Of a stretch of DNA of 43,394 nt, positions 1 to 43,394 are shown piece by piece (within the stretch, counting starts at the first letter, position 1; each line of letters opens with the position of its first letter). The DNA is taken from positions 1 to 43,394 of the forward strand of contig CAIJPI010000032.1 in NCBI GenBank assembly GCA_903822525.1, given 5' to 3'. This DNA is from an uncultured Bacteroidales bacterium. Its GTDB lineage: Bacteria > Bacteroidota > Bacteroidia > Bacteroidales > UBA4417. Below the pieces are notes generated by a model. It had not been told where the DNA came from. It ran no database searches and saw only the letters and a list, made by a program, of their open reading frames with translations. The translations under genes and the position numbers were made by a program.

Positions 1-12
1 GAAAATCATTTG

Positions 13-118
13 TGCTTAGTGCAAAGTGCTCAGTGCTCAGAGAGTATAACGCAGACAAGTTACAGGATTGATAAATACAAATAAATGATGCTAAGCACAT
101 AGCACTATGCACAATGCA
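13..118. repeat. Inverted array of degenerate heptamers (TGCNNAG)
   Basis: Four contiguous heptamers of the form TGCNNAG (TGCTTAG, TGCAAAG, TGCTCAG, TGCTCAG) fill 13-40. Four heptamers in the opposite orientation (CTAAGCA, CATAGCA, CTATGCA, CAATGCA) fill 91-118. The outermost left unit is the exact reverse complement of the first right unit. About 50 bp of unrelated sequence separates the arms. No gene is seen in 1-251. Function is unknown; the arms could pair as a long imperfect hairpin. Confidence 0.75.
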
Positions 119-226
119 CTATATAACAGAATCAATTCCGGTTACAATATTCTAAAACAGAACCAATAAAACTAAAAAAGGGATTTTTTCTCTGCCAGCC
201 TCTGGATAAAATTTCTGTTTTTTCGT

Positions 227-234
227 TATCTTTG
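227..234 (+). promoter_or_regulatory. Putative -7 box of comF promoter
   Basis: TATCTTTG matches the Bacteroidota -7 consensus TAnnTTTG and lies 17 bp before the comF ATG, implying a leader of roughly 10-15 nt. No convincing -33 TTTG is seen. Confidence 0.5.
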
Positions 235-251
235 ATTTTTAATATCCGGAT

Positions 252-950
252 ATGAAAATTTCAGGTTTTATCGAAGATTTTATATCGCTATTATATCCCC
301 GGGTCTGCGCAGCATGTGGCAATTCCTTATTCAAACACGAAGATATAATTTGTACGTATTGCCTTTACCATCTGCCAAAAACCAACTACCACCTTATGGA
401 GGAGAGTCCGTTGGATAAGATATTCTGGGGTCGGGCACAATTAGCGCATACGGCAGCCCTTTACAATTTTCAGAAAAAAAGCAAAGTGCAGCACCTGATC
501 CACCAGCTGAAATACAAGGGTCGCATGGATGTTGGCATACACCTGGGGAAGTTGCTGGGTACCGACCTTTCGCAATCCGAAGCCTTCAAAGATGTGGTCA
601 AAGTGGTTCCTGTACCTTTGCATCCCGGCAAACAACGCAAGCGGGGCTACAACCAGAGTGAGCAGATTGCAATTGGCATGGCAAGGGCTATGAATATTGA
701 AATGGATGCTACTTCGTTTATACGCACGGTAGATACCGAAACCCAAACCCGGAAGTCGCGCTTTGCCCGCTGGGAAAATGTAAAAGAAATCTTTAAAGTT
801 ACAGCTCCGGCCGAACTCTCCAACAAGCATATTTTGCTGGTAGATGATGTAATAACTACTGGCGCAACACTCGAATCAGCAGCTCATATGCTGCTTAAGA
901 TCGAAGGTGTAAAGCTAAGCGTGGCGTGTATTGGATTTGCCAGGGAATAG
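252..950 (+). CDS. comF: ComF family phosphoribosyltransferase
   Basis: ComF-like protein of 232 residues, the usual full length. Near residues 19-37 there is a four-cysteine zinc-ribbon pattern (CAAC...CTYC). The rest is a type I phosphoribosyltransferase fold: a basic PVPLHP...KRGYNQ segment follows, and the PRPP-binding signature LLVDDVITTGAT lies near residues 194-206. ComF proteins are linked to DNA uptake and recombination, but many Bacteroidota carry one without known competence, so the role is uncertain. The ATG is supported by the -7 box just upstream. It is convergent with the next gene on the minus strand, with about 100 bp between them and no obvious terminator. Confidence 0.9.
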   Translation: MKISGFIEDFISLLYPRVCAACGNSLFKHEDIICTYCLYHLPKTNYHLMEESPLDKIFWGRAQLAHTAALYNFQKKSKVQHLIHQLKYKGRMDVGIHLGKLLGTDLSQSEAFKDVVKVVPVPLHPGKQRKRGYNQSEQIAIGMARAMNIEMDATSFIRTVDTETQTRKSRFARWENVKEIFKVTAPAELSNKHILLVDDVITTGATLESAAHMLLKIEGVKLSVACIGFARE

Positions 951-1050
951 GCAAATTTACAATGTAAATGGTGATTCTGCGAATTACCGGAATCTAATAT
1001 TTCCATACCTGAGCCCAAGTCCGGAATACTAAATTACAAACCCTGATTTT

Positions 1051-3648
1051 TTACAGCTTCCCTCCCAAAATTGCCGACTTTTTATATCGCTTTACGTTGC
1101 CTTGCAGATCGAATATTTCGACCGACACAATATACCTGCCTATTGAGGCTTTCAAACGGTCGTTTGTGATCCCATCCCATGAAAAAGCGCCTGTGGTTCC
1201 GCATAATTCGTGATTTACAAGGTTTCGTACCAGGCGGCCTGTGGCATCGAAAATAGTAACGGTGGCATTGTTTCCGGGAGTTCCGAAAGAATAGGCAATA
1301 GCCAGGTTGTCGTTATAACCATCATTATCAGGTGAAAAAATATCAGGCGAAAGAGTGATCTCATTTTGATCTGTTACTGCTGTTCCGAATTGGGAATTTA
1401 TATATGCAGGTGTTGCAAAGCCCACCGCTTCGGCTGCTGAATGCCAGTTGGTTGCATCCTTCGATGACCTGCCAGGGCTGATCCGCTCGAGCGAAACCCC
1501 ATCAACATTGCTCAGCAGGGGGTATTGCATGGATACAGAGTAAGCTGCAAGGTCAATTACCTCCCCGCCTTTTGCCGTAACCGCTATCAGCCCATTGTCA
1601 TTATTCATTTCAGGGAAAGTACCCATATTCACAAAAGCCAGCGGATTAGGTGCCTTATAATTTCTTTTAACCGCTGCGCTATCTGTCGTTAATACGAAAT
1701 AAGTACCTGGAAGCACTAAAAACGATCGTTTACTGATTTCGTTATAGCTGGTAACTACCTGATTTATAGTATCATAATTAGCAAGTATCAAATCCTTCAG
1801 ATCAATTACCTTCTGCGATCGGTTGTATACTTCAACAAAATCGACACAGCCATCGGCCGGATCAAAAAGCATTTCATTAATCACAATATCGTTTGCTGCG
1901 GCTGCAGATGGAATGGCGAACTGTGCAGATGCCCCTTCCAGAAACGGATTTCCGGCACAATCGGTAATGCTGTTCGTGCTTCTGATGGTATAGAGCATTC
2001 CTGCTGCTAAAGGAGAAGGTAAAGTGATGAATGCTTGACGGTAATCAGGATTTTGTGCCCAAACACCGATTGGATTACCGATTCCGTTATCGATAGTATA
2101 ATTAAGTGGATTTGTAATATTTGCGCTGTCGCACGATTCGGTAAACCACACTGTGATATGTGATGCATCATCGACTCCAACGCGGCTGATTGCCGGTGGA
2201 ACAAGGTCAGGATTTAATGCATTTACTGAATTTACACTCCCGGGCGTACCTCCTGCATCTGCGTTGCTCGCTATCCAGTTGGCGGTTTCGCCGCAGGGGT
2301 TGAGCGGATCGATCAGCTCCAGCGACCAGCCCCCGTCTTTTTTATATTCGCTCTGGTACCAGTCATCGGTGTATGAAACCGAGTGAATTACGTTTCCATT
2401 TGGATCTTTAAGGGTTATTGTCCCTCCGGCATTGGTAACAGCAAAACTGCTGAATTCAATTACCCGGCCATAGGGTTCAAGTAAAGCCTTTGTAGCATCA
2501 TCGCAAAGAATAACATATCCTCCGGCAGGAATGCTGAATCCGGGCAACAGCTTTTCACTGCTTCCTATAACCATAACCCAGTCTTTCAGATCAAGGTCGA
2601 AAGTCCCACGGTTGTATAGTTCCACATATTCAGCATCCGGAAGGTTAACAGGCGGTGAAGGATCGGCCATAATCTCGTTGATCAGCACCTCATACGCTTT
2701 CACCTGGTGCCATACAAACGGCAGCTGTATTGTTGAAATCACATTACCGGCTAGATCCTTTACGCCTGAAACAGCAAGCGAATACAGAACATCCGGCGTA
2801 AAGTCCTGTGCATAATTGAGGTGAACCAATGCTGGATCTGCATTATCCGTAATTGCTGATACAGGTGTCAGCGAACCGGGAGTCGCGGTATAATTATTTG
2901 CATCGGCCGCAGTAACTGCATCAACAGCTTCGTTAAAGGCTACGGAGAGCTGCCGGGCGGAGGTAATGGAAACCGAAAGCAGTTCGGGTGGTGTATTATC
3001 AACAATTACCTGCCCTGCATAGAAATCGTCAAAATAAAATTTAGTGCTGTTACTGCTGGTAAACTTACAATAAACACCAAAGAATGCCCCGCTGCCGAAG
3101 GTATTATCCACACCACCAGCCTGCAGCTGGTAATTTATTCCTCCGAGCGGGTCGGCAAAAATTTTCCATTGTCCGCCATCAGAGCGTATTACCCTGATCC
3201 GGATGGCAAAAGAAGCTGCCAGAAGTCCGTCGGTGCTGCGGCAAATGACAGTATGCACATTTCCTGATTGTTTTACAAGTTCAATAGCATCGTCGGCACC
3301 AGTTTCACCCAGTTTGAGGTAATAACCACTAAGGGATCCTTTCAGATCGGACTGATCGGATGATAGATAGATACGGGTCAGGTTGTTATCGGAAGGCGCA
3401 AACGAAAGTTTGACCCAGAAATTCCATTCCATATCGTTTAACATGCCGCTTTCCGCTGAAAGTGCAGCAATACCTTCACCCGAGGCATTTAACTGCAACT
3501 GGAAAGCAGGATTTACTTTAAATAAAGCTTCTTCGCCTATCCATGCAGGATTTGTTGTAAAATCGCCATCCGAAAAGTTTTCGTTGAACTGGGCCCGGGC
3601 GATATTTTGAAGAAGAATAGCACTAAAAATGAATAGAATTTTTCGCAT
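1051..3648 (-). CDS. Secreted lamin-tail domain protein with CHU_C/T9SS-type C-terminus
   Basis: Large exported protein of 865 residues. Residues 1-19 form a Sec signal peptide ending in ARA before Q20. Residues about 20-215 look like a concanavalin-like beta-sandwich. Two Ig-like segments of the SbsA/Big type are near 220-310 and 485-580. Two lamin-tail (LTD) domains, recognised by INEIMADP and INEMLFDP starts and EYVELYNR/DFVEVYNR motifs, are near 321-440 and 590-715. The last 100 residues begin with SPDNDGYND and read like the CHU_C or FlgD-like sorting domain of type IX secretion substrates. Such proteins sit on the cell surface or are released; LTD domains often accompany secreted nucleases or adhesins, but no catalytic domain is visible here. 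Substrate and role are unknown. Confidence 0.85.
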   Translation of the reverse strand: MRKILFIFSAILLQNIARAQFNENFSDGDFTTNPAWIGEEALFKVNPAFQLQLNASGEGIAALSAESGMLNDMEWNFWVKLSFAPSDNNLTRIYLSSDQSDLKGSLSGYYLKLGETGADDAIELVKQSGNVHTVICRSTDGLLAASFAIRIRVIRSDGGQWKIFADPLGGINYQLQAGGVDNTFGSGAFFGVYCKFTSSNSTKFYFDDFYAGQVIVDNTPPELLSVSITSARQLSVAFNEAVDAVTAADANNYTATPGSLTPVSAITDNADPALVHLNYAQDFTPDVLYSLAVSGVKDLAGNVISTIQLPFVWHQVKAYEVLINEIMADPSPPVNLPDAEYVELYNRGTFDLDLKDWVMVIGSSEKLLPGFSIPAGGYVILCDDATKALLEPYGRVIEFSSFAVTNAGGTITLKDPNGNVIHSVSYTDDWYQSEYKKDGGWSLELIDPLNPCGETANWIASNADAGGTPGSVNSVNALNPDLVPPAISRVGVDDASHITVWFTESCDSANITNPLNYTIDNGIGNPIGVWAQNPDYRQAFITLPSPLAAGMLYTIRSTNSITDCAGNPFLEGASAQFAIPSAAAANDIVINEMLFDPADGCVDFVEVYNRSQKVIDLKDLILANYDTINQVVTSYNEISKRSFLVLPGTYFVLTTDSAAVKRNYKAPNPLAFVNMGTFPEMNNDNGLIAVTAKGGEVIDLAAYSVSMQYPLLSNVDGVSLERISPGRSSKDATNWHSAAEAVGFATPAYINSQFGTAVTDQNEITLSPDIFSPDNDGYNDNLAIAYSFGTPGNNATVTIFDATGRLVRNLVNHELCGTTGAFSWDGITNDRLKASIGRYIVSVEIFDLQGNVKRYKKSAILGGKL

Positions 3649-3812
3649 AATACTTTAGATTGACATTCGACGATGGTAAATGTAGTATTTTTGCACTCCT
3701 GGAATAAAATCACAGGTAAAGGTAAGGAATTGCAATCACGAATCAAATACCTGTGCAAGTTCAATTATCAGAATCTGATTTATTTCGCATAAAACCATCC
3801 TAATTAACAGCT

Positions 3813-4820
3813 ATGAAAATTGCAATTATTGGAGCCACGGGCCTCGTGGGAAGTGTTATCATTAAAGTTCTGGAAGAAGCCCGATACATACCTTTTGATA
3901 AAATATCCGAAATTATACCTGTTGCATCCGAAAAGTCAATAGGCAAAGATTTGTTTTTCAACAATATGCCTCGTAAAATTGTCAGCATTACGGATGCTAT
4001 TGCCAGGAAACCCGATATTGCTATTTTTTCGGCAGGAGCAAATGTTTCAAAAACGTATGCCCCGCTTTTTGCTGCAGCGGGCACATTTGTGATTGATAAC
4101 AGTTCGGCCTGGCGCATGGACAACGACATTCCTCTGGTAGTTCCCGAAATAAATGCATCTCTGCTGAATAACAACACTAAAATCATTGCTAATCCAAACT
4201 GCAGTACCATTCAGATGGTACTTGCACTATCGCTCTTGCATCAGCATTTAAAAATTAAAAGGCTTGTTATCTCCACCTACCAGTCTGTGTCAGGAACCGG
4301 GCAAAAAGCGCTTGAACAAATGATGAACGAACGTGCCGGTACACGCACCAATATGGTTTATCCGCATCCTATCGATATGAATTTATTCCCTCATGGCGGA
4401 ACTTTCGAAAGCAATGGATATACTACGGAGGAAACAAAATTGCTGAACGAAACGCGTAAAATACTGGGCGATAATACAATAAGAATTACCTCAACCGTGG
4501 TACGCGTTCCTGTTACAGGCGGCCATTCGGAATCGGTAAATGTTGAGTTTGAAAAAGAATTTGAAATGGAATGGATTATCAAACTATTGTCCTCCACCAA
4601 AGGCATTGTGGTTCAGGATGATCCCGAAAAATCAATTTATCCTATGCCAAAGTATGCCGAAGGCCGCGATGAGGTTTTTGTAGGCCGCATACGCCGCGAC
4701 GAATCACAGCCTAACAGCATAAATTTATGGATAGTAGCCGATAACCTGCGAAAAGGTGCTGCAACCAATGCCGTACAAATAGCTGCTTACCTGATGAATA
4801 ATGAGTTGGTAACATTCTGA
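3813..4820 (+). CDS. asd: Aspartate-semialdehyde dehydrogenase
   Basis: Converts L-aspartyl-4-phosphate to aspartate semialdehyde with NADPH, the branch point to lysine/diaminopimelate, threonine and methionine. Protein of 335 residues, normal for the family. The N-terminus carries the nucleotide-binding GATGLVG (residues 7-13). The catalytic cysteine is in NPNCST (C130), and the proton-relay histidine is in the GGHSES segment near residue 237. Start at ATG 3813, giving MKIAIIGATG, is the standard N-terminus. The gene stands alone between the divergent secreted protein and ribF, without other lysine or threonine genes nearby. It supplies the cytoplasmic pathway whose product threonine is degraded by tdh/kbl further along, though that link is only metabolic. 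Confidence 0.95.
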   Translation: MKIAIIGATGLVGSVIIKVLEEARYIPFDKISEIIPVASEKSIGKDLFFNNMPRKIVSITDAIARKPDIAIFSAGANVSKTYAPLFAAAGTFVIDNSSAWRMDNDIPLVVPEINASLLNNNTKIIANPNCSTIQMVLALSLLHQHLKIKRLVISTYQSVSGTGQKALEQMMNERAGTRTNMVYPHPIDMNLFPHGGTFESNGYTTEETKLLNETRKILGDNTIRITSTVVRVPVTGGHSESVNVEFEKEFEMEWIIKLLSSTKGIVVQDDPEKSIYPMPKYAEGRDEVFVGRIRRDESQPNSINLWIVADNLRKGAATNAVQIAAYLMNNELVTF

Positions 4821-4983
4821 CAGTAGTTTTCTGTATACGTATAGCCGTCCTTGACTACTAATAACAATACCGTTTTGTGCGTTTACTAATTTAGTTCATT
4901 GCCATCCTCCCTTTCACCTCTCTCGTGTCGCTGTTTTTTTTGCCGGCCCTCTCCCACACTCCTTAACAAACTAAAATCCTATA

Positions 4984-5916
4984 ATGCGAATATACCGTCA
5001 AATTTCTGAATTTACCTCCCCATGCCATCCGGTTGCAACTGTTGGAGTATTTGACGGCGTTCACCTTGGACATCTGGAAATTATCAGCAGGCTTTCGGCT
5101 ACAGCCCGCGCAAAAAACTGCGAATCAGTTGTTATAACCTTTGATCCTCATCCACGTTTGGTTCTTCCGCATCATGCCGAGGTAAGGCTGTTGCATACTT
5201 TAGAAGAAAAACTTGAAAGGTTCGAAATAGCCGGCGTTGATGCCGTTCTGGTTATCCCTTTCGACAGTTCTTTTGCTAAAATCAGCCCTCACGATTTCAT
5301 AAAAGATGTGCTTGTCGATAATATACAGGTAAGCCATGTGATTACGGGTTACGATCACTTTTTCGGACAGAACAGGCAGGGCGATTTTGACCTGCTCAGC
5401 GATATGGGCAGGCAATTTGACTTTACAGTGGATGAATTGCCAATGGTCACGATTGGTCCAAATACTGTCAGCTCTTCTTCTGTGCGACGTTCATTGCTCG
5501 ATGGGGATGTCAGCCTGGCAGCATCCATGCTCGGATATCATTATTCGATTTCAGGAGAAGTTGTAACCGGTAACAAAATAGGACGAAATATTGGCTATCC
5601 AACAGCTAATTTAAAACCAAACAGCGTGCACAAGCTGATTCCCGGGCAGGGAGTGTATGCATCGGGGATAAAAAGCAATGGAATTGTTTATAAGGGAATG
5701 ACTAATATTGGCTACAGGCCGACTATTGATGCCGATCACCTTACGATTGAAGTAAATATTTTTGATTTTAACCAGGATATATACAACCAGGATATTACAC
5801 TTTCCTTTGTTGAGCGAATCCGAAACGAAAAGCGATTTGCCAGTTTAGGGGATCTTCAGCTTCAGCTGGCTAACGACAGGATTGAGGCCTTTAAATTATT
5901 GCAAAACTTCAGATAA
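4984..5916 (+). CDS. ribF: Bifunctional riboflavin kinase/FAD synthetase
   Basis: Makes FMN and then FAD from riboflavin and ATP. The 310-residue length is standard. The N-terminal FAD synthetase half shows GVFDGVHLGH (the HxGH nucleotidyltransferase motif, about residues 22-31), FDPHPR, and SSSSVRR. The C-terminal riboflavin kinase half shows GRNIGYPTANL near residue 200 and GVYAS with TNIGYRPT, which bind flavin and metal. The stop codon (5914-5916) directly abuts the stop codon of the convergent gldH-like gene (5917-5919) with no spacer, so there is no room for a separate terminator. The 163-bp region upstream is strongly pyrimidine-rich near 4900-4970. Confidence 0.95.
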   Translation: MRIYRQISEFTSPCHPVATVGVFDGVHLGHLEIISRLSATARAKNCESVVITFDPHPRLVLPHHAEVRLLHTLEEKLERFEIAGVDAVLVIPFDSSFAKISPHDFIKDVLVDNIQVSHVITGYDHFFGQNRQGDFDLLSDMGRQFDFTVDELPMVTIGPNTVSSSSVRRSLLDGDVSLAASMLGYHYSISGEVVTGNKIGRNIGYPTANLKPNSVHKLIPGQGVYASGIKSNGIVYKGMTNIGYRPTIDADHLTIEVNIFDFNQDIYNQDITLSFVERIRNEKRFASLGDLQLQLANDRIEAFKLLQNFR

Positions 5917-6393
5917 CTACTTCGAAATTGTAATAACAATTCCGATATCATCAATCCCTTCGGTCTGAATTATCGGGATCATATTCTCTATGCTGATTTT
6001 GCATTTTCCTTTCTCAGCCATACTAATATTCCTCCATAATACCATCCGCGCTTCGGGGTTGCCATCTTTGCTCTCTTTAATCAATTTGCCGTTATCACGA
6101 ACGGGGACCTTTACTTCGCGCATACGCTCCTCACCCGATGGGGTGGTAAGTATCACATAAAACGGAAGTTCGTCATATGGGAATGGCTCCGCACAATGTG
6201 TAACAAATGTAATATCGTAAGTCTTTCCGGCATCTTCGATCGGAATTTCAAAAAATTTATTGTCAAATCGATCCCAGGTTGAATTCTTCATTTTCTGGCT
6301 TTTCTCATAAACGGGTCCACGCTTGCACGAAACAAGTGAAGCTGCCAGCGTAAAAACCAGAATAATGCTGAGAAATTGTTTTAAATATTTCAT
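5917..6393 (-). CDS. gldH: GldH-like gliding motility lipoprotein
   Basis: Lipoprotein of 158 residues. The N-terminus is a signal peptide with a lipobox LVSC, the cysteine being residue 23. The body has the alternating beta pattern of GldH, with a tail TEGIDDIGIVI that resembles the GITDVG end of GldH proteins. GldH is a lipoprotein required for gliding in Flavobacterium, but homologues occur in non-gliding Bacteroidales, so no motility is implied. It lies 53 bp downstream of mnmA on the same strand and is probably co-transcribed. The family assignment rests on weak overall resemblance and could be wrong. Confidence 0.55.
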   Translation of the reverse strand: MKYLKQFLSIILVFTLAASLVSCKRGPVYEKSQKMKNSTWDRFDNKFFEIPIEDAGKTYDITFVTHCAEPFPYDELPFYVILTTPSGEERMREVKVPVRDNGKLIKESKDGNPEARMVLWRNISMAEKGKCKISIENMIPIIQTEGIDDIGIVITISK

Positions 6394-6446
6394 ATCGTAT
6401 TTTTTAACAAATTGTATTTAAGTGTTGTTCTCCGGAACTCCGAATG

Positions 6447-7511
6447 TTACTCTATCACCCCGCTACCAAAACAAATCCGTGATTCCTTATCGTAAATCAC
6501 TCCAAACTGCCCGGCTGCAACTCCCGAAACAGGTACTGATGATTCCAGGATAAAGTTGTCTCCGTCTTTTTTCAGGATTCCTTTTGTAAAATCAGGTGTA
6601 TGGCGTATTTTGAAGGTTACTTCGTGGTCGGTAATATTGCCGGGGAAAGGGTTTCCACTGATAAAGTGAAAATCCGAAAGCCTGATTACATCCTGGTATT
6701 GCGATTCAGGATCATACCCGTTTGAAACAAAGATAGTATTCTCGACTGAATCTTTTTTCACAACAAACCAGGGCCCGCCACCGAGGTTCAGGCCTTTGCG
6801 CTGGCCAATAGTATGAAACCAGTAGCCTTTGTGTTTGCCAAGAACCTTGCCTGTTTCAAGTTCTACTATCTTGCCTTCTTTTTCGCCAATGTACTTCCTC
6901 AGGAAATCGACATAATTAACTTTACCCAGAAAACATATCCCCTGGCTGTCGCGGCGATGCGCACTTGGCATATTCTGTTTATGGGCAATGGCACGCACTT
7001 CGCTTTTCATCAGGTTGCCAACCGGAAACATCAGCTTACTCACTTGCGGGTAAGTAATCTGAGCAAGAAAATCAGTCTGGTCTTTAACCGGGTCTTTTGC
7101 CGTCGCAAGCCATGTTTTGCCGTTTTCGACAACCGTATTGGCATAATGCCCTGTCGAAATCCTGTCGAAATCCTTTCCCCAGTATTTTTCGAACTCGCCG
7201 AATTTAATCAGCCGGTTACACATAACATCGGGATTTGGGGTAAGCCCCTTGCGAACTGCATCCAGCGCATATGCCATTACATTGTCCCAATACTCCTTGT
7301 GCAGAGGGACGACTTCCATTTTGAGGCCATAATATTTTGCCAGCCACGATGTGAGCTCAATATCTTCTTCAGAGGAACAATCCAGGAAACCTTCTTCGTC
7401 TTTCATTCCTATACGGATATAAAAGATCACCGGTTCGTGCCCCTGCTCTTTGAGCAGATGCAACATAACCGAACTGTCAACGCCTCCTGAAACTAAAGCT
7501 GCTATTTTCAA
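6447..7511 (-). CDS. mnmA: tRNA-specific 2-thiouridylase MnmA
   Basis: Thiolates U34 of Lys, Glu and Gln tRNAs using ATP and a persulfide sulfur relay. The PP-loop SGGVDSS is at residues 8-14. The nucleophilic cysteine is in NPDVMCN (C98) and the second catalytic cysteine in DSQGICF (C193), both as expected. I choose the TTG at 7511-7509 as start, giving 354 residues and the canonical (M)KIAALVSGG. The first in-frame ATG at 7598 would add 29 unrelated residues and would lie upstream of a good -7 box at 7535-7542, so it would not be transcribed. The gldH-like gene follows in the same direction. No cysteine desulfurase or TusA is in the window. Confidence 0.93.
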
Positions 7512-7534
7512 TTGAATACTCTGAATTGGGCTTG

Positions 7535-7542
7535 CAAAAATA
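7535..7542 (-). promoter_or_regulatory. Putative -7 box of mnmA promoter
   Basis: On the minus strand TATTTTTG fits TAnnTTTG. The predicted start of transcription is near 7529, about 18 nt before the TTG start of mnmA at 7511. This supports the short form of MnmA. Confidence 0.5.
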
Positions 7543-7747
7543 CTATTTTTATGCTTGGAAAGCAGATACACCCTGCATAGTTTACATAACCATTGCATTT
7601 TTTAATGCAAATTTGTACCTTTATGTTAATGATTATTTCTTTGCTTTGTCATATTCGGTTCCGTTCATTCAAAACTCCTTCCGGGAAGCACTGATTACCA
7701 TTTACCTTTTCAGTTGCTCCCGGGCAGTTTATAATCCTCCAGATAGT

Positions 7748-9184
7748 ATGAAATCACCTGATACTCTGCAAAACCGTCTTCCTGCCGTAGCAGGCAGTTT
7801 TTATCCTTCCGATCCCGCAGAACTGAAGCAGATGTTAACAGCCTTTTTCGCTGCAACGCCTCCCAGCAGATCCGGGGATGAAGTCATGGCAATAATTTCG
7901 CCTCACGCAGGTTATGTGTTTTCGGGTGCGGTTGCCGCTGCTGCTTTCAGCCAGGTTGATACCGGAAAAAAGTACAAAACTATCTTCATTCTTGGAAGCA
8001 GCCATCGGAACTCATTCCCAGGCGCATCCGTTTACAGCATAGGTAATTATATAACCCCCCTGGGAACTGTAAGTACCGACCTGGGAACCGCAAAGAAACT
8101 TGCTTCTGAAAATCCGGTCCTGGCTTTCGATCCACAGTATCAAGGATCAGAACATAGCATTGAGGTGCAGATTCCTTTTCTGCAATTTATTTTCAAAAAT
8201 GATTTTCAAATTGTTCCGGTATTATTGGGAACCCAGGATCCAAAAATCTGCGAACAGATAGCAAGTGCGCTGAAACCCTACTTTTCATCCGAAAATCTAT
8301 TTGTGATCAGCACCGACTTCTCCCATTATCCCGGATATAACGACGCTTATATAACGGATCATCAGATTGCTGATGCCATAGTAACCAACCATCCGGATAA
8401 ATTCCTGAATGCAGTGCTGAGTTGCACTCAAAACAGGATTGCAAACCTTTCAACCGGCTGCTGCTCATGGCCTTCAGTAATTACGCTGATGAATCTTACC
8501 AGCGGAATGCCTGATATAACGTATAAAAAACTACTGTATAAAAATTCGGGCGATTCGGAGTATGGAGAAAAAAACCGTGTAGTTGGTTATTATGCTTTAA
8601 GCGTTTTGAAAAAAGCAGCAAACGATTCGTTCCTAAAGGATTCAGATAAGAAAGCACTTCTGCTTATTGCACGAAACGCTATACATTCATTTCTGGCTGG
8701 AGGCCGCAGTCCTTCTTATGAAATTGAATCTTTACCTCCGGCACTCCTTAATAAAGCCGGTGTTTTTGTTACACTGAAAAAAGGCAATAAGCTACGTGGT
8801 TGTATCGGGCATTTTGAAGCCGACATTCCACTTTATAAAATCGTTCAGCAAATGGCTGTCGCATCATCAGCGCACGACACCCGCTTCGATGCGGTTACAT
8901 CGGACGAATTGGAATTACTCGATATTGAAATTTCGGTACTTTCCCCACTGCAGAAAATAGAAAATGTAAAAAATATCCGCCTCGGCACCGATGGTATCTA
9001 TATCAAAAAAGGTGGTCGGAGCGGTACATTTTTACCCCAGGTTGCATCGGAAACAGGATGGAACCTGGAGGAATTTCTAGGTCATTGTGCCCGCGATAAA
9101 GCCGGAATCGGATGGAATGGCTGGCAGGACGAGGATTCAGAAATCTATATTTACCAGGCTGTTTTGTTTGGTGAAAAAGAATAA
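7748..9184 (+). CDS. Fused Memo-AMMECR1 protein (AmmeMemoRadiSam system B and A)
   Basis: Two domains in 478 residues. Residues about 8-287 are a Memo family domain with conserved SPHAGYVFSG (H53), SSHRNSF (H86), EHSIEVQIPF (H136), STDFSHY and a CCSW cysteine site (C238). Residues about 300-475 are an AMMECR1 domain with the signature LRGCIG (349-354), SAHDTRF and GTFLPQV. Both families are the A and B components of the AmmeMemoRadiSam system, named after the radical SAM protein that usually accompanies them; the reaction is not established. Here they are fused, and no radical SAM gene is in the window. Start is ATG 7748, since residues encoded upstream run through the mnmA-side promoter region and do not resemble Memo. 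Cytoplasmic. Confidence 0.9.
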   Translation: MKSPDTLQNRLPAVAGSFYPSDPAELKQMLTAFFAATPPSRSGDEVMAIISPHAGYVFSGAVAAAAFSQVDTGKKYKTIFILGSSHRNSFPGASVYSIGNYITPLGTVSTDLGTAKKLASENPVLAFDPQYQGSEHSIEVQIPFLQFIFKNDFQIVPVLLGTQDPKICEQIASALKPYFSSENLFVISTDFSHYPGYNDAYITDHQIADAIVTNHPDKFLNAVLSCTQNRIANLSTGCCSWPSVITLMNLTSGMPDITYKKLLYKNSGDSEYGEKNRVVGYYALSVLKKAANDSFLKDSDKKALLLIARNAIHSFLAGGRSPSYEIESLPPALLNKAGVFVTLKKGNKLRGCIGHFEADIPLYKIVQQMAVASSAHDTRFDAVTSDELELLDIEISVLSPLQKIENVKNIRLGTDGIYIKKGGRSGTFLPQVASETGWNLEEFLGHCARDKAGIGWNGWQDEDSEIYIYQAVLFGEKE

Positions 9185-9300
9185 ATCAAACCACCCATGT
9201 CTTGCTTTGTCAATTTTTCCGCCTTCGTTTCTAACAAAACTATGGCATAACTGTTAAAGCAATACTAAAGGGATTTGATTTTTACTGGAAAAAGAAAAAT

Positions 9301-10215
9301 ATGCAGACAATACTAGGATCTGGCGGCACAATTGCTGATAATCTGGTTATTTCTTTACAGAAATACACAAATAAAATACGCTTAGTAAGCCGCAACCCAA
9401 AAGTTGTGGTTGGGAGAGAGGAACGCGTTTCGGCGGATCTTATTTCGGCCGAACAGGTTTCTAACGCCGTGAAAGGCTCCGAAGTAGTTTATCTTACAGC
9501 CGGATTACAATACGACACGAAAGTATGGCAGGAAAAATGGCCTTTGATCATGCAAAATGTAATAAATGCCTGCAAAAAATACGATGCCCGACTGGTGTTT
9601 TTTGACAATGTTTACATGTATGGAAAAGTAAGCGGCCCAATGACGGAAGAAACACCATTCAATCCCTGCAGCCGCAAAGGCGAAGTCAGAGCCAAAATCG
9701 CAACTATGCTTCTGAATGAAGTTGCACAAGGTAGCCTCACTGCACTTATTGCCCGTGCAGCCGACTTTTATGGTCCGGGAACGAACAACAGTTTCCTTAA
9801 CATGATGGTTTTTGAAAATCTGAAGAAAGGAAAAAGTGCTCAGCTTATGATCAGCAAAAATCTGAAGCACTCTTTTACATATACACCTGATGCGGGCAAA
9901 GCAACTGCCCTGCTTGGCAATACGCTTTCAGCCTACAATCAGACCTGGCATCTGCCATGTGATATGAATGTGCTGACCGGACAGCAAATTGTTGAAATTG
10001 CTGCAAAGGAACTTAAAGTAAAAGCTAAAATCACTGTTTTACCCAGGATAATGATTCAGATGGCCGGACTTTTCAACCCCATTATAAGGGAAAGTATTGA
10101 AATGCTGTATCAGTATGATTCGGAATATTTTTTTGATTCGGGCAAATTCGATAATGTCTTCGCTTTCAGCAAGGTTCCTTATTCAGTAGGGATTCGTAAT
10201 TCAATTGTACTTTAA
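9301..10215 (+). CDS. Atypical short-chain dehydrogenase/epimerase-like protein
   Basis: Protein of 304 residues with a Rossmann start GSGGTIADNL (about residues 6-15), a variant of the GxxGxxG dinucleotide motif. A DNVYMYG segment near residue 102 corresponds to the SS-x-Y-G region of extended SDRs. The usual YxxxK catalytic pair is not evident: the aligned region reads SRKGEVRAK. It may therefore be an NAD(P)-binding protein with altered chemistry, like the atypical SDR groups. The substrate cannot be told. It is convergent with tdh, the two genes ending 67 bp apart, and about 116 bp downstream of the Memo-AMMECR1 gene. The Met start begins directly at the first beta strand, so the N-terminus is slightly short. 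Confidence 0.7.
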   Translation: MQTILGSGGTIADNLVISLQKYTNKIRLVSRNPKVVVGREERVSADLISAEQVSNAVKGSEVVYLTAGLQYDTKVWQEKWPLIMQNVINACKKYDARLVFFDNVYMYGKVSGPMTEETPFNPCSRKGEVRAKIATMLLNEVAQGSLTALIARAADFYGPGTNNSFLNMMVFENLKKGKSAQLMISKNLKHSFTYTPDAGKATALLGNTLSAYNQTWHLPCDMNVLTGQQIVEIAAKELKVKAKITVLPRIMIQMAGLFNPIIRESIEMLYQYDSEYFFDSGKFDNVFAFSKVPYSVGIRNSIVL

Positions 10216-10282
10216 CTGAAGTATCATTTGACAGCATAAAGTTAAAAGTGCTGAACGGTATTACCCGGAAATCAACAGCTTT

Positions 10283-11245
10283 TTACAACAGCCCGTTTGT
10301 TTGCTTTTCGCGTATGGCCCGCAACATATCTGCTGTCATGTTCTCAAGATTCCAGTTGGGTTTCCAGCCCCATTCGCTCCGGGCTGAGGAATCATCCATA
10401 CTGTTGGGCCAGGAGTTGGCGATAGCCTGCTTAACAGGTTCAACATTATAGTCCATCACAAAACCGGGAATATGCCTGCGGATCTCGGCAGCAATTTTCT
10501 CGGGATCAAAACTCATAGCCGTAACATTAAATGAATTGCGGTGAATCAGCATTGCAGGATCAGCTTCCATCAGGTTAACGGCAGCTTCCAGCGCATCGGG
10601 CATATACATCATATCCAGGAAGGTACCTGCACCCAGTGGACAGGTATATTTTCCGTTTTTGACGGCCTCATAATAAATTTCAACAGCATAATCCGTTGTG
10701 CCTCCGCCGGGAAGTGTAACATTTGAGATGATTCCCGGGAAGCGCACTGAACGTGTATCAACTCCGAATTTTTTATAATAATAATCGCTCAGCAGTTCCC
10801 CTGTAACCTTAGTGATTCCATACATGGTTTGCGGACGCTGAATGGTATCCTGTGGAGTATGTTCAAGCGGTGTACTCGGCCCGAAGGAACCTATCGAACT
10901 AGGGGTAAAAAGTGCACAATTGAATTCGCGGGCCACTTCGAGGCAATTCATTAATCCGCCCACACCAATCTGCCAGGCCATCAAAGGCTTTGTTTCACCT
11001 ACAGCTGAAAGTATAGCTGCAAGATTATAAATGGTATCAATCTTATATTTCTTAACAATGTCAGCAACTTCCTGTGCTTCTGTAACATCAACATATTCGG
11101 CAGGTCCCGACTCAAGCAGCTCGCCTGTAGGTTCAGGCCGAAAATAACCGGCTACCACACTGTTGTTTCCATAGATTTTTCTGAGTTTCATGGTAAGTTC
11201 CGATCCTATCTGGCCTACCGCTCCAATAACGAGTATATTCTTCAT
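10283..11245 (-). CDS. L-threonine 3-dehydrogenase, SDR type
   Basis: Oxidises L-threonine to 2-amino-3-ketobutyrate with NAD+. The protein is 320 residues, matching SDR-type TDH and not the zinc MDR type of E. coli. It has the nucleotide motif GAVGQIGSEL (8-17) and the catalytic pair YGITK (Y142, K146). PSSIGSFGP and DMMYMPDA are also seen and, as I recall, are typical of this subgroup and distinguish it from UDP-galactose 4-epimerase. The strongest support is context: the divergent neighbour is kbl, which consumes the unstable product. The shared 299-bp intergenic region carries -7 boxes for both genes, so coordinated control is plausible. Confidence 0.88.
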   Translation of the reverse strand: MKNILVIGAVGQIGSELTMKLRKIYGNNSVVAGYFRPEPTGELLESGPAEYVDVTEAQEVADIVKKYKIDTIYNLAAILSAVGETKPLMAWQIGVGGLMNCLEVAREFNCALFTPSSIGSFGPSTPLEHTPQDTIQRPQTMYGITKVTGELLSDYYYKKFGVDTRSVRFPGIISNVTLPGGGTTDYAVEIYYEAVKNGKYTCPLGAGTFLDMMYMPDALEAAVNLMEADPAMLIHRNSFNVTAMSFDPEKIAAEIRRHIPGFVMDYNVEPVKQAIANSWPNSMDDSSARSEWGWKPNWNLENMTADMLRAIREKQTNGLL

Positions 11246-11289
11246 GTACGAACTGCGATTGTATTGTTATATAATTCACAAAAGTGGGG

Positions 11290-11297
11290 CAAATTTA
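11290..11297 (-). promoter_or_regulatory. Putative -7 box of tdh promoter
   Basis: Minus-strand TAAATTTG matches TAnnTTTG, about 45 bp upstream of the tdh start. It lies in the tdh/kbl divergent region, inside a stretch with repeated AAATTTG and its complement. Confidence 0.5.
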
Positions 11298-11480
11298 AAC
11301 AAATTTGCTTACCTCATTCGCTATAATGCTGAAGCTATAAAATATTTTTAATTATTTGATATTCTGCCATTTATAAATATCCAACTTCGCAATTAGTGGT
11401 AGTAATAAATATTGATCTGTTACAGTGTCCGTTTAATATGACTTTTTCTTCCTCAACCCGCTTAGCAGACCAATAATTTT

Positions 11481-11488
11481 TACCTTTG
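11481..11488 (+). promoter_or_regulatory. Putative -7 box of kbl promoter
   Basis: TACCTTTG matches TAnnTTTG and would give a leader of about 50 nt before the kbl ATG at 11545. Confidence 0.5.
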
Positions 11489-11544
11489 CGCCCTGTTCAG
11501 GTATTACTTCCTGCATAAGTGAAATTATTAACAATCAAGATACT

Positions 11545-12777
11545 ATGTACACCAAATTTCAGGATCATCTCAACAAAGAACTTGCCGGAATAAAAGAAGC
11601 CGGACTATTTAAAAACGAACGCATCCTGATCTCACCTCAAGGTGCTGAAATTACGATCAGTTCTGGCGCCAGAGTGCTTAATTTCTGCGCCAACAACTAC
11701 CTCGGGCTTTCGAATAACCCTCAATTGATTGCTGCAGCAAAAGAAGCCCTCGATACACATGGCTACGGCATGTCGTCAGTACGTTTTATTTGCGGAACCG
11801 GCGATCTGCACAAGGAACTGGAAAAGAAAATTGCCGGATTCTTCGGTATGGAAGACACTATATTATACGCTGCCTGTTTCGACGCTAACGGAGGCGTTTT
11901 TGAGCCTCTTCTGGGTGAAGAAGATGCAATAATCAGTGACTCGCTTAACCATGCTTCTATCATTGATGGTGTTCGTTTATGCAAAGCAGTCCGTTACCGT
12001 TACAACAATGCTGATATGGACGACCTCGAAGTTCAGCTGCAGGCTGCCCAGGCACAGAGACACCGCTTGATTGTTACAGATGGTGTTTTTTCGATGGACG
12101 GCAACGTGGCACCTCTGGATAAAATCTATGAATTAGCCAATAAATACGATGCCATGATAATGGTGGATGAATCGCATTCGGCAGGTGTTGTTGGCAAAAC
12201 AGGCCGTGGCGTAACCGAACAATTCAACCTGAAAGGAAAAGTTGAAATTATCACCGGTACCTTGGGAAAAGCCTTCGGTGGAGCCATTGGCGGATTTACA
12301 ACCGGTAAGAAAGAAATTATTGATATGCTCCGTCAGCGTTCGCGTCCTTACCTGTTCAGCAATTCAATTCCTCCACTTGTTGCCGCTGCCGGTATCCGAA
12401 TGGTCGACATGATGAGCGAAACCAACGAGTTGCAGGATAAGTTGCATGAAAACACGGCATACTTTGTCGAAAAAATGCTGGCTGCCGGTTTCGATATCAA
12501 ACCTACCCAGAGCGCAATCTGTGCAGTAATGCTATACGATGCAAAACTAAGTCAGGAAATGGCAGCTAAACTGCTCGATGAAGGCATTTATGTTATTGGT
12601 TTCTATTACCCTGTTGTTCCAAAAGATAAGGCTCGCATACGTGTACAAATTTCGGCAGCACATGAACGCGAACATCTCGATAAATGTATTGCCGCTTTCA
12701 CAAAGGTTGGCAAAGAGTTAGGCGTTGTAAGAAGTAAAGAAGGCGGCTGCGGTTGCGGATGCAGTTGCGGAAACTAA
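11545..12777 (+). CDS. kbl: 2-amino-3-ketobutyrate coenzyme A ligase (glycine C-acetyltransferase)
   Basis: Pyridoxal-phosphate enzyme that splits 2-amino-3-ketobutyrate with CoA into glycine and acetyl-CoA, following the SDR-type threonine dehydrogenase encoded divergently. It is a class II alpha-oxoamine synthase with DESHSAG (208-214) and the Schiff-base lysine in GTLGKAFGG (K242). The first 397 residues or so match the normal family length. The last 11 residues form an unusual Gly/Cys tail, GGCGCGCSCGN, encoded by a run of near-identical 6-nt units ending at 12774; this could be a metal-binding or purely repetitive extension. A strong hairpin follows the gene. Confidence 0.93.
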   Translation: MYTKFQDHLNKELAGIKEAGLFKNERILISPQGAEITISSGARVLNFCANNYLGLSNNPQLIAAAKEALDTHGYGMSSVRFICGTGDLHKELEKKIAGFFGMEDTILYAACFDANGGVFEPLLGEEDAIISDSLNHASIIDGVRLCKAVRYRYNNADMDDLEVQLQAAQAQRHRLIVTDGVFSMDGNVAPLDKIYELANKYDAMIMVDESHSAGVVGKTGRGVTEQFNLKGKVEIITGTLGKAFGGAIGGFTTGKKEIIDMLRQRSRPYLFSNSIPPLVAAAGIRMVDMMSETNELQDKLHENTAYFVEKMLAAGFDIKPTQSAICAVMLYDAKLSQEMAAKLLDEGIYVIGFYYPVVPKDKARIRVQISAAHEREHLDKCIAAFTKVGKELGVVRSKEGGCGCGCSCGN

Positions 12778-12801
12778 TATCCTTGTTACTGTTATTTTCA
12801 G

Positions 12802-12835
12802 AAGGCTGCTTTAAAGGCAGCCTTTTGCATTTTTT
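12802..12835. terminator. Intrinsic terminator between kbl and the ATPase gene
   Basis: AAGGCTGC (12802-12809) pairs perfectly with GCAGCCTT (12817-12824) across a 7-nt loop. A T-rich run to 12835 follows and overlaps the stop codon of the convergent ATPase gene. It suits termination of kbl on the plus strand; the A-rich side may also serve the other strand. Confidence 0.8.
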
Positions 12836-14018
12836 AGAATAACTCCATCGGATTAATCATTAAAAACTCTTCCCATGGCAAACCCTCTTTCCCTACCAAC
12901 ATAATTTTTGAATCGGGATAGAGTTTCCTGAACTGCACCATACCTGCTGTGCGCAAATTGTGACCGCTTTTTACTTCCAATGCTATGATTCGCCCTTTAT
13001 GCTCCAACACAAAGTCAACTTCATAATTACCATCACGCCAGTAAAATAAAGAATAATCCTGCGAATACGCATTATTTATCAGGTGTGCCCCAACAGCCGA
13101 TTCTACTACGCGTCCCCATTTTTCCCTATTCTCAGTGATCATCTGAAAATCATACGGATTCAACGCACTTGCAAAAGCCGTGTTATGAACCTGGAACTTC
13201 GGACTCGACGAACGTTTCCGGGCTTTATCGCGGGAGAATTTTTCAAGTCCGCCCAAAAGTCCTGCCGAATCAAGCAAATTCAGATAATGTGACAAAGTAG
13301 TTGTATTTCCAGCATCCAACAATTGGCCCAGAATTTTATTAAATGAGAGCATCTGCCCTGAATACGAACACCCTAAATCGAAAAGTCGTCTCATCAAAGC
13401 GGGCTTATCCACCCGGGACATCATAAGAATATCTTTCGAAATACTTGTTTCAGCCAGAGAGTTGTTAATATAATTTTTCCATCGCCTCTCATCATTTATC
13501 AGGCTGGCGGCTCCAGGAAATCCACCATACCAGGCATATTGATCTGCATTCCAGTCGAAAGCTTCTCGCATTTCGGACAGCGACCAATGACTAATATACA
13601 TGGTTTCGTACCTTCCGGCCAGCGATTCAGTCATCCCTGTCTGAAGCAACAACCTCGAAGAGCCCAGCAGAATAACATGAAGCTGAGTATTTTCACGGCT
13701 ATCGGCATCCCAAAGCTTCTTTACGATTTCACTCCAGTTTGGAATTTTTTGTATTTCATCGATAATCAAAACAAAAGAATCCGTTCCTGCCATTTTCAGT
13801 TTCTGCCGGGCGGTTTCCCATTGCAATTCAATCCATGAAATGCCTATGCCTGAAATATCATCGGCTGCAACATAACATCCCTGAATACCAGGTTCAGTAA
13901 GTAATTGCAGTACCATTGTAGTTTTACCTACCTGCCGCGGACCGGCAAGTACTTGCATAAACCTTCTTTTCTCTTTAATACGGCTTATAATTAACTGTAA
14001 TTGTGCACGTTTAATCAT
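12834..14018 (-). CDS. AAA (AAA_14) ATPase with DUF4143 domain
   Basis: Protein of 394 residues. The N-terminal AAA_14 module has Walker A GPRQVGKTT (26-34), Walker B VLIIDEIQ (83-90) and a sensor-like LLGSSRLLL. The C-terminal DUF4143 region has a D...ExK pattern (EVDFVLE...IALEVKSG, near 340-362), resembling a PD-(D/E)xK nuclease core. This family is widespread in bacteria and archaea, often in multiple copies that behave like mobile or defensive genes, and its function is not settled. The promoter is embedded in a palindromic operator array directly upstream, so autoregulation is likely. A -7 box at 14047-14054 supports the start at 14018. Confidence 0.9.
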   Translation of the reverse strand: MIKRAQLQLIISRIKEKRRFMQVLAGPRQVGKTTMVLQLLTEPGIQGCYVAADDISGIGISWIELQWETARQKLKMAGTDSFVLIIDEIQKIPNWSEIVKKLWDADSRENTQLHVILLGSSRLLLQTGMTESLAGRYETMYISHWSLSEMREAFDWNADQYAWYGGFPGAASLINDERRWKNYINNSLAETSISKDILMMSRVDKPALMRRLFDLGCSYSGQMLSFNKILGQLLDAGNTTTLSHYLNLLDSAGLLGGLEKFSRDKARKRSSSPKFQVHNTAFASALNPYDFQMITENREKWGRVVESAVGAHLINNAYSQDYSLFYWRDGNYEVDFVLEHKGRIIALEVKSGHNLRTAGMVQFRKLYPDSKIMLVGKEGLPWEEFLMINPMELF

Positions 14019-14030
14019 ATAACAATATTT

Positions 14031-14136
14031 TACTCAATATATAGTACAAATTTACTCAATATATTAAGTTTTTTTACCTGCTATTCAATTATATTTTACG
14101 CTGCTTGTTGAGTTTTTTTACTCAATATATTGAGTA
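14031..14136. promoter_or_regulatory. Phased palindromic operator array upstream of the DUF4143 ATPase
   Basis: Site O3 (14119-14136) is a perfect 18-bp palindrome, TACTCAATATATTGAGTA. O2 (14053-14070) matches it at 16 of 18 positions. O1 (14031-14046) shares its first 12 bases and ends in AGTA. A half-site TTGAGT at 14108-14113 falls at the equivalent of position 14097. All starts (14031, 14053, 14097, 14119) lie on a 22-bp register, about two helical turns. O1 covers the predicted transcription start and O2 touches the -7 box. Confidence 0.75.
14047..14054 (-). promoter_or_regulatory. Putative -7 box of the ATPase promoter
   Basis: Minus-strand TAAATTTG lies between operators O1 and O2. 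Transcription would start near 14041, inside O1, with a leader of about 20 nt. Confidence 0.55.
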
Positions 14137-14349
14137 TTTTATTCATATTACATTTATGTAGCTGATATCAAACATTTTATAATATTTATTTTAGCATTCA
14201 AATGCTTCATTTTAGAGAACTTTGAAAGCCTGACACCTCCATTTTTCAATAGAAATACCGGGCTGACAGGAAATAATTCCGATAATAATGCCTTTTTTGA
14301 AATTATACTGTTAGTCAGTTTTATTTGTATTTAGCATATCTATATAAAG
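14137..14349. other. AT-rich non-coding stretch
   Basis: Together with the operator array this makes a 371-bp gap between genes (14019-14389). This part holds no ORF with a recognisable product and no strong hairpin. A possible -33 TTTG is at 14324-14327, 22 bp before the -7 box of the next gene. Confidence 0.5.
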
Positions 14350-14357
14350 TAAATTTG
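14350..14357 (+). promoter_or_regulatory. Putative -7 box of the metallo-beta-lactamase gene
   Basis: TAAATTTG fits TAnnTTTG, 32 bp before the ATG at 14390, with a TTTG at 14324 slightly further away than the ideal -33 spacing. Confidence 0.5.
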
Positions 14358-14389
14358 AAGTCGTATTAACTATAAACAGCATTTAGAGT

Positions 14390-15790
14390 ATGAAAATTAA
14401 ATTTATTGGCGCAGCGCGCGAAGTTACAGGCAGCAAACATCTCATTACAACAGCAGGCGGTAAAAAAATACTTCTCGATTGTGGCATGTTTCAGGGGAAA
14501 GGTATGGAAACCGATGGAATGAACCGCAACCTGATGTTCGTTCCGGCAGAGATAGATCACATAATACTTACCCATGCCCATATTGATCATTCGGGCTTGA
14601 TTCCCTATTTATACAGGCTTGGATTTCGCGGTTCTGTAATATGTACCAGCGCTACCCGCGACCTGTGCGCGATCATGCTTTCCGACAGCGGCCATATACA
14701 GGAAAATGACGTGAAATGGTTTAATAAACGACGTATACAAAAAGGGCTGACACCTGTAGAACCAATCTACACTGAGCTGGATGCCCGTGCATGTATGGAA
14801 TTGTTTATCAGCGTTGCTTACGACCGGAAATTTTATATCGATAGCAATACCAAAGTAAAATTCACCAATACAGGCCATATGCTGGGCAGCGGAACGGCCC
14901 TGCTCGAAATTACCGAAAACGGAAAAACCACCCGCATTGCTTATACCGGAGACATTGGTAGACCTGTAAACCGAATATTGAAATCACCGGAACCATTCCC
15001 CCAATGCGATTACCTGATAACAGAAGCCACTTATGGCAACAGGCTTCACCCTCATTTACAGGAAGCCGAAGGAGAACTTCTGCGTGTGATCCGCGAAACC
15101 TGTGTTGAAAAAGGCGGCAGAGTTATTATTCCCTCCTTTGCTATAGGGCGCACACAGGAAGTGATATACGCACTCAACACTTTTTTTAACGAAGGCTTGC
15201 TTCCAAAAGTGAATATTTACGTTGACAGTCCTCTGGCAGTGAATGCCACAGACATCTTCAGACTGCATACTGATATCCTTAATGCGGACGTTGCACATAC
15301 CATGCTCAACGACCCTGATCCCTTTGGTTTTAATTCATTGTATTATATTAAAAGCAGTGAAGAATCGAAAAAATTAAATACCCATACAAAACCCTGTGTT
15401 ATTATCTCCGCTTCGGGTATGATGGAGGCAGGACGTATAAAACATCACCTGGCCAATTCGATTGAAAACCCGAATAATACAATTCTTGCCATTGGATACT
15501 GTTCGCCGGTAACGCTGGGAGCCCGTATTTTAAACGGTGCTGAAGAAGTTTCAATTTTCGGTGTAAAGCACCCGGTAAAAGCTAAAATTGAACGGATAGA
15601 AGCATTCAGCGGACATGGCGACTACAGTGAAATGGCTGATTACCTTGCCTGTCAGGATGCTGCACAGGTTAAGAAAGTTTTTCTCGTTCATGGTGAATAT
15701 GAGGCACAATCATCGTATAAAAAAATCCTTGAAGCAAAGGGATTCCGCGATATTGAAATACCAACCGCCGGTGAAGAAACGGAACTTTAG
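14390..15790 (+). CDS. Beta-CASP metallo-beta-lactamase ribonuclease/exonuclease
   Basis: Protein of 466 residues in the Ysh1/CPSF73-like metallo-beta-lactamase family, expected to cut or trim RNA with two zinc ions. The metal motif HAHIDH is at residues 62-67 within THAHIDHSG, and further ligands are in NTGHMLGSG and YTGDIG. The beta-CASP domain is shown by PSFAIGRTQE, ISASGMMEAGR, FSGHGDY and the C-terminal VHGE histidine. KH domains of archaeal homologues are absent, as is normal in Bacteroidota versions. It stands alone between two intergenic regions with its own promoter; cytoplasmic. The RNA substrate is unknown. Confidence 0.92.
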   Translation: MKIKFIGAAREVTGSKHLITTAGGKKILLDCGMFQGKGMETDGMNRNLMFVPAEIDHIILTHAHIDHSGLIPYLYRLGFRGSVICTSATRDLCAIMLSDSGHIQENDVKWFNKRRIQKGLTPVEPIYTELDARACMELFISVAYDRKFYIDSNTKVKFTNTGHMLGSGTALLEITENGKTTRIAYTGDIGRPVNRILKSPEPFPQCDYLITEATYGNRLHPHLQEAEGELLRVIRETCVEKGGRVIIPSFAIGRTQEVIYALNTFFNEGLLPKVNIYVDSPLAVNATDIFRLHTDILNADVAHTMLNDPDPFGFNSLYYIKSSEESKKLNTHTKPCVIISASGMMEAGRIKHHLANSIENPNNTILAIGYCSPVTLGARILNGAEEVSIFGVKHPVKAKIERIEAFSGHGDYSEMADYLACQDAAQVKKVFLVHGEYEAQSSYKKILEAKGFRDIEIPTAGEETEL

Positions 15791-15890
15791 AACCCGGAAA
15801 ACTATTTTATAAAACAGCATTTCCTTTACATCAGCTAATACTCCTAGAAATACTAGAATTTTCTTCCATGCTCTTCCACTTTGTCGACTA

Positions 15891-15916
15891 CACTTTAAAA
15901 TTTATTTTTTAAAGTG
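15891..15916. promoter_or_regulatory. Perfect 10-bp inverted repeat upstream of the doxX-gfo operon
   Basis: CACTTTAAAA (15891-15900) and TTTTAAAGTG (15907-15916) are exact reverse complements separated by TTTATT. The centre lies about 50 bp upstream of the predicted transcription start of doxX. It could be an activator site for the sugar operon, or a weak terminator of the preceding ribonuclease gene; the stem is A/T-rich, which favours a protein-binding site. Confidence 0.5.
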
Positions 15917-15941
15917 AGGTCAGATCAAATCTAAATTTCAT

Positions 15942-15949
15942 TAGGTTTG
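15942..15949 (+). promoter_or_regulatory. Putative -7 box of the doxX-gfo operon
   Basis: TAGGTTTG fits TAnnTTTG, 19 bp before the doxX ATG at 15969, giving a leader of about 12 nt. The inverted repeat at 15891-15916 ends 25 bp upstream. Confidence 0.5.
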
Positions 15950-15968
15950 TGAAGCAAATAAAAGCTTT

Positions 15969-16448
15969 ATGCGTTATTCCACCACACAGGCTTTTGCGCT
16001 TGTAGCATTACGAATCACTATTGGCTGGCATTTTCTGTACGAAGGTGGTGTTAAAGTATTGAATCCACACTGGACTGCTAAAGCCTATCTACTTGATTCA
16101 GGTGGATTTCTGAAGGGTTTTTTCGATCAAATGGCGGGCAATCAAAGCCTTTTATCACTTTTAAACTCTGTAAATGCATGGGGCTTAACTCTGATAGGGT
16201 TTTCACTCCTGGTCGGTATTTATACCCATTATTCGAGCCTGGCCGGGATGGCAATGTTGTTATTGTATTATTTATCACATCCTGCATTTCCTGGAATTGA
16301 ATACCTGTTCCCAACGGATGGTAGTTACTTTATTATCAACAAGACATTGATTGAGCTGTTTGCTTTACTGGTAATTCTTACTTTCCCAACTTCCCGGATT
16401 TTTGGCCTGCAGCGATTGATGATCCGCCAAAGAAATATCGATAAATAG
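15969..16448 (+). CDS. DoxX family membrane protein
   Basis: Small integral membrane protein of 159 residues with four predicted hydrophobic helices (about 10-25, 65-85, 88-105 and 122-142). The opening LRITIGWHFLYEGGVK resembles DoxX/DoxD, a subunit of thiosulfate:quinone oxidoreductase, and many unassigned DoxX proteins. It stops one base before the start codon of the twin-arginine Gfo/Idh gene, so the two are almost certainly translated together. I infer a membrane electron-transfer or anchoring partner for the exported oxidoreductase; nothing in the sequence proves quinone binding. First gene of the putative six-gene sugar operon. Confidence 0.8.
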   Translation: MRYSTTQAFALVALRITIGWHFLYEGGVKVLNPHWTAKAYLLDSGGFLKGFFDQMAGNQSLLSLLNSVNAWGLTLIGFSLLVGIYTHYSSLAGMAMLLLYYLSHPAFPGIEYLFPTDGSYFIINKTLIELFALLVILTFPTSRIFGLQRLMIRQRNIDK

Positions 16449-16449
16449 C

Positions 16450-18018
16450 ATGGCCGAAGATAAACCGGAAAATAAATCAGGAAAATTCAGCCGCCGGGAT
16501 ATACTGGCGGGATTGGCAGCCTTACCCATAGCAGGTATCGTAGGCTATGGTTTATTTCGCAATAAAGCGGATGCAGAAAATCGTAATTCGAGCCTTCTTG
16601 ATGAAATTAAGCCTGAAATAATGAGTGGAATTCCACCATTAATTGAGGGAAAAATTATACAGATCGGAATTATCGGATGCGGTGGCAGGGGTGGATACTT
16701 AATGAAAGCACTGGGTTTTGTAAATCCGGATCGTATTGACGAGTACACCGAAAAGGGCAGGACCGACAAATACTGGATACAATATCTCGACGATTTCAGG
16801 GCACAGGAAGGTTTGAATATCCGGATAACTGCCGTTTGCGATATTTTCGACCTGAATGCTCAACGGGCTATTGCAGCCGGAGCAAATGTACACCGCAATA
16901 GCAGAAGCGGGAAAATGGGTGATGCGCCAAAACGCTACACCACGTATAAAGAGCTTATTGCCTCGCCTGATGTGGATGCCGTGATCATTGCAACACCCGA
17001 TCACTGGCATGTTCCGGTTGCGCTCGAAGCTGCCCGGAACGGCAAACATGTGTATTGCGAGAAGCCTCTTTCATGGTCGGTTTCCGAAACTTACGAAATC
17101 CGTAAAACGGTTAAAGAAACCGGGATTGTTTTTCAACTTGGCCACCAGGGACGGCAGACCGAAAGCCATCATGTTGCACGCTCACTGATAAAACAGGATG
17201 TGATCGGTAAAATTTCGCTTATTGAAGTTTGCACCAACCGCAACGATCCCAACGGAGCATGGGTTTACGACATTGCTCCTGAAGCCAGTGAAAAAACTAT
17301 CGACTGGAAACAGTTTATAGGACAGGCTCCCTGGCATGATTTCAGCCTGGAACGGTTTTTCCGCTGGCGTTGCTGGTGGGATTACAGCACCGGTTTGAGT
17401 GGCGATTTGTTCACACACGAATTTGATGCCCTGAACCAGATACTCAGCCTTGGCATTCCACACTCAGTAATGGCTTCGGGTGGTATATATTTTTTTAAAG
17501 ATGGCCGAACCGTGCCCGATGTACTCAATATGGCTCTTGAATACCCTGAGCGCGATCTGACTTTGCTTTACAGCGCTACGCTGGCAAGTGAGAAAAACCG
17601 CGGGAAAGTCATTATGGGACACGATGCTTACCTTGAACTTGGCGATACACTTATAGTTAACGTTGACCCACAATCGACCCGTTACAAAGAAAAACTGAAA
17701 CAGGGAATTGTAGAGCCTTTCAAGCCGATTTATTCCTATGTTCCCGGCCAAGGGACCGTTGATGCCATAACATCTCCTACCGAAAAATACTTTGCCGGAA
17801 GGGGCTTGCTGTACACTTATCGCGACGGCAAAGCCATTGATACAACTCACCTGCATCTTCGCGAATGGATCAACTGTATCAGAGCAGGCAATGATGCACA
17901 GCCCAGCTGCAATATCGACCAGGCTTTTCAGGAAGCGATGGCGGCACATATGGGGACGCTTTCGTATAAAGAAGGCCGTAAGACCTATTGGGATAAAGAA
18001 AAAGAGCTGATTGTTTAA
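16450..18018 (+). CDS. Exported Gfo/Idh/MocA family oxidoreductase (TAT signal), gfo1
   Basis: Protein of 522 residues. The N-terminus has a twin-arginine motif SRRDIL (R15, R16) followed by a hydrophobic stretch (about 20-36), so it is TAT-exported with bound NAD(P), perhaps as a membrane anchor. The Rossmann motif GIIGCGGRGG is at 73-82, with a roughly 30-residue insert after it (about 90-122). The family EKP motif is at 204-206 and a histidine in GDLFTHEFD is a candidate catalytic residue. Such enzymes oxidise sugar hydroxyls, often at C3, and may recycle the cofactor within the protein. It is one base downstream of doxX, and 150 bp before gfo2. The exact sugar is unknown. Confidence 0.88.
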   Translation: MAEDKPENKSGKFSRRDILAGLAALPIAGIVGYGLFRNKADAENRNSSLLDEIKPEIMSGIPPLIEGKIIQIGIIGCGGRGGYLMKALGFVNPDRIDEYTEKGRTDKYWIQYLDDFRAQEGLNIRITAVCDIFDLNAQRAIAAGANVHRNSRSGKMGDAPKRYTTYKELIASPDVDAVIIATPDHWHVPVALEAARNGKHVYCEKPLSWSVSETYEIRKTVKETGIVFQLGHQGRQTESHHVARSLIKQDVIGKISLIEVCTNRNDPNGAWVYDIAPEASEKTIDWKQFIGQAPWHDFSLERFFRWRCWWDYSTGLSGDLFTHEFDALNQILSLGIPHSVMASGGIYFFKDGRTVPDVLNMALEYPERDLTLLYSATLASEKNRGKVIMGHDAYLELGDTLIVNVDPQSTRYKEKLKQGIVEPFKPIYSYVPGQGTVDAITSPTEKYFAGRGLLYTYRDGKAIDTTHLHLREWINCIRAGNDAQPSCNIDQAFQEAMAAHMGTLSYKEGRKTYWDKEKELIV

Positions 18019-18047
18019 CTTTTTTATAAACCGGATAAAATTTCGCT

Positions 18048-18065
18048 TTGTCCCTTACGGGACAA
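18048..18065. repeat. Short hairpin between gfo1 and gfo2
   Basis: TTGTCCC (18048-18054) pairs with GGGACAA (18059-18065) around a TTAC loop, 30 nt after the gfo1 stop. There is no T-run after it, so it is more likely an RNA-processing or attenuating hairpin than a full terminator. The 150-bp gap may also hold a separate promoter for gfo2. Confidence 0.55.
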
Positions 18066-18168
18066 TCCTATAGTGACAAGATATATTGGGCATTACAGCG
18101 TTTTTAATTTAATTTTACCCGGACAACAGTGATAAAAAAGAGTTATTGATGATTTAAAACGGAAAACT

Positions 18169-19242
18169 ATGTCGAAAGGAAAATCAAAAGCCAGCCAGAA
18201 TAATCCTGTATTGAATGTCGGGATTGTGGGCTTTGGCCTTTCGGGACAAATTTTTCACGCTCCGTTTATTGATATCAACCCGTGTTTTAATCTGCATACT
18301 ATTGTTACTTCGGGCGCACTGGCATGTGAAAAATACCCTTCTGCAACAATTTCTGCATCAATGGATGAAATGTTGGCCAAGCCTGAAATTGACCTCGTTA
18401 TCATCAGCTCCCCAAACTCTTTGCACTATACACAAGCCTGTGCTGCTTTACATGCCGGGAAGCATGTAATTGTTGAAAAGCCATTTACTACCAGCAGCCA
18501 GGAAGCCAGAAGCCTCATTGAAATTGCAAACAATACGGGCAAATGTTTATTCCCCTTTCATAACCGCCGCTGGGATAGTGATTTTCTGACAGTGAAGCAT
18601 ATCATTTCAGAAGGTTTTCTTGGAAACGTGCTTGATTATGAATCGCGGTTTGATCGTTATACTCCTACTATTACACGGGCGGCGTGGCGCTACCGGCAGG
18701 TAGCAGGCGGAGGCACTTTATTCGACCTCGGAATACACCTGATTGATCAGGCAGTAAGTCTTTTCGGAGCTCCCGAGGGCGTTTTCGGCAGGTTGTTCAA
18801 CCAACGTGAGGGAAGTATAACTGACGATAGTTTCGACTTAAAACTGATGTACCCAAACCGGAATGTCACCTTGAAGGCAAGTGTGTTTGTGAAAGAATCA
18901 GGACCTCGTTTTCAGGTGCATGGCACATCAGGTTCATATGTAAAATACGGTCTGGACACACAGGAAGCAATGCTACGCTCTGGCCGGCTGCCCGGAAGCC
19001 GCAATTTTGGGATTGAACCTGCAAGCCAGCGCGGCATATTGAATACATCATGGCAGGGAAAGGAATCACGCGTCCGCTACAGAACATTTCACGGTAACTA
19101 TATGGCTTTTTTTGATAATGTATATTCCGTTATCCTACATGGAGCTGAACCCATTGTGAAACCCGAAGAGGCCTTACTGAATATCCGGATTATTGAAGCC
19201 GCCAGAATAAGCAACAGTGAAAGGCGTATTATACAACTCTGA
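18169..19242 (+). CDS. Cytoplasmic Gfo/Idh/MocA family oxidoreductase, gfo2
   Basis: Protein of 357 residues with no signal peptide, unlike its two paralogues here. The Rossmann motif GIVGFGLSG is at 18-26, the EKP motif at 103-105, and the catalytic-type DLGIHLIDQ at 186-194 with H190. The pattern HNRRWDSDF near 131-139 is like the YdgJ/IolW scyllo-inositol dehydrogenase branch, which uses NAD(P) to oxidise or reduce keto-inositols and keto-sugars. In this operon it may reduce a 3-keto sugar after uptake into the cytoplasm, or oxidise an imported sugar. The gap to the spi gene is 94 bp. The substrate assignment is an inference. Confidence 0.82.
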   Translation: MSKGKSKASQNNPVLNVGIVGFGLSGQIFHAPFIDINPCFNLHTIVTSGALACEKYPSATISASMDEMLAKPEIDLVIISSPNSLHYTQACAALHAGKHVIVEKPFTTSSQEARSLIEIANNTGKCLFPFHNRRWDSDFLTVKHIISEGFLGNVLDYESRFDRYTPTITRAAWRYRQVAGGGTLFDLGIHLIDQAVSLFGAPEGVFGRLFNQREGSITDDSFDLKLMYPNRNVTLKASVFVKESGPRFQVHGTSGSYVKYGLDTQEAMLRSGRLPGSRNFGIEPASQRGILNTSWQGKESRVRYRTFHGNYMAFFDNVYSVILHGAEPIVKPEEALLNIRIIEAARISNSERRIIQL

Positions 19243-19336
19243 TACCGGAAAAGAAAACAAACGCTTTCCCGATTGAAACTGATTCTTTACGTAAAGGTGG
19301 CAAAAAAAGAAAAATAACAGCAGAAAAATTAATAGT

Positions 19337-20188
19337 ATGGCAACACGACGCACTTTTCTGAAAAATATTACACTGGTTTCAGGTGTTATGGCAACATCGG
19401 CCGTGCAGGCTGAAAACAAATCGTCAAAAAACAAGAAAATGAAAACCGGCATTCAACTATGGACATTAAAGGACGCCATTCATTCCGACCTTACCGGTAC
19501 TCTTACTGCTTTAAGCAAAATAGGGTATACCAGCATTGAGCCTTATGGTTTTGACGGCAGCTTTTACACATACCCGGCAAAGGAATTCAGAACAATATGT
19601 AACGACCTTGGCATGGATATTACTAGTACCCATAGCGGGATCACCATAGCAAATGCTACAGAGTATGCCGACAAGGCTGCAGAAGCCGGCCTGGAATTCC
19701 TGATTTTGCCCTCGTTTAACGGGCGGCCCGAAAGGACAATAGATGATTTTAAAAACGTTGCTCACGAAATGAACCTGATAGGCGAAATAACAAAAAAGGC
19801 AGGTATCACTTTCGGATATCATAACCATAACTTCGAATTTCAGTTGCTCGAAGGCAAGTTGCCATACGATACCTTGCTGGCTGAAACTGATCCTGCCCTG
19901 GTTACCTTTCAAATGGATGTTTTTTGGGTAGTGAAAGGAGGCCAGGATCCGCTTGCTTATTTTGATAAGCATCCAGGACGGTTCCATACCTGGCACTTGA
20001 AAGATATGGGAAATGATGGTGAAAGCTGTATTATTGGGAACGGCAGGATAAAGTTTAAAGAATTGCTGAAACAATCAAAGAAAGCCGGCTTAAAGCGGAT
20101 TTTCGTGGAGCAGGAACAATATTCCGAAGGCTCACCCTTATATTGCACTGAACAAAGCTATAAATACATACAAAAGCACTTAGTATAA
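19337..20188 (+). CDS. Exported xylose-isomerase-like TIM barrel protein (sugar phosphate isomerase/epimerase family)
   Basis: Protein of 283 residues with an N-terminal twin-arginine-like signal TRRTFLKN (R4, R5) and a hydrophobic segment ending near AVQA, so a periplasmic location is likely. The AP-endonuclease-2 type TIM barrel shows metal ligands in YHNHNFEF (161-168), FQMDVFW (D194), HTWHLKDM (217-224) and FVEQE (256-260). Members encoded with Gfo/Idh and DUF1080 proteins in gut Bacteroides have been described, as I recall, as lyases acting on 3-keto-glycosides. A role in cleaving or isomerising a keto sugar in the periplasm is therefore inferred. Only 23 bp separate it from gfo3. Confidence 0.85.
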   Translation: MATRRTFLKNITLVSGVMATSAVQAENKSSKNKKMKTGIQLWTLKDAIHSDLTGTLTALSKIGYTSIEPYGFDGSFYTYPAKEFRTICNDLGMDITSTHSGITIANATEYADKAAEAGLEFLILPSFNGRPERTIDDFKNVAHEMNLIGEITKKAGITFGYHNHNFEFQLLEGKLPYDTLLAETDPALVTFQMDVFWVVKGGQDPLAYFDKHPGRFHTWHLKDMGNDGESCIIGNGRIKFKELLKQSKKAGLKRIFVEQEQYSEGSPLYCTEQSYKYIQKHLV

Positions 20189-20211
20189 ATTCCATTTAAA
20201 AAACCTTATCT

Positions 20212-21696
20212 ATGGAAGAAAGCAAAACCACCAACACGGACATTGGCCGTCGTTCGTTTATTCGCAACACAGCCACTGCAGCTGCAGGATTTATAATTCT
20301 GCCAAGTCATGTAATTTCGGGTCTGGGCCACCGGATGCCCAGCGACAAGCTAAACATTGTTGGCGTTGGCGTTGGTGGACGCGGAGGCGGAGTGATTCGT
20401 GCTGTGAGCAGTGAAAATATCATCGCTTTATGTGATGTGGACTGGAAATATGCTGCCGGTATTTTCAATGACTATCCTGATGCCAAAAAGTATTACGACT
20501 GGCGCATCATGTTCGACGAACTGAAGGATTCCATTGATGCTGTTGTTGTCGGAACCCCCGATCACAACCATGCCATTATCAGTATCAATGCCATGAAACT
20601 CGGAAAGCACGTCTATTGTGAAAAACCACTAACGCACTCTGTATGGGAATCGCGGCAGATGACCGAAATTGCCCGGCAGTATAAAGTGGCAACCCAAATG
20701 GGCAACCAGGGCAACTCAGGCGAAGGAATACGCCAGGTGTGCGAATGGGTATGGGATGGAGCCATTGGAGAAGTTCATGAGGCACATGCCTGGACCAACC
20801 GCCCAATATGGCCACAAGGCCTTGAGCGTCCGGCGGAAGTGTTTGCAGTGCCTGACACCTTAAACTGGGATCTTTTCCTTGGAACAGCAAAAGAACGTCC
20901 ATATAACCCACTTTATACACCATGGAACTGGCGTGGATGGTGGGATTTTGGAACGGGCGCCCTGGGCGATATGGCCTGTCATATTATGGACCCGATTTTT
21001 ATGTCGCTCAAACTTAAATACCCAATAAAAGTTCAGGGCAGTTCGTCACTTTTTAATACTGAATCGCCACCACTGGCTGAAACCGTAACCTATAAATTCC
21101 CAAAAAGGGAAAAATTCCAGCATGCTAAAATGCCTGAAGTAAAGGTGACCTGGTGGGATGGCGGATTATTGCCTCCACGTCCGGAAGAACTGCCGGCAGG
21201 TGAAATTATGGGCCGCGATTCAAATGGTGGTTGCATGCTTATCGGGTCAAAGGGCAAGATCATGACGGGATGTTACGGCAAAGATCCGTTCCTGTTGCCG
21301 CTCGACTGTGACAAGAGCTATAAACGCCCTGAAAAACAAATGCGCAGGATTGAAACCGGGCACGAAATGGATTGGGTACGTGCCTGTAAAGAAAGCCCTG
21401 AGAACAGGGTTGAAGCCAGTTCATACTTCGGCTATTCAGGGCCTATGAATGAAATGGTGGTAATGGGTGTGGTTGCAGTAAGGTTGCAGGACCTGAAACG
21501 CGAACTGGAATGGGATGGCGAAAACATGCGCTTTACCAATATCAGCGATACCGACGAAATCCGGGTAGTGAAATCCGACAAATTCCAGATTATTGACGGG
21601 CATCCGAATTTCGATACCAAACACGATACCATGAATGCAAAACAAACTGCTGAAGAGTATATTAAACATACATACAGGGCAGGCTGGAGTTTATAG
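20212..21696 (+). CDS. Exported Gfo/Idh/MocA family oxidoreductase (TAT signal), gfo3
   Basis: Protein of 494 residues with a twin-arginine motif GRRSFIRN (R13, R14) and a hydrophobic stretch to about residue 36. The Rossmann motif GVGVGGRGGG is at 51-60, the EKP motif at 137-139, and a histidine in LGDMACHIMDP is a candidate catalytic residue. Aromatic-rich segments (NWRGWWDFG) near 240 are typical of exported Gfo/Idh proteins that act on glycosides. It differs clearly from gfo1 in the N-terminal region and central loops, so it is not a recent duplicate. With gfo1 it may form an oxidise/reduce pair. The DUF1080 gene follows after 98 bp. Confidence 0.88.
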   Translation: MEESKTTNTDIGRRSFIRNTATAAAGFIILPSHVISGLGHRMPSDKLNIVGVGVGGRGGGVIRAVSSENIIALCDVDWKYAAGIFNDYPDAKKYYDWRIMFDELKDSIDAVVVGTPDHNHAIISINAMKLGKHVYCEKPLTHSVWESRQMTEIARQYKVATQMGNQGNSGEGIRQVCEWVWDGAIGEVHEAHAWTNRPIWPQGLERPAEVFAVPDTLNWDLFLGTAKERPYNPLYTPWNWRGWWDFGTGALGDMACHIMDPIFMSLKLKYPIKVQGSSSLFNTESPPLAETVTYKFPKREKFQHAKMPEVKVTWWDGGLLPPRPEELPAGEIMGRDSNGGCMLIGSKGKIMTGCYGKDPFLLPLDCDKSYKRPEKQMRRIETGHEMDWVRACKESPENRVEASSYFGYSGPMNEMVVMGVVAVRLQDLKRELEWDGENMRFTNISDTDEIRVVKSDKFQIIDGHPNFDTKHDTMNAKQTAEEYIKHTYRAGWSL

Positions 21697-21794
21697 CGGG
21701 TAATCAATCCACATGTTCTGAAAATTTATCCTTTGTGAAAAATGGAAAGAGCCTAATAATTACAACAGAATAAAAACACAAAAAAAATAATGTT

Positions 21795-22535
21795 ATGAAA
21801 AAAATCTTGTTTGTATTACTAATTTTTGCAGCCTGTATAGTCAGTAAGACCTCCAGGGCTCAGGTGTCTGATGTAATGAATACGCTATCGGCACCGGAAG
21901 TGAAAGACGGTGTAATTTTGCTTTTCGACGGTAAAAGTACCGGTGAGTGGCGTGGCTATGGCAAAACCGATTTCCCGAAAGGCTGGGTAATTAATGATGA
22001 TGCTATACAATGCCTTGGCTCCGGCAAAGGTGAAGCAGGGCAGGGAGGCGATATTATTACAAAAGAAAAGTTTAAAAATTTCGAACTTACCCTCGATTGG
22101 AAAATTTCGGAAGGTGGTAACAGTGGAATTTTTTACCTGGCGCAGGAAATACCCGGCGAGCCAATCTGGAAAAGTGCTCCTGAAATGCAGGTACTCGACA
22201 ACGCCAAACATCCGGATGCACGACTAGGCAATGATGGTAACCGACAAGCCGGCTCTCTGTATGACCTGATTCCGGCCAACCCACAGAATGCAAAACCAGC
22301 TGGTGAATGGAACACCGTAAAAATCATAGTGTACAGAGGCACCGTAGTGCATTACCAGAATGGCATGCAGGTTCTGGAATATCACCTCTGGACCGACGAC
22401 TGGAAAAAAATGTGCGCCGATAGTAAATTCAAGGATTTTAACTATTTCGTTGATACTGCTCCCGAAGGCTTTATCGGGCTTCAGGACCATGGCGATGATG
22501 TCTGGTACAGGAATATTAAAATCAGAAAACTATAA
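21795..22535 (+). CDS. Secreted DUF1080 (3-keto-disaccharide hydrolase family) protein
   Basis: Protein of 246 residues. Residues 1-22 are a Sec signal peptide ending SRA before Q23; no lipobox is seen. The rest is one DUF1080 beta-jelly-roll domain with the usual motifs: LLFDGKS, NSGIFYL, PEMQVLDN, GEWN and the C-terminal GLQDHGDDVWYRNI. This family was renamed 3-keto-disaccharide hydrolase because members cleave glycosides already oxidised at C3 by Gfo/Idh enzymes. Its place at the end of the operon with two exported Gfo/Idh enzymes and a TIM-barrel lyase supports that role here. The native glycoside is unknown. Confidence 0.88.
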   Translation: MKKILFVLLIFAACIVSKTSRAQVSDVMNTLSAPEVKDGVILLFDGKSTGEWRGYGKTDFPKGWVINDDAIQCLGSGKGEAGQGGDIITKEKFKNFELTLDWKISEGGNSGIFYLAQEIPGEPIWKSAPEMQVLDNAKHPDARLGNDGNRQAGSLYDLIPANPQNAKPAGEWNTVKIIVYRGTVVHYQNGMQVLEYHLWTDDWKKMCADSKFKDFNYFVDTAPEGFIGLQDHGDDVWYRNIKIRKL

Positions 22536-22856
22536 GCAGTTTTACAGGCGGACTCAATTACCTGGAATTCACTCTTTTATTTTTCAGCAGCAAGTATGTT
22601 TGATAGTCCTGGGCAATCAGCAAAAACTATAAATACAACTTGCTTTCGATTGTTGGTATCTGTATACGGTGTGCCTTCAGAATCTCCTTTTGGATCAGGA
22701 GATATAGCGGTACGAAAATTATTTCACGGCAGCCGGGTTAAGAAAAAAGTTAAAGAATTTTTTCTTAACCCGGGAAGTGCTCCACTAAGTATCAAGCCTA
22801 AACGTTGAGTTCAGGAAACCCTGATGAACGATTTAACTGTTTTTAATAAGCCCTTG
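22536..22856. other. Intergenic region between DUF1080 and MFS genes
   Basis: 321 bp between convergent genes, containing the long hairpin at 22733-22773. No believable gene is seen: the open frames here have no start context and are unlike their neighbours. Confidence 0.6.
22733..22773. terminator. Perfect 16-bp hairpin, possible bidirectional terminator
   Basis: CCGGGTTAAGAAAAAA (22733-22748) and its exact reverse complement (22758-22773) flank a 9-nt loop. The A and T runs sit next to the loop and the GC part at the base, the reverse of a standard intrinsic terminator, so termination is only a guess. Confidence 0.55.
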
Positions 22857-24101
22857 TTATTTTTCAAAATAATCCAGGTCTTTGTGGTATGTCTCCTCCA
22901 TAAAATATAATGCGAAGAGTGCTAATGCAATGGTTGTAAAACCGACAATATATGCAGATCCCACAAGCCCGAAAGTGGATTTCAATGCTGTGAATGACAA
23001 TGTAATCAGTACAACAGCACCCCTGACAAAATTGGGGACTGTGGTTGTAACCGTAGCTCTCAGGTTGGTTCCAAACTGTTCGGAAGCAATAGTTACAAAT
23101 ACAGCCCAATAGCCAATACTAATACCTAAAATAAAACATAAGGCATAAAATGTATTCACTGTCAGTCCGGATGAACTCAGGTATACGCCTATAAAAACTG
23201 ATGTAAGTAAAAGAAAAATAAGGATTATCCTTTTCCTTGACTTGAGTAACTGACTGGAGAACCCACTTAATAAATCGCCAACCACCAGACCGGTATAGGT
23301 ATACATAATCGAATTCCCAGCTGAAACTTTTCCTTCTACTCCCAGAAGAACAGCAAATTCAGGTGAAAGTATGATTAAAATACTAACTACAAACCATGTT
23401 GGCAAGCCAATAAGTATGCATCGCAGGTATTTTAAAAAACGGCCTCTGTTTGTAAATAAGCTCAGGAAGTCGCCCCTTTTAATAGCCAGGTTTGACTGAA
23501 CAGATTTGAACATTCCGCTTTCGAGCATTTTTGCTCGTAAGACCAGCAGAACCAAGCCAAGCAACCCTCCAAAAATATAAGCCATTTTCCAGGAGAAATG
23601 ACCGCCAATAAAACCCGCAGCCACTGAGCCCATAATACCAACTGAAGCTACAATTGTGGTTCCATACCCACGCGATTCCTTTTTAAGTATTTCGCTAACC
23701 AGGGTGATAGCAGCTCCCAGTTCTCCTGCCAGCCCTACACCTGCAAAGAACCGGGCCAGGGCATAGCCCGGAACATCGGTTACAAAAGCATTGGCAATAT
23801 TTGCTATTGAATACAAAGCTATTGAACCGAATAATACCGAAATGCGACCCTTTTTATCTCCCAAAATTCCCCAGATGATGCCACCCACCAGCATCCCTAT
23901 CATTTGCATATTGAGCAGAAATACTCCTTTTGTGGCCAGGTCATCGCCACTCACGCCAAGCGCAGTAAGGCTTTCAACACGCACTATACCAAAAAGAACG
24001 AGATCGTACATATCAACAAAATACCCTAGTGAGGCGACCAGAACTGTGAAGTTAAATGCTGATTTGAAATGACTCCAAGACCTCGATTTCGGTGAATTCA
24101 T
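22857..24101 (-). CDS. Major facilitator superfamily transporter
   Basis: Protein of 414 residues with about 12 hydrophobic helices. The cytoplasmic MFS motif reads GDKKGRIS (near 81-88), and the RFFAGVGLAGELGAA segment (helix 4) is typical of the metabolite:proton symporter and sugar/aromatic acid branches. The substrate cannot be told. It is convergent with the 3-keto sugar operon, 321 bp away, and so may or may not import its product. A -7 box at 24125-24132 supports the start. C-terminal EETYHKDLDYFEK is hydrophilic and cytoplasmic. Confidence 0.88.
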   Translation of the reverse strand: MNSPKSRSWSHFKSAFNFTVLVASLGYFVDMYDLVLFGIVRVESLTALGVSGDDLATKGVFLLNMQMIGMLVGGIIWGILGDKKGRISVLFGSIALYSIANIANAFVTDVPGYALARFFAGVGLAGELGAAITLVSEILKKESRGYGTTIVASVGIMGSVAAGFIGGHFSWKMAYIFGGLLGLVLLVLRAKMLESGMFKSVQSNLAIKRGDFLSLFTNRGRFLKYLRCILIGLPTWFVVSILIILSPEFAVLLGVEGKVSAGNSIMYTYTGLVVGDLLSGFSSQLLKSRKRIILIFLLLTSVFIGVYLSSSGLTVNTFYALCFILGISIGYWAVFVTIASEQFGTNLRATVTTTVPNFVRGAVVLITLSFTALKSTFGLVGSAYIVGFTTIALALFALYFMEETYHKDLDYFEK

Positions 24102-24124
24102 AATAAGTTAAGTATAATTCCGAA

Positions 24125-24132
24125 CAAATATA
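24125..24132 (-). promoter_or_regulatory. Putative -7 box of the MFS gene promoter
   Basis: Minus-strand TATATTTG fits TAnnTTTG, giving a leader of about 18 nt before the MFS start at 24101. Confidence 0.5.
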
Positions 24133-24330
24133 TTAAACTGTTTTGTACGAGGGCATCATTATCTTCCAATAAAAAATTATTTTGCTTTCTATCCTTTTAA
24201 AAAGTGAAAGCCATCTGTTACGATCTGAAAAAACAAATTGCCTTGGCATTCATAATAGGTCTCCCCAAAATCGGGATACCTTCAGAAATGGCGAATTCAA
24301 AAAAACTTATCCCTTAAAACCCTTTTTCTA

Positions 24331-24338
24331 TACCTTTG
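24331..24338 (+). promoter_or_regulatory. Putative -7 box of cysS promoter
   Basis: TACCTTTG fits TAnnTTTG and gives a leader of about 12 nt before ATG 24357. It excludes the TTG at 24336, which lies inside the box, as start codon. Confidence 0.55.
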
Positions 24339-24356
24339 CACCTTGTACAAACAAGC

Positions 24357-25826
24357 ATGGAAAACAAATTATTCGTTTACAATACTTTATCACGCCAAAA
24401 GGAACTTTTTGAACCCATCAATGCTCCCCATGTTGGCATGTATGTATGCGGGCCGACCGTATACGGCGATGCACATCTGGGGCATGCCAGGCCGGCCATC
24501 ACTTTCGACCTTGTTTTCCGCTATTTACGACACCTGGGCTACAAAGTACGTTATGTACGTAATATCACCGATGTTGGGCATCTGGAAAATGATGCCGACG
24601 AAGGCGAAGATAAAATAGCCAAAAAAGCCCGCCTCGAGCAGCTTGAGCCTATGGAAGTGGTTCAATATTTCACCGACCGCTATCATGCAGCCATGGACAA
24701 ACTTAATATACTGAAGCCCAGTATCGAACCGCGTGCTTCTGGTCATATTATAGAGCAGATCGCCATGGTTAAAACCATTCTGAAAGAAGGGATGGGTTAT
24801 GAAAGTATGGGTTCGGTGTATTTCGACGTGGAAAAATATAACCGGACAAATAACTACGGTATACTTTCGGGGCGAAAAATAGAAGATCTTTTATCGAATA
24901 CGCGTGAGCTCGAAGGACAGGACGAAAAACGTAACAGTTTCGACTTTGCTTTATGGAAAAAAGCACAGCCTGAGCACATCATGCGCTGGCCTTCTGACTG
25001 GAGCGACGGATTCCCCGGATGGCACCTTGAATGTTCAGCGATGAGTGCCCGGTACCTGGGCGAACAGTTTGATATTCACGGTGGTGGAATGGATCTCCTT
25101 TTCCCACACCATGAAAGCGAGATAGCTCAAAGCATGGTTGCCAATCATAAAAGCCCTGCCAGGTATTGGATGCATAATAATATGATCACCATCAACGGGC
25201 AAAAAATGGGTAAATCACTCGGCAATTTCATACAACTGGATGAATTTTTTGCCGGTGAGCATGCTGCGCTCGAAAAAGCCTACAGCCCCATGACGGTGCG
25301 CTTTTTTATACTGCAGGCCCATTACCGCAGTCCGCTTGATTTTAGCAACGAGGCCTTGCAAGCTTCCGAAAAAGGTTTTCAGCGGCTCCTTAAAAGCATA
25401 GCTACTATCGAAAAGCTGGTTCCATCCGGTACATCAACGGCCGATATTGCAGGGTTACAGTCCAAATGTTTTGAGGCCATGAATGACGACCTCAACAGCC
25501 CGATTCTGATCGCACACCTTTTTGATGCTGCACGCATTATCAATTCGACTTTCGACAAGAAAGAAAGCCTGACTGACAGCGACATCATGCTGCTGCGTAA
25601 TATGATGCATACATTTGTGTTCGATATCCTCGGACTACTGCCCGAAAAGGATCCACAGGCAGGCAACCTGGTAATCAGCAACCTCATGAATATTATACTT
25701 GAGCTTCGCCGCAATGCCCGTACCAATAAGGACTGGGCCACCAGCGACCGCTTGCGCGACGCTCTGGCACAGGCCGGGGTAAGTATAAAGGACACTAAGG
25801 ATGGAGCCTCGTGGGAATTGGAATAA
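24357..25826 (+). CDS. cysS: Cysteinyl-tRNA synthetase
   Basis: Charges tRNA-Cys with cysteine. The protein is 489 residues, normal for the family. The zinc-binding cysteine is in YVCGPTVY (C31), followed by the HIGH variant HLGH (40-43). WHLECSAM and HHESEIAQS carry the other zinc ligands. The KMSKS loop reads KMGKS, in [11 protein letters not shown]. The DALR-like C-terminal helical domain is complete. Start is ATG 24357, giving [12 protein letters not shown]; the upstream in-frame TTG overlaps the promoter. The gene stands alone, with cytoplasmic housekeeping function. Confidence 0.96.
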
Positions 25827-25963
25827 AAATAGAAGACGTTAACCCCTTGTGAAGTCCAGATAACGGATGTTTGAATAAATTGCACTGCATTATCAACTGT
25901 TTTGTACCTCTAAATTCATAACCAGGCCAACATCCGACAATCCAATTTTCATTCTACTCTTTT

Positions 25964-26005
25964 TACTCCTAACCTCTGAATCCTAAATCCCAAACCCTTA
26001 AATTC
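25964..26005. repeat. Short array of degenerate CCY-ending heptamers before the M2 peptidase gene
   Basis: Six 7-mers in register: TACTCCT, AACCTCT, GAATCCT, AAATCCC, AAACCCT, TAAATTC. The last one runs up to the ATG of the peptidase gene at 26006. A related run, AAATCCC AAATCCC on the minus strand, is inside the GH106-like gene near 32131-32146. Confidence 0.55.
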
Positions 26006-27694
26006 ATGAAAATGTTTAACCGTATTACCCTGTTGATTGCCCTGATTTCGGCAATAGCTTTCGACGGATGTAAAAACAGCAAATCCCAGATGCAAAAAGA
26101 ACTGCTAACTTTTATTACAAAATTCGATACGGTTGTTCAACCGTTGACTAAAGAAGCATCGCTGGCATATTGGAATGCCTCCATCAGTGGAAAAGATGAA
26201 GACTGGAAAAAGTCGGAAGACCTCAATATTGAGCTCACAAAAGTATTTTCAAATAAAGAAGATTTTGCACTGCTGAAAAAAATCAGGAATTCAGATGCCA
26301 TTACCGATGAGTTGTTGAAACGCCAGCTTGAGGTAATGTATAATTCATACCTGGGAAACCAGGTTGACACCGCATTGCTGAACAGCGCCATCAAAATGCA
26401 GACGGAAGTTGAAAAGAAATATTCGAATTTTCGTGCCGATGTAAACGGCAAAAAGCTGAGCGACAATGAAGTGGAAGATGTTCTGAAAACCTCCACCAAC
26501 TCTTCCGAATTGCAGCAAGCCTGGGAAGGGCATAAGGCAATAGGTCCTGTAGTGGCACAGGATATTATTAACCTGGTGAAAAAGCGCAACGAAATTGCCA
26601 GGCAACTGGGATTCAATAATTACCACGAGATGAGCCTGAAACTCAGCGAACAGGATCCTGAAGAGATCAGCAACCTATTCGACGAACTCGATAACCTCAC
26701 CCGTGATGCTTTTGCCGGGCTGAAAGGCGAAATCGACACCTATTTATCGAAACGCGACAATGTGAAAGTCGGAGAACTTATGCCATGGCACTACCAGAAC
26801 CGCTTTTTCCAGGAAGCACCGGCCATATATAGTGTCGACCTCGACAAATATTATAAAGACAGGAATATTGAAGCACTCACTACCGACTATTATTCGAGTC
26901 TGGGTCTCGATATAAAGGAAATGATAGCCAAAAGCGACCTTTACGAGAAACCGGGTAAAAATCAGCACGCCTACTGCATCGACATTGATAACATCAGCGA
27001 TATTCGGGTTTTGTGTAATATCAAACCAAACTACAGCTGGATGAGTACTATGCTGCACGAATTTGGGCATGCCAATTACGATAAATATATCGATGGTCAG
27101 TTACCCTTCTCGTTGCGTAATCCGGCTCATACGTTTACCACCGAAGCTATTGCCATGTTCTTTGGCCGTATGGCTTCGAACGCACAGTTTTTGGTTGATA
27201 TGAAACTTACAGATACTGCCGACGCACGAAAAGTTTCGGCTGAAGGATTTAAAGTGCTGCGCCTCGAACAACTTACGTTCAGCCGTTGGGCACAGGTAAT
27301 GTACCGTTTCGAAAAAGCACTGTATGCTGATCCCGACCAGGATTTAAATACCTTATGGTGGAACCTGGTGGAGAAGTACCAGATGATAAAACGTCCGGCA
27401 GGCCGCAACCAGCCTGACTGGGCCAGCAAAATTCATATTGCCACTTCGCCTTGCTATTATCACAACTACCTGTTGGGCGAATTGCTTGCCTCGCAGTTTA
27501 ACCATTACATTGCAGCAAGCGTTCTTAAATCGGATAATTTTGGTCAGAGTTATTTCGGTAAAACGGAAGTGGGCGATTACCTGAAGGATAATGTGTTTAA
27601 GTCCGGCGCCCGATACAACTGGAATGATATGATCGAAAAAGCTACAGGCGAAAAACTAACAGCCCGCTATTACGCTGAGCAGTTTGTAAAATAA
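26006..27694 (+). CDS. M2 family metallopeptidase (peptidyl-dipeptidase A-like), lipoprotein
   Basis: Protein of 562 residues resembling angiotensin-converting-enzyme type M2 peptidases, which release C-terminal dipeptides from oligopeptides. The zinc motif HEFGH is at 351-355, with the third ligand glutamate in TTEAIAMF (E380). A signal peptide is followed by a cysteine (C22) in FDGC, a loose lipobox, so a lipid-anchored periplasmic or outer-membrane location is likely. A second in-frame ATG is three codons downstream of the chosen start; either is possible. A strong terminator follows at 27732. The gene appears monocistronic. Confidence 0.88.
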   Translation: MKMFNRITLLIALISAIAFDGCKNSKSQMQKELLTFITKFDTVVQPLTKEASLAYWNASISGKDEDWKKSEDLNIELTKVFSNKEDFALLKKIRNSDAITDELLKRQLEVMYNSYLGNQVDTALLNSAIKMQTEVEKKYSNFRADVNGKKLSDNEVEDVLKTSTNSSELQQAWEGHKAIGPVVAQDIINLVKKRNEIARQLGFNNYHEMSLKLSEQDPEEISNLFDELDNLTRDAFAGLKGEIDTYLSKRDNVKVGELMPWHYQNRFFQEAPAIYSVDLDKYYKDRNIEALTTDYYSSLGLDIKEMIAKSDLYEKPGKNQHAYCIDIDNISDIRVLCNIKPNYSWMSTMLHEFGHANYDKYIDGQLPFSLRNPAHTFTTEAIAMFFGRMASNAQFLVDMKLTDTADARKVSAEGFKVLRLEQLTFSRWAQVMYRFEKALYADPDQDLNTLWWNLVEKYQMIKRPAGRNQPDWASKIHIATSPCYYHNYLLGELLASQFNHYIAASVLKSDNFGQSYFGKTEVGDYLKDNVFKSGARYNWNDMIEKATGEKLTARYYAEQFVK

Positions 27695-27731
27695 TTGCCG
27701 GCAAATGGCACAGGTCAGATATCAATGAATT

Positions 27732-27761
27732 AAAAGCAGGTTTGGGGGCCTGCTTTTTTTT
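27732..27761 (+). terminator. Intrinsic terminator of the M2 peptidase gene
   Basis: AAAGCAGG (27733-27740) and CCTGCTTT (27749-27756) form a perfect 8-bp stem with an 8-nt loop, followed by a T-run to 27761, about 40 nt after the stop codon. Confidence 0.85.
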
Positions 27762-27882
27762 ATGCCTTAACTTACGATTTGTAAAAGTTTGCCTGACTTG
27801 CCGGTGATAAAAAATGCGTTATTAACTTGATCAGCGAAACAGAACACTTCAAGGTAAAGGCAGGTGAATAGAACTACCGTTC

Positions 27883-27916
27883 AGGTGTCAGACACCCTTT
27901 GGGTGTGCAGACACCT
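27883..27916 (-). repeat. Two-step hairpin overlapping the stop of the histidine kinase gene
   Basis: AGGTGTC (27883-27889) pairs with GACACCT (27910-27916), and ACACCC (27892-27897) pairs with GGGTGT (27901-27906), with a small internal loop and a TTT apex. It overlaps the kinase stop codon at 27915-27917. No T-run follows on the minus strand, so it may protect the 3' end of the transcript or be a dispersed repeat. Confidence 0.5.
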
Positions 27917-29858
27917 AAACGATTCCCAGTGGAAGTGTGAAAACGAATGTACTGCCTTTTTTGAGTTCGCTTTCGACAGTAATTGTGCCACCATTTTTTT
28001 CAACGAAATCCTTACATAAGATAAGCCCAAGACCCGTTCCAGACTCGCCTGCGGTTCCTTTGCTCAGAAAATGCTGGTCATACCGAAACAGTTTTGCCTG
28101 ACTTTCGGGCGACAGACCCATACCGGAATCAATCACTGAAATTTGCGCGTGACCATCAATCTGCTTCGTCTCAATCCGGATTTTTGTGCCGTGGTACGAA
28201 TATTTAATTGCATTATTGATCAGGTTGTGCAAAACCGAAAGGATCATATTTTCATCAGCCATAACCGATAGGGTTTCACTTGCCGAAGTTTCCAGTACAA
28301 GATCCTTTTGCTTGGCTACGGCCTGAAGATTATCGACGGATTTCCTGCATAGTTCAGCCATCAGGAAGGGAGCAGGACGGTAGGCAATCATTCCGTTTTG
28401 CGAAGTTGACCAGGAAAGCAAAGTGTTAATAATTTCGAAGAGGTTAGCTGAAAGAGTGAAAATATCACGGGTAAAAACCCGCCTTTCCTTTTCGGAAAGC
28501 GTATCATAATCAGTAACCAATAAATCACTGATTCCATAGATGGAACTCAGCGGATTTTTAATGTCATGAGCTAGTATGGAAAGGAATTTATCCTTCGATG
28601 CATTAAGGGAAATTAATTCATCTCTTTGTTTTTCAATCAGATCATGATTGGCTTTAATTTGCAGATTTACTCTCCGTCTTACACGGTTTCTATTCACAAG
28701 TAACAGCACAAATGAAGCAACAAGCAGCAGAATGGCAGAGAGAATATACAAGGTCAGGTTCTTTTTTGCAAGTTGTAATTCCTTATTCAGATTTTGCTTT
28801 ACAAGGTGTTCATTCTCAGCTTCCCGTTTTGCTATTTCATACCGGTATTGAATCTGGAAAACCTTTTCGGTAGTTTCAGCATTGAGAATGCTGTCGTTTA
28901 AATCTTTCGACTTACTTAAATACGAATAGGCAACTTTAAAGTTTTTTCGGGCCGCATTATAGTCCGATAAAAACTCGTATGCCTTTGCCAGCAGGTCATT
29001 TGAATGAAGGCTCAAAGCCATTTTTTCAGCTTCACGCAGGTTATGGCCGGCTTCTTCATTTCTTTTTAAATCGAGCATTATCTCCCCCATATTCAGGTAA
29101 TAATAACAGATGTGATACCGGTCGTCCTGCTGCTTCCATATTGCCAGTGCTTTATCGAGATAATTCATGGCAAGATCGTAGTTCCCCATTTTTTTACTGG
29201 TGAGACCCAGATTAATATAGGCAGCGGCCAGGTATGAATCATTACCGGCCTTTTCATAAATATCAGCTGCAGCCAGCAGTATTTTGCAGGCTTCATCGTA
29301 TTTCTTTTGTTTGGAAAGGATTATAGCAATATTCAACTCACAATCAGCCTTGCCGCTATTATCATTTTTCCGGTTAAAATATTCGAACGCCTTATTGTAA
29401 TAGGCTAACGACATCGGAAGGTTATTCATGCAATCATGTACAATTCCAACATTCATAAGCGATTTAGCCTGCATAGCCGAATCACCTGCCTCGCCAAAAA
29501 GATGCTGAGCCCGCATAAGGTTATCGATGGATTTATCATACCACGACTGCTGCATATAAACCAGCCCAATCATTCGGTAACATTTAGCCGAATCGGCTTT
29601 AGTACCATACTTGCTGATAAGTTCGAGCAGCTGAAGATCCGTTTTTAATGCACTTTCCAGTTCCGACTCGTTGTAATAAGCTTTGCCTAAAGCAAAAAGC
29701 AATTCCATTTCAGCCTGTGGAGAAGCAACCTTTGAAAGTTCTAGTTTCAAACTGTCAGATTTCCTGTTTTCTTTACCAATAATAGGAAGTGCCGCTTTTG
29801 AATTGAACTGAAAAAGGCTGACCATAATCAGAAAAACAAAATTTAGTTTAATGCCCAC
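27915..29858 (-). CDS. Sensor histidine kinase with periplasmic TPR domain
   Basis: Protein of 647 residues. A signal sequence (1-22) is followed by tetratricopeptide repeats from about 45 to 320, outside the membrane. A coiled coil (about 325-366), one transmembrane segment (368-388), and a second coiled coil lead to the kinase core. The phospho-acceptor is H431 in ILAHDIKNPLSS. The ATPase domain has the N box NLINNAIKYS, G1 DSGMGLSP and G2 GTGLGL. No response regulator gene is next to it, so it is an orphan kinase whose partner lies elsewhere. The periplasmic TPR probably senses a protein or peptide ligand. Confidence 0.9.
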   Translation of the reverse strand: MGIKLNFVFLIMVSLFQFNSKAALPIIGKENRKSDSLKLELSKVASPQAEMELLFALGKAYYNESELESALKTDLQLLELISKYGTKADSAKCYRMIGLVYMQQSWYDKSIDNLMRAQHLFGEAGDSAMQAKSLMNVGIVHDCMNNLPMSLAYYNKAFEYFNRKNDNSGKADCELNIAIILSKQKKYDEACKILLAAADIYEKAGNDSYLAAAYINLGLTSKKMGNYDLAMNYLDKALAIWKQQDDRYHICYYYLNMGEIMLDLKRNEEAGHNLREAEKMALSLHSNDLLAKAYEFLSDYNAARKNFKVAYSYLSKSKDLNDSILNAETTEKVFQIQYRYEIAKREAENEHLVKQNLNKELQLAKKNLTLYILSAILLLVASFVLLLVNRNRVRRRVNLQIKANHDLIEKQRDELISLNASKDKFLSILAHDIKNPLSSIYGISDLLVTDYDTLSEKERRVFTRDIFTLSANLFEIINTLLSWSTSQNGMIAYRPAPFLMAELCRKSVDNLQAVAKQKDLVLETSASETLSVMADENMILSVLHNLINNAIKYSYHGTKIRIETKQIDGHAQISVIDSGMGLSPESQAKLFRYDQHFLSKGTAGESGTGLGLILCKDFVEKNGGTITVESELKKGSTFVFTLPLGIV

Positions 29859-30440
29859 GGTTATTACAAATTAAAATAAGGATTGCTGAATCTATATATT
29901 TTACCTGCCTCTTTGTCATTTAAAGAGTATGTGTTACTCAATATTTGGCAAATAAGAATAATAGATACGTAAATTTCATTTTTCAAAAACAAGCTGTGCT
30001 AGTTCTTTGGCCATATTTATTGCCTTCAATTCCTGAAACAGCAGTTAACACTTGTAACAGTTTACATATCTGATACCAAATTTCAATAAATTTATTCATA
30101 TAACAACATGGGAGGCTACAAAAATGTTTATCTCATACCTTTATGATTAAATGAAAGGCAAAGTTCTATCCGAAGGGGTTTTCCCTCTTTATACATATCC
30201 TTGATTGTGGGCCTTTATCATGGCTCGTCATAAAGGATCATCCGGGATAAGGAACTCAGTATCACAGGCAATCAGGTATCAACTGTTTACTGTAAAGGTT
30301 TAACGTTTCTGCGGTTTTTTATACCATTCACGGAAACAATATGATTATATGTAGTTTTTGCAATATGTAATTGAATTCTCCTGGTAATCTATTATCATCC
30401 TGCTTATATTTCTATCTTCGCGGTTCAAAATATTTGTTAT
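29859..30440. other. 582-bp gap with no recognised gene
   Basis: Region between the divergent histidine kinase and GH47 genes. AT-rich, with a modest hairpin CCTTTAT/ATAAAGG (30212-30236). A near-consensus -7 box TATCTTCG is at 30413-30420, about 20 bp before the GH47 start. No RNA gene or conserved ORF was recognised. Confidence 0.5.
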
Positions 30441-31829
30441 ATGAAAAAATATCTTCGTCTTTCGGGTGCAATTCTTTTCTTGTTAATTGTTGGATTCCAG
30501 GCACAAGGGCAGGCTCTTGAGACCGCTGTTTCCCTGGATGGCAATTCGCAGACTGTTGATAAAAAAGAAATGGCAAATAGGGTGAAAGCCGAATTCATGC
30601 ATGCCTGGAAAGGGTATAAAACCTATGCATGGGGATATGATGCCCTGCAACCGCTGAGTAAAAAACCACATAACTGGTATAAGAAATCGCTTCTGATGAC
30701 TCCGGTGGATGCTTTTGACACTATGATACTGATGGATCTGACCGATGAGGCCAATGAAGCTAAGGCACTTATATTTAAAGAACTCGACTTTGATGTAGAT
30801 ATGGATGTTCAGAATTTTGAAGTTTCCATTCGTGTTTTCGGAGGTCTTTTATCGGCCTACGAACTTGATGGCGATCGCCGTTTCCTGTCGCTGGCTGAGG
30901 ACCTTGCCAAACGACTTATAAAAGCCTTTGATTCGCCAACCGGTATGCCATACCGTTATGTAAACCTGAAAACGGGGGCAACCTCAGGAGCCATTTCTAA
31001 TCCGGCTGAAATCGGCACTTATTTGGTCGAATACGGAACCCTCAGCAAACACACAGGCAACCCCGTTTATTATCAGGCTGCTTTAAAAGCAATGAATGCA
31101 CTTTATGCCCTTCGTTCGCCCCTGAACCTGACGGCCGAAGGAATAAATGTTGAAACCGGCAAGGTGACCAATCCCGAAAGTCATATTTCCGGCTGTATTG
31201 ATTCGTATCTTGAATATATGCTTAAAGGCTCAATCCTTTTCAAGGATCAGGAACTTACGGCTATGTGGACTCCCACCCTCGAAGCGGTGAACAAATACCT
31301 GGCTGACCAAACACCGGACGGATTATGGTACGGACACGCAGATATGTATTCAGGCAATCGCACGGCAAGCAGTTATGGTGCCCTGGATGCATTTTTTTCG
31401 GGCACTCTCGCCCTTACCAACGACCTGGAAAGAGCTGCCGCCTTGCAGAGTTCCAATTACAAGATGTGGATGCTGAACGATATAGAGCCTGAAGTGATGA
31501 ACTACCGTACTATGAAGGTTGATTATGGCACCTATGCCCTTCGCCCCGAAAACTTCGAAGGCGCTTATTATCTCTACCAGTATACCAACGATGGCCGTTA
31601 CCTCGAAATGGGGAAAAATATGTTTAACAACCTGGTAAAATTCTGCCGCACCGACGATGCATATGCAGCCCTGAAAGATGTGCGTACAAAGGAAAAACAG
31701 GATTCAATGGAAAGTTTCTTTTTCGCCGAAACCCTGAAATATGCCTACCTGCTCTTCGATGATTCGGGGAAACTCGATTTCCATAAAGTTATTTTTAATA
31801 CAGAAGCACATCCGTACAGAATGGATTAG
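30441..31829 (+). CDS. GH47 family alpha-1,2-mannosidase-like protein
   Basis: Class I alpha-mannosidase fold (GH47), which removes terminal alpha-1,2-linked mannose with inversion and needs calcium. The protein is 462 residues, single-domain, with a signal peptide (cleavage near GQA). Motifs match the family: FMHAWKGYKTYAWG, VDAFDTM, DVQNFEVSIRVFGGLL, RPENFEGAYYLYQYT, MESFFFAETLKYAYLLF and the C-terminal calcium-binding NTEAHP. GH47 enzymes are common in eukaryotes and less so in bacteria. It stands between a kinase gene and the convergent GH106-like gene; no SusC/SusD pair is in the window, so it is not in a classical polysaccharide locus. Mannose-rich fungal or N-glycan substrates are an inference. 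Confidence 0.92.
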   Translation: MKKYLRLSGAILFLLIVGFQAQGQALETAVSLDGNSQTVDKKEMANRVKAEFMHAWKGYKTYAWGYDALQPLSKKPHNWYKKSLLMTPVDAFDTMILMDLTDEANEAKALIFKELDFDVDMDVQNFEVSIRVFGGLLSAYELDGDRRFLSLAEDLAKRLIKAFDSPTGMPYRYVNLKTGATSGAISNPAEIGTYLVEYGTLSKHTGNPVYYQAALKAMNALYALRSPLNLTAEGINVETGKVTNPESHISGCIDSYLEYMLKGSILFKDQELTAMWTPTLEAVNKYLADQTPDGLWYGHADMYSGNRTASSYGALDAFFSGTLALTNDLERAAALQSSNYKMWMLNDIEPEVMNYRTMKVDYGTYALRPENFEGAYYLYQYTNDGRYLEMGKNMFNNLVKFCRTDDAYAALKDVRTKEKQDSMESFFFAETLKYAYLLFDDSGKLDFHKVIFNTEAHPYRMD

Positions 31830-31890
31830 GTATTAAAATAAAATCTTACTATAAATGCAGGCTACTGCCTGACATGCCGCGGATTATACT

Positions 31891-33903
31891 TTATTTCTCC
31901 CATTTTTCCTTACCATTCCTGATCCTGGGTTTAAAAACGGGTGTTTCAGGCAAATACTCTATGTCGATGTTCGAAACATGGTTTTGCTTGTCTATTTTGA
32001 GCAGTATCGACTGATACGGTTTAAATTTAAGTTCAACTGGAATGTTTTTTTCATGGCAAAAAATATTCACCAAGTGAGTTTCTTCGGAGGTATTCAGGGA
32101 CTGACCATATTGAAGGGGAAATTTCAGATTTTGGGATTTGGGATTTGCAAAGAAAATATACAGTTCATCCTCATCAACCCTGCACCAATAGTCAAAAGCC
32201 TGTGTTCCGTTAATGAAAGGCCGGATATCGCCCATTTCAGTCCATTCCCTTTTCACATTGTTTAGGCTCAGGACTTGCTTTACCAATTGCGGATAATCTA
32301 AACCTGATTTGGCAAGGCCGGGCTCTGCCGGAATATTCCGGAGGCAGACAGGAAGTCCTGACTTAGCAAGTTCCAAAATGCGCACAAGAGCAGCAGCGTC
32401 GAGGTATTTTACATCAACATACAAGGCCGAAAATGAAAGATCGCCAACCTGGAGGCGCCCGTTTTTATATTCTGCCTTTTGAAGGAATGCTGAGTTTATC
32501 CATAAAGGCCGGTATGCTTTAAGTTCGGTTGGCAAGCAGGTGTAGCGCTGTTCGTATTCGCCCCAGGCCCATATAAATTGTTTTTCGGCAGGAAGTTCCC
32601 CCGCCATCCAGCTATCTTCGAGAGGTAAATACACGGCTACGTCAGCATAGTTCTTTCCTTTCCTCATATAAGCGGAAACCTGCTGAAGGTATTTGTTGAA
32701 AGCCGGGATATTCTTTGCCAGGGATCCTGACTTCCCTACGTGAACCGAAGCATAGAATTTTACAGTATCCTGTCCGGCCGGATTAAAGGGTTTTCCATGC
32801 CAGAAAATTTGATTTACCCCATTGGCGAACACCGCATCAGCCAGCAATTTTAAATCAGCAACCTGTTCTTCCGAGTGGTGATCGCGGGGCCAGCCATAAA
32901 GGCAGGTAAACGTCTCACATGAAACCACTTTTTTACCCGACAGGGAGGCAGCTGATGCTACGATGTTTGAATACGTGGGATCATACAGCAATGCTTCGCT
33001 CTCAGGCACATCAACAGCCGCGTAGGATGAAATTATATCGCAGGGGGCACCTGAGCACTGCACGCGTGAAAAGGCACCGAGTTCGTGGCTTTTTTGCGTA
33101 AATGGCTTATAGAATTCCTCAATAACATATTCCGAAATAAGTTTCATATAGTCGTACCTGACACTCGGGTAGGGTTCATGGTTCGAATACAGGCTGTCGG
33201 CATAATCCGAAAGTGAATAGTTGTATTGTTTAAAAAACTTCCCGGTAAACCCCGGGGTTGAAAGGTATTTGGATTCGACCTCCCAGGAATCGCAGAACAA
33301 GCCCGAAAAAGATCCCTGTATGGCAGGTTTAAGTGCATTGCCCGTACGTTCGGCATAATTGTAAAAAGCGTTGCGGCTCAAATGGTCGATTACAAATCCT
33401 TTAAGCGGATATTCCCACGAAGCTGAAATCTCCTGCCGCCAGGAAGGATCAACCAGGTTCATAGTTGCTTCGCTGAAAGGTACTTTGGTATCGCCAAATG
33501 GCCAGAGCGAACCGAACGTAAAATCACTACCCATTCCCAGGCTGTCGGCGCATCTTTTTGCATATACCACCATCCCGGTCCATTCAGGACTCAGCCACTC
33601 CTGCCTGGGAGTATAGTGGATTGTATCCTTCTTCATCCTGTTTAAAGGGTATACCCAGGCTATTTCAACTCCTCCGAAACCGTTGTTTTTTAACCATACC
33701 AGATTATCGGCAACAGAAGTTTTGTCAATTTCAGCAGCAAACCACCACCAACGGGTCCAGGGTCGTGAATCACTATATAATTTCCCCCTGCTAAGCGCAT
33801 GCTCCAGCGAACCAGGTTTAGTTAATACAAGTTCAGATTGCTGGGCATGGGCAGCTATGAACATCGTTATCATCAGAAACATTGCAGGTAAAGCCTTGAT
33901 CAT
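31891..33903 (-). CDS. GH106-like glycoside hydrolase (short form)
   Basis: Exported protein of 670 residues with a Sec signal peptide (1-20, ending AHA). Near residues 46-80 the segment RPWTRWWWFAAEIDK and the following NNGFGGVEIAWVYP match the start of the TIM barrel of GH106 alpha-L-rhamnosidases and relatives. The protein is shorter than classical GH106 enzymes (often about 1000 residues) and lacks most of the C-terminal beta-sandwich domains, though the frame is intact and ends cleanly. Activity and sugar are unproven. A heptameric repeat element lies inside its coding sequence near 32131-32146 and encodes NPKSQN. It is convergent with GH47. Confidence 0.65.
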   Translation of the reverse strand: MIKALPAMFLMITMFIAAHAQQSELVLTKPGSLEHALSRGKLYSDSRPWTRWWWFAAEIDKTSVADNLVWLKNNGFGGVEIAWVYPLNRMKKDTIHYTPRQEWLSPEWTGMVVYAKRCADSLGMGSDFTFGSLWPFGDTKVPFSEATMNLVDPSWRQEISASWEYPLKGFVIDHLSRNAFYNYAERTGNALKPAIQGSFSGLFCDSWEVESKYLSTPGFTGKFFKQYNYSLSDYADSLYSNHEPYPSVRYDYMKLISEYVIEEFYKPFTQKSHELGAFSRVQCSGAPCDIISSYAAVDVPESEALLYDPTYSNIVASAASLSGKKVVSCETFTCLYGWPRDHHSEEQVADLKLLADAVFANGVNQIFWHGKPFNPAGQDTVKFYASVHVGKSGSLAKNIPAFNKYLQQVSAYMRKGKNYADVAVYLPLEDSWMAGELPAEKQFIWAWGEYEQRYTCLPTELKAYRPLWINSAFLQKAEYKNGRLQVGDLSFSALYVDVKYLDAAALVRILELAKSGLPVCLRNIPAEPGLAKSGLDYPQLVKQVLSLNNVKREWTEMGDIRPFINGTQAFDYWCRVDEDELYIFFANPKSQNLKFPLQYGQSLNTSEETHLVNIFCHEKNIPVELKFKPYQSILLKIDKQNHVSNIDIEYLPETPVFKPRIRNGKEKWEK

Positions 33904-34018
33904 CCCGGTCAGTGATTAAAAGTTAATGGAATATGTTTATACGAGGATATAAAAATAGTAAAACTGCTGTATTCCACAATGATAAATCGGAATCGCATGA
34001 AGGATAAGCCACTTCTAA

Positions 34019-34061
34019 ACGAAAGAGCGGGCGCGGCTTTCAGCCGCGCCCGCTCTTTCGT
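34019..34061. terminator. Perfect 20-bp GC-rich hairpin after tyrS
   Basis: 34019-34038 and 34042-34061 are exact reverse complements with a TTC loop; the core is a GAAAGAGCGGGCGCGGCT arm. It starts 10 nt after the tyrS stop on the minus strand and is by far the most GC-rich and longest perfect hairpin in the window. It probably ends or protects the tyrS transcript, although only TTTCGTTT follows it on that strand. Confidence 0.75.
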
Positions 34062-34071
34062 AGTATTGAAA

Positions 34072-35349
34072 TTAAACCACTTTTACCAGAAAGTAATTCT
34101 TTTTCCCTTTTTGAGCAAGGATATACCTGTTATTAAGCAAAAATTCAGGAGTAACAATGGTTTCTTCCAGTGCTTTTTCCTTGTTCACCTGCACGCCACC
34201 TTCTTTCAGCATACGGCGGACTTCGCCTTTGGAAGGGAAAATGCCGGTTTTCTCCGAAAGGAAATCAACCATTCCAATTCCGGCTTCCAGTTCAGTGCGG
34301 CTGATCTCACTCTGGGGAACGCCTTCGAAAACGCCAAGCAAGGTCTTTTCATCAAGCTGACGAAGGGTTTCGGTGGTACCTTTACCAAAAAGTATTTCCG
34401 AAGCCTGCACAGCCTGTTCGTATTCAGCCAGGCCATGCACACGCAGGGTGAGGTCGCGGGCAAGGGCTTTCTGTAATGCACGAAGATGTGGTGCCTGATC
34501 ATGCTCCAACTCGAGGGTTTCAATTTCCTGATGGCCGAACAGGGTAAAAATGCGTATATATTTTTTCGAATCCTCGTCGCTGCAATTGAGCCAGAACTGG
34601 AAAAATGCGTATGGTGAAGTTTTCTCGGGATCGAGCCATATATTGCCTTTCTCGGTCTTCCCGAATTTGCCCCCATCGGCTTTGGTAATCAGCGGACAGG
34701 TGAGAGCAAAAGCTTCACCGCCTGTTTTACGTCGGATGAGTTCAGTACCGGTAGTGATATTCCCCCACTGGTCGCTGCCACCCATTTGTAAGCGACAGTT
34801 TTTCTCGTTGTACAGATGCAGGAAATCGTATCCCTGCACCAGCTGATAGGTAAACTCAGTAAAAGAGATTCCGGTTTCAAGCCGTTTTTTTACCGAATCC
34901 TTCGACATCATATAGTTGACTGTAATATGTTTGCCTACTTCGCGCAGGAATCCAAGGAACGAAAATTCCTTCATCCAGTCGTAGTTGTTTACAATTTCAG
35001 CATGATTTGGTTTTGAAGCATCAAAATCCAGAAACTTTAACAGCTGCTCTTTGATGCACTCCTGGTTATGACGAAGTAAATCCTCGCTCAGCAGGTTGCG
35101 TTCTTCGCTTTTACCCGAAGGATCACCAATCATTCCGGTGGCACCTCCAACCAAAGCAAGCGGTTTGTGTCCTGACAACTGCAGGTGCTTCAGCATCATA
35201 ATGGAAACCAGGTGCCCGATATGAAGTGAGTCGGCTGTAGGATCAATTCCTACATAGGCTGTTGTCATTTCTTTCTCAAGCTGCTCGGCAGTGCCGGGCA
35301 TCACATCGTGTATCATACCGCGCCAGCGCAGTTCGTCGACAAAGCTCAT
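34072..35349 (-). CDS. tyrS: Tyrosyl-tRNA synthetase
   Basis: Charges tRNA-Tyr with tyrosine. The protein is 425 residues, full length. The class I HIGH motif is at 43-46 (SLHIGHLVS). Tyrosine-pocket residues are seen in the YDWMKEF and VQGYDFLHL segments. The KMSKS loop reads KFGKTEKG. The C-terminal S4 RNA-binding domain starts near residue 355 ([14 protein letters not shown]). Start is ATG 35349, giving [11 protein letters not shown], supported by a -7 box at 35368-35375. Housekeeping gene, cytoplasmic, monocistronic. Confidence 0.97.
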
Positions 35350-35367
35350 AATTCAGTATTTGAGGCG

Positions 35368-35375
35368 CAAAGTTA
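35368..35375 (-). promoter_or_regulatory. Putative -7 box of tyrS promoter
   Basis: Minus-strand TAACTTTG fits TAnnTTTG and gives a leader of about 13 nt before the tyrS ATG. Confidence 0.55.
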
Positions 35376-35502
35376 GCAAAAACAATTGATTGGCCGGGTT
35401 ACTTCCGGAACCCTTAACAGGATTAAAGCCATACCTGATATCCATCTGAGGATGAAAAACGCAGCCGGCTACTGTGTGCGTCAGCAGCGACCAAAAAATT
35501 CA

Positions 35503-35510
35503 TAGTTTTG
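35503..35510 (+). promoter_or_regulatory. Putative -7 box of the SDR gene at 35515
   Basis: TAGTTTTG fits TAnnTTTG and ends only 4 nt before the ATG at 35515. If used, transcription would start at or inside the start codon, so the mRNA would be leaderless or nearly so. Confidence 0.45.
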
Positions 35511-35514
35511 CATT

Positions 35515-36525
35515 ATGATACTTGTAACCGGAGGAACAGGATTAGTAGGATCCTATCTTTTATATGAGCTTACCCGCAAAGGCCATACGGTAAAGGCCTT
35601 GCTCCGTCCGGGCAACAGGCCTTACCAGACACGCAAGATTTTCAACTGTTTTTCTTCCGGAAATGAGCAGCTAATCGACCAGGTTGAATGGGTGGAAGGT
35701 GATGTGCTTGATCCCTTTTCGCTGAATCAGGCAATGCAGGGGGTGGATTATGTGTATCATTGTGCTGCTGTTATTTCCTTTAATCCGCGCGAACTGAAGC
35801 AAATGATTGCTGTAAATGTGGAAGGTACGGCCAATGTAGTGAATGCCTGCCTCGAAAACGGCATAAAAAAGTTGTGCCATGTGAGTTCAATTGCATCACT
35901 CGGACAGGCTGAAAAAGGCGAAATGATTGACGAAAACGCAAAGTGGAAGACGTCCCGAACGAACAGCGGATATGCTATCAGCAAATACGGAGGCGAAAGG
36001 GAGGTATGGAGGGGAATAGAAGAAGGACTGAATGCTGTTATTGTAAATCCATCGATTATAATAGGTGCCGGCTGTCATCCTAAAGCCACCAACCAGCTAT
36101 TTCACAATATAGAAAACTTTATCCCTTTTTATACCAGCGGAGTAAACGGTTATGTAGATGTGCGCGATGTTGTAAATGCAATGATCCTGCTGATGGAAAG
36201 CACGATAACCGGCAAACGCTTTGTGCTGAACTCCGAAAACCTTTCACTCAGGGAGTTTTTCACTATTGCTGCCGACATACTCGGAAAACCTCATCCCCGC
36301 ATTGCCTTAAATGGCAGGCTGCTGGGCTTGATAGCATGGCTCGATGAGATGAGGGGCCGCCTTACAGCATCCAGGCCACTCCTGACCCGTGAAAATGTAC
36401 GCGCTGCTATGGCGAAATCTTATTATTCGGCTGATAAATTCAGATCCACTATTGAATTTACCTTCACCCCGATACAAGATTGCCTCAGGGAGGCATTCCG
36501 TATACTGGAAGGAAATAAAAAATAA
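35515..36525 (+). CDS. NAD(P)-dependent extended SDR (epimerase/dehydratase/reductase family)
   Basis: Protein of 336 residues. GGTGLVG (6-12) binds the cofactor; the SSIAS serine region (124-128) and catalytic YAISK (Y153, K157) are intact. The overall pattern resembles the dihydroflavonol-4-reductase/3-beta-HSD branch of extended SDRs, whose bacterial members reduce or isomerise varied carbonyl substrates. The substrate is unknown. The N-terminus starts almost at the first beta strand, supporting ATG 35515, which lies just after a consensus -7 box. The first of three repeated terminator-like hairpins follows 24 bp after the stop. Confidence 0.82.
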   Translation: MILVTGGTGLVGSYLLYELTRKGHTVKALLRPGNRPYQTRKIFNCFSSGNEQLIDQVEWVEGDVLDPFSLNQAMQGVDYVYHCAAVISFNPRELKQMIAVNVEGTANVVNACLENGIKKLCHVSSIASLGQAEKGEMIDENAKWKTSRTNSGYAISKYGGEREVWRGIEEGLNAVIVNPSIIIGAGCHPKATNQLFHNIENFIPFYTSGVNGYVDVRDVVNAMILLMESTITGKRFVLNSENLSLREFFTIAADILGKPHPRIALNGRLLGLIAWLDEMRGRLTASRPLLTRENVRAAMAKSYYSADKFRSTIEFTFTPIQDCLREAFRILEGNKK

Positions 36526-36544
36526 TCCCGTTATTCAATTCAAT

Positions 36545-36844
36545 AAATGAAAACTGCCGGATTTCTCCGGCAGTTTTTTGCAGTGTAGTGGCAAAGGGAA
36601 GTAATCCAAGTTGCGCGTAGTACTTTTTTTAATCTTTCATTCAATCTAAAACACTCTCTAATTTTTCAATAACCAAAGTCAACCAAAAACCACTTTAATA
36701 ACTTTGTTCATTAGTTTATAACCATCAATCAAAAAAGTAATAGGGTAAAAACACGAAAAACTACTTTTTTTTAAAATTTTATTTATCTGCACTTTCCGAC
36801 TCAGTAATAACCCAAAATTTCCGCTTAAAAACCTTACCTGATTT
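36545..36844. repeat. Tandem repeat unit 1 (300 bp)
   Basis: Starts with AAATGAAAACTGCCGG, a perfect 11-bp stem (36550-36560 with 36567-36577) and a T-run, which serves as terminator for the SDR gene. The conserved GTGTAGTGGCAAAGGGAAGT follows at 36583-36602. The second half (36671-36760) carries CACTTTAATAACTTTGTTC and AAAAAGTAATAGG. Non-coding in my judgement. Confidence 0.8.
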
Positions 36845-37186
36845 AAATGAAAACTGCCGGGTTTGTCCGGCAGTTTTTCGCTGTGTAGCGGCAAAGGGAA
36901 GTATTTCGAGTTGCTTGATCTGTATCAGGAATTCGGTATTTATTCAATAATTCTATGTGATGATTTCTATTTTCGATTTCTATTTTTAATTACCAGAGAA
37001 CTGATACCGTTTAAATCAAAATCTATGTCAGTTAAAAACTACTTTATTAAGCTTGTATATAGTTTATCTCCTTACCTGGAAAAAGTAATAGGCTTAAAAA
37101 CAAAAAAAATGCTTTTTGTTAAAAATTATTTTTCAATTCGTTTTTTATTCCGGAAATGACCCGAATATATGCATCAGGAATTCCGG
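36845..37186. repeat. Tandem repeat unit 2 (342 bp)
   Basis: Same plan, exactly 300 bp after unit 1 at its start: hairpin arms 36850-36860 and 36867-36877, then GTGTAGCGGCAAAGGGAAGT. The A/T-rich second half (about 37030-37100) is more diverged, keeping TTAAAAACTACTTTATTAA and AAAAAGTAATAGGC. TTCCGGAAATGA occurs at 37148-37159 and again at 37181-37192, joining to unit 3. Confidence 0.75.
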
Positions 37187-37480
37187 AAATGAAAACTGCC
37201 GGATCTCTCCGGCAGTTTCTTTGCTGTGTAGTGGCAAAGGGAAGTAATCCTAGCTGTTTGTAGTACTCAATACCTTTGACCTGTTAGGCAGCATCAAAAG
37301 CAATAATTAAAATTCCCAATCTCAATCTTTCCTTGCGGTCCGGTCGAGACCGGATTAACCAAAAACCAAAGTTAACCAAAAACCACTTTACTAACTTTGT
37401 TCATTAGTTTATAACTATTAACTACAAAAGTAATAGATTAATGGTAAAAATATTTACATTTTTTATAAATATTTTTTAAT
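37187..37480. repeat. Tandem repeat unit 3 (about 290 bp)
   Basis: Hairpin arms near 37192-37202 and 37209-37218, then GTGTAGTGGCAAAGGGAAGT. The second half (37357-37440) is very close to that of unit 1, with CACTTTACTAACTTTGTTC and AAAAGTAATAG. A tight inverted repeat TCCGGTC-GA-GACCGGA is at 37339-37354. The end of the unit is unclear. The rest of the gap to 37657 is AT-rich and shows no gene. Confidence 0.75.
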
Positions 37481-37657
37481 TTCTTACAAATCAGCTTATT
37501 ATGTGTAAAATAATTTTAAATCTCTGGTAAATAATTTACTTTTCATGCCAACCGGACCTAAACCCGGTACATCATTGCACAAATTTAGCCGTTTTCGGCT
37601 GCCGGATAAGAGCCTTTAAGAAATAAAATAAAACTCCTTTAATCCGAATAGCTAGTT

Positions 37658-38737
37658 TTAGATATATTCGGATATTTCAGCCTCGCCCCGTAAAATCATC
37701 ATTCCGTTCATTGCGAGCGAATCAAGGTCGTTCACAATCGGGTAAACCGAAACTGTTGCAATTTTCTCGATTCGACGCATCAGCTGATTAGTGAAAAATT
37801 TACTATTCATAATAGAGCCCATAATGAGTACAGCATCCACCTTACACTCAAGTACCGTTGCCATTGCCCCTATTTCTTTAGCGATCTGATAAGCCATTGC
37901 ATCCATAATAAAGGCAGCCTGCTCATCGCCTTCATCAATCATGGCAAGCACATGGTTAAGCGATTTAGTTCCCAGGTAAGCCTGTATGCCACCCTGTTCG
38001 GTTACGAGCTTACGCATCTCCTCACGGGTATATTTTCCGCTATAGCAAATATCAATTACCTGCCCAACTGGCAATCCTCCTGTACGTGTCATCGAAAAAG
38101 GACCGTCACCGTCGAAAGCCTGGTTTACATCAATAACTTTCCCCCCATGATGTGCGCCAACGGATACACCTCCGCTGCCTATATATGCAACAATCAGGCT
38201 GAGTTCGTCGTAGCTGCGGTTAATACTCTTTGCATACTCACGCGAAACATTTTTATGATTCAGGGCATGAAAAATAGAATTGCGTTCGATGGCAGGAAGT
38301 CCCGAAACCCGTGCGATAGGTTCCAGCTCATCCACCACCACCGGGTCAGCCAGGTAAGCTTTGGCATTGGGCAATTGTGAAGCTATTTTATCGGCAATAA
38401 GCCCACCCAGGTTGGTAGCATGCATTCCCATAACACCAACCCTCAGGTCGCGTTTCATAGCTTCGTTTACCTGGTATACACCCGATTTCAGAGGCTTTAT
38501 CAACCCTCCCCGTGCCATTACCACAGCAATATCGGCAGGATCGATCTGGTTGTTTTTTAACTCTTCCAGGATCAGTCCGGTTCGATAATCAAGCTCTTCG
38601 ATCACATTTGAAAATGTGGCTAACGCATCCGGTTTGTGGCGGATGGATTTAAGAAATATGAGGCTGATATTGCGGTATACTGCAATTTTGGTGATGTCAA
38701 CTTCCGGATAGATTACCAGAATATGCTTTTCTGACAT
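37658..38737 (-). CDS. buk: Butyrate kinase
   Basis: Interconverts butyryl phosphate plus ADP with butyrate plus ATP; member of the acetokinase/ASKHA family. The protein is 359 residues, the normal length. Signatures include VVMARGGLIKPL, GMHATNLGG, AYIGSGGVSVGAHHGGK and AFDGDGPFS. The usual partner phosphate butyryltransferase is not next to it. Upstream on the same strand lie a small membrane protein and icmF, whose product makes butyryl-CoA from isobutyryl-CoA, so butyrate formation from branched acids is a sensible reading. A -7 box at 38761-38768 gives it its own promoter with a leader of about 18 nt. Branched-chain carboxylic acid kinase is an alternative. Confidence 0.93.
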   Translation of the reverse strand: MSEKHILVIYPEVDITKIAVYRNISLIFLKSIRHKPDALATFSNVIEELDYRTGLILEELKNNQIDPADIAVVMARGGLIKPLKSGVYQVNEAMKRDLRVGVMGMHATNLGGLIADKIASQLPNAKAYLADPVVVDELEPIARVSGLPAIERNSIFHALNHKNVSREYAKSINRSYDELSLIVAYIGSGGVSVGAHHGGKVIDVNQAFDGDGPFSMTRTGGLPVGQVIDICYSGKYTREEMRKLVTEQGGIQAYLGTKSLNHVLAMIDEGDEQAAFIMDAMAYQIAKEIGAMATVLECKVDAVLIMGSIMNSKFFTNQLMRRIEKIATVSVYPIVNDLDSLAMNGMMILRGEAEISEYI

Positions 38738-38760
38738 GGTTATAGTTTTTATTGAACCTT

Positions 38761-38768
38761 CAAATTTA
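38761..38768 (-). promoter_or_regulatory. Putative -7 box of buk promoter
   Basis: Minus-strand TAAATTTG fits TAnnTTTG, 23 bp upstream of the buk ATG. Confidence 0.5.
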
Positions 38769-38978
38769 TTACTATTTGTTGTATTTTTCAGTACACAGGA
38801 ATAAGTATTAGCAAAAGTTATATGCCATTATTTCAGTCATGTATCCAAGTGCCTGTATATACTGCCCGGCAACCAGCAATTTAAATCCTGTTCCTGAAGT
38901 GGATGGCGCTGAATTCCCAGACAATTAATGAAAGCAGAATCCATATGAACAGCGTCGGACAATGTCTTGTAAATTTAG

Positions 38979-39182
38979 TTACCTATCCTCGTCCTGATCT
39001 TCCTCCATCTGCCTGTTAATGATATACCATGTAACTGCACGTCCGATAAAGTACATAGCCAGCATAAAAATAAAAGGGAAATCAGAGATAATCCCAATGG
39101 TATGGGTGTAATTCAACAATACCAGGAAAAGCCCCAATACAGCAATAACTATTAGATCGGGGATTCTTTGTTTACTTAGCAT
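38979..39182 (-). CDS. Small two-helix membrane protein of unknown function
   Basis: Protein of 67 residues. Two hydrophobic helices (about 8-25 and 35-55) are separated by a short loop, with a charged EEDQDEDR tail predicted in the cytoplasm. It matches no family I recognise. It lies 74 bp downstream of icmF and 241 bp upstream of buk, on the same strand. The clear amphipathic pattern and the absence of an overlapping larger ORF support a real gene, but its function is unknown. Confidence 0.6.
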   Translation of the reverse strand: MLSKQRIPDLIVIAVLGLFLVLLNYTHTIGIISDFPFIFMLAMYFIGRAVTWYIINRQMEEDQDEDR

Positions 39183-39256
39183 ATAAAGTTTTTTTGATAA
39201 ACGTAAAAATAAATCAGTGTTGTATTATGTGAGCATTTATAATCTGTTCAATCGCC

Positions 39257-42200
39257 CTACATATTCCTTCGGTACTGCCCTCCCACTTCGAATAATGCCT
39301 GGGTAATCTGCCCCAGTGAGCAGTATTTGGTAGCTTCAATAAGGCTTTCGAACAGATTGCCTCCATGCAGGGCCTGTTGGCTCAGGTGAGTGAGACACGC
39401 ATTGCTTTCTGTCTGCCATGTATTATGCAACTGCTCTAACATGCTGATCTGGTATTCCTGCTCCTCTTTTGTGGCTCTTATTACTTGTTCAGGAATAATG
39501 GTAGGCGATCCTTTACTCGAAAGGAAAGTATTCACTCCCATAATCGGAAGCTCGCCTGTATGTTTGAGGTGTTCGTAATAGAGTGATTCTTCCTGAATTT
39601 TACCCCGCTGGTACATGGTTTCCATTGCACCCAGCACACCTCCTCTTTCGGTGATGCGGTCGAATTCGGCCAGTACAGCTTCTTCCACCAGTTCGGTAAG
39701 TTCTTCGATTATAAATGAGCCTTGCAGGGGATTCTGGTTTTTTGTTAGTCCCAGTTCATTGTTAATGATCATCTGTATTGCAATGGCACGGCGCACGGAA
39801 TCCTCGGTTGGGGTTGTAATTGCTTCGTCGTAAGCATTGGTATGCAGCGAATTACAATTATCGTAAACCGCATACAAAGCCTGCAGCGTGGTGCGGATAT
39901 CGTTAAAATCGATTTCCTGGGCATGAAGCGAACGACCTGATGTTTGTATATGATATTTCAGCATCTGCGAACGGGATCCTGCCTTGTATAATCCTTTCAT
40001 AGCCTTGGCCCAAACCAGGCGAGCCACCCTTCCCATCACTGAATATTCGGGATCGATACCGTTGGAAAAGAAGAATGAAAGGTTGGGAGCAAACTTATCG
40101 ATATCCATTCCGCGTGAAGCGTAATATTCAACATACGTAAATCCGTTGGCCAGGGTAAAGGCAAGCTGGGTAATAGGATTAGCCCCTGCTTCGGCAATAT
40201 GATACCCGGAAATGGAAACAGAGTAAAAATTACGGACGTTGTTTTCGATAAAATATGCCTGCACATCGCCCATCAGCCTGAGGGCAAAATCGGTACTGAA
40301 GATGCAGGTATTCTGAGCCTGATCCTCTTTCAGAATATCGGCCTGCACAGTGCCCCTTACATTGGAAATAGTGTCAGTTTTAATTTTGTGGTACACATCG
40401 ACGGGGAGTACCTGGTCGCCGGTTATGCCAAGCAGCATTAGTCCAAGTCCGTCGTTCCCTTTAGGTAATTTACCCTGGTACGATGGCCGTCTGGAGCCAT
40501 GCTTCCGGTAAATGGCACTTATTTTCTTTTCGGTTTCTTCCTGCAGTCCGTTTTTCAGGATATACAACTCGCATTGCTGGTCGATTGCCGTATTCATAAA
40601 AAAGCCGAGCATGGCTGGTGCAGGTCCGTTGATGGTCATTGAAACTGAGGTTGCGGGATCGCACAGGTTGAATCCGGAATAGAGTTTTTTGGCATCATCG
40701 AGGCAAGCCACCGATACTCCTGCATTTCCGATCTTTCCGTAAATATCAGGCCTGAGACCGGGATCGGCACCATATAGGGTTACCGAATCGAAAGCTGTTG
40801 AAAGCCTTTTGGCAGGCATGCCAAGCGAAACATAATGAAATCGCTTGTTAGTGCGTTCGGGTCCGCCCTCTCCGGCAAACATGCGGGTCGGATCTTCGTT
40901 CTCACGTTTAAAAGGGTACAATCCGGCAGCATATGGAAATTCCCCCGGAACATTTTCGCGGAGGCACCAACGCAATATGTCGCCTAAGTCGTGGTATTTG
41001 GGCATTGCTATTTTCGGAATGCGCAGGTGCGACATCGACTCAGTGTACGTCTGCACTTTTACTTCCTTTCCCCTCACATGGTAAGTGTATGTATCTTTTT
41101 TAAGTTCCTTCAGACGGTGTTGCCAGGTATCGAGGAGTTTCTGGGATTCAGGAGCAAGTGATTTCTGTAAATCCTTCTGTAGCTTTTTTAACTCATTTGT
41201 TAAAACTGTCTGCGATTGATCCCCCCTGTTTAATTCGTCGATGGCTATCTGCAGGCCATAAAGCCTGCTGGCGATGGCAGCCTGCTCTAAGGTCCATTTG
41301 TTGTAGTTGCGGACGGTTTCCGAAATTTCACTGAGGTAGCGTACGCGTCGTGGCGGAATGATACCAGCAATTTGCTCAATGTCGTCAGCACTTACAAAAT
41401 GAGAATCGAATTTTGCATTGGTTTTTGTATTCAGTATGCTGATAAGTTCGCGATACAGCAGGTTTACTCCGTGATCGTTAAACTGAGAGGCCATGGTGGC
41501 GAAAACAGGAAGCTTCTCAGGATCTGTATCAAACAACATGCGGTTGCGGGCAAATTGCTTGCGCACATCGCGCAAAGCATCGAGGGCACCGCGTTTATCG
41601 GATTTGTTAAGGGCAACAAGGTCGGCATAGTCGAGCATGTCGATTTTTTCGAGCTGTGTGGCAGCCCCATATTCGGGCGTCATTACATACATGCTAACAT
41701 CTCCGAAATCCACGATCTCGGTATCCGACTGGCCTATACCCGAAGTTTCGAGGATCACAAGGTCGAAACCGGCATTTTTAATTATACACAAGGTGTCGGC
41801 AATATGCTTCGATAAGGCCAGGTTTGCCTGCCTTGTAGCCAGCGAGCGCATATAAACACGTTTGGTATTGATGGCATTCATCCGTATACGGTCGCCAAGC
41901 AGTGCGCCTCCGGTTTTCCGTTTGGAGGGATCAACAGAAATAATGGCAAGGGTTTTATCGGGGAAATCAGCCAGGAACCTCCGCACCAGTTCATCCACCA
42001 ACGATGATTTCCCTGCCCCTCCGGTGCCGGTAATACCTACAACAGGGGTAGTACTTTGTACACAACTTTCTTTAAGTTCAGCTAAAATGTTTTTTACTTC
42101 ATTGCGATGGTTTTCGGCAGCCGAGATAAGCTGGGCAATTGCGTGATACTCCTGGTTAAAGATTTGCGATTTTGCTATTTTTAGATTTTTCCCTGTTGGA

Positions 42201-42631
42201 AAATCCGACTTTGACACCAGATCGTTAATCATGCCCTGTAAACCCATATGTCTGCCGTCGTCGGGCGAATAGATACGGGTGATACCGTAAGCCTGCAATT
42301 CTTCAATTTCCTTTGGAAGTATTACCCCTCCGCCACCTCCGAATATTTTAATATGACCGCAACCCTGTTCATTCAGCAGGTCACACATGTATTTAAAGTA
42401 CTCCATATGCCCTCCCTGATAGGAGGTGATGGCGATAGCCTGTACATCTTCTTGAATAGCACAATCAACTATTTCCTGTACCTGCCGGTCGTGGCCCAGA
42501 TGAATCACTTCGACGCCGGTACTCTGCAATATACGGCGCATGATATTGATGGCTGCATCATGGCCGTCGAATAATGCGGCAGCAGTAACAACTCGTATAT
42601 GATTCTCCGGTTTATAGGGTTCAGTTTGCAT
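39257..42631 (-). CDS. icmF: Fused isobutyryl-CoA mutase IcmF
   Basis: Coenzyme B12 enzyme interconverting isobutyryl-CoA and butyryl-CoA (some forms also isovaleryl/pivalyl-CoA), with its G-protein chaperone in the same chain. From ATG 42631 it is 1124 residues. The N-terminal B12-binding domain has the cobalt-ligand motif DGHDAA (about 22-27). The MeaB-like GTPase follows, with GTGGAGKSS (about 202-210) and [17 protein letters not shown]. The C-terminal mutase TIM barrel has [11 protein letters not shown] and [14 protein letters not shown]. The upstream in-frame ATG at 42670 overlaps a -7 box, so I prefer 42631. Close to butyrate kinase, which suits a valine/isobutyrate to butyrate route. 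Confidence 0.95.
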
Positions 42632-42667
42632 AAAAGTTATAAAAGAGCAGAATAAATATGATAGCCA

Positions 42668-42675
42668 CAAATATA
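42668..42675 (-). promoter_or_regulatory. Putative -7 box of icmF promoter
   Basis: Minus-strand TATATTTG fits TAnnTTTG and gives a leader of about 30 nt before ATG 42631. It overlaps the alternative ATG at 42670 and argues against it. Confidence 0.5.
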
Positions 42676-42865
42676 GAATTTTTTAGATGTATGGGCTGAA
42701 AAGGAGATAATTAATTCAGGAAAAAATAATGGTTGATTTTTGTCCCCGAACCAGCGACAAATAAAATTCTCTACCTACGCCCTTAAAGGAAATTAAAAGA
42801 AAAACAGGAAGCCAAAATCTGTATGGTTAATACCGGTATTTTAACCTTTTCACGGAAAAAGTTAA

Positions 42866-42909
42866 AATAGGGCAGATGACACTGTAATTACAGTATTTTC
42901 TGCCCTATT
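42866..42909 (-). terminator. Composite terminator of the PspC-like gene
   Basis: AATAGGGCAGA (42866-42876) and TCTGCCCTATT (42899-42909) form a perfect 11-bp stem. Between them lies a second perfect 14-bp palindrome ACTGTAATTACAGT (42881-42894). On the minus strand the base of the stem is followed by TTAACTTTTT. It lies 26 nt after the stop codon of the PspC-like gene. Confidence 0.75.
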
Positions 42910-42935
42910 GGAGGTAGAGATGATTAAATATTTTT

Positions 42936-43394
42936 TTACTTTTTCTCCTGAATTGTATCAGATTCGGAAACCGCAGGCACATTGCGTTTTAAACCGGAGG
43001 CTGTCATAATAAAAATACCGCCTTCCCAGTCATTGTCAATAAAATCGCTGCTATTGGCACGCCGACGCAGGGATTCATCTATTTCAACTTCTGTATTTAC
43101 AGGTATTCCGATTATTACATTCAACTTCTGGAAACGCATCCCATCAGCATGTGGAATCATAAAAAACGGATTAATAGTAACCAGAGTATCCTGCATCTGG
43201 TATCGGTAGGATATGTTGGCGGCATATTCTGATGCCTGTGATTGCTGCCAGGCTGCAGCTGACTTTATAAATGTGGCAAACAGACTGTCAGCAGGTACAG
43301 CACGGATGCTTACGCTAATCTCACCCAGTGCATACGTGACATTTCCAGGGACTGTGTCGCCGGCCAGTGGCATAAAATATTGCTGGTAGTCGTC
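42936..43394 (-). CDS. C-terminal part of a PspC domain-like protein (cut by window edge)
   Basis: Open on the right edge: 152 codons are visible and the frame continues past 43394 (reading DDYQQYF before the first internal Met). The visible part resembles the C-terminal region of Bacteroidota PspC-domain proteins, with the pattern NPFFMI...MRFQKLNVIIGIPVNTEVEIDES and a final DWEGGIFIMTASGLKR. Such proteins are inner-membrane, with N-terminal PspC helices that are outside this window, and are thought to regulate or respond to envelope stress. The N-terminal part is not seen, so the assignment is provisional. Confidence 0.6.
   Translation of the reverse strand, partial: DDYQQYFMPLAGDTVPGNVTYALGEISVSIRAVPADSLFATFIKSAAAWQQSQASEYAANISYRYQMQDTLVTINPFFMIPHADGMRFQKLNVIIGIPVNTEVEIDESLRRRANSSDFIDNDWEGGIFIMTASGLKRNVPAVSESDTIQEKK

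Follow-up and report, generated by a model that had tools for sequence, protein, structure and literature searches.

An array of palindromic sites lies across the promoter of an AAA_14-DUF4143 ATPase gene in the window, the 43,394-nucleotide stretch of DNA from an uncultured Bacteroidales bacterium that was analysed here. The same type of site accompanies relatives of this ATPase in unrelated hosts and is also found, without the gene, on phages. Taken as a whole, the array is likely to be a private operator for cooperative autorepression, with the phage copies as possible decoys.

In the proposed mechanism, the PDC-S01/DUF4143 ATPase would bind its own promoter through a winged helix between its ATPase and nuclease domains. 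It would do so as a dimer or larger oligomer, with palindromes at intervals of exactly two helical turns occupied across the -7 box and transcription start, so that expression of the defence gene would stay low (cooperative autorepression). Each DUF4143 subfamily would possess its own operator sequence with two- or three-turn spacing, moving with the gene, and operator pairs on phages would serve as DNA decoys, diverting the defence protein or disturbing the control of the defence gene in some other way.

Palindromic sites at the ATPase promoter

The original prediction described four sites starting at 14031, 14053, 14097 and 14119 in multiples of 22 bp, one of them over the predicted transcription start and another at the -7 box. 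The sequence confirms this arrangement: the starts are separated by 22, 44 and 22 bp, with copy 1 over the predicted transcription start and copy 2 next to the -7 box. The sites form the window operator class, TACTCAN6TGAGTA palindromes in a 22-bp register across the DUF4143 ATPase promoter, as follows:

14031..14048 (.), operator copy 1, TACTCAATATATAGTACA, right half degenerate, over the predicted transcription start (sequence)
14047..14054 (-), promoter -7 box TAAATTTG, linker between copies 1 and 2 (sequence)
14053..14070 (.), operator copy 2, TACTCAATATATTAAGTT, 2 mismatches to the 18-mer, abutting the -7 box
14075..14092 (.), eroded register position, TACCTGCTATTCAATTAT, where the 22-bp array is intact in orthologues L024, L026 and L027
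14097..14114 (.), operator copy in register, TACGCTGCTTGTTGAGTT, right half-site TGAGTT kept
14119..14136 (.), perfect operator, TACTCAATATATTGAGTA (sequence, 18-mer match)

Because the linker of copies 1 and 2 forms the -7 box, array and core promoter are interwoven. This box, TAAATTTG, is of the Bacteroidota TAnnTTTG type. Orthologues from three congeneric genomes (L024, L026 and L027) have three to four copies with ≤4 mismatches, spaced by exactly 22 bp at the same place, and the register is therefore considered to be under selection. The same orthologues have further, more degenerate copies in register. Four to five copies are present in related genomes, and the degenerate copy adjoining the ATG (copy 1) is also kept in orthologues.

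Matches to the 18-mer with ≤3 mismatches numbered two in the window, against 0.02 expected from shuffles. Across the whole 4.1 Mb genome, at ≤2 mismatches, the 18-mer was found solely in the array at 14031-14136 and at a single site, apparently a chance match, within a coding frame. A dispersed AT-rich repeat unconnected with these ATPases, which had been named as the finding that would overturn the original prediction, is contradicted. The region is indeed AT-rich, but the probability that the array reflects chance or low-complexity repeats is negligible, since this is contradicted by all shuffles and controls and the operator occurs in GC-rich genomes such as those of Rokubacteria.

Domain structure of the ATPase

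The gene and its predicted domains are located as follows:

12834..14018 (-), AAA_14-DUF4143 ATPase, 394 aa, PADLOC PDC-S01 (Pfam 5e-23 and 5e-27; PDC-S01 model PDLC04791, E 3.5e-178)
13419..14018 (-), AAA ATPase domain, residues 1-200 (AlphaFold model, mean pLDDT 90; Pfam AAA_14)
13188..13403 (-), winged-helix domain, residues 206-277, proposed operator reader (secondary structure of the model)
13266-13304 (-), recognition helix, residues about 239-251, within the winged helix (model)
12837..13127 (-), PD-(D/E)xK nuclease-like domain, residues 298-394 (alignments A1 and A2; model)

The protein scores above the cut-offs for PADLOC PDC-S01 and for Pfam AAA_14 and DUF4143. PDC-S01 is a phage-defence candidate in which an ATPase is fused to a PD-(D/E)xK domain; it was ranked the fourth most common defence across prokaryotes, and validation is pending for most such candidates (PMC12988326). 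The window ATPase is regarded here as a candidate anti-phage single-gene system. Walker A and B are intact (GPRQVGKTT and IDE), and the nuclease motif residues E306, D335 and E348-x-K350 are conserved in alignments A1 and A2.

The AlphaFold model (mean pLDDT 90) was built from 83 sequences; a 12-sequence version was poor in the winged helix. Evidence for this domain also comes from the segment DAGNTTTLxxYLxLL, which is near-invariant in the operator-bearing subfamily. The closest solved folds (VIA-align, 261-262 residues) were 2qen (Z 16.1, 3.5 A, 261 residues) and 2fna (Z 15.3), while a sequence search of the PDB found no homologue of the whole protein. The DNA-binding fold expected of an operator-binding protein is thus present in the winged helix of the model and in the matches to structures with an AAA domain and a winged helix.

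Operator and ATPase across phyla

Relatives with 40-72% identity to the window ATPase were fetched from named genomes (80 sequences, of which 77 were scored), and an operator was called when at least 10 of the 12 half-site bases were present within about 160 bp upstream or just over the gene start. It was present in 52 of the 77 relatives, representing more than ten phyla, compared with one of 1352 control stretches, and the 22-bp spacing was found in 38 loci among the scored relatives. Their hosts belong to Bacteroidota, Verrucomicrobia, Nitrospirae, Chloroflexi, Acidobacteria, Rokubacteria, Krumholzibacteria, Eisenbacteria, Omnitrophota, Proteobacteria, Actinobacteria and Treponema, and the AT-rich pair is conspicuous in those that are GC-rich (Rokubacteria, Chloroflexi and Acidobacteria). 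The search upstream of other ATPase genes, suggested with the original prediction, thus associated the 18-mer palindrome with relatives of the ATPase, and the recurrence of the same half-sites and 22-bp register in many phyla supports the claim of operators on one face of the helix.

Two features expected of an autoregulated operator, namely palindromes over the core promoter and co-travel with the gene in unrelated hosts, were found. The site tracks the protein and not the host, and it is therefore very probably the autoregulatory operator of the ATPase itself. The ATPase is the factor common to all hosts and was therefore inferred to be the binder; its repression of its own gene is fairly probable. 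The original prediction had left the choice between the ATPase and a small regulator encoded elsewhere. The co-travel across phyla and the winged helix of the model favour the former. A small host regulator binding the array and controlling the ATPase would follow the usual pattern of many operons and is compatible with the sequence alone, but is very unlikely, as the operator tracks the ATPase across phyla that share no specific regulator, differs among paralogues in one genome and hardly occurs at other places in the genome.

Roughly one in four of the 77 relatives had no operator of the window class, and many of these show other repeats. In some relatives the half-sites were switched to TGTTCA, TACGCA or TTACCCG. 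A rearranged operator of the type TTACGCTATTGAGT-AAATTT-ACTCAATAGCGTAA, with the arms swapped about the centre, was observed in the ATPase relatives L246, L250 and L252.

Per-residue association with operator change placed positions 239, 244 and 253 of the recognition helix among the strongest, a result confounded by phylogeny. The winged helix did not follow operator change more closely than the other domains did (partial correlation 0.21 vs 0.43 for the AAA domain), and residue-level covariation between the operator and the winged helix is only suggestive.

Repeats at other DUF4143 promoters

The window's genome contains several other DUF4143 genes with upstream repeats of their own. Imperfect direct repeats at spacings of 22, 23, 32, 33, 44 or 46 bp were detected in 54 of 121 DUF4143 promoters taken from genomes of the same order, compared with six of 172 neighbouring genes (Fisher 2e-18); at least two of these six control matches are the ATPase array viewed from the divergent gene. 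Six off-phase spacings gave 4 vs 4 in the same promoter sets. The repeat sequence varies between paralogues, even in one genome, and is alike only among close relatives. The window array is an instance of a family-wide rule in which each paralogue has its own operator; the original prediction did not anticipate this, nor the membership of a candidate anti-phage family or the copies on phages. Five-copy arrays were also seen upstream of the DUF4143 genes at L131 and L164, with periods of 33 bp (TCGCATTTAACCCGAT) and 23 bp (GCCAACTTGCCGAACA).

Gain and loss of the ATPase unit

The ATPase gene is located between two flank genes:

11545..12777 (+), pyridoxal-phosphate acyltransferase (KBL-like) gene, which in genome G009 (L174) directly precedes the other flank gene
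14390..15790 (+), metallo-beta-lactamase-type gene, whose promoter is kept where the ATPase unit is absent

The ATPase and the array adjoin the same flank gene in seven genomes of the genus. G009 has the two flank genes side by side and lacks both ATPase and array at this position. Solo arrays without an intact ATPase were found in genomes lacking this ATPase, and at one locus (L071:1500-1600) an intact operator pair is followed by only the first codons of the ATPase gene, a truncated 5' remnant which, as read, shows that the array outlives the gene. Because the solo arrays sit in ATPase-less genomes, one of them with a remnant, they are therefore interpreted as scars rather than as a regulon.

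Operator pairs bracket the ATPase gene, one upstream and one immediately downstream, in L063 (1480-1520/2747-2787) and L072 (1500-1543/2734-2776), and likewise flank it in L055. On both sides in L072, the array reaches the stop codon of the neighbouring gene; an empty site was not found for this locus, the relatives either carrying the ATPase or differing too much. Such pairs on both sides of the gene, its variable presence at one locus in the genus, and the solo arrays and truncated remnant would be consistent with repeats that mark the termini of a single-gene mobile element, or its recombination sites (cf. Tn7 ends), the phage copies being scars of lost cargo. Arrays at both ends, as in Tn7-like elements, were however absent from the window locus and seen just in L063, L072 and L055. 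Downstream copies as a general mark of a mobile element were rejected, being rare and with no convincing case among the 77 relatives. No transposase was seen, with a single gene between the conserved flanks in the genus, the empty site of G009 has no array, the position over the promoter is constant, and the 52 phage contigs with a pair and no gene are poorly explained as scars. A mobile-element origin of the repeats is thus highly improbable.

Operator copies on phages

Exact palindrome pairs of the window class in the 22-bp register were detected in 14 IMG/VR contigs (eight with a stricter pattern), while a scrambled pattern of the same composition gave two and an off-register pattern none. 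A second operator class, GCCAAN4GGAAGT in a 23-bp register, belongs to the PDC-S01 ATPase encoded on contig C19 of the window's genome and to relatives of that protein. Its exact pair was present in 38 viral contigs, compared with none when the register was shifted by one base, and in 395 Bacteroidota genomes it occurred only at that ATPase's own promoter.

The phage contigs are metagenomic and form 16 unrelated clusters, five of the window class and 11 of the second class. At least 10 of the 16 contain viral hallmark genes, the remaining clusters being viral by IMG/VR label; in isolated phages no operator pairs were found. On the fetched stretches no DUF4143 ATPase gene lay beside the pairs of either class. 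The operators thus occur on phages in the correct register and without the defence gene, as expected of a decoy.

In one phage group the site lies between the small and large terminase genes (terS-terL) in 23 of 24 intact regions, with constant half-sites and varying spacer bases amid shuffled modules. These palindromic modules in the terS-terL intergenic regions of L302 and L334-L370 include GTCACN16GTGAC, GTAAC..GTTAC, GTCCG..CGGAC and TTGCATAAAATGCAA, and some are common to unrelated phages. They may serve as operators for additional defence or toxin-antitoxin systems. A fourth phage motif, TGTCACN16GTGACA, had no match in 395 genomes. When 126 DUF4143 promoters were compared in bulk with 16-mers from phage intergenic regions, the outcome did not differ from the controls, an effect of an oversized phage set with unassigned hosts.

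Independently, the phage copies indicate on evolutionary grounds that these ATPases are important to phages. That they have a decoy role is proposed tentatively. The main alternative for the phage part, in line with the DNA recognition sites suggested in the original prediction, is that the sites are DNA targets of the ATPase-nuclease on phage DNA, and that the promoter is freed of the ATPase by titration onto phage copies, inducing its expression and so sensing infection. The nuclease motif is conserved, the motif is really present on unrelated phages, and a site brought in by a phage, together with autoregulation, would suffice for a simple sensor of infection. However, target recognition predicts loss of the sites, whereas the phage half-sites are perfect, with varying spacers, in those 23 terS-terL regions; the host operator would also be cut, and the neighbouring motif in some phages is that of AbiE, for whose antitoxin no nuclease activity is known. 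We consider this alternative unlikely.

A phage motif at AbiE promoters

Near the operator pairs of three unrelated phage lineages a third motif was found, GTTCAY-N11-GTTCAYGNNNCRTGAAC-N11-RTGAAC. A blind search of 395 bacterial genomes found it in 18, with no match for a reversed control. In 13 of the 18 bacterial loci it adjoins an AbiEi_2-type antitoxin gene, and in nine loci it ends 0-3 bp before the antitoxin start codon. Autorepression by AbiE antitoxins, through inverted repeats at their operons, has been described (PMC7319586, PMC3985639). No AbiEi_2-type antitoxin is encoded on the viral contigs of this set.

The AbiE-type operator array was also observed twice in each of three genomes, 1.9-2.8 kb apart (G347:C16 39610/41492; G225:C37 210668/213491; G335:C3 73979/75873), and the paired arrays look as if they bracket the AbiE operon.

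Phages may carry cassettes of operator mimics for several host defence systems (the two PDC-S01 classes and AbiE), which would titrate regulators or effectors; we put this forward with some reserve. Against a decoy, derepression would be expected besides sequestration, and for AbiE there is no evident benefit to the phage. A phage intergenic motif led to AbiE promoters, suggesting that the non-coding regions of phages may list the defence regulators that they have met.

Comparison with known systems

PDC-S01 is reportedly among the commonest candidate defence genes, and each subfamily now has a proposed DNA ligand, so that binding, regulation and induction can be tested together with a defined ligand. 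If the decoy reading is true, it would represent DNA-level counter-defence by operator mimicry, requiring neither a protein nor an RNA product. In the accessible literature no report was found of operator mimicry as counter-defence, or of an operator or regulation of PDC-S01.

The window ATPase and the second-class ATPase are both members of PADLOC PDC-S01. A parallel to their proposed regulation is the AbiE type IV toxin-antitoxin system, in which the operon of a defence locus is repressed by its own DNA-binding protein acting on several inverted repeats (PMC7319586, PMC3985639), as would be the case here. Unlike AbiE, the window system is a single gene without a toxin partner, belongs to another protein family and has its spacing fixed at two or three helical turns.

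The order of an AAA domain followed by a winged helix is shared with the archaeal AAA+ ATPases PABY2304 (2qen) and SSO1545 (2fna), and with the Orc1/Cdc6 initiators. Orc1/Cdc6 proteins bind repeats at origins. The match to 2qen and 2fna (model residues 1-288 aligned, identity about 15%) stops before the C-terminal PD-(D/E)xK domain of the window protein.

Phage RNA mimics are also known, in which Racr anti-CRISPR RNAs and pseudo-ToxI repeats are copies of the repeat recognised by a defence protein. The phage sites described here differ from these in being intergenic DNA operators, of several systems side by side, and imply no RNA.
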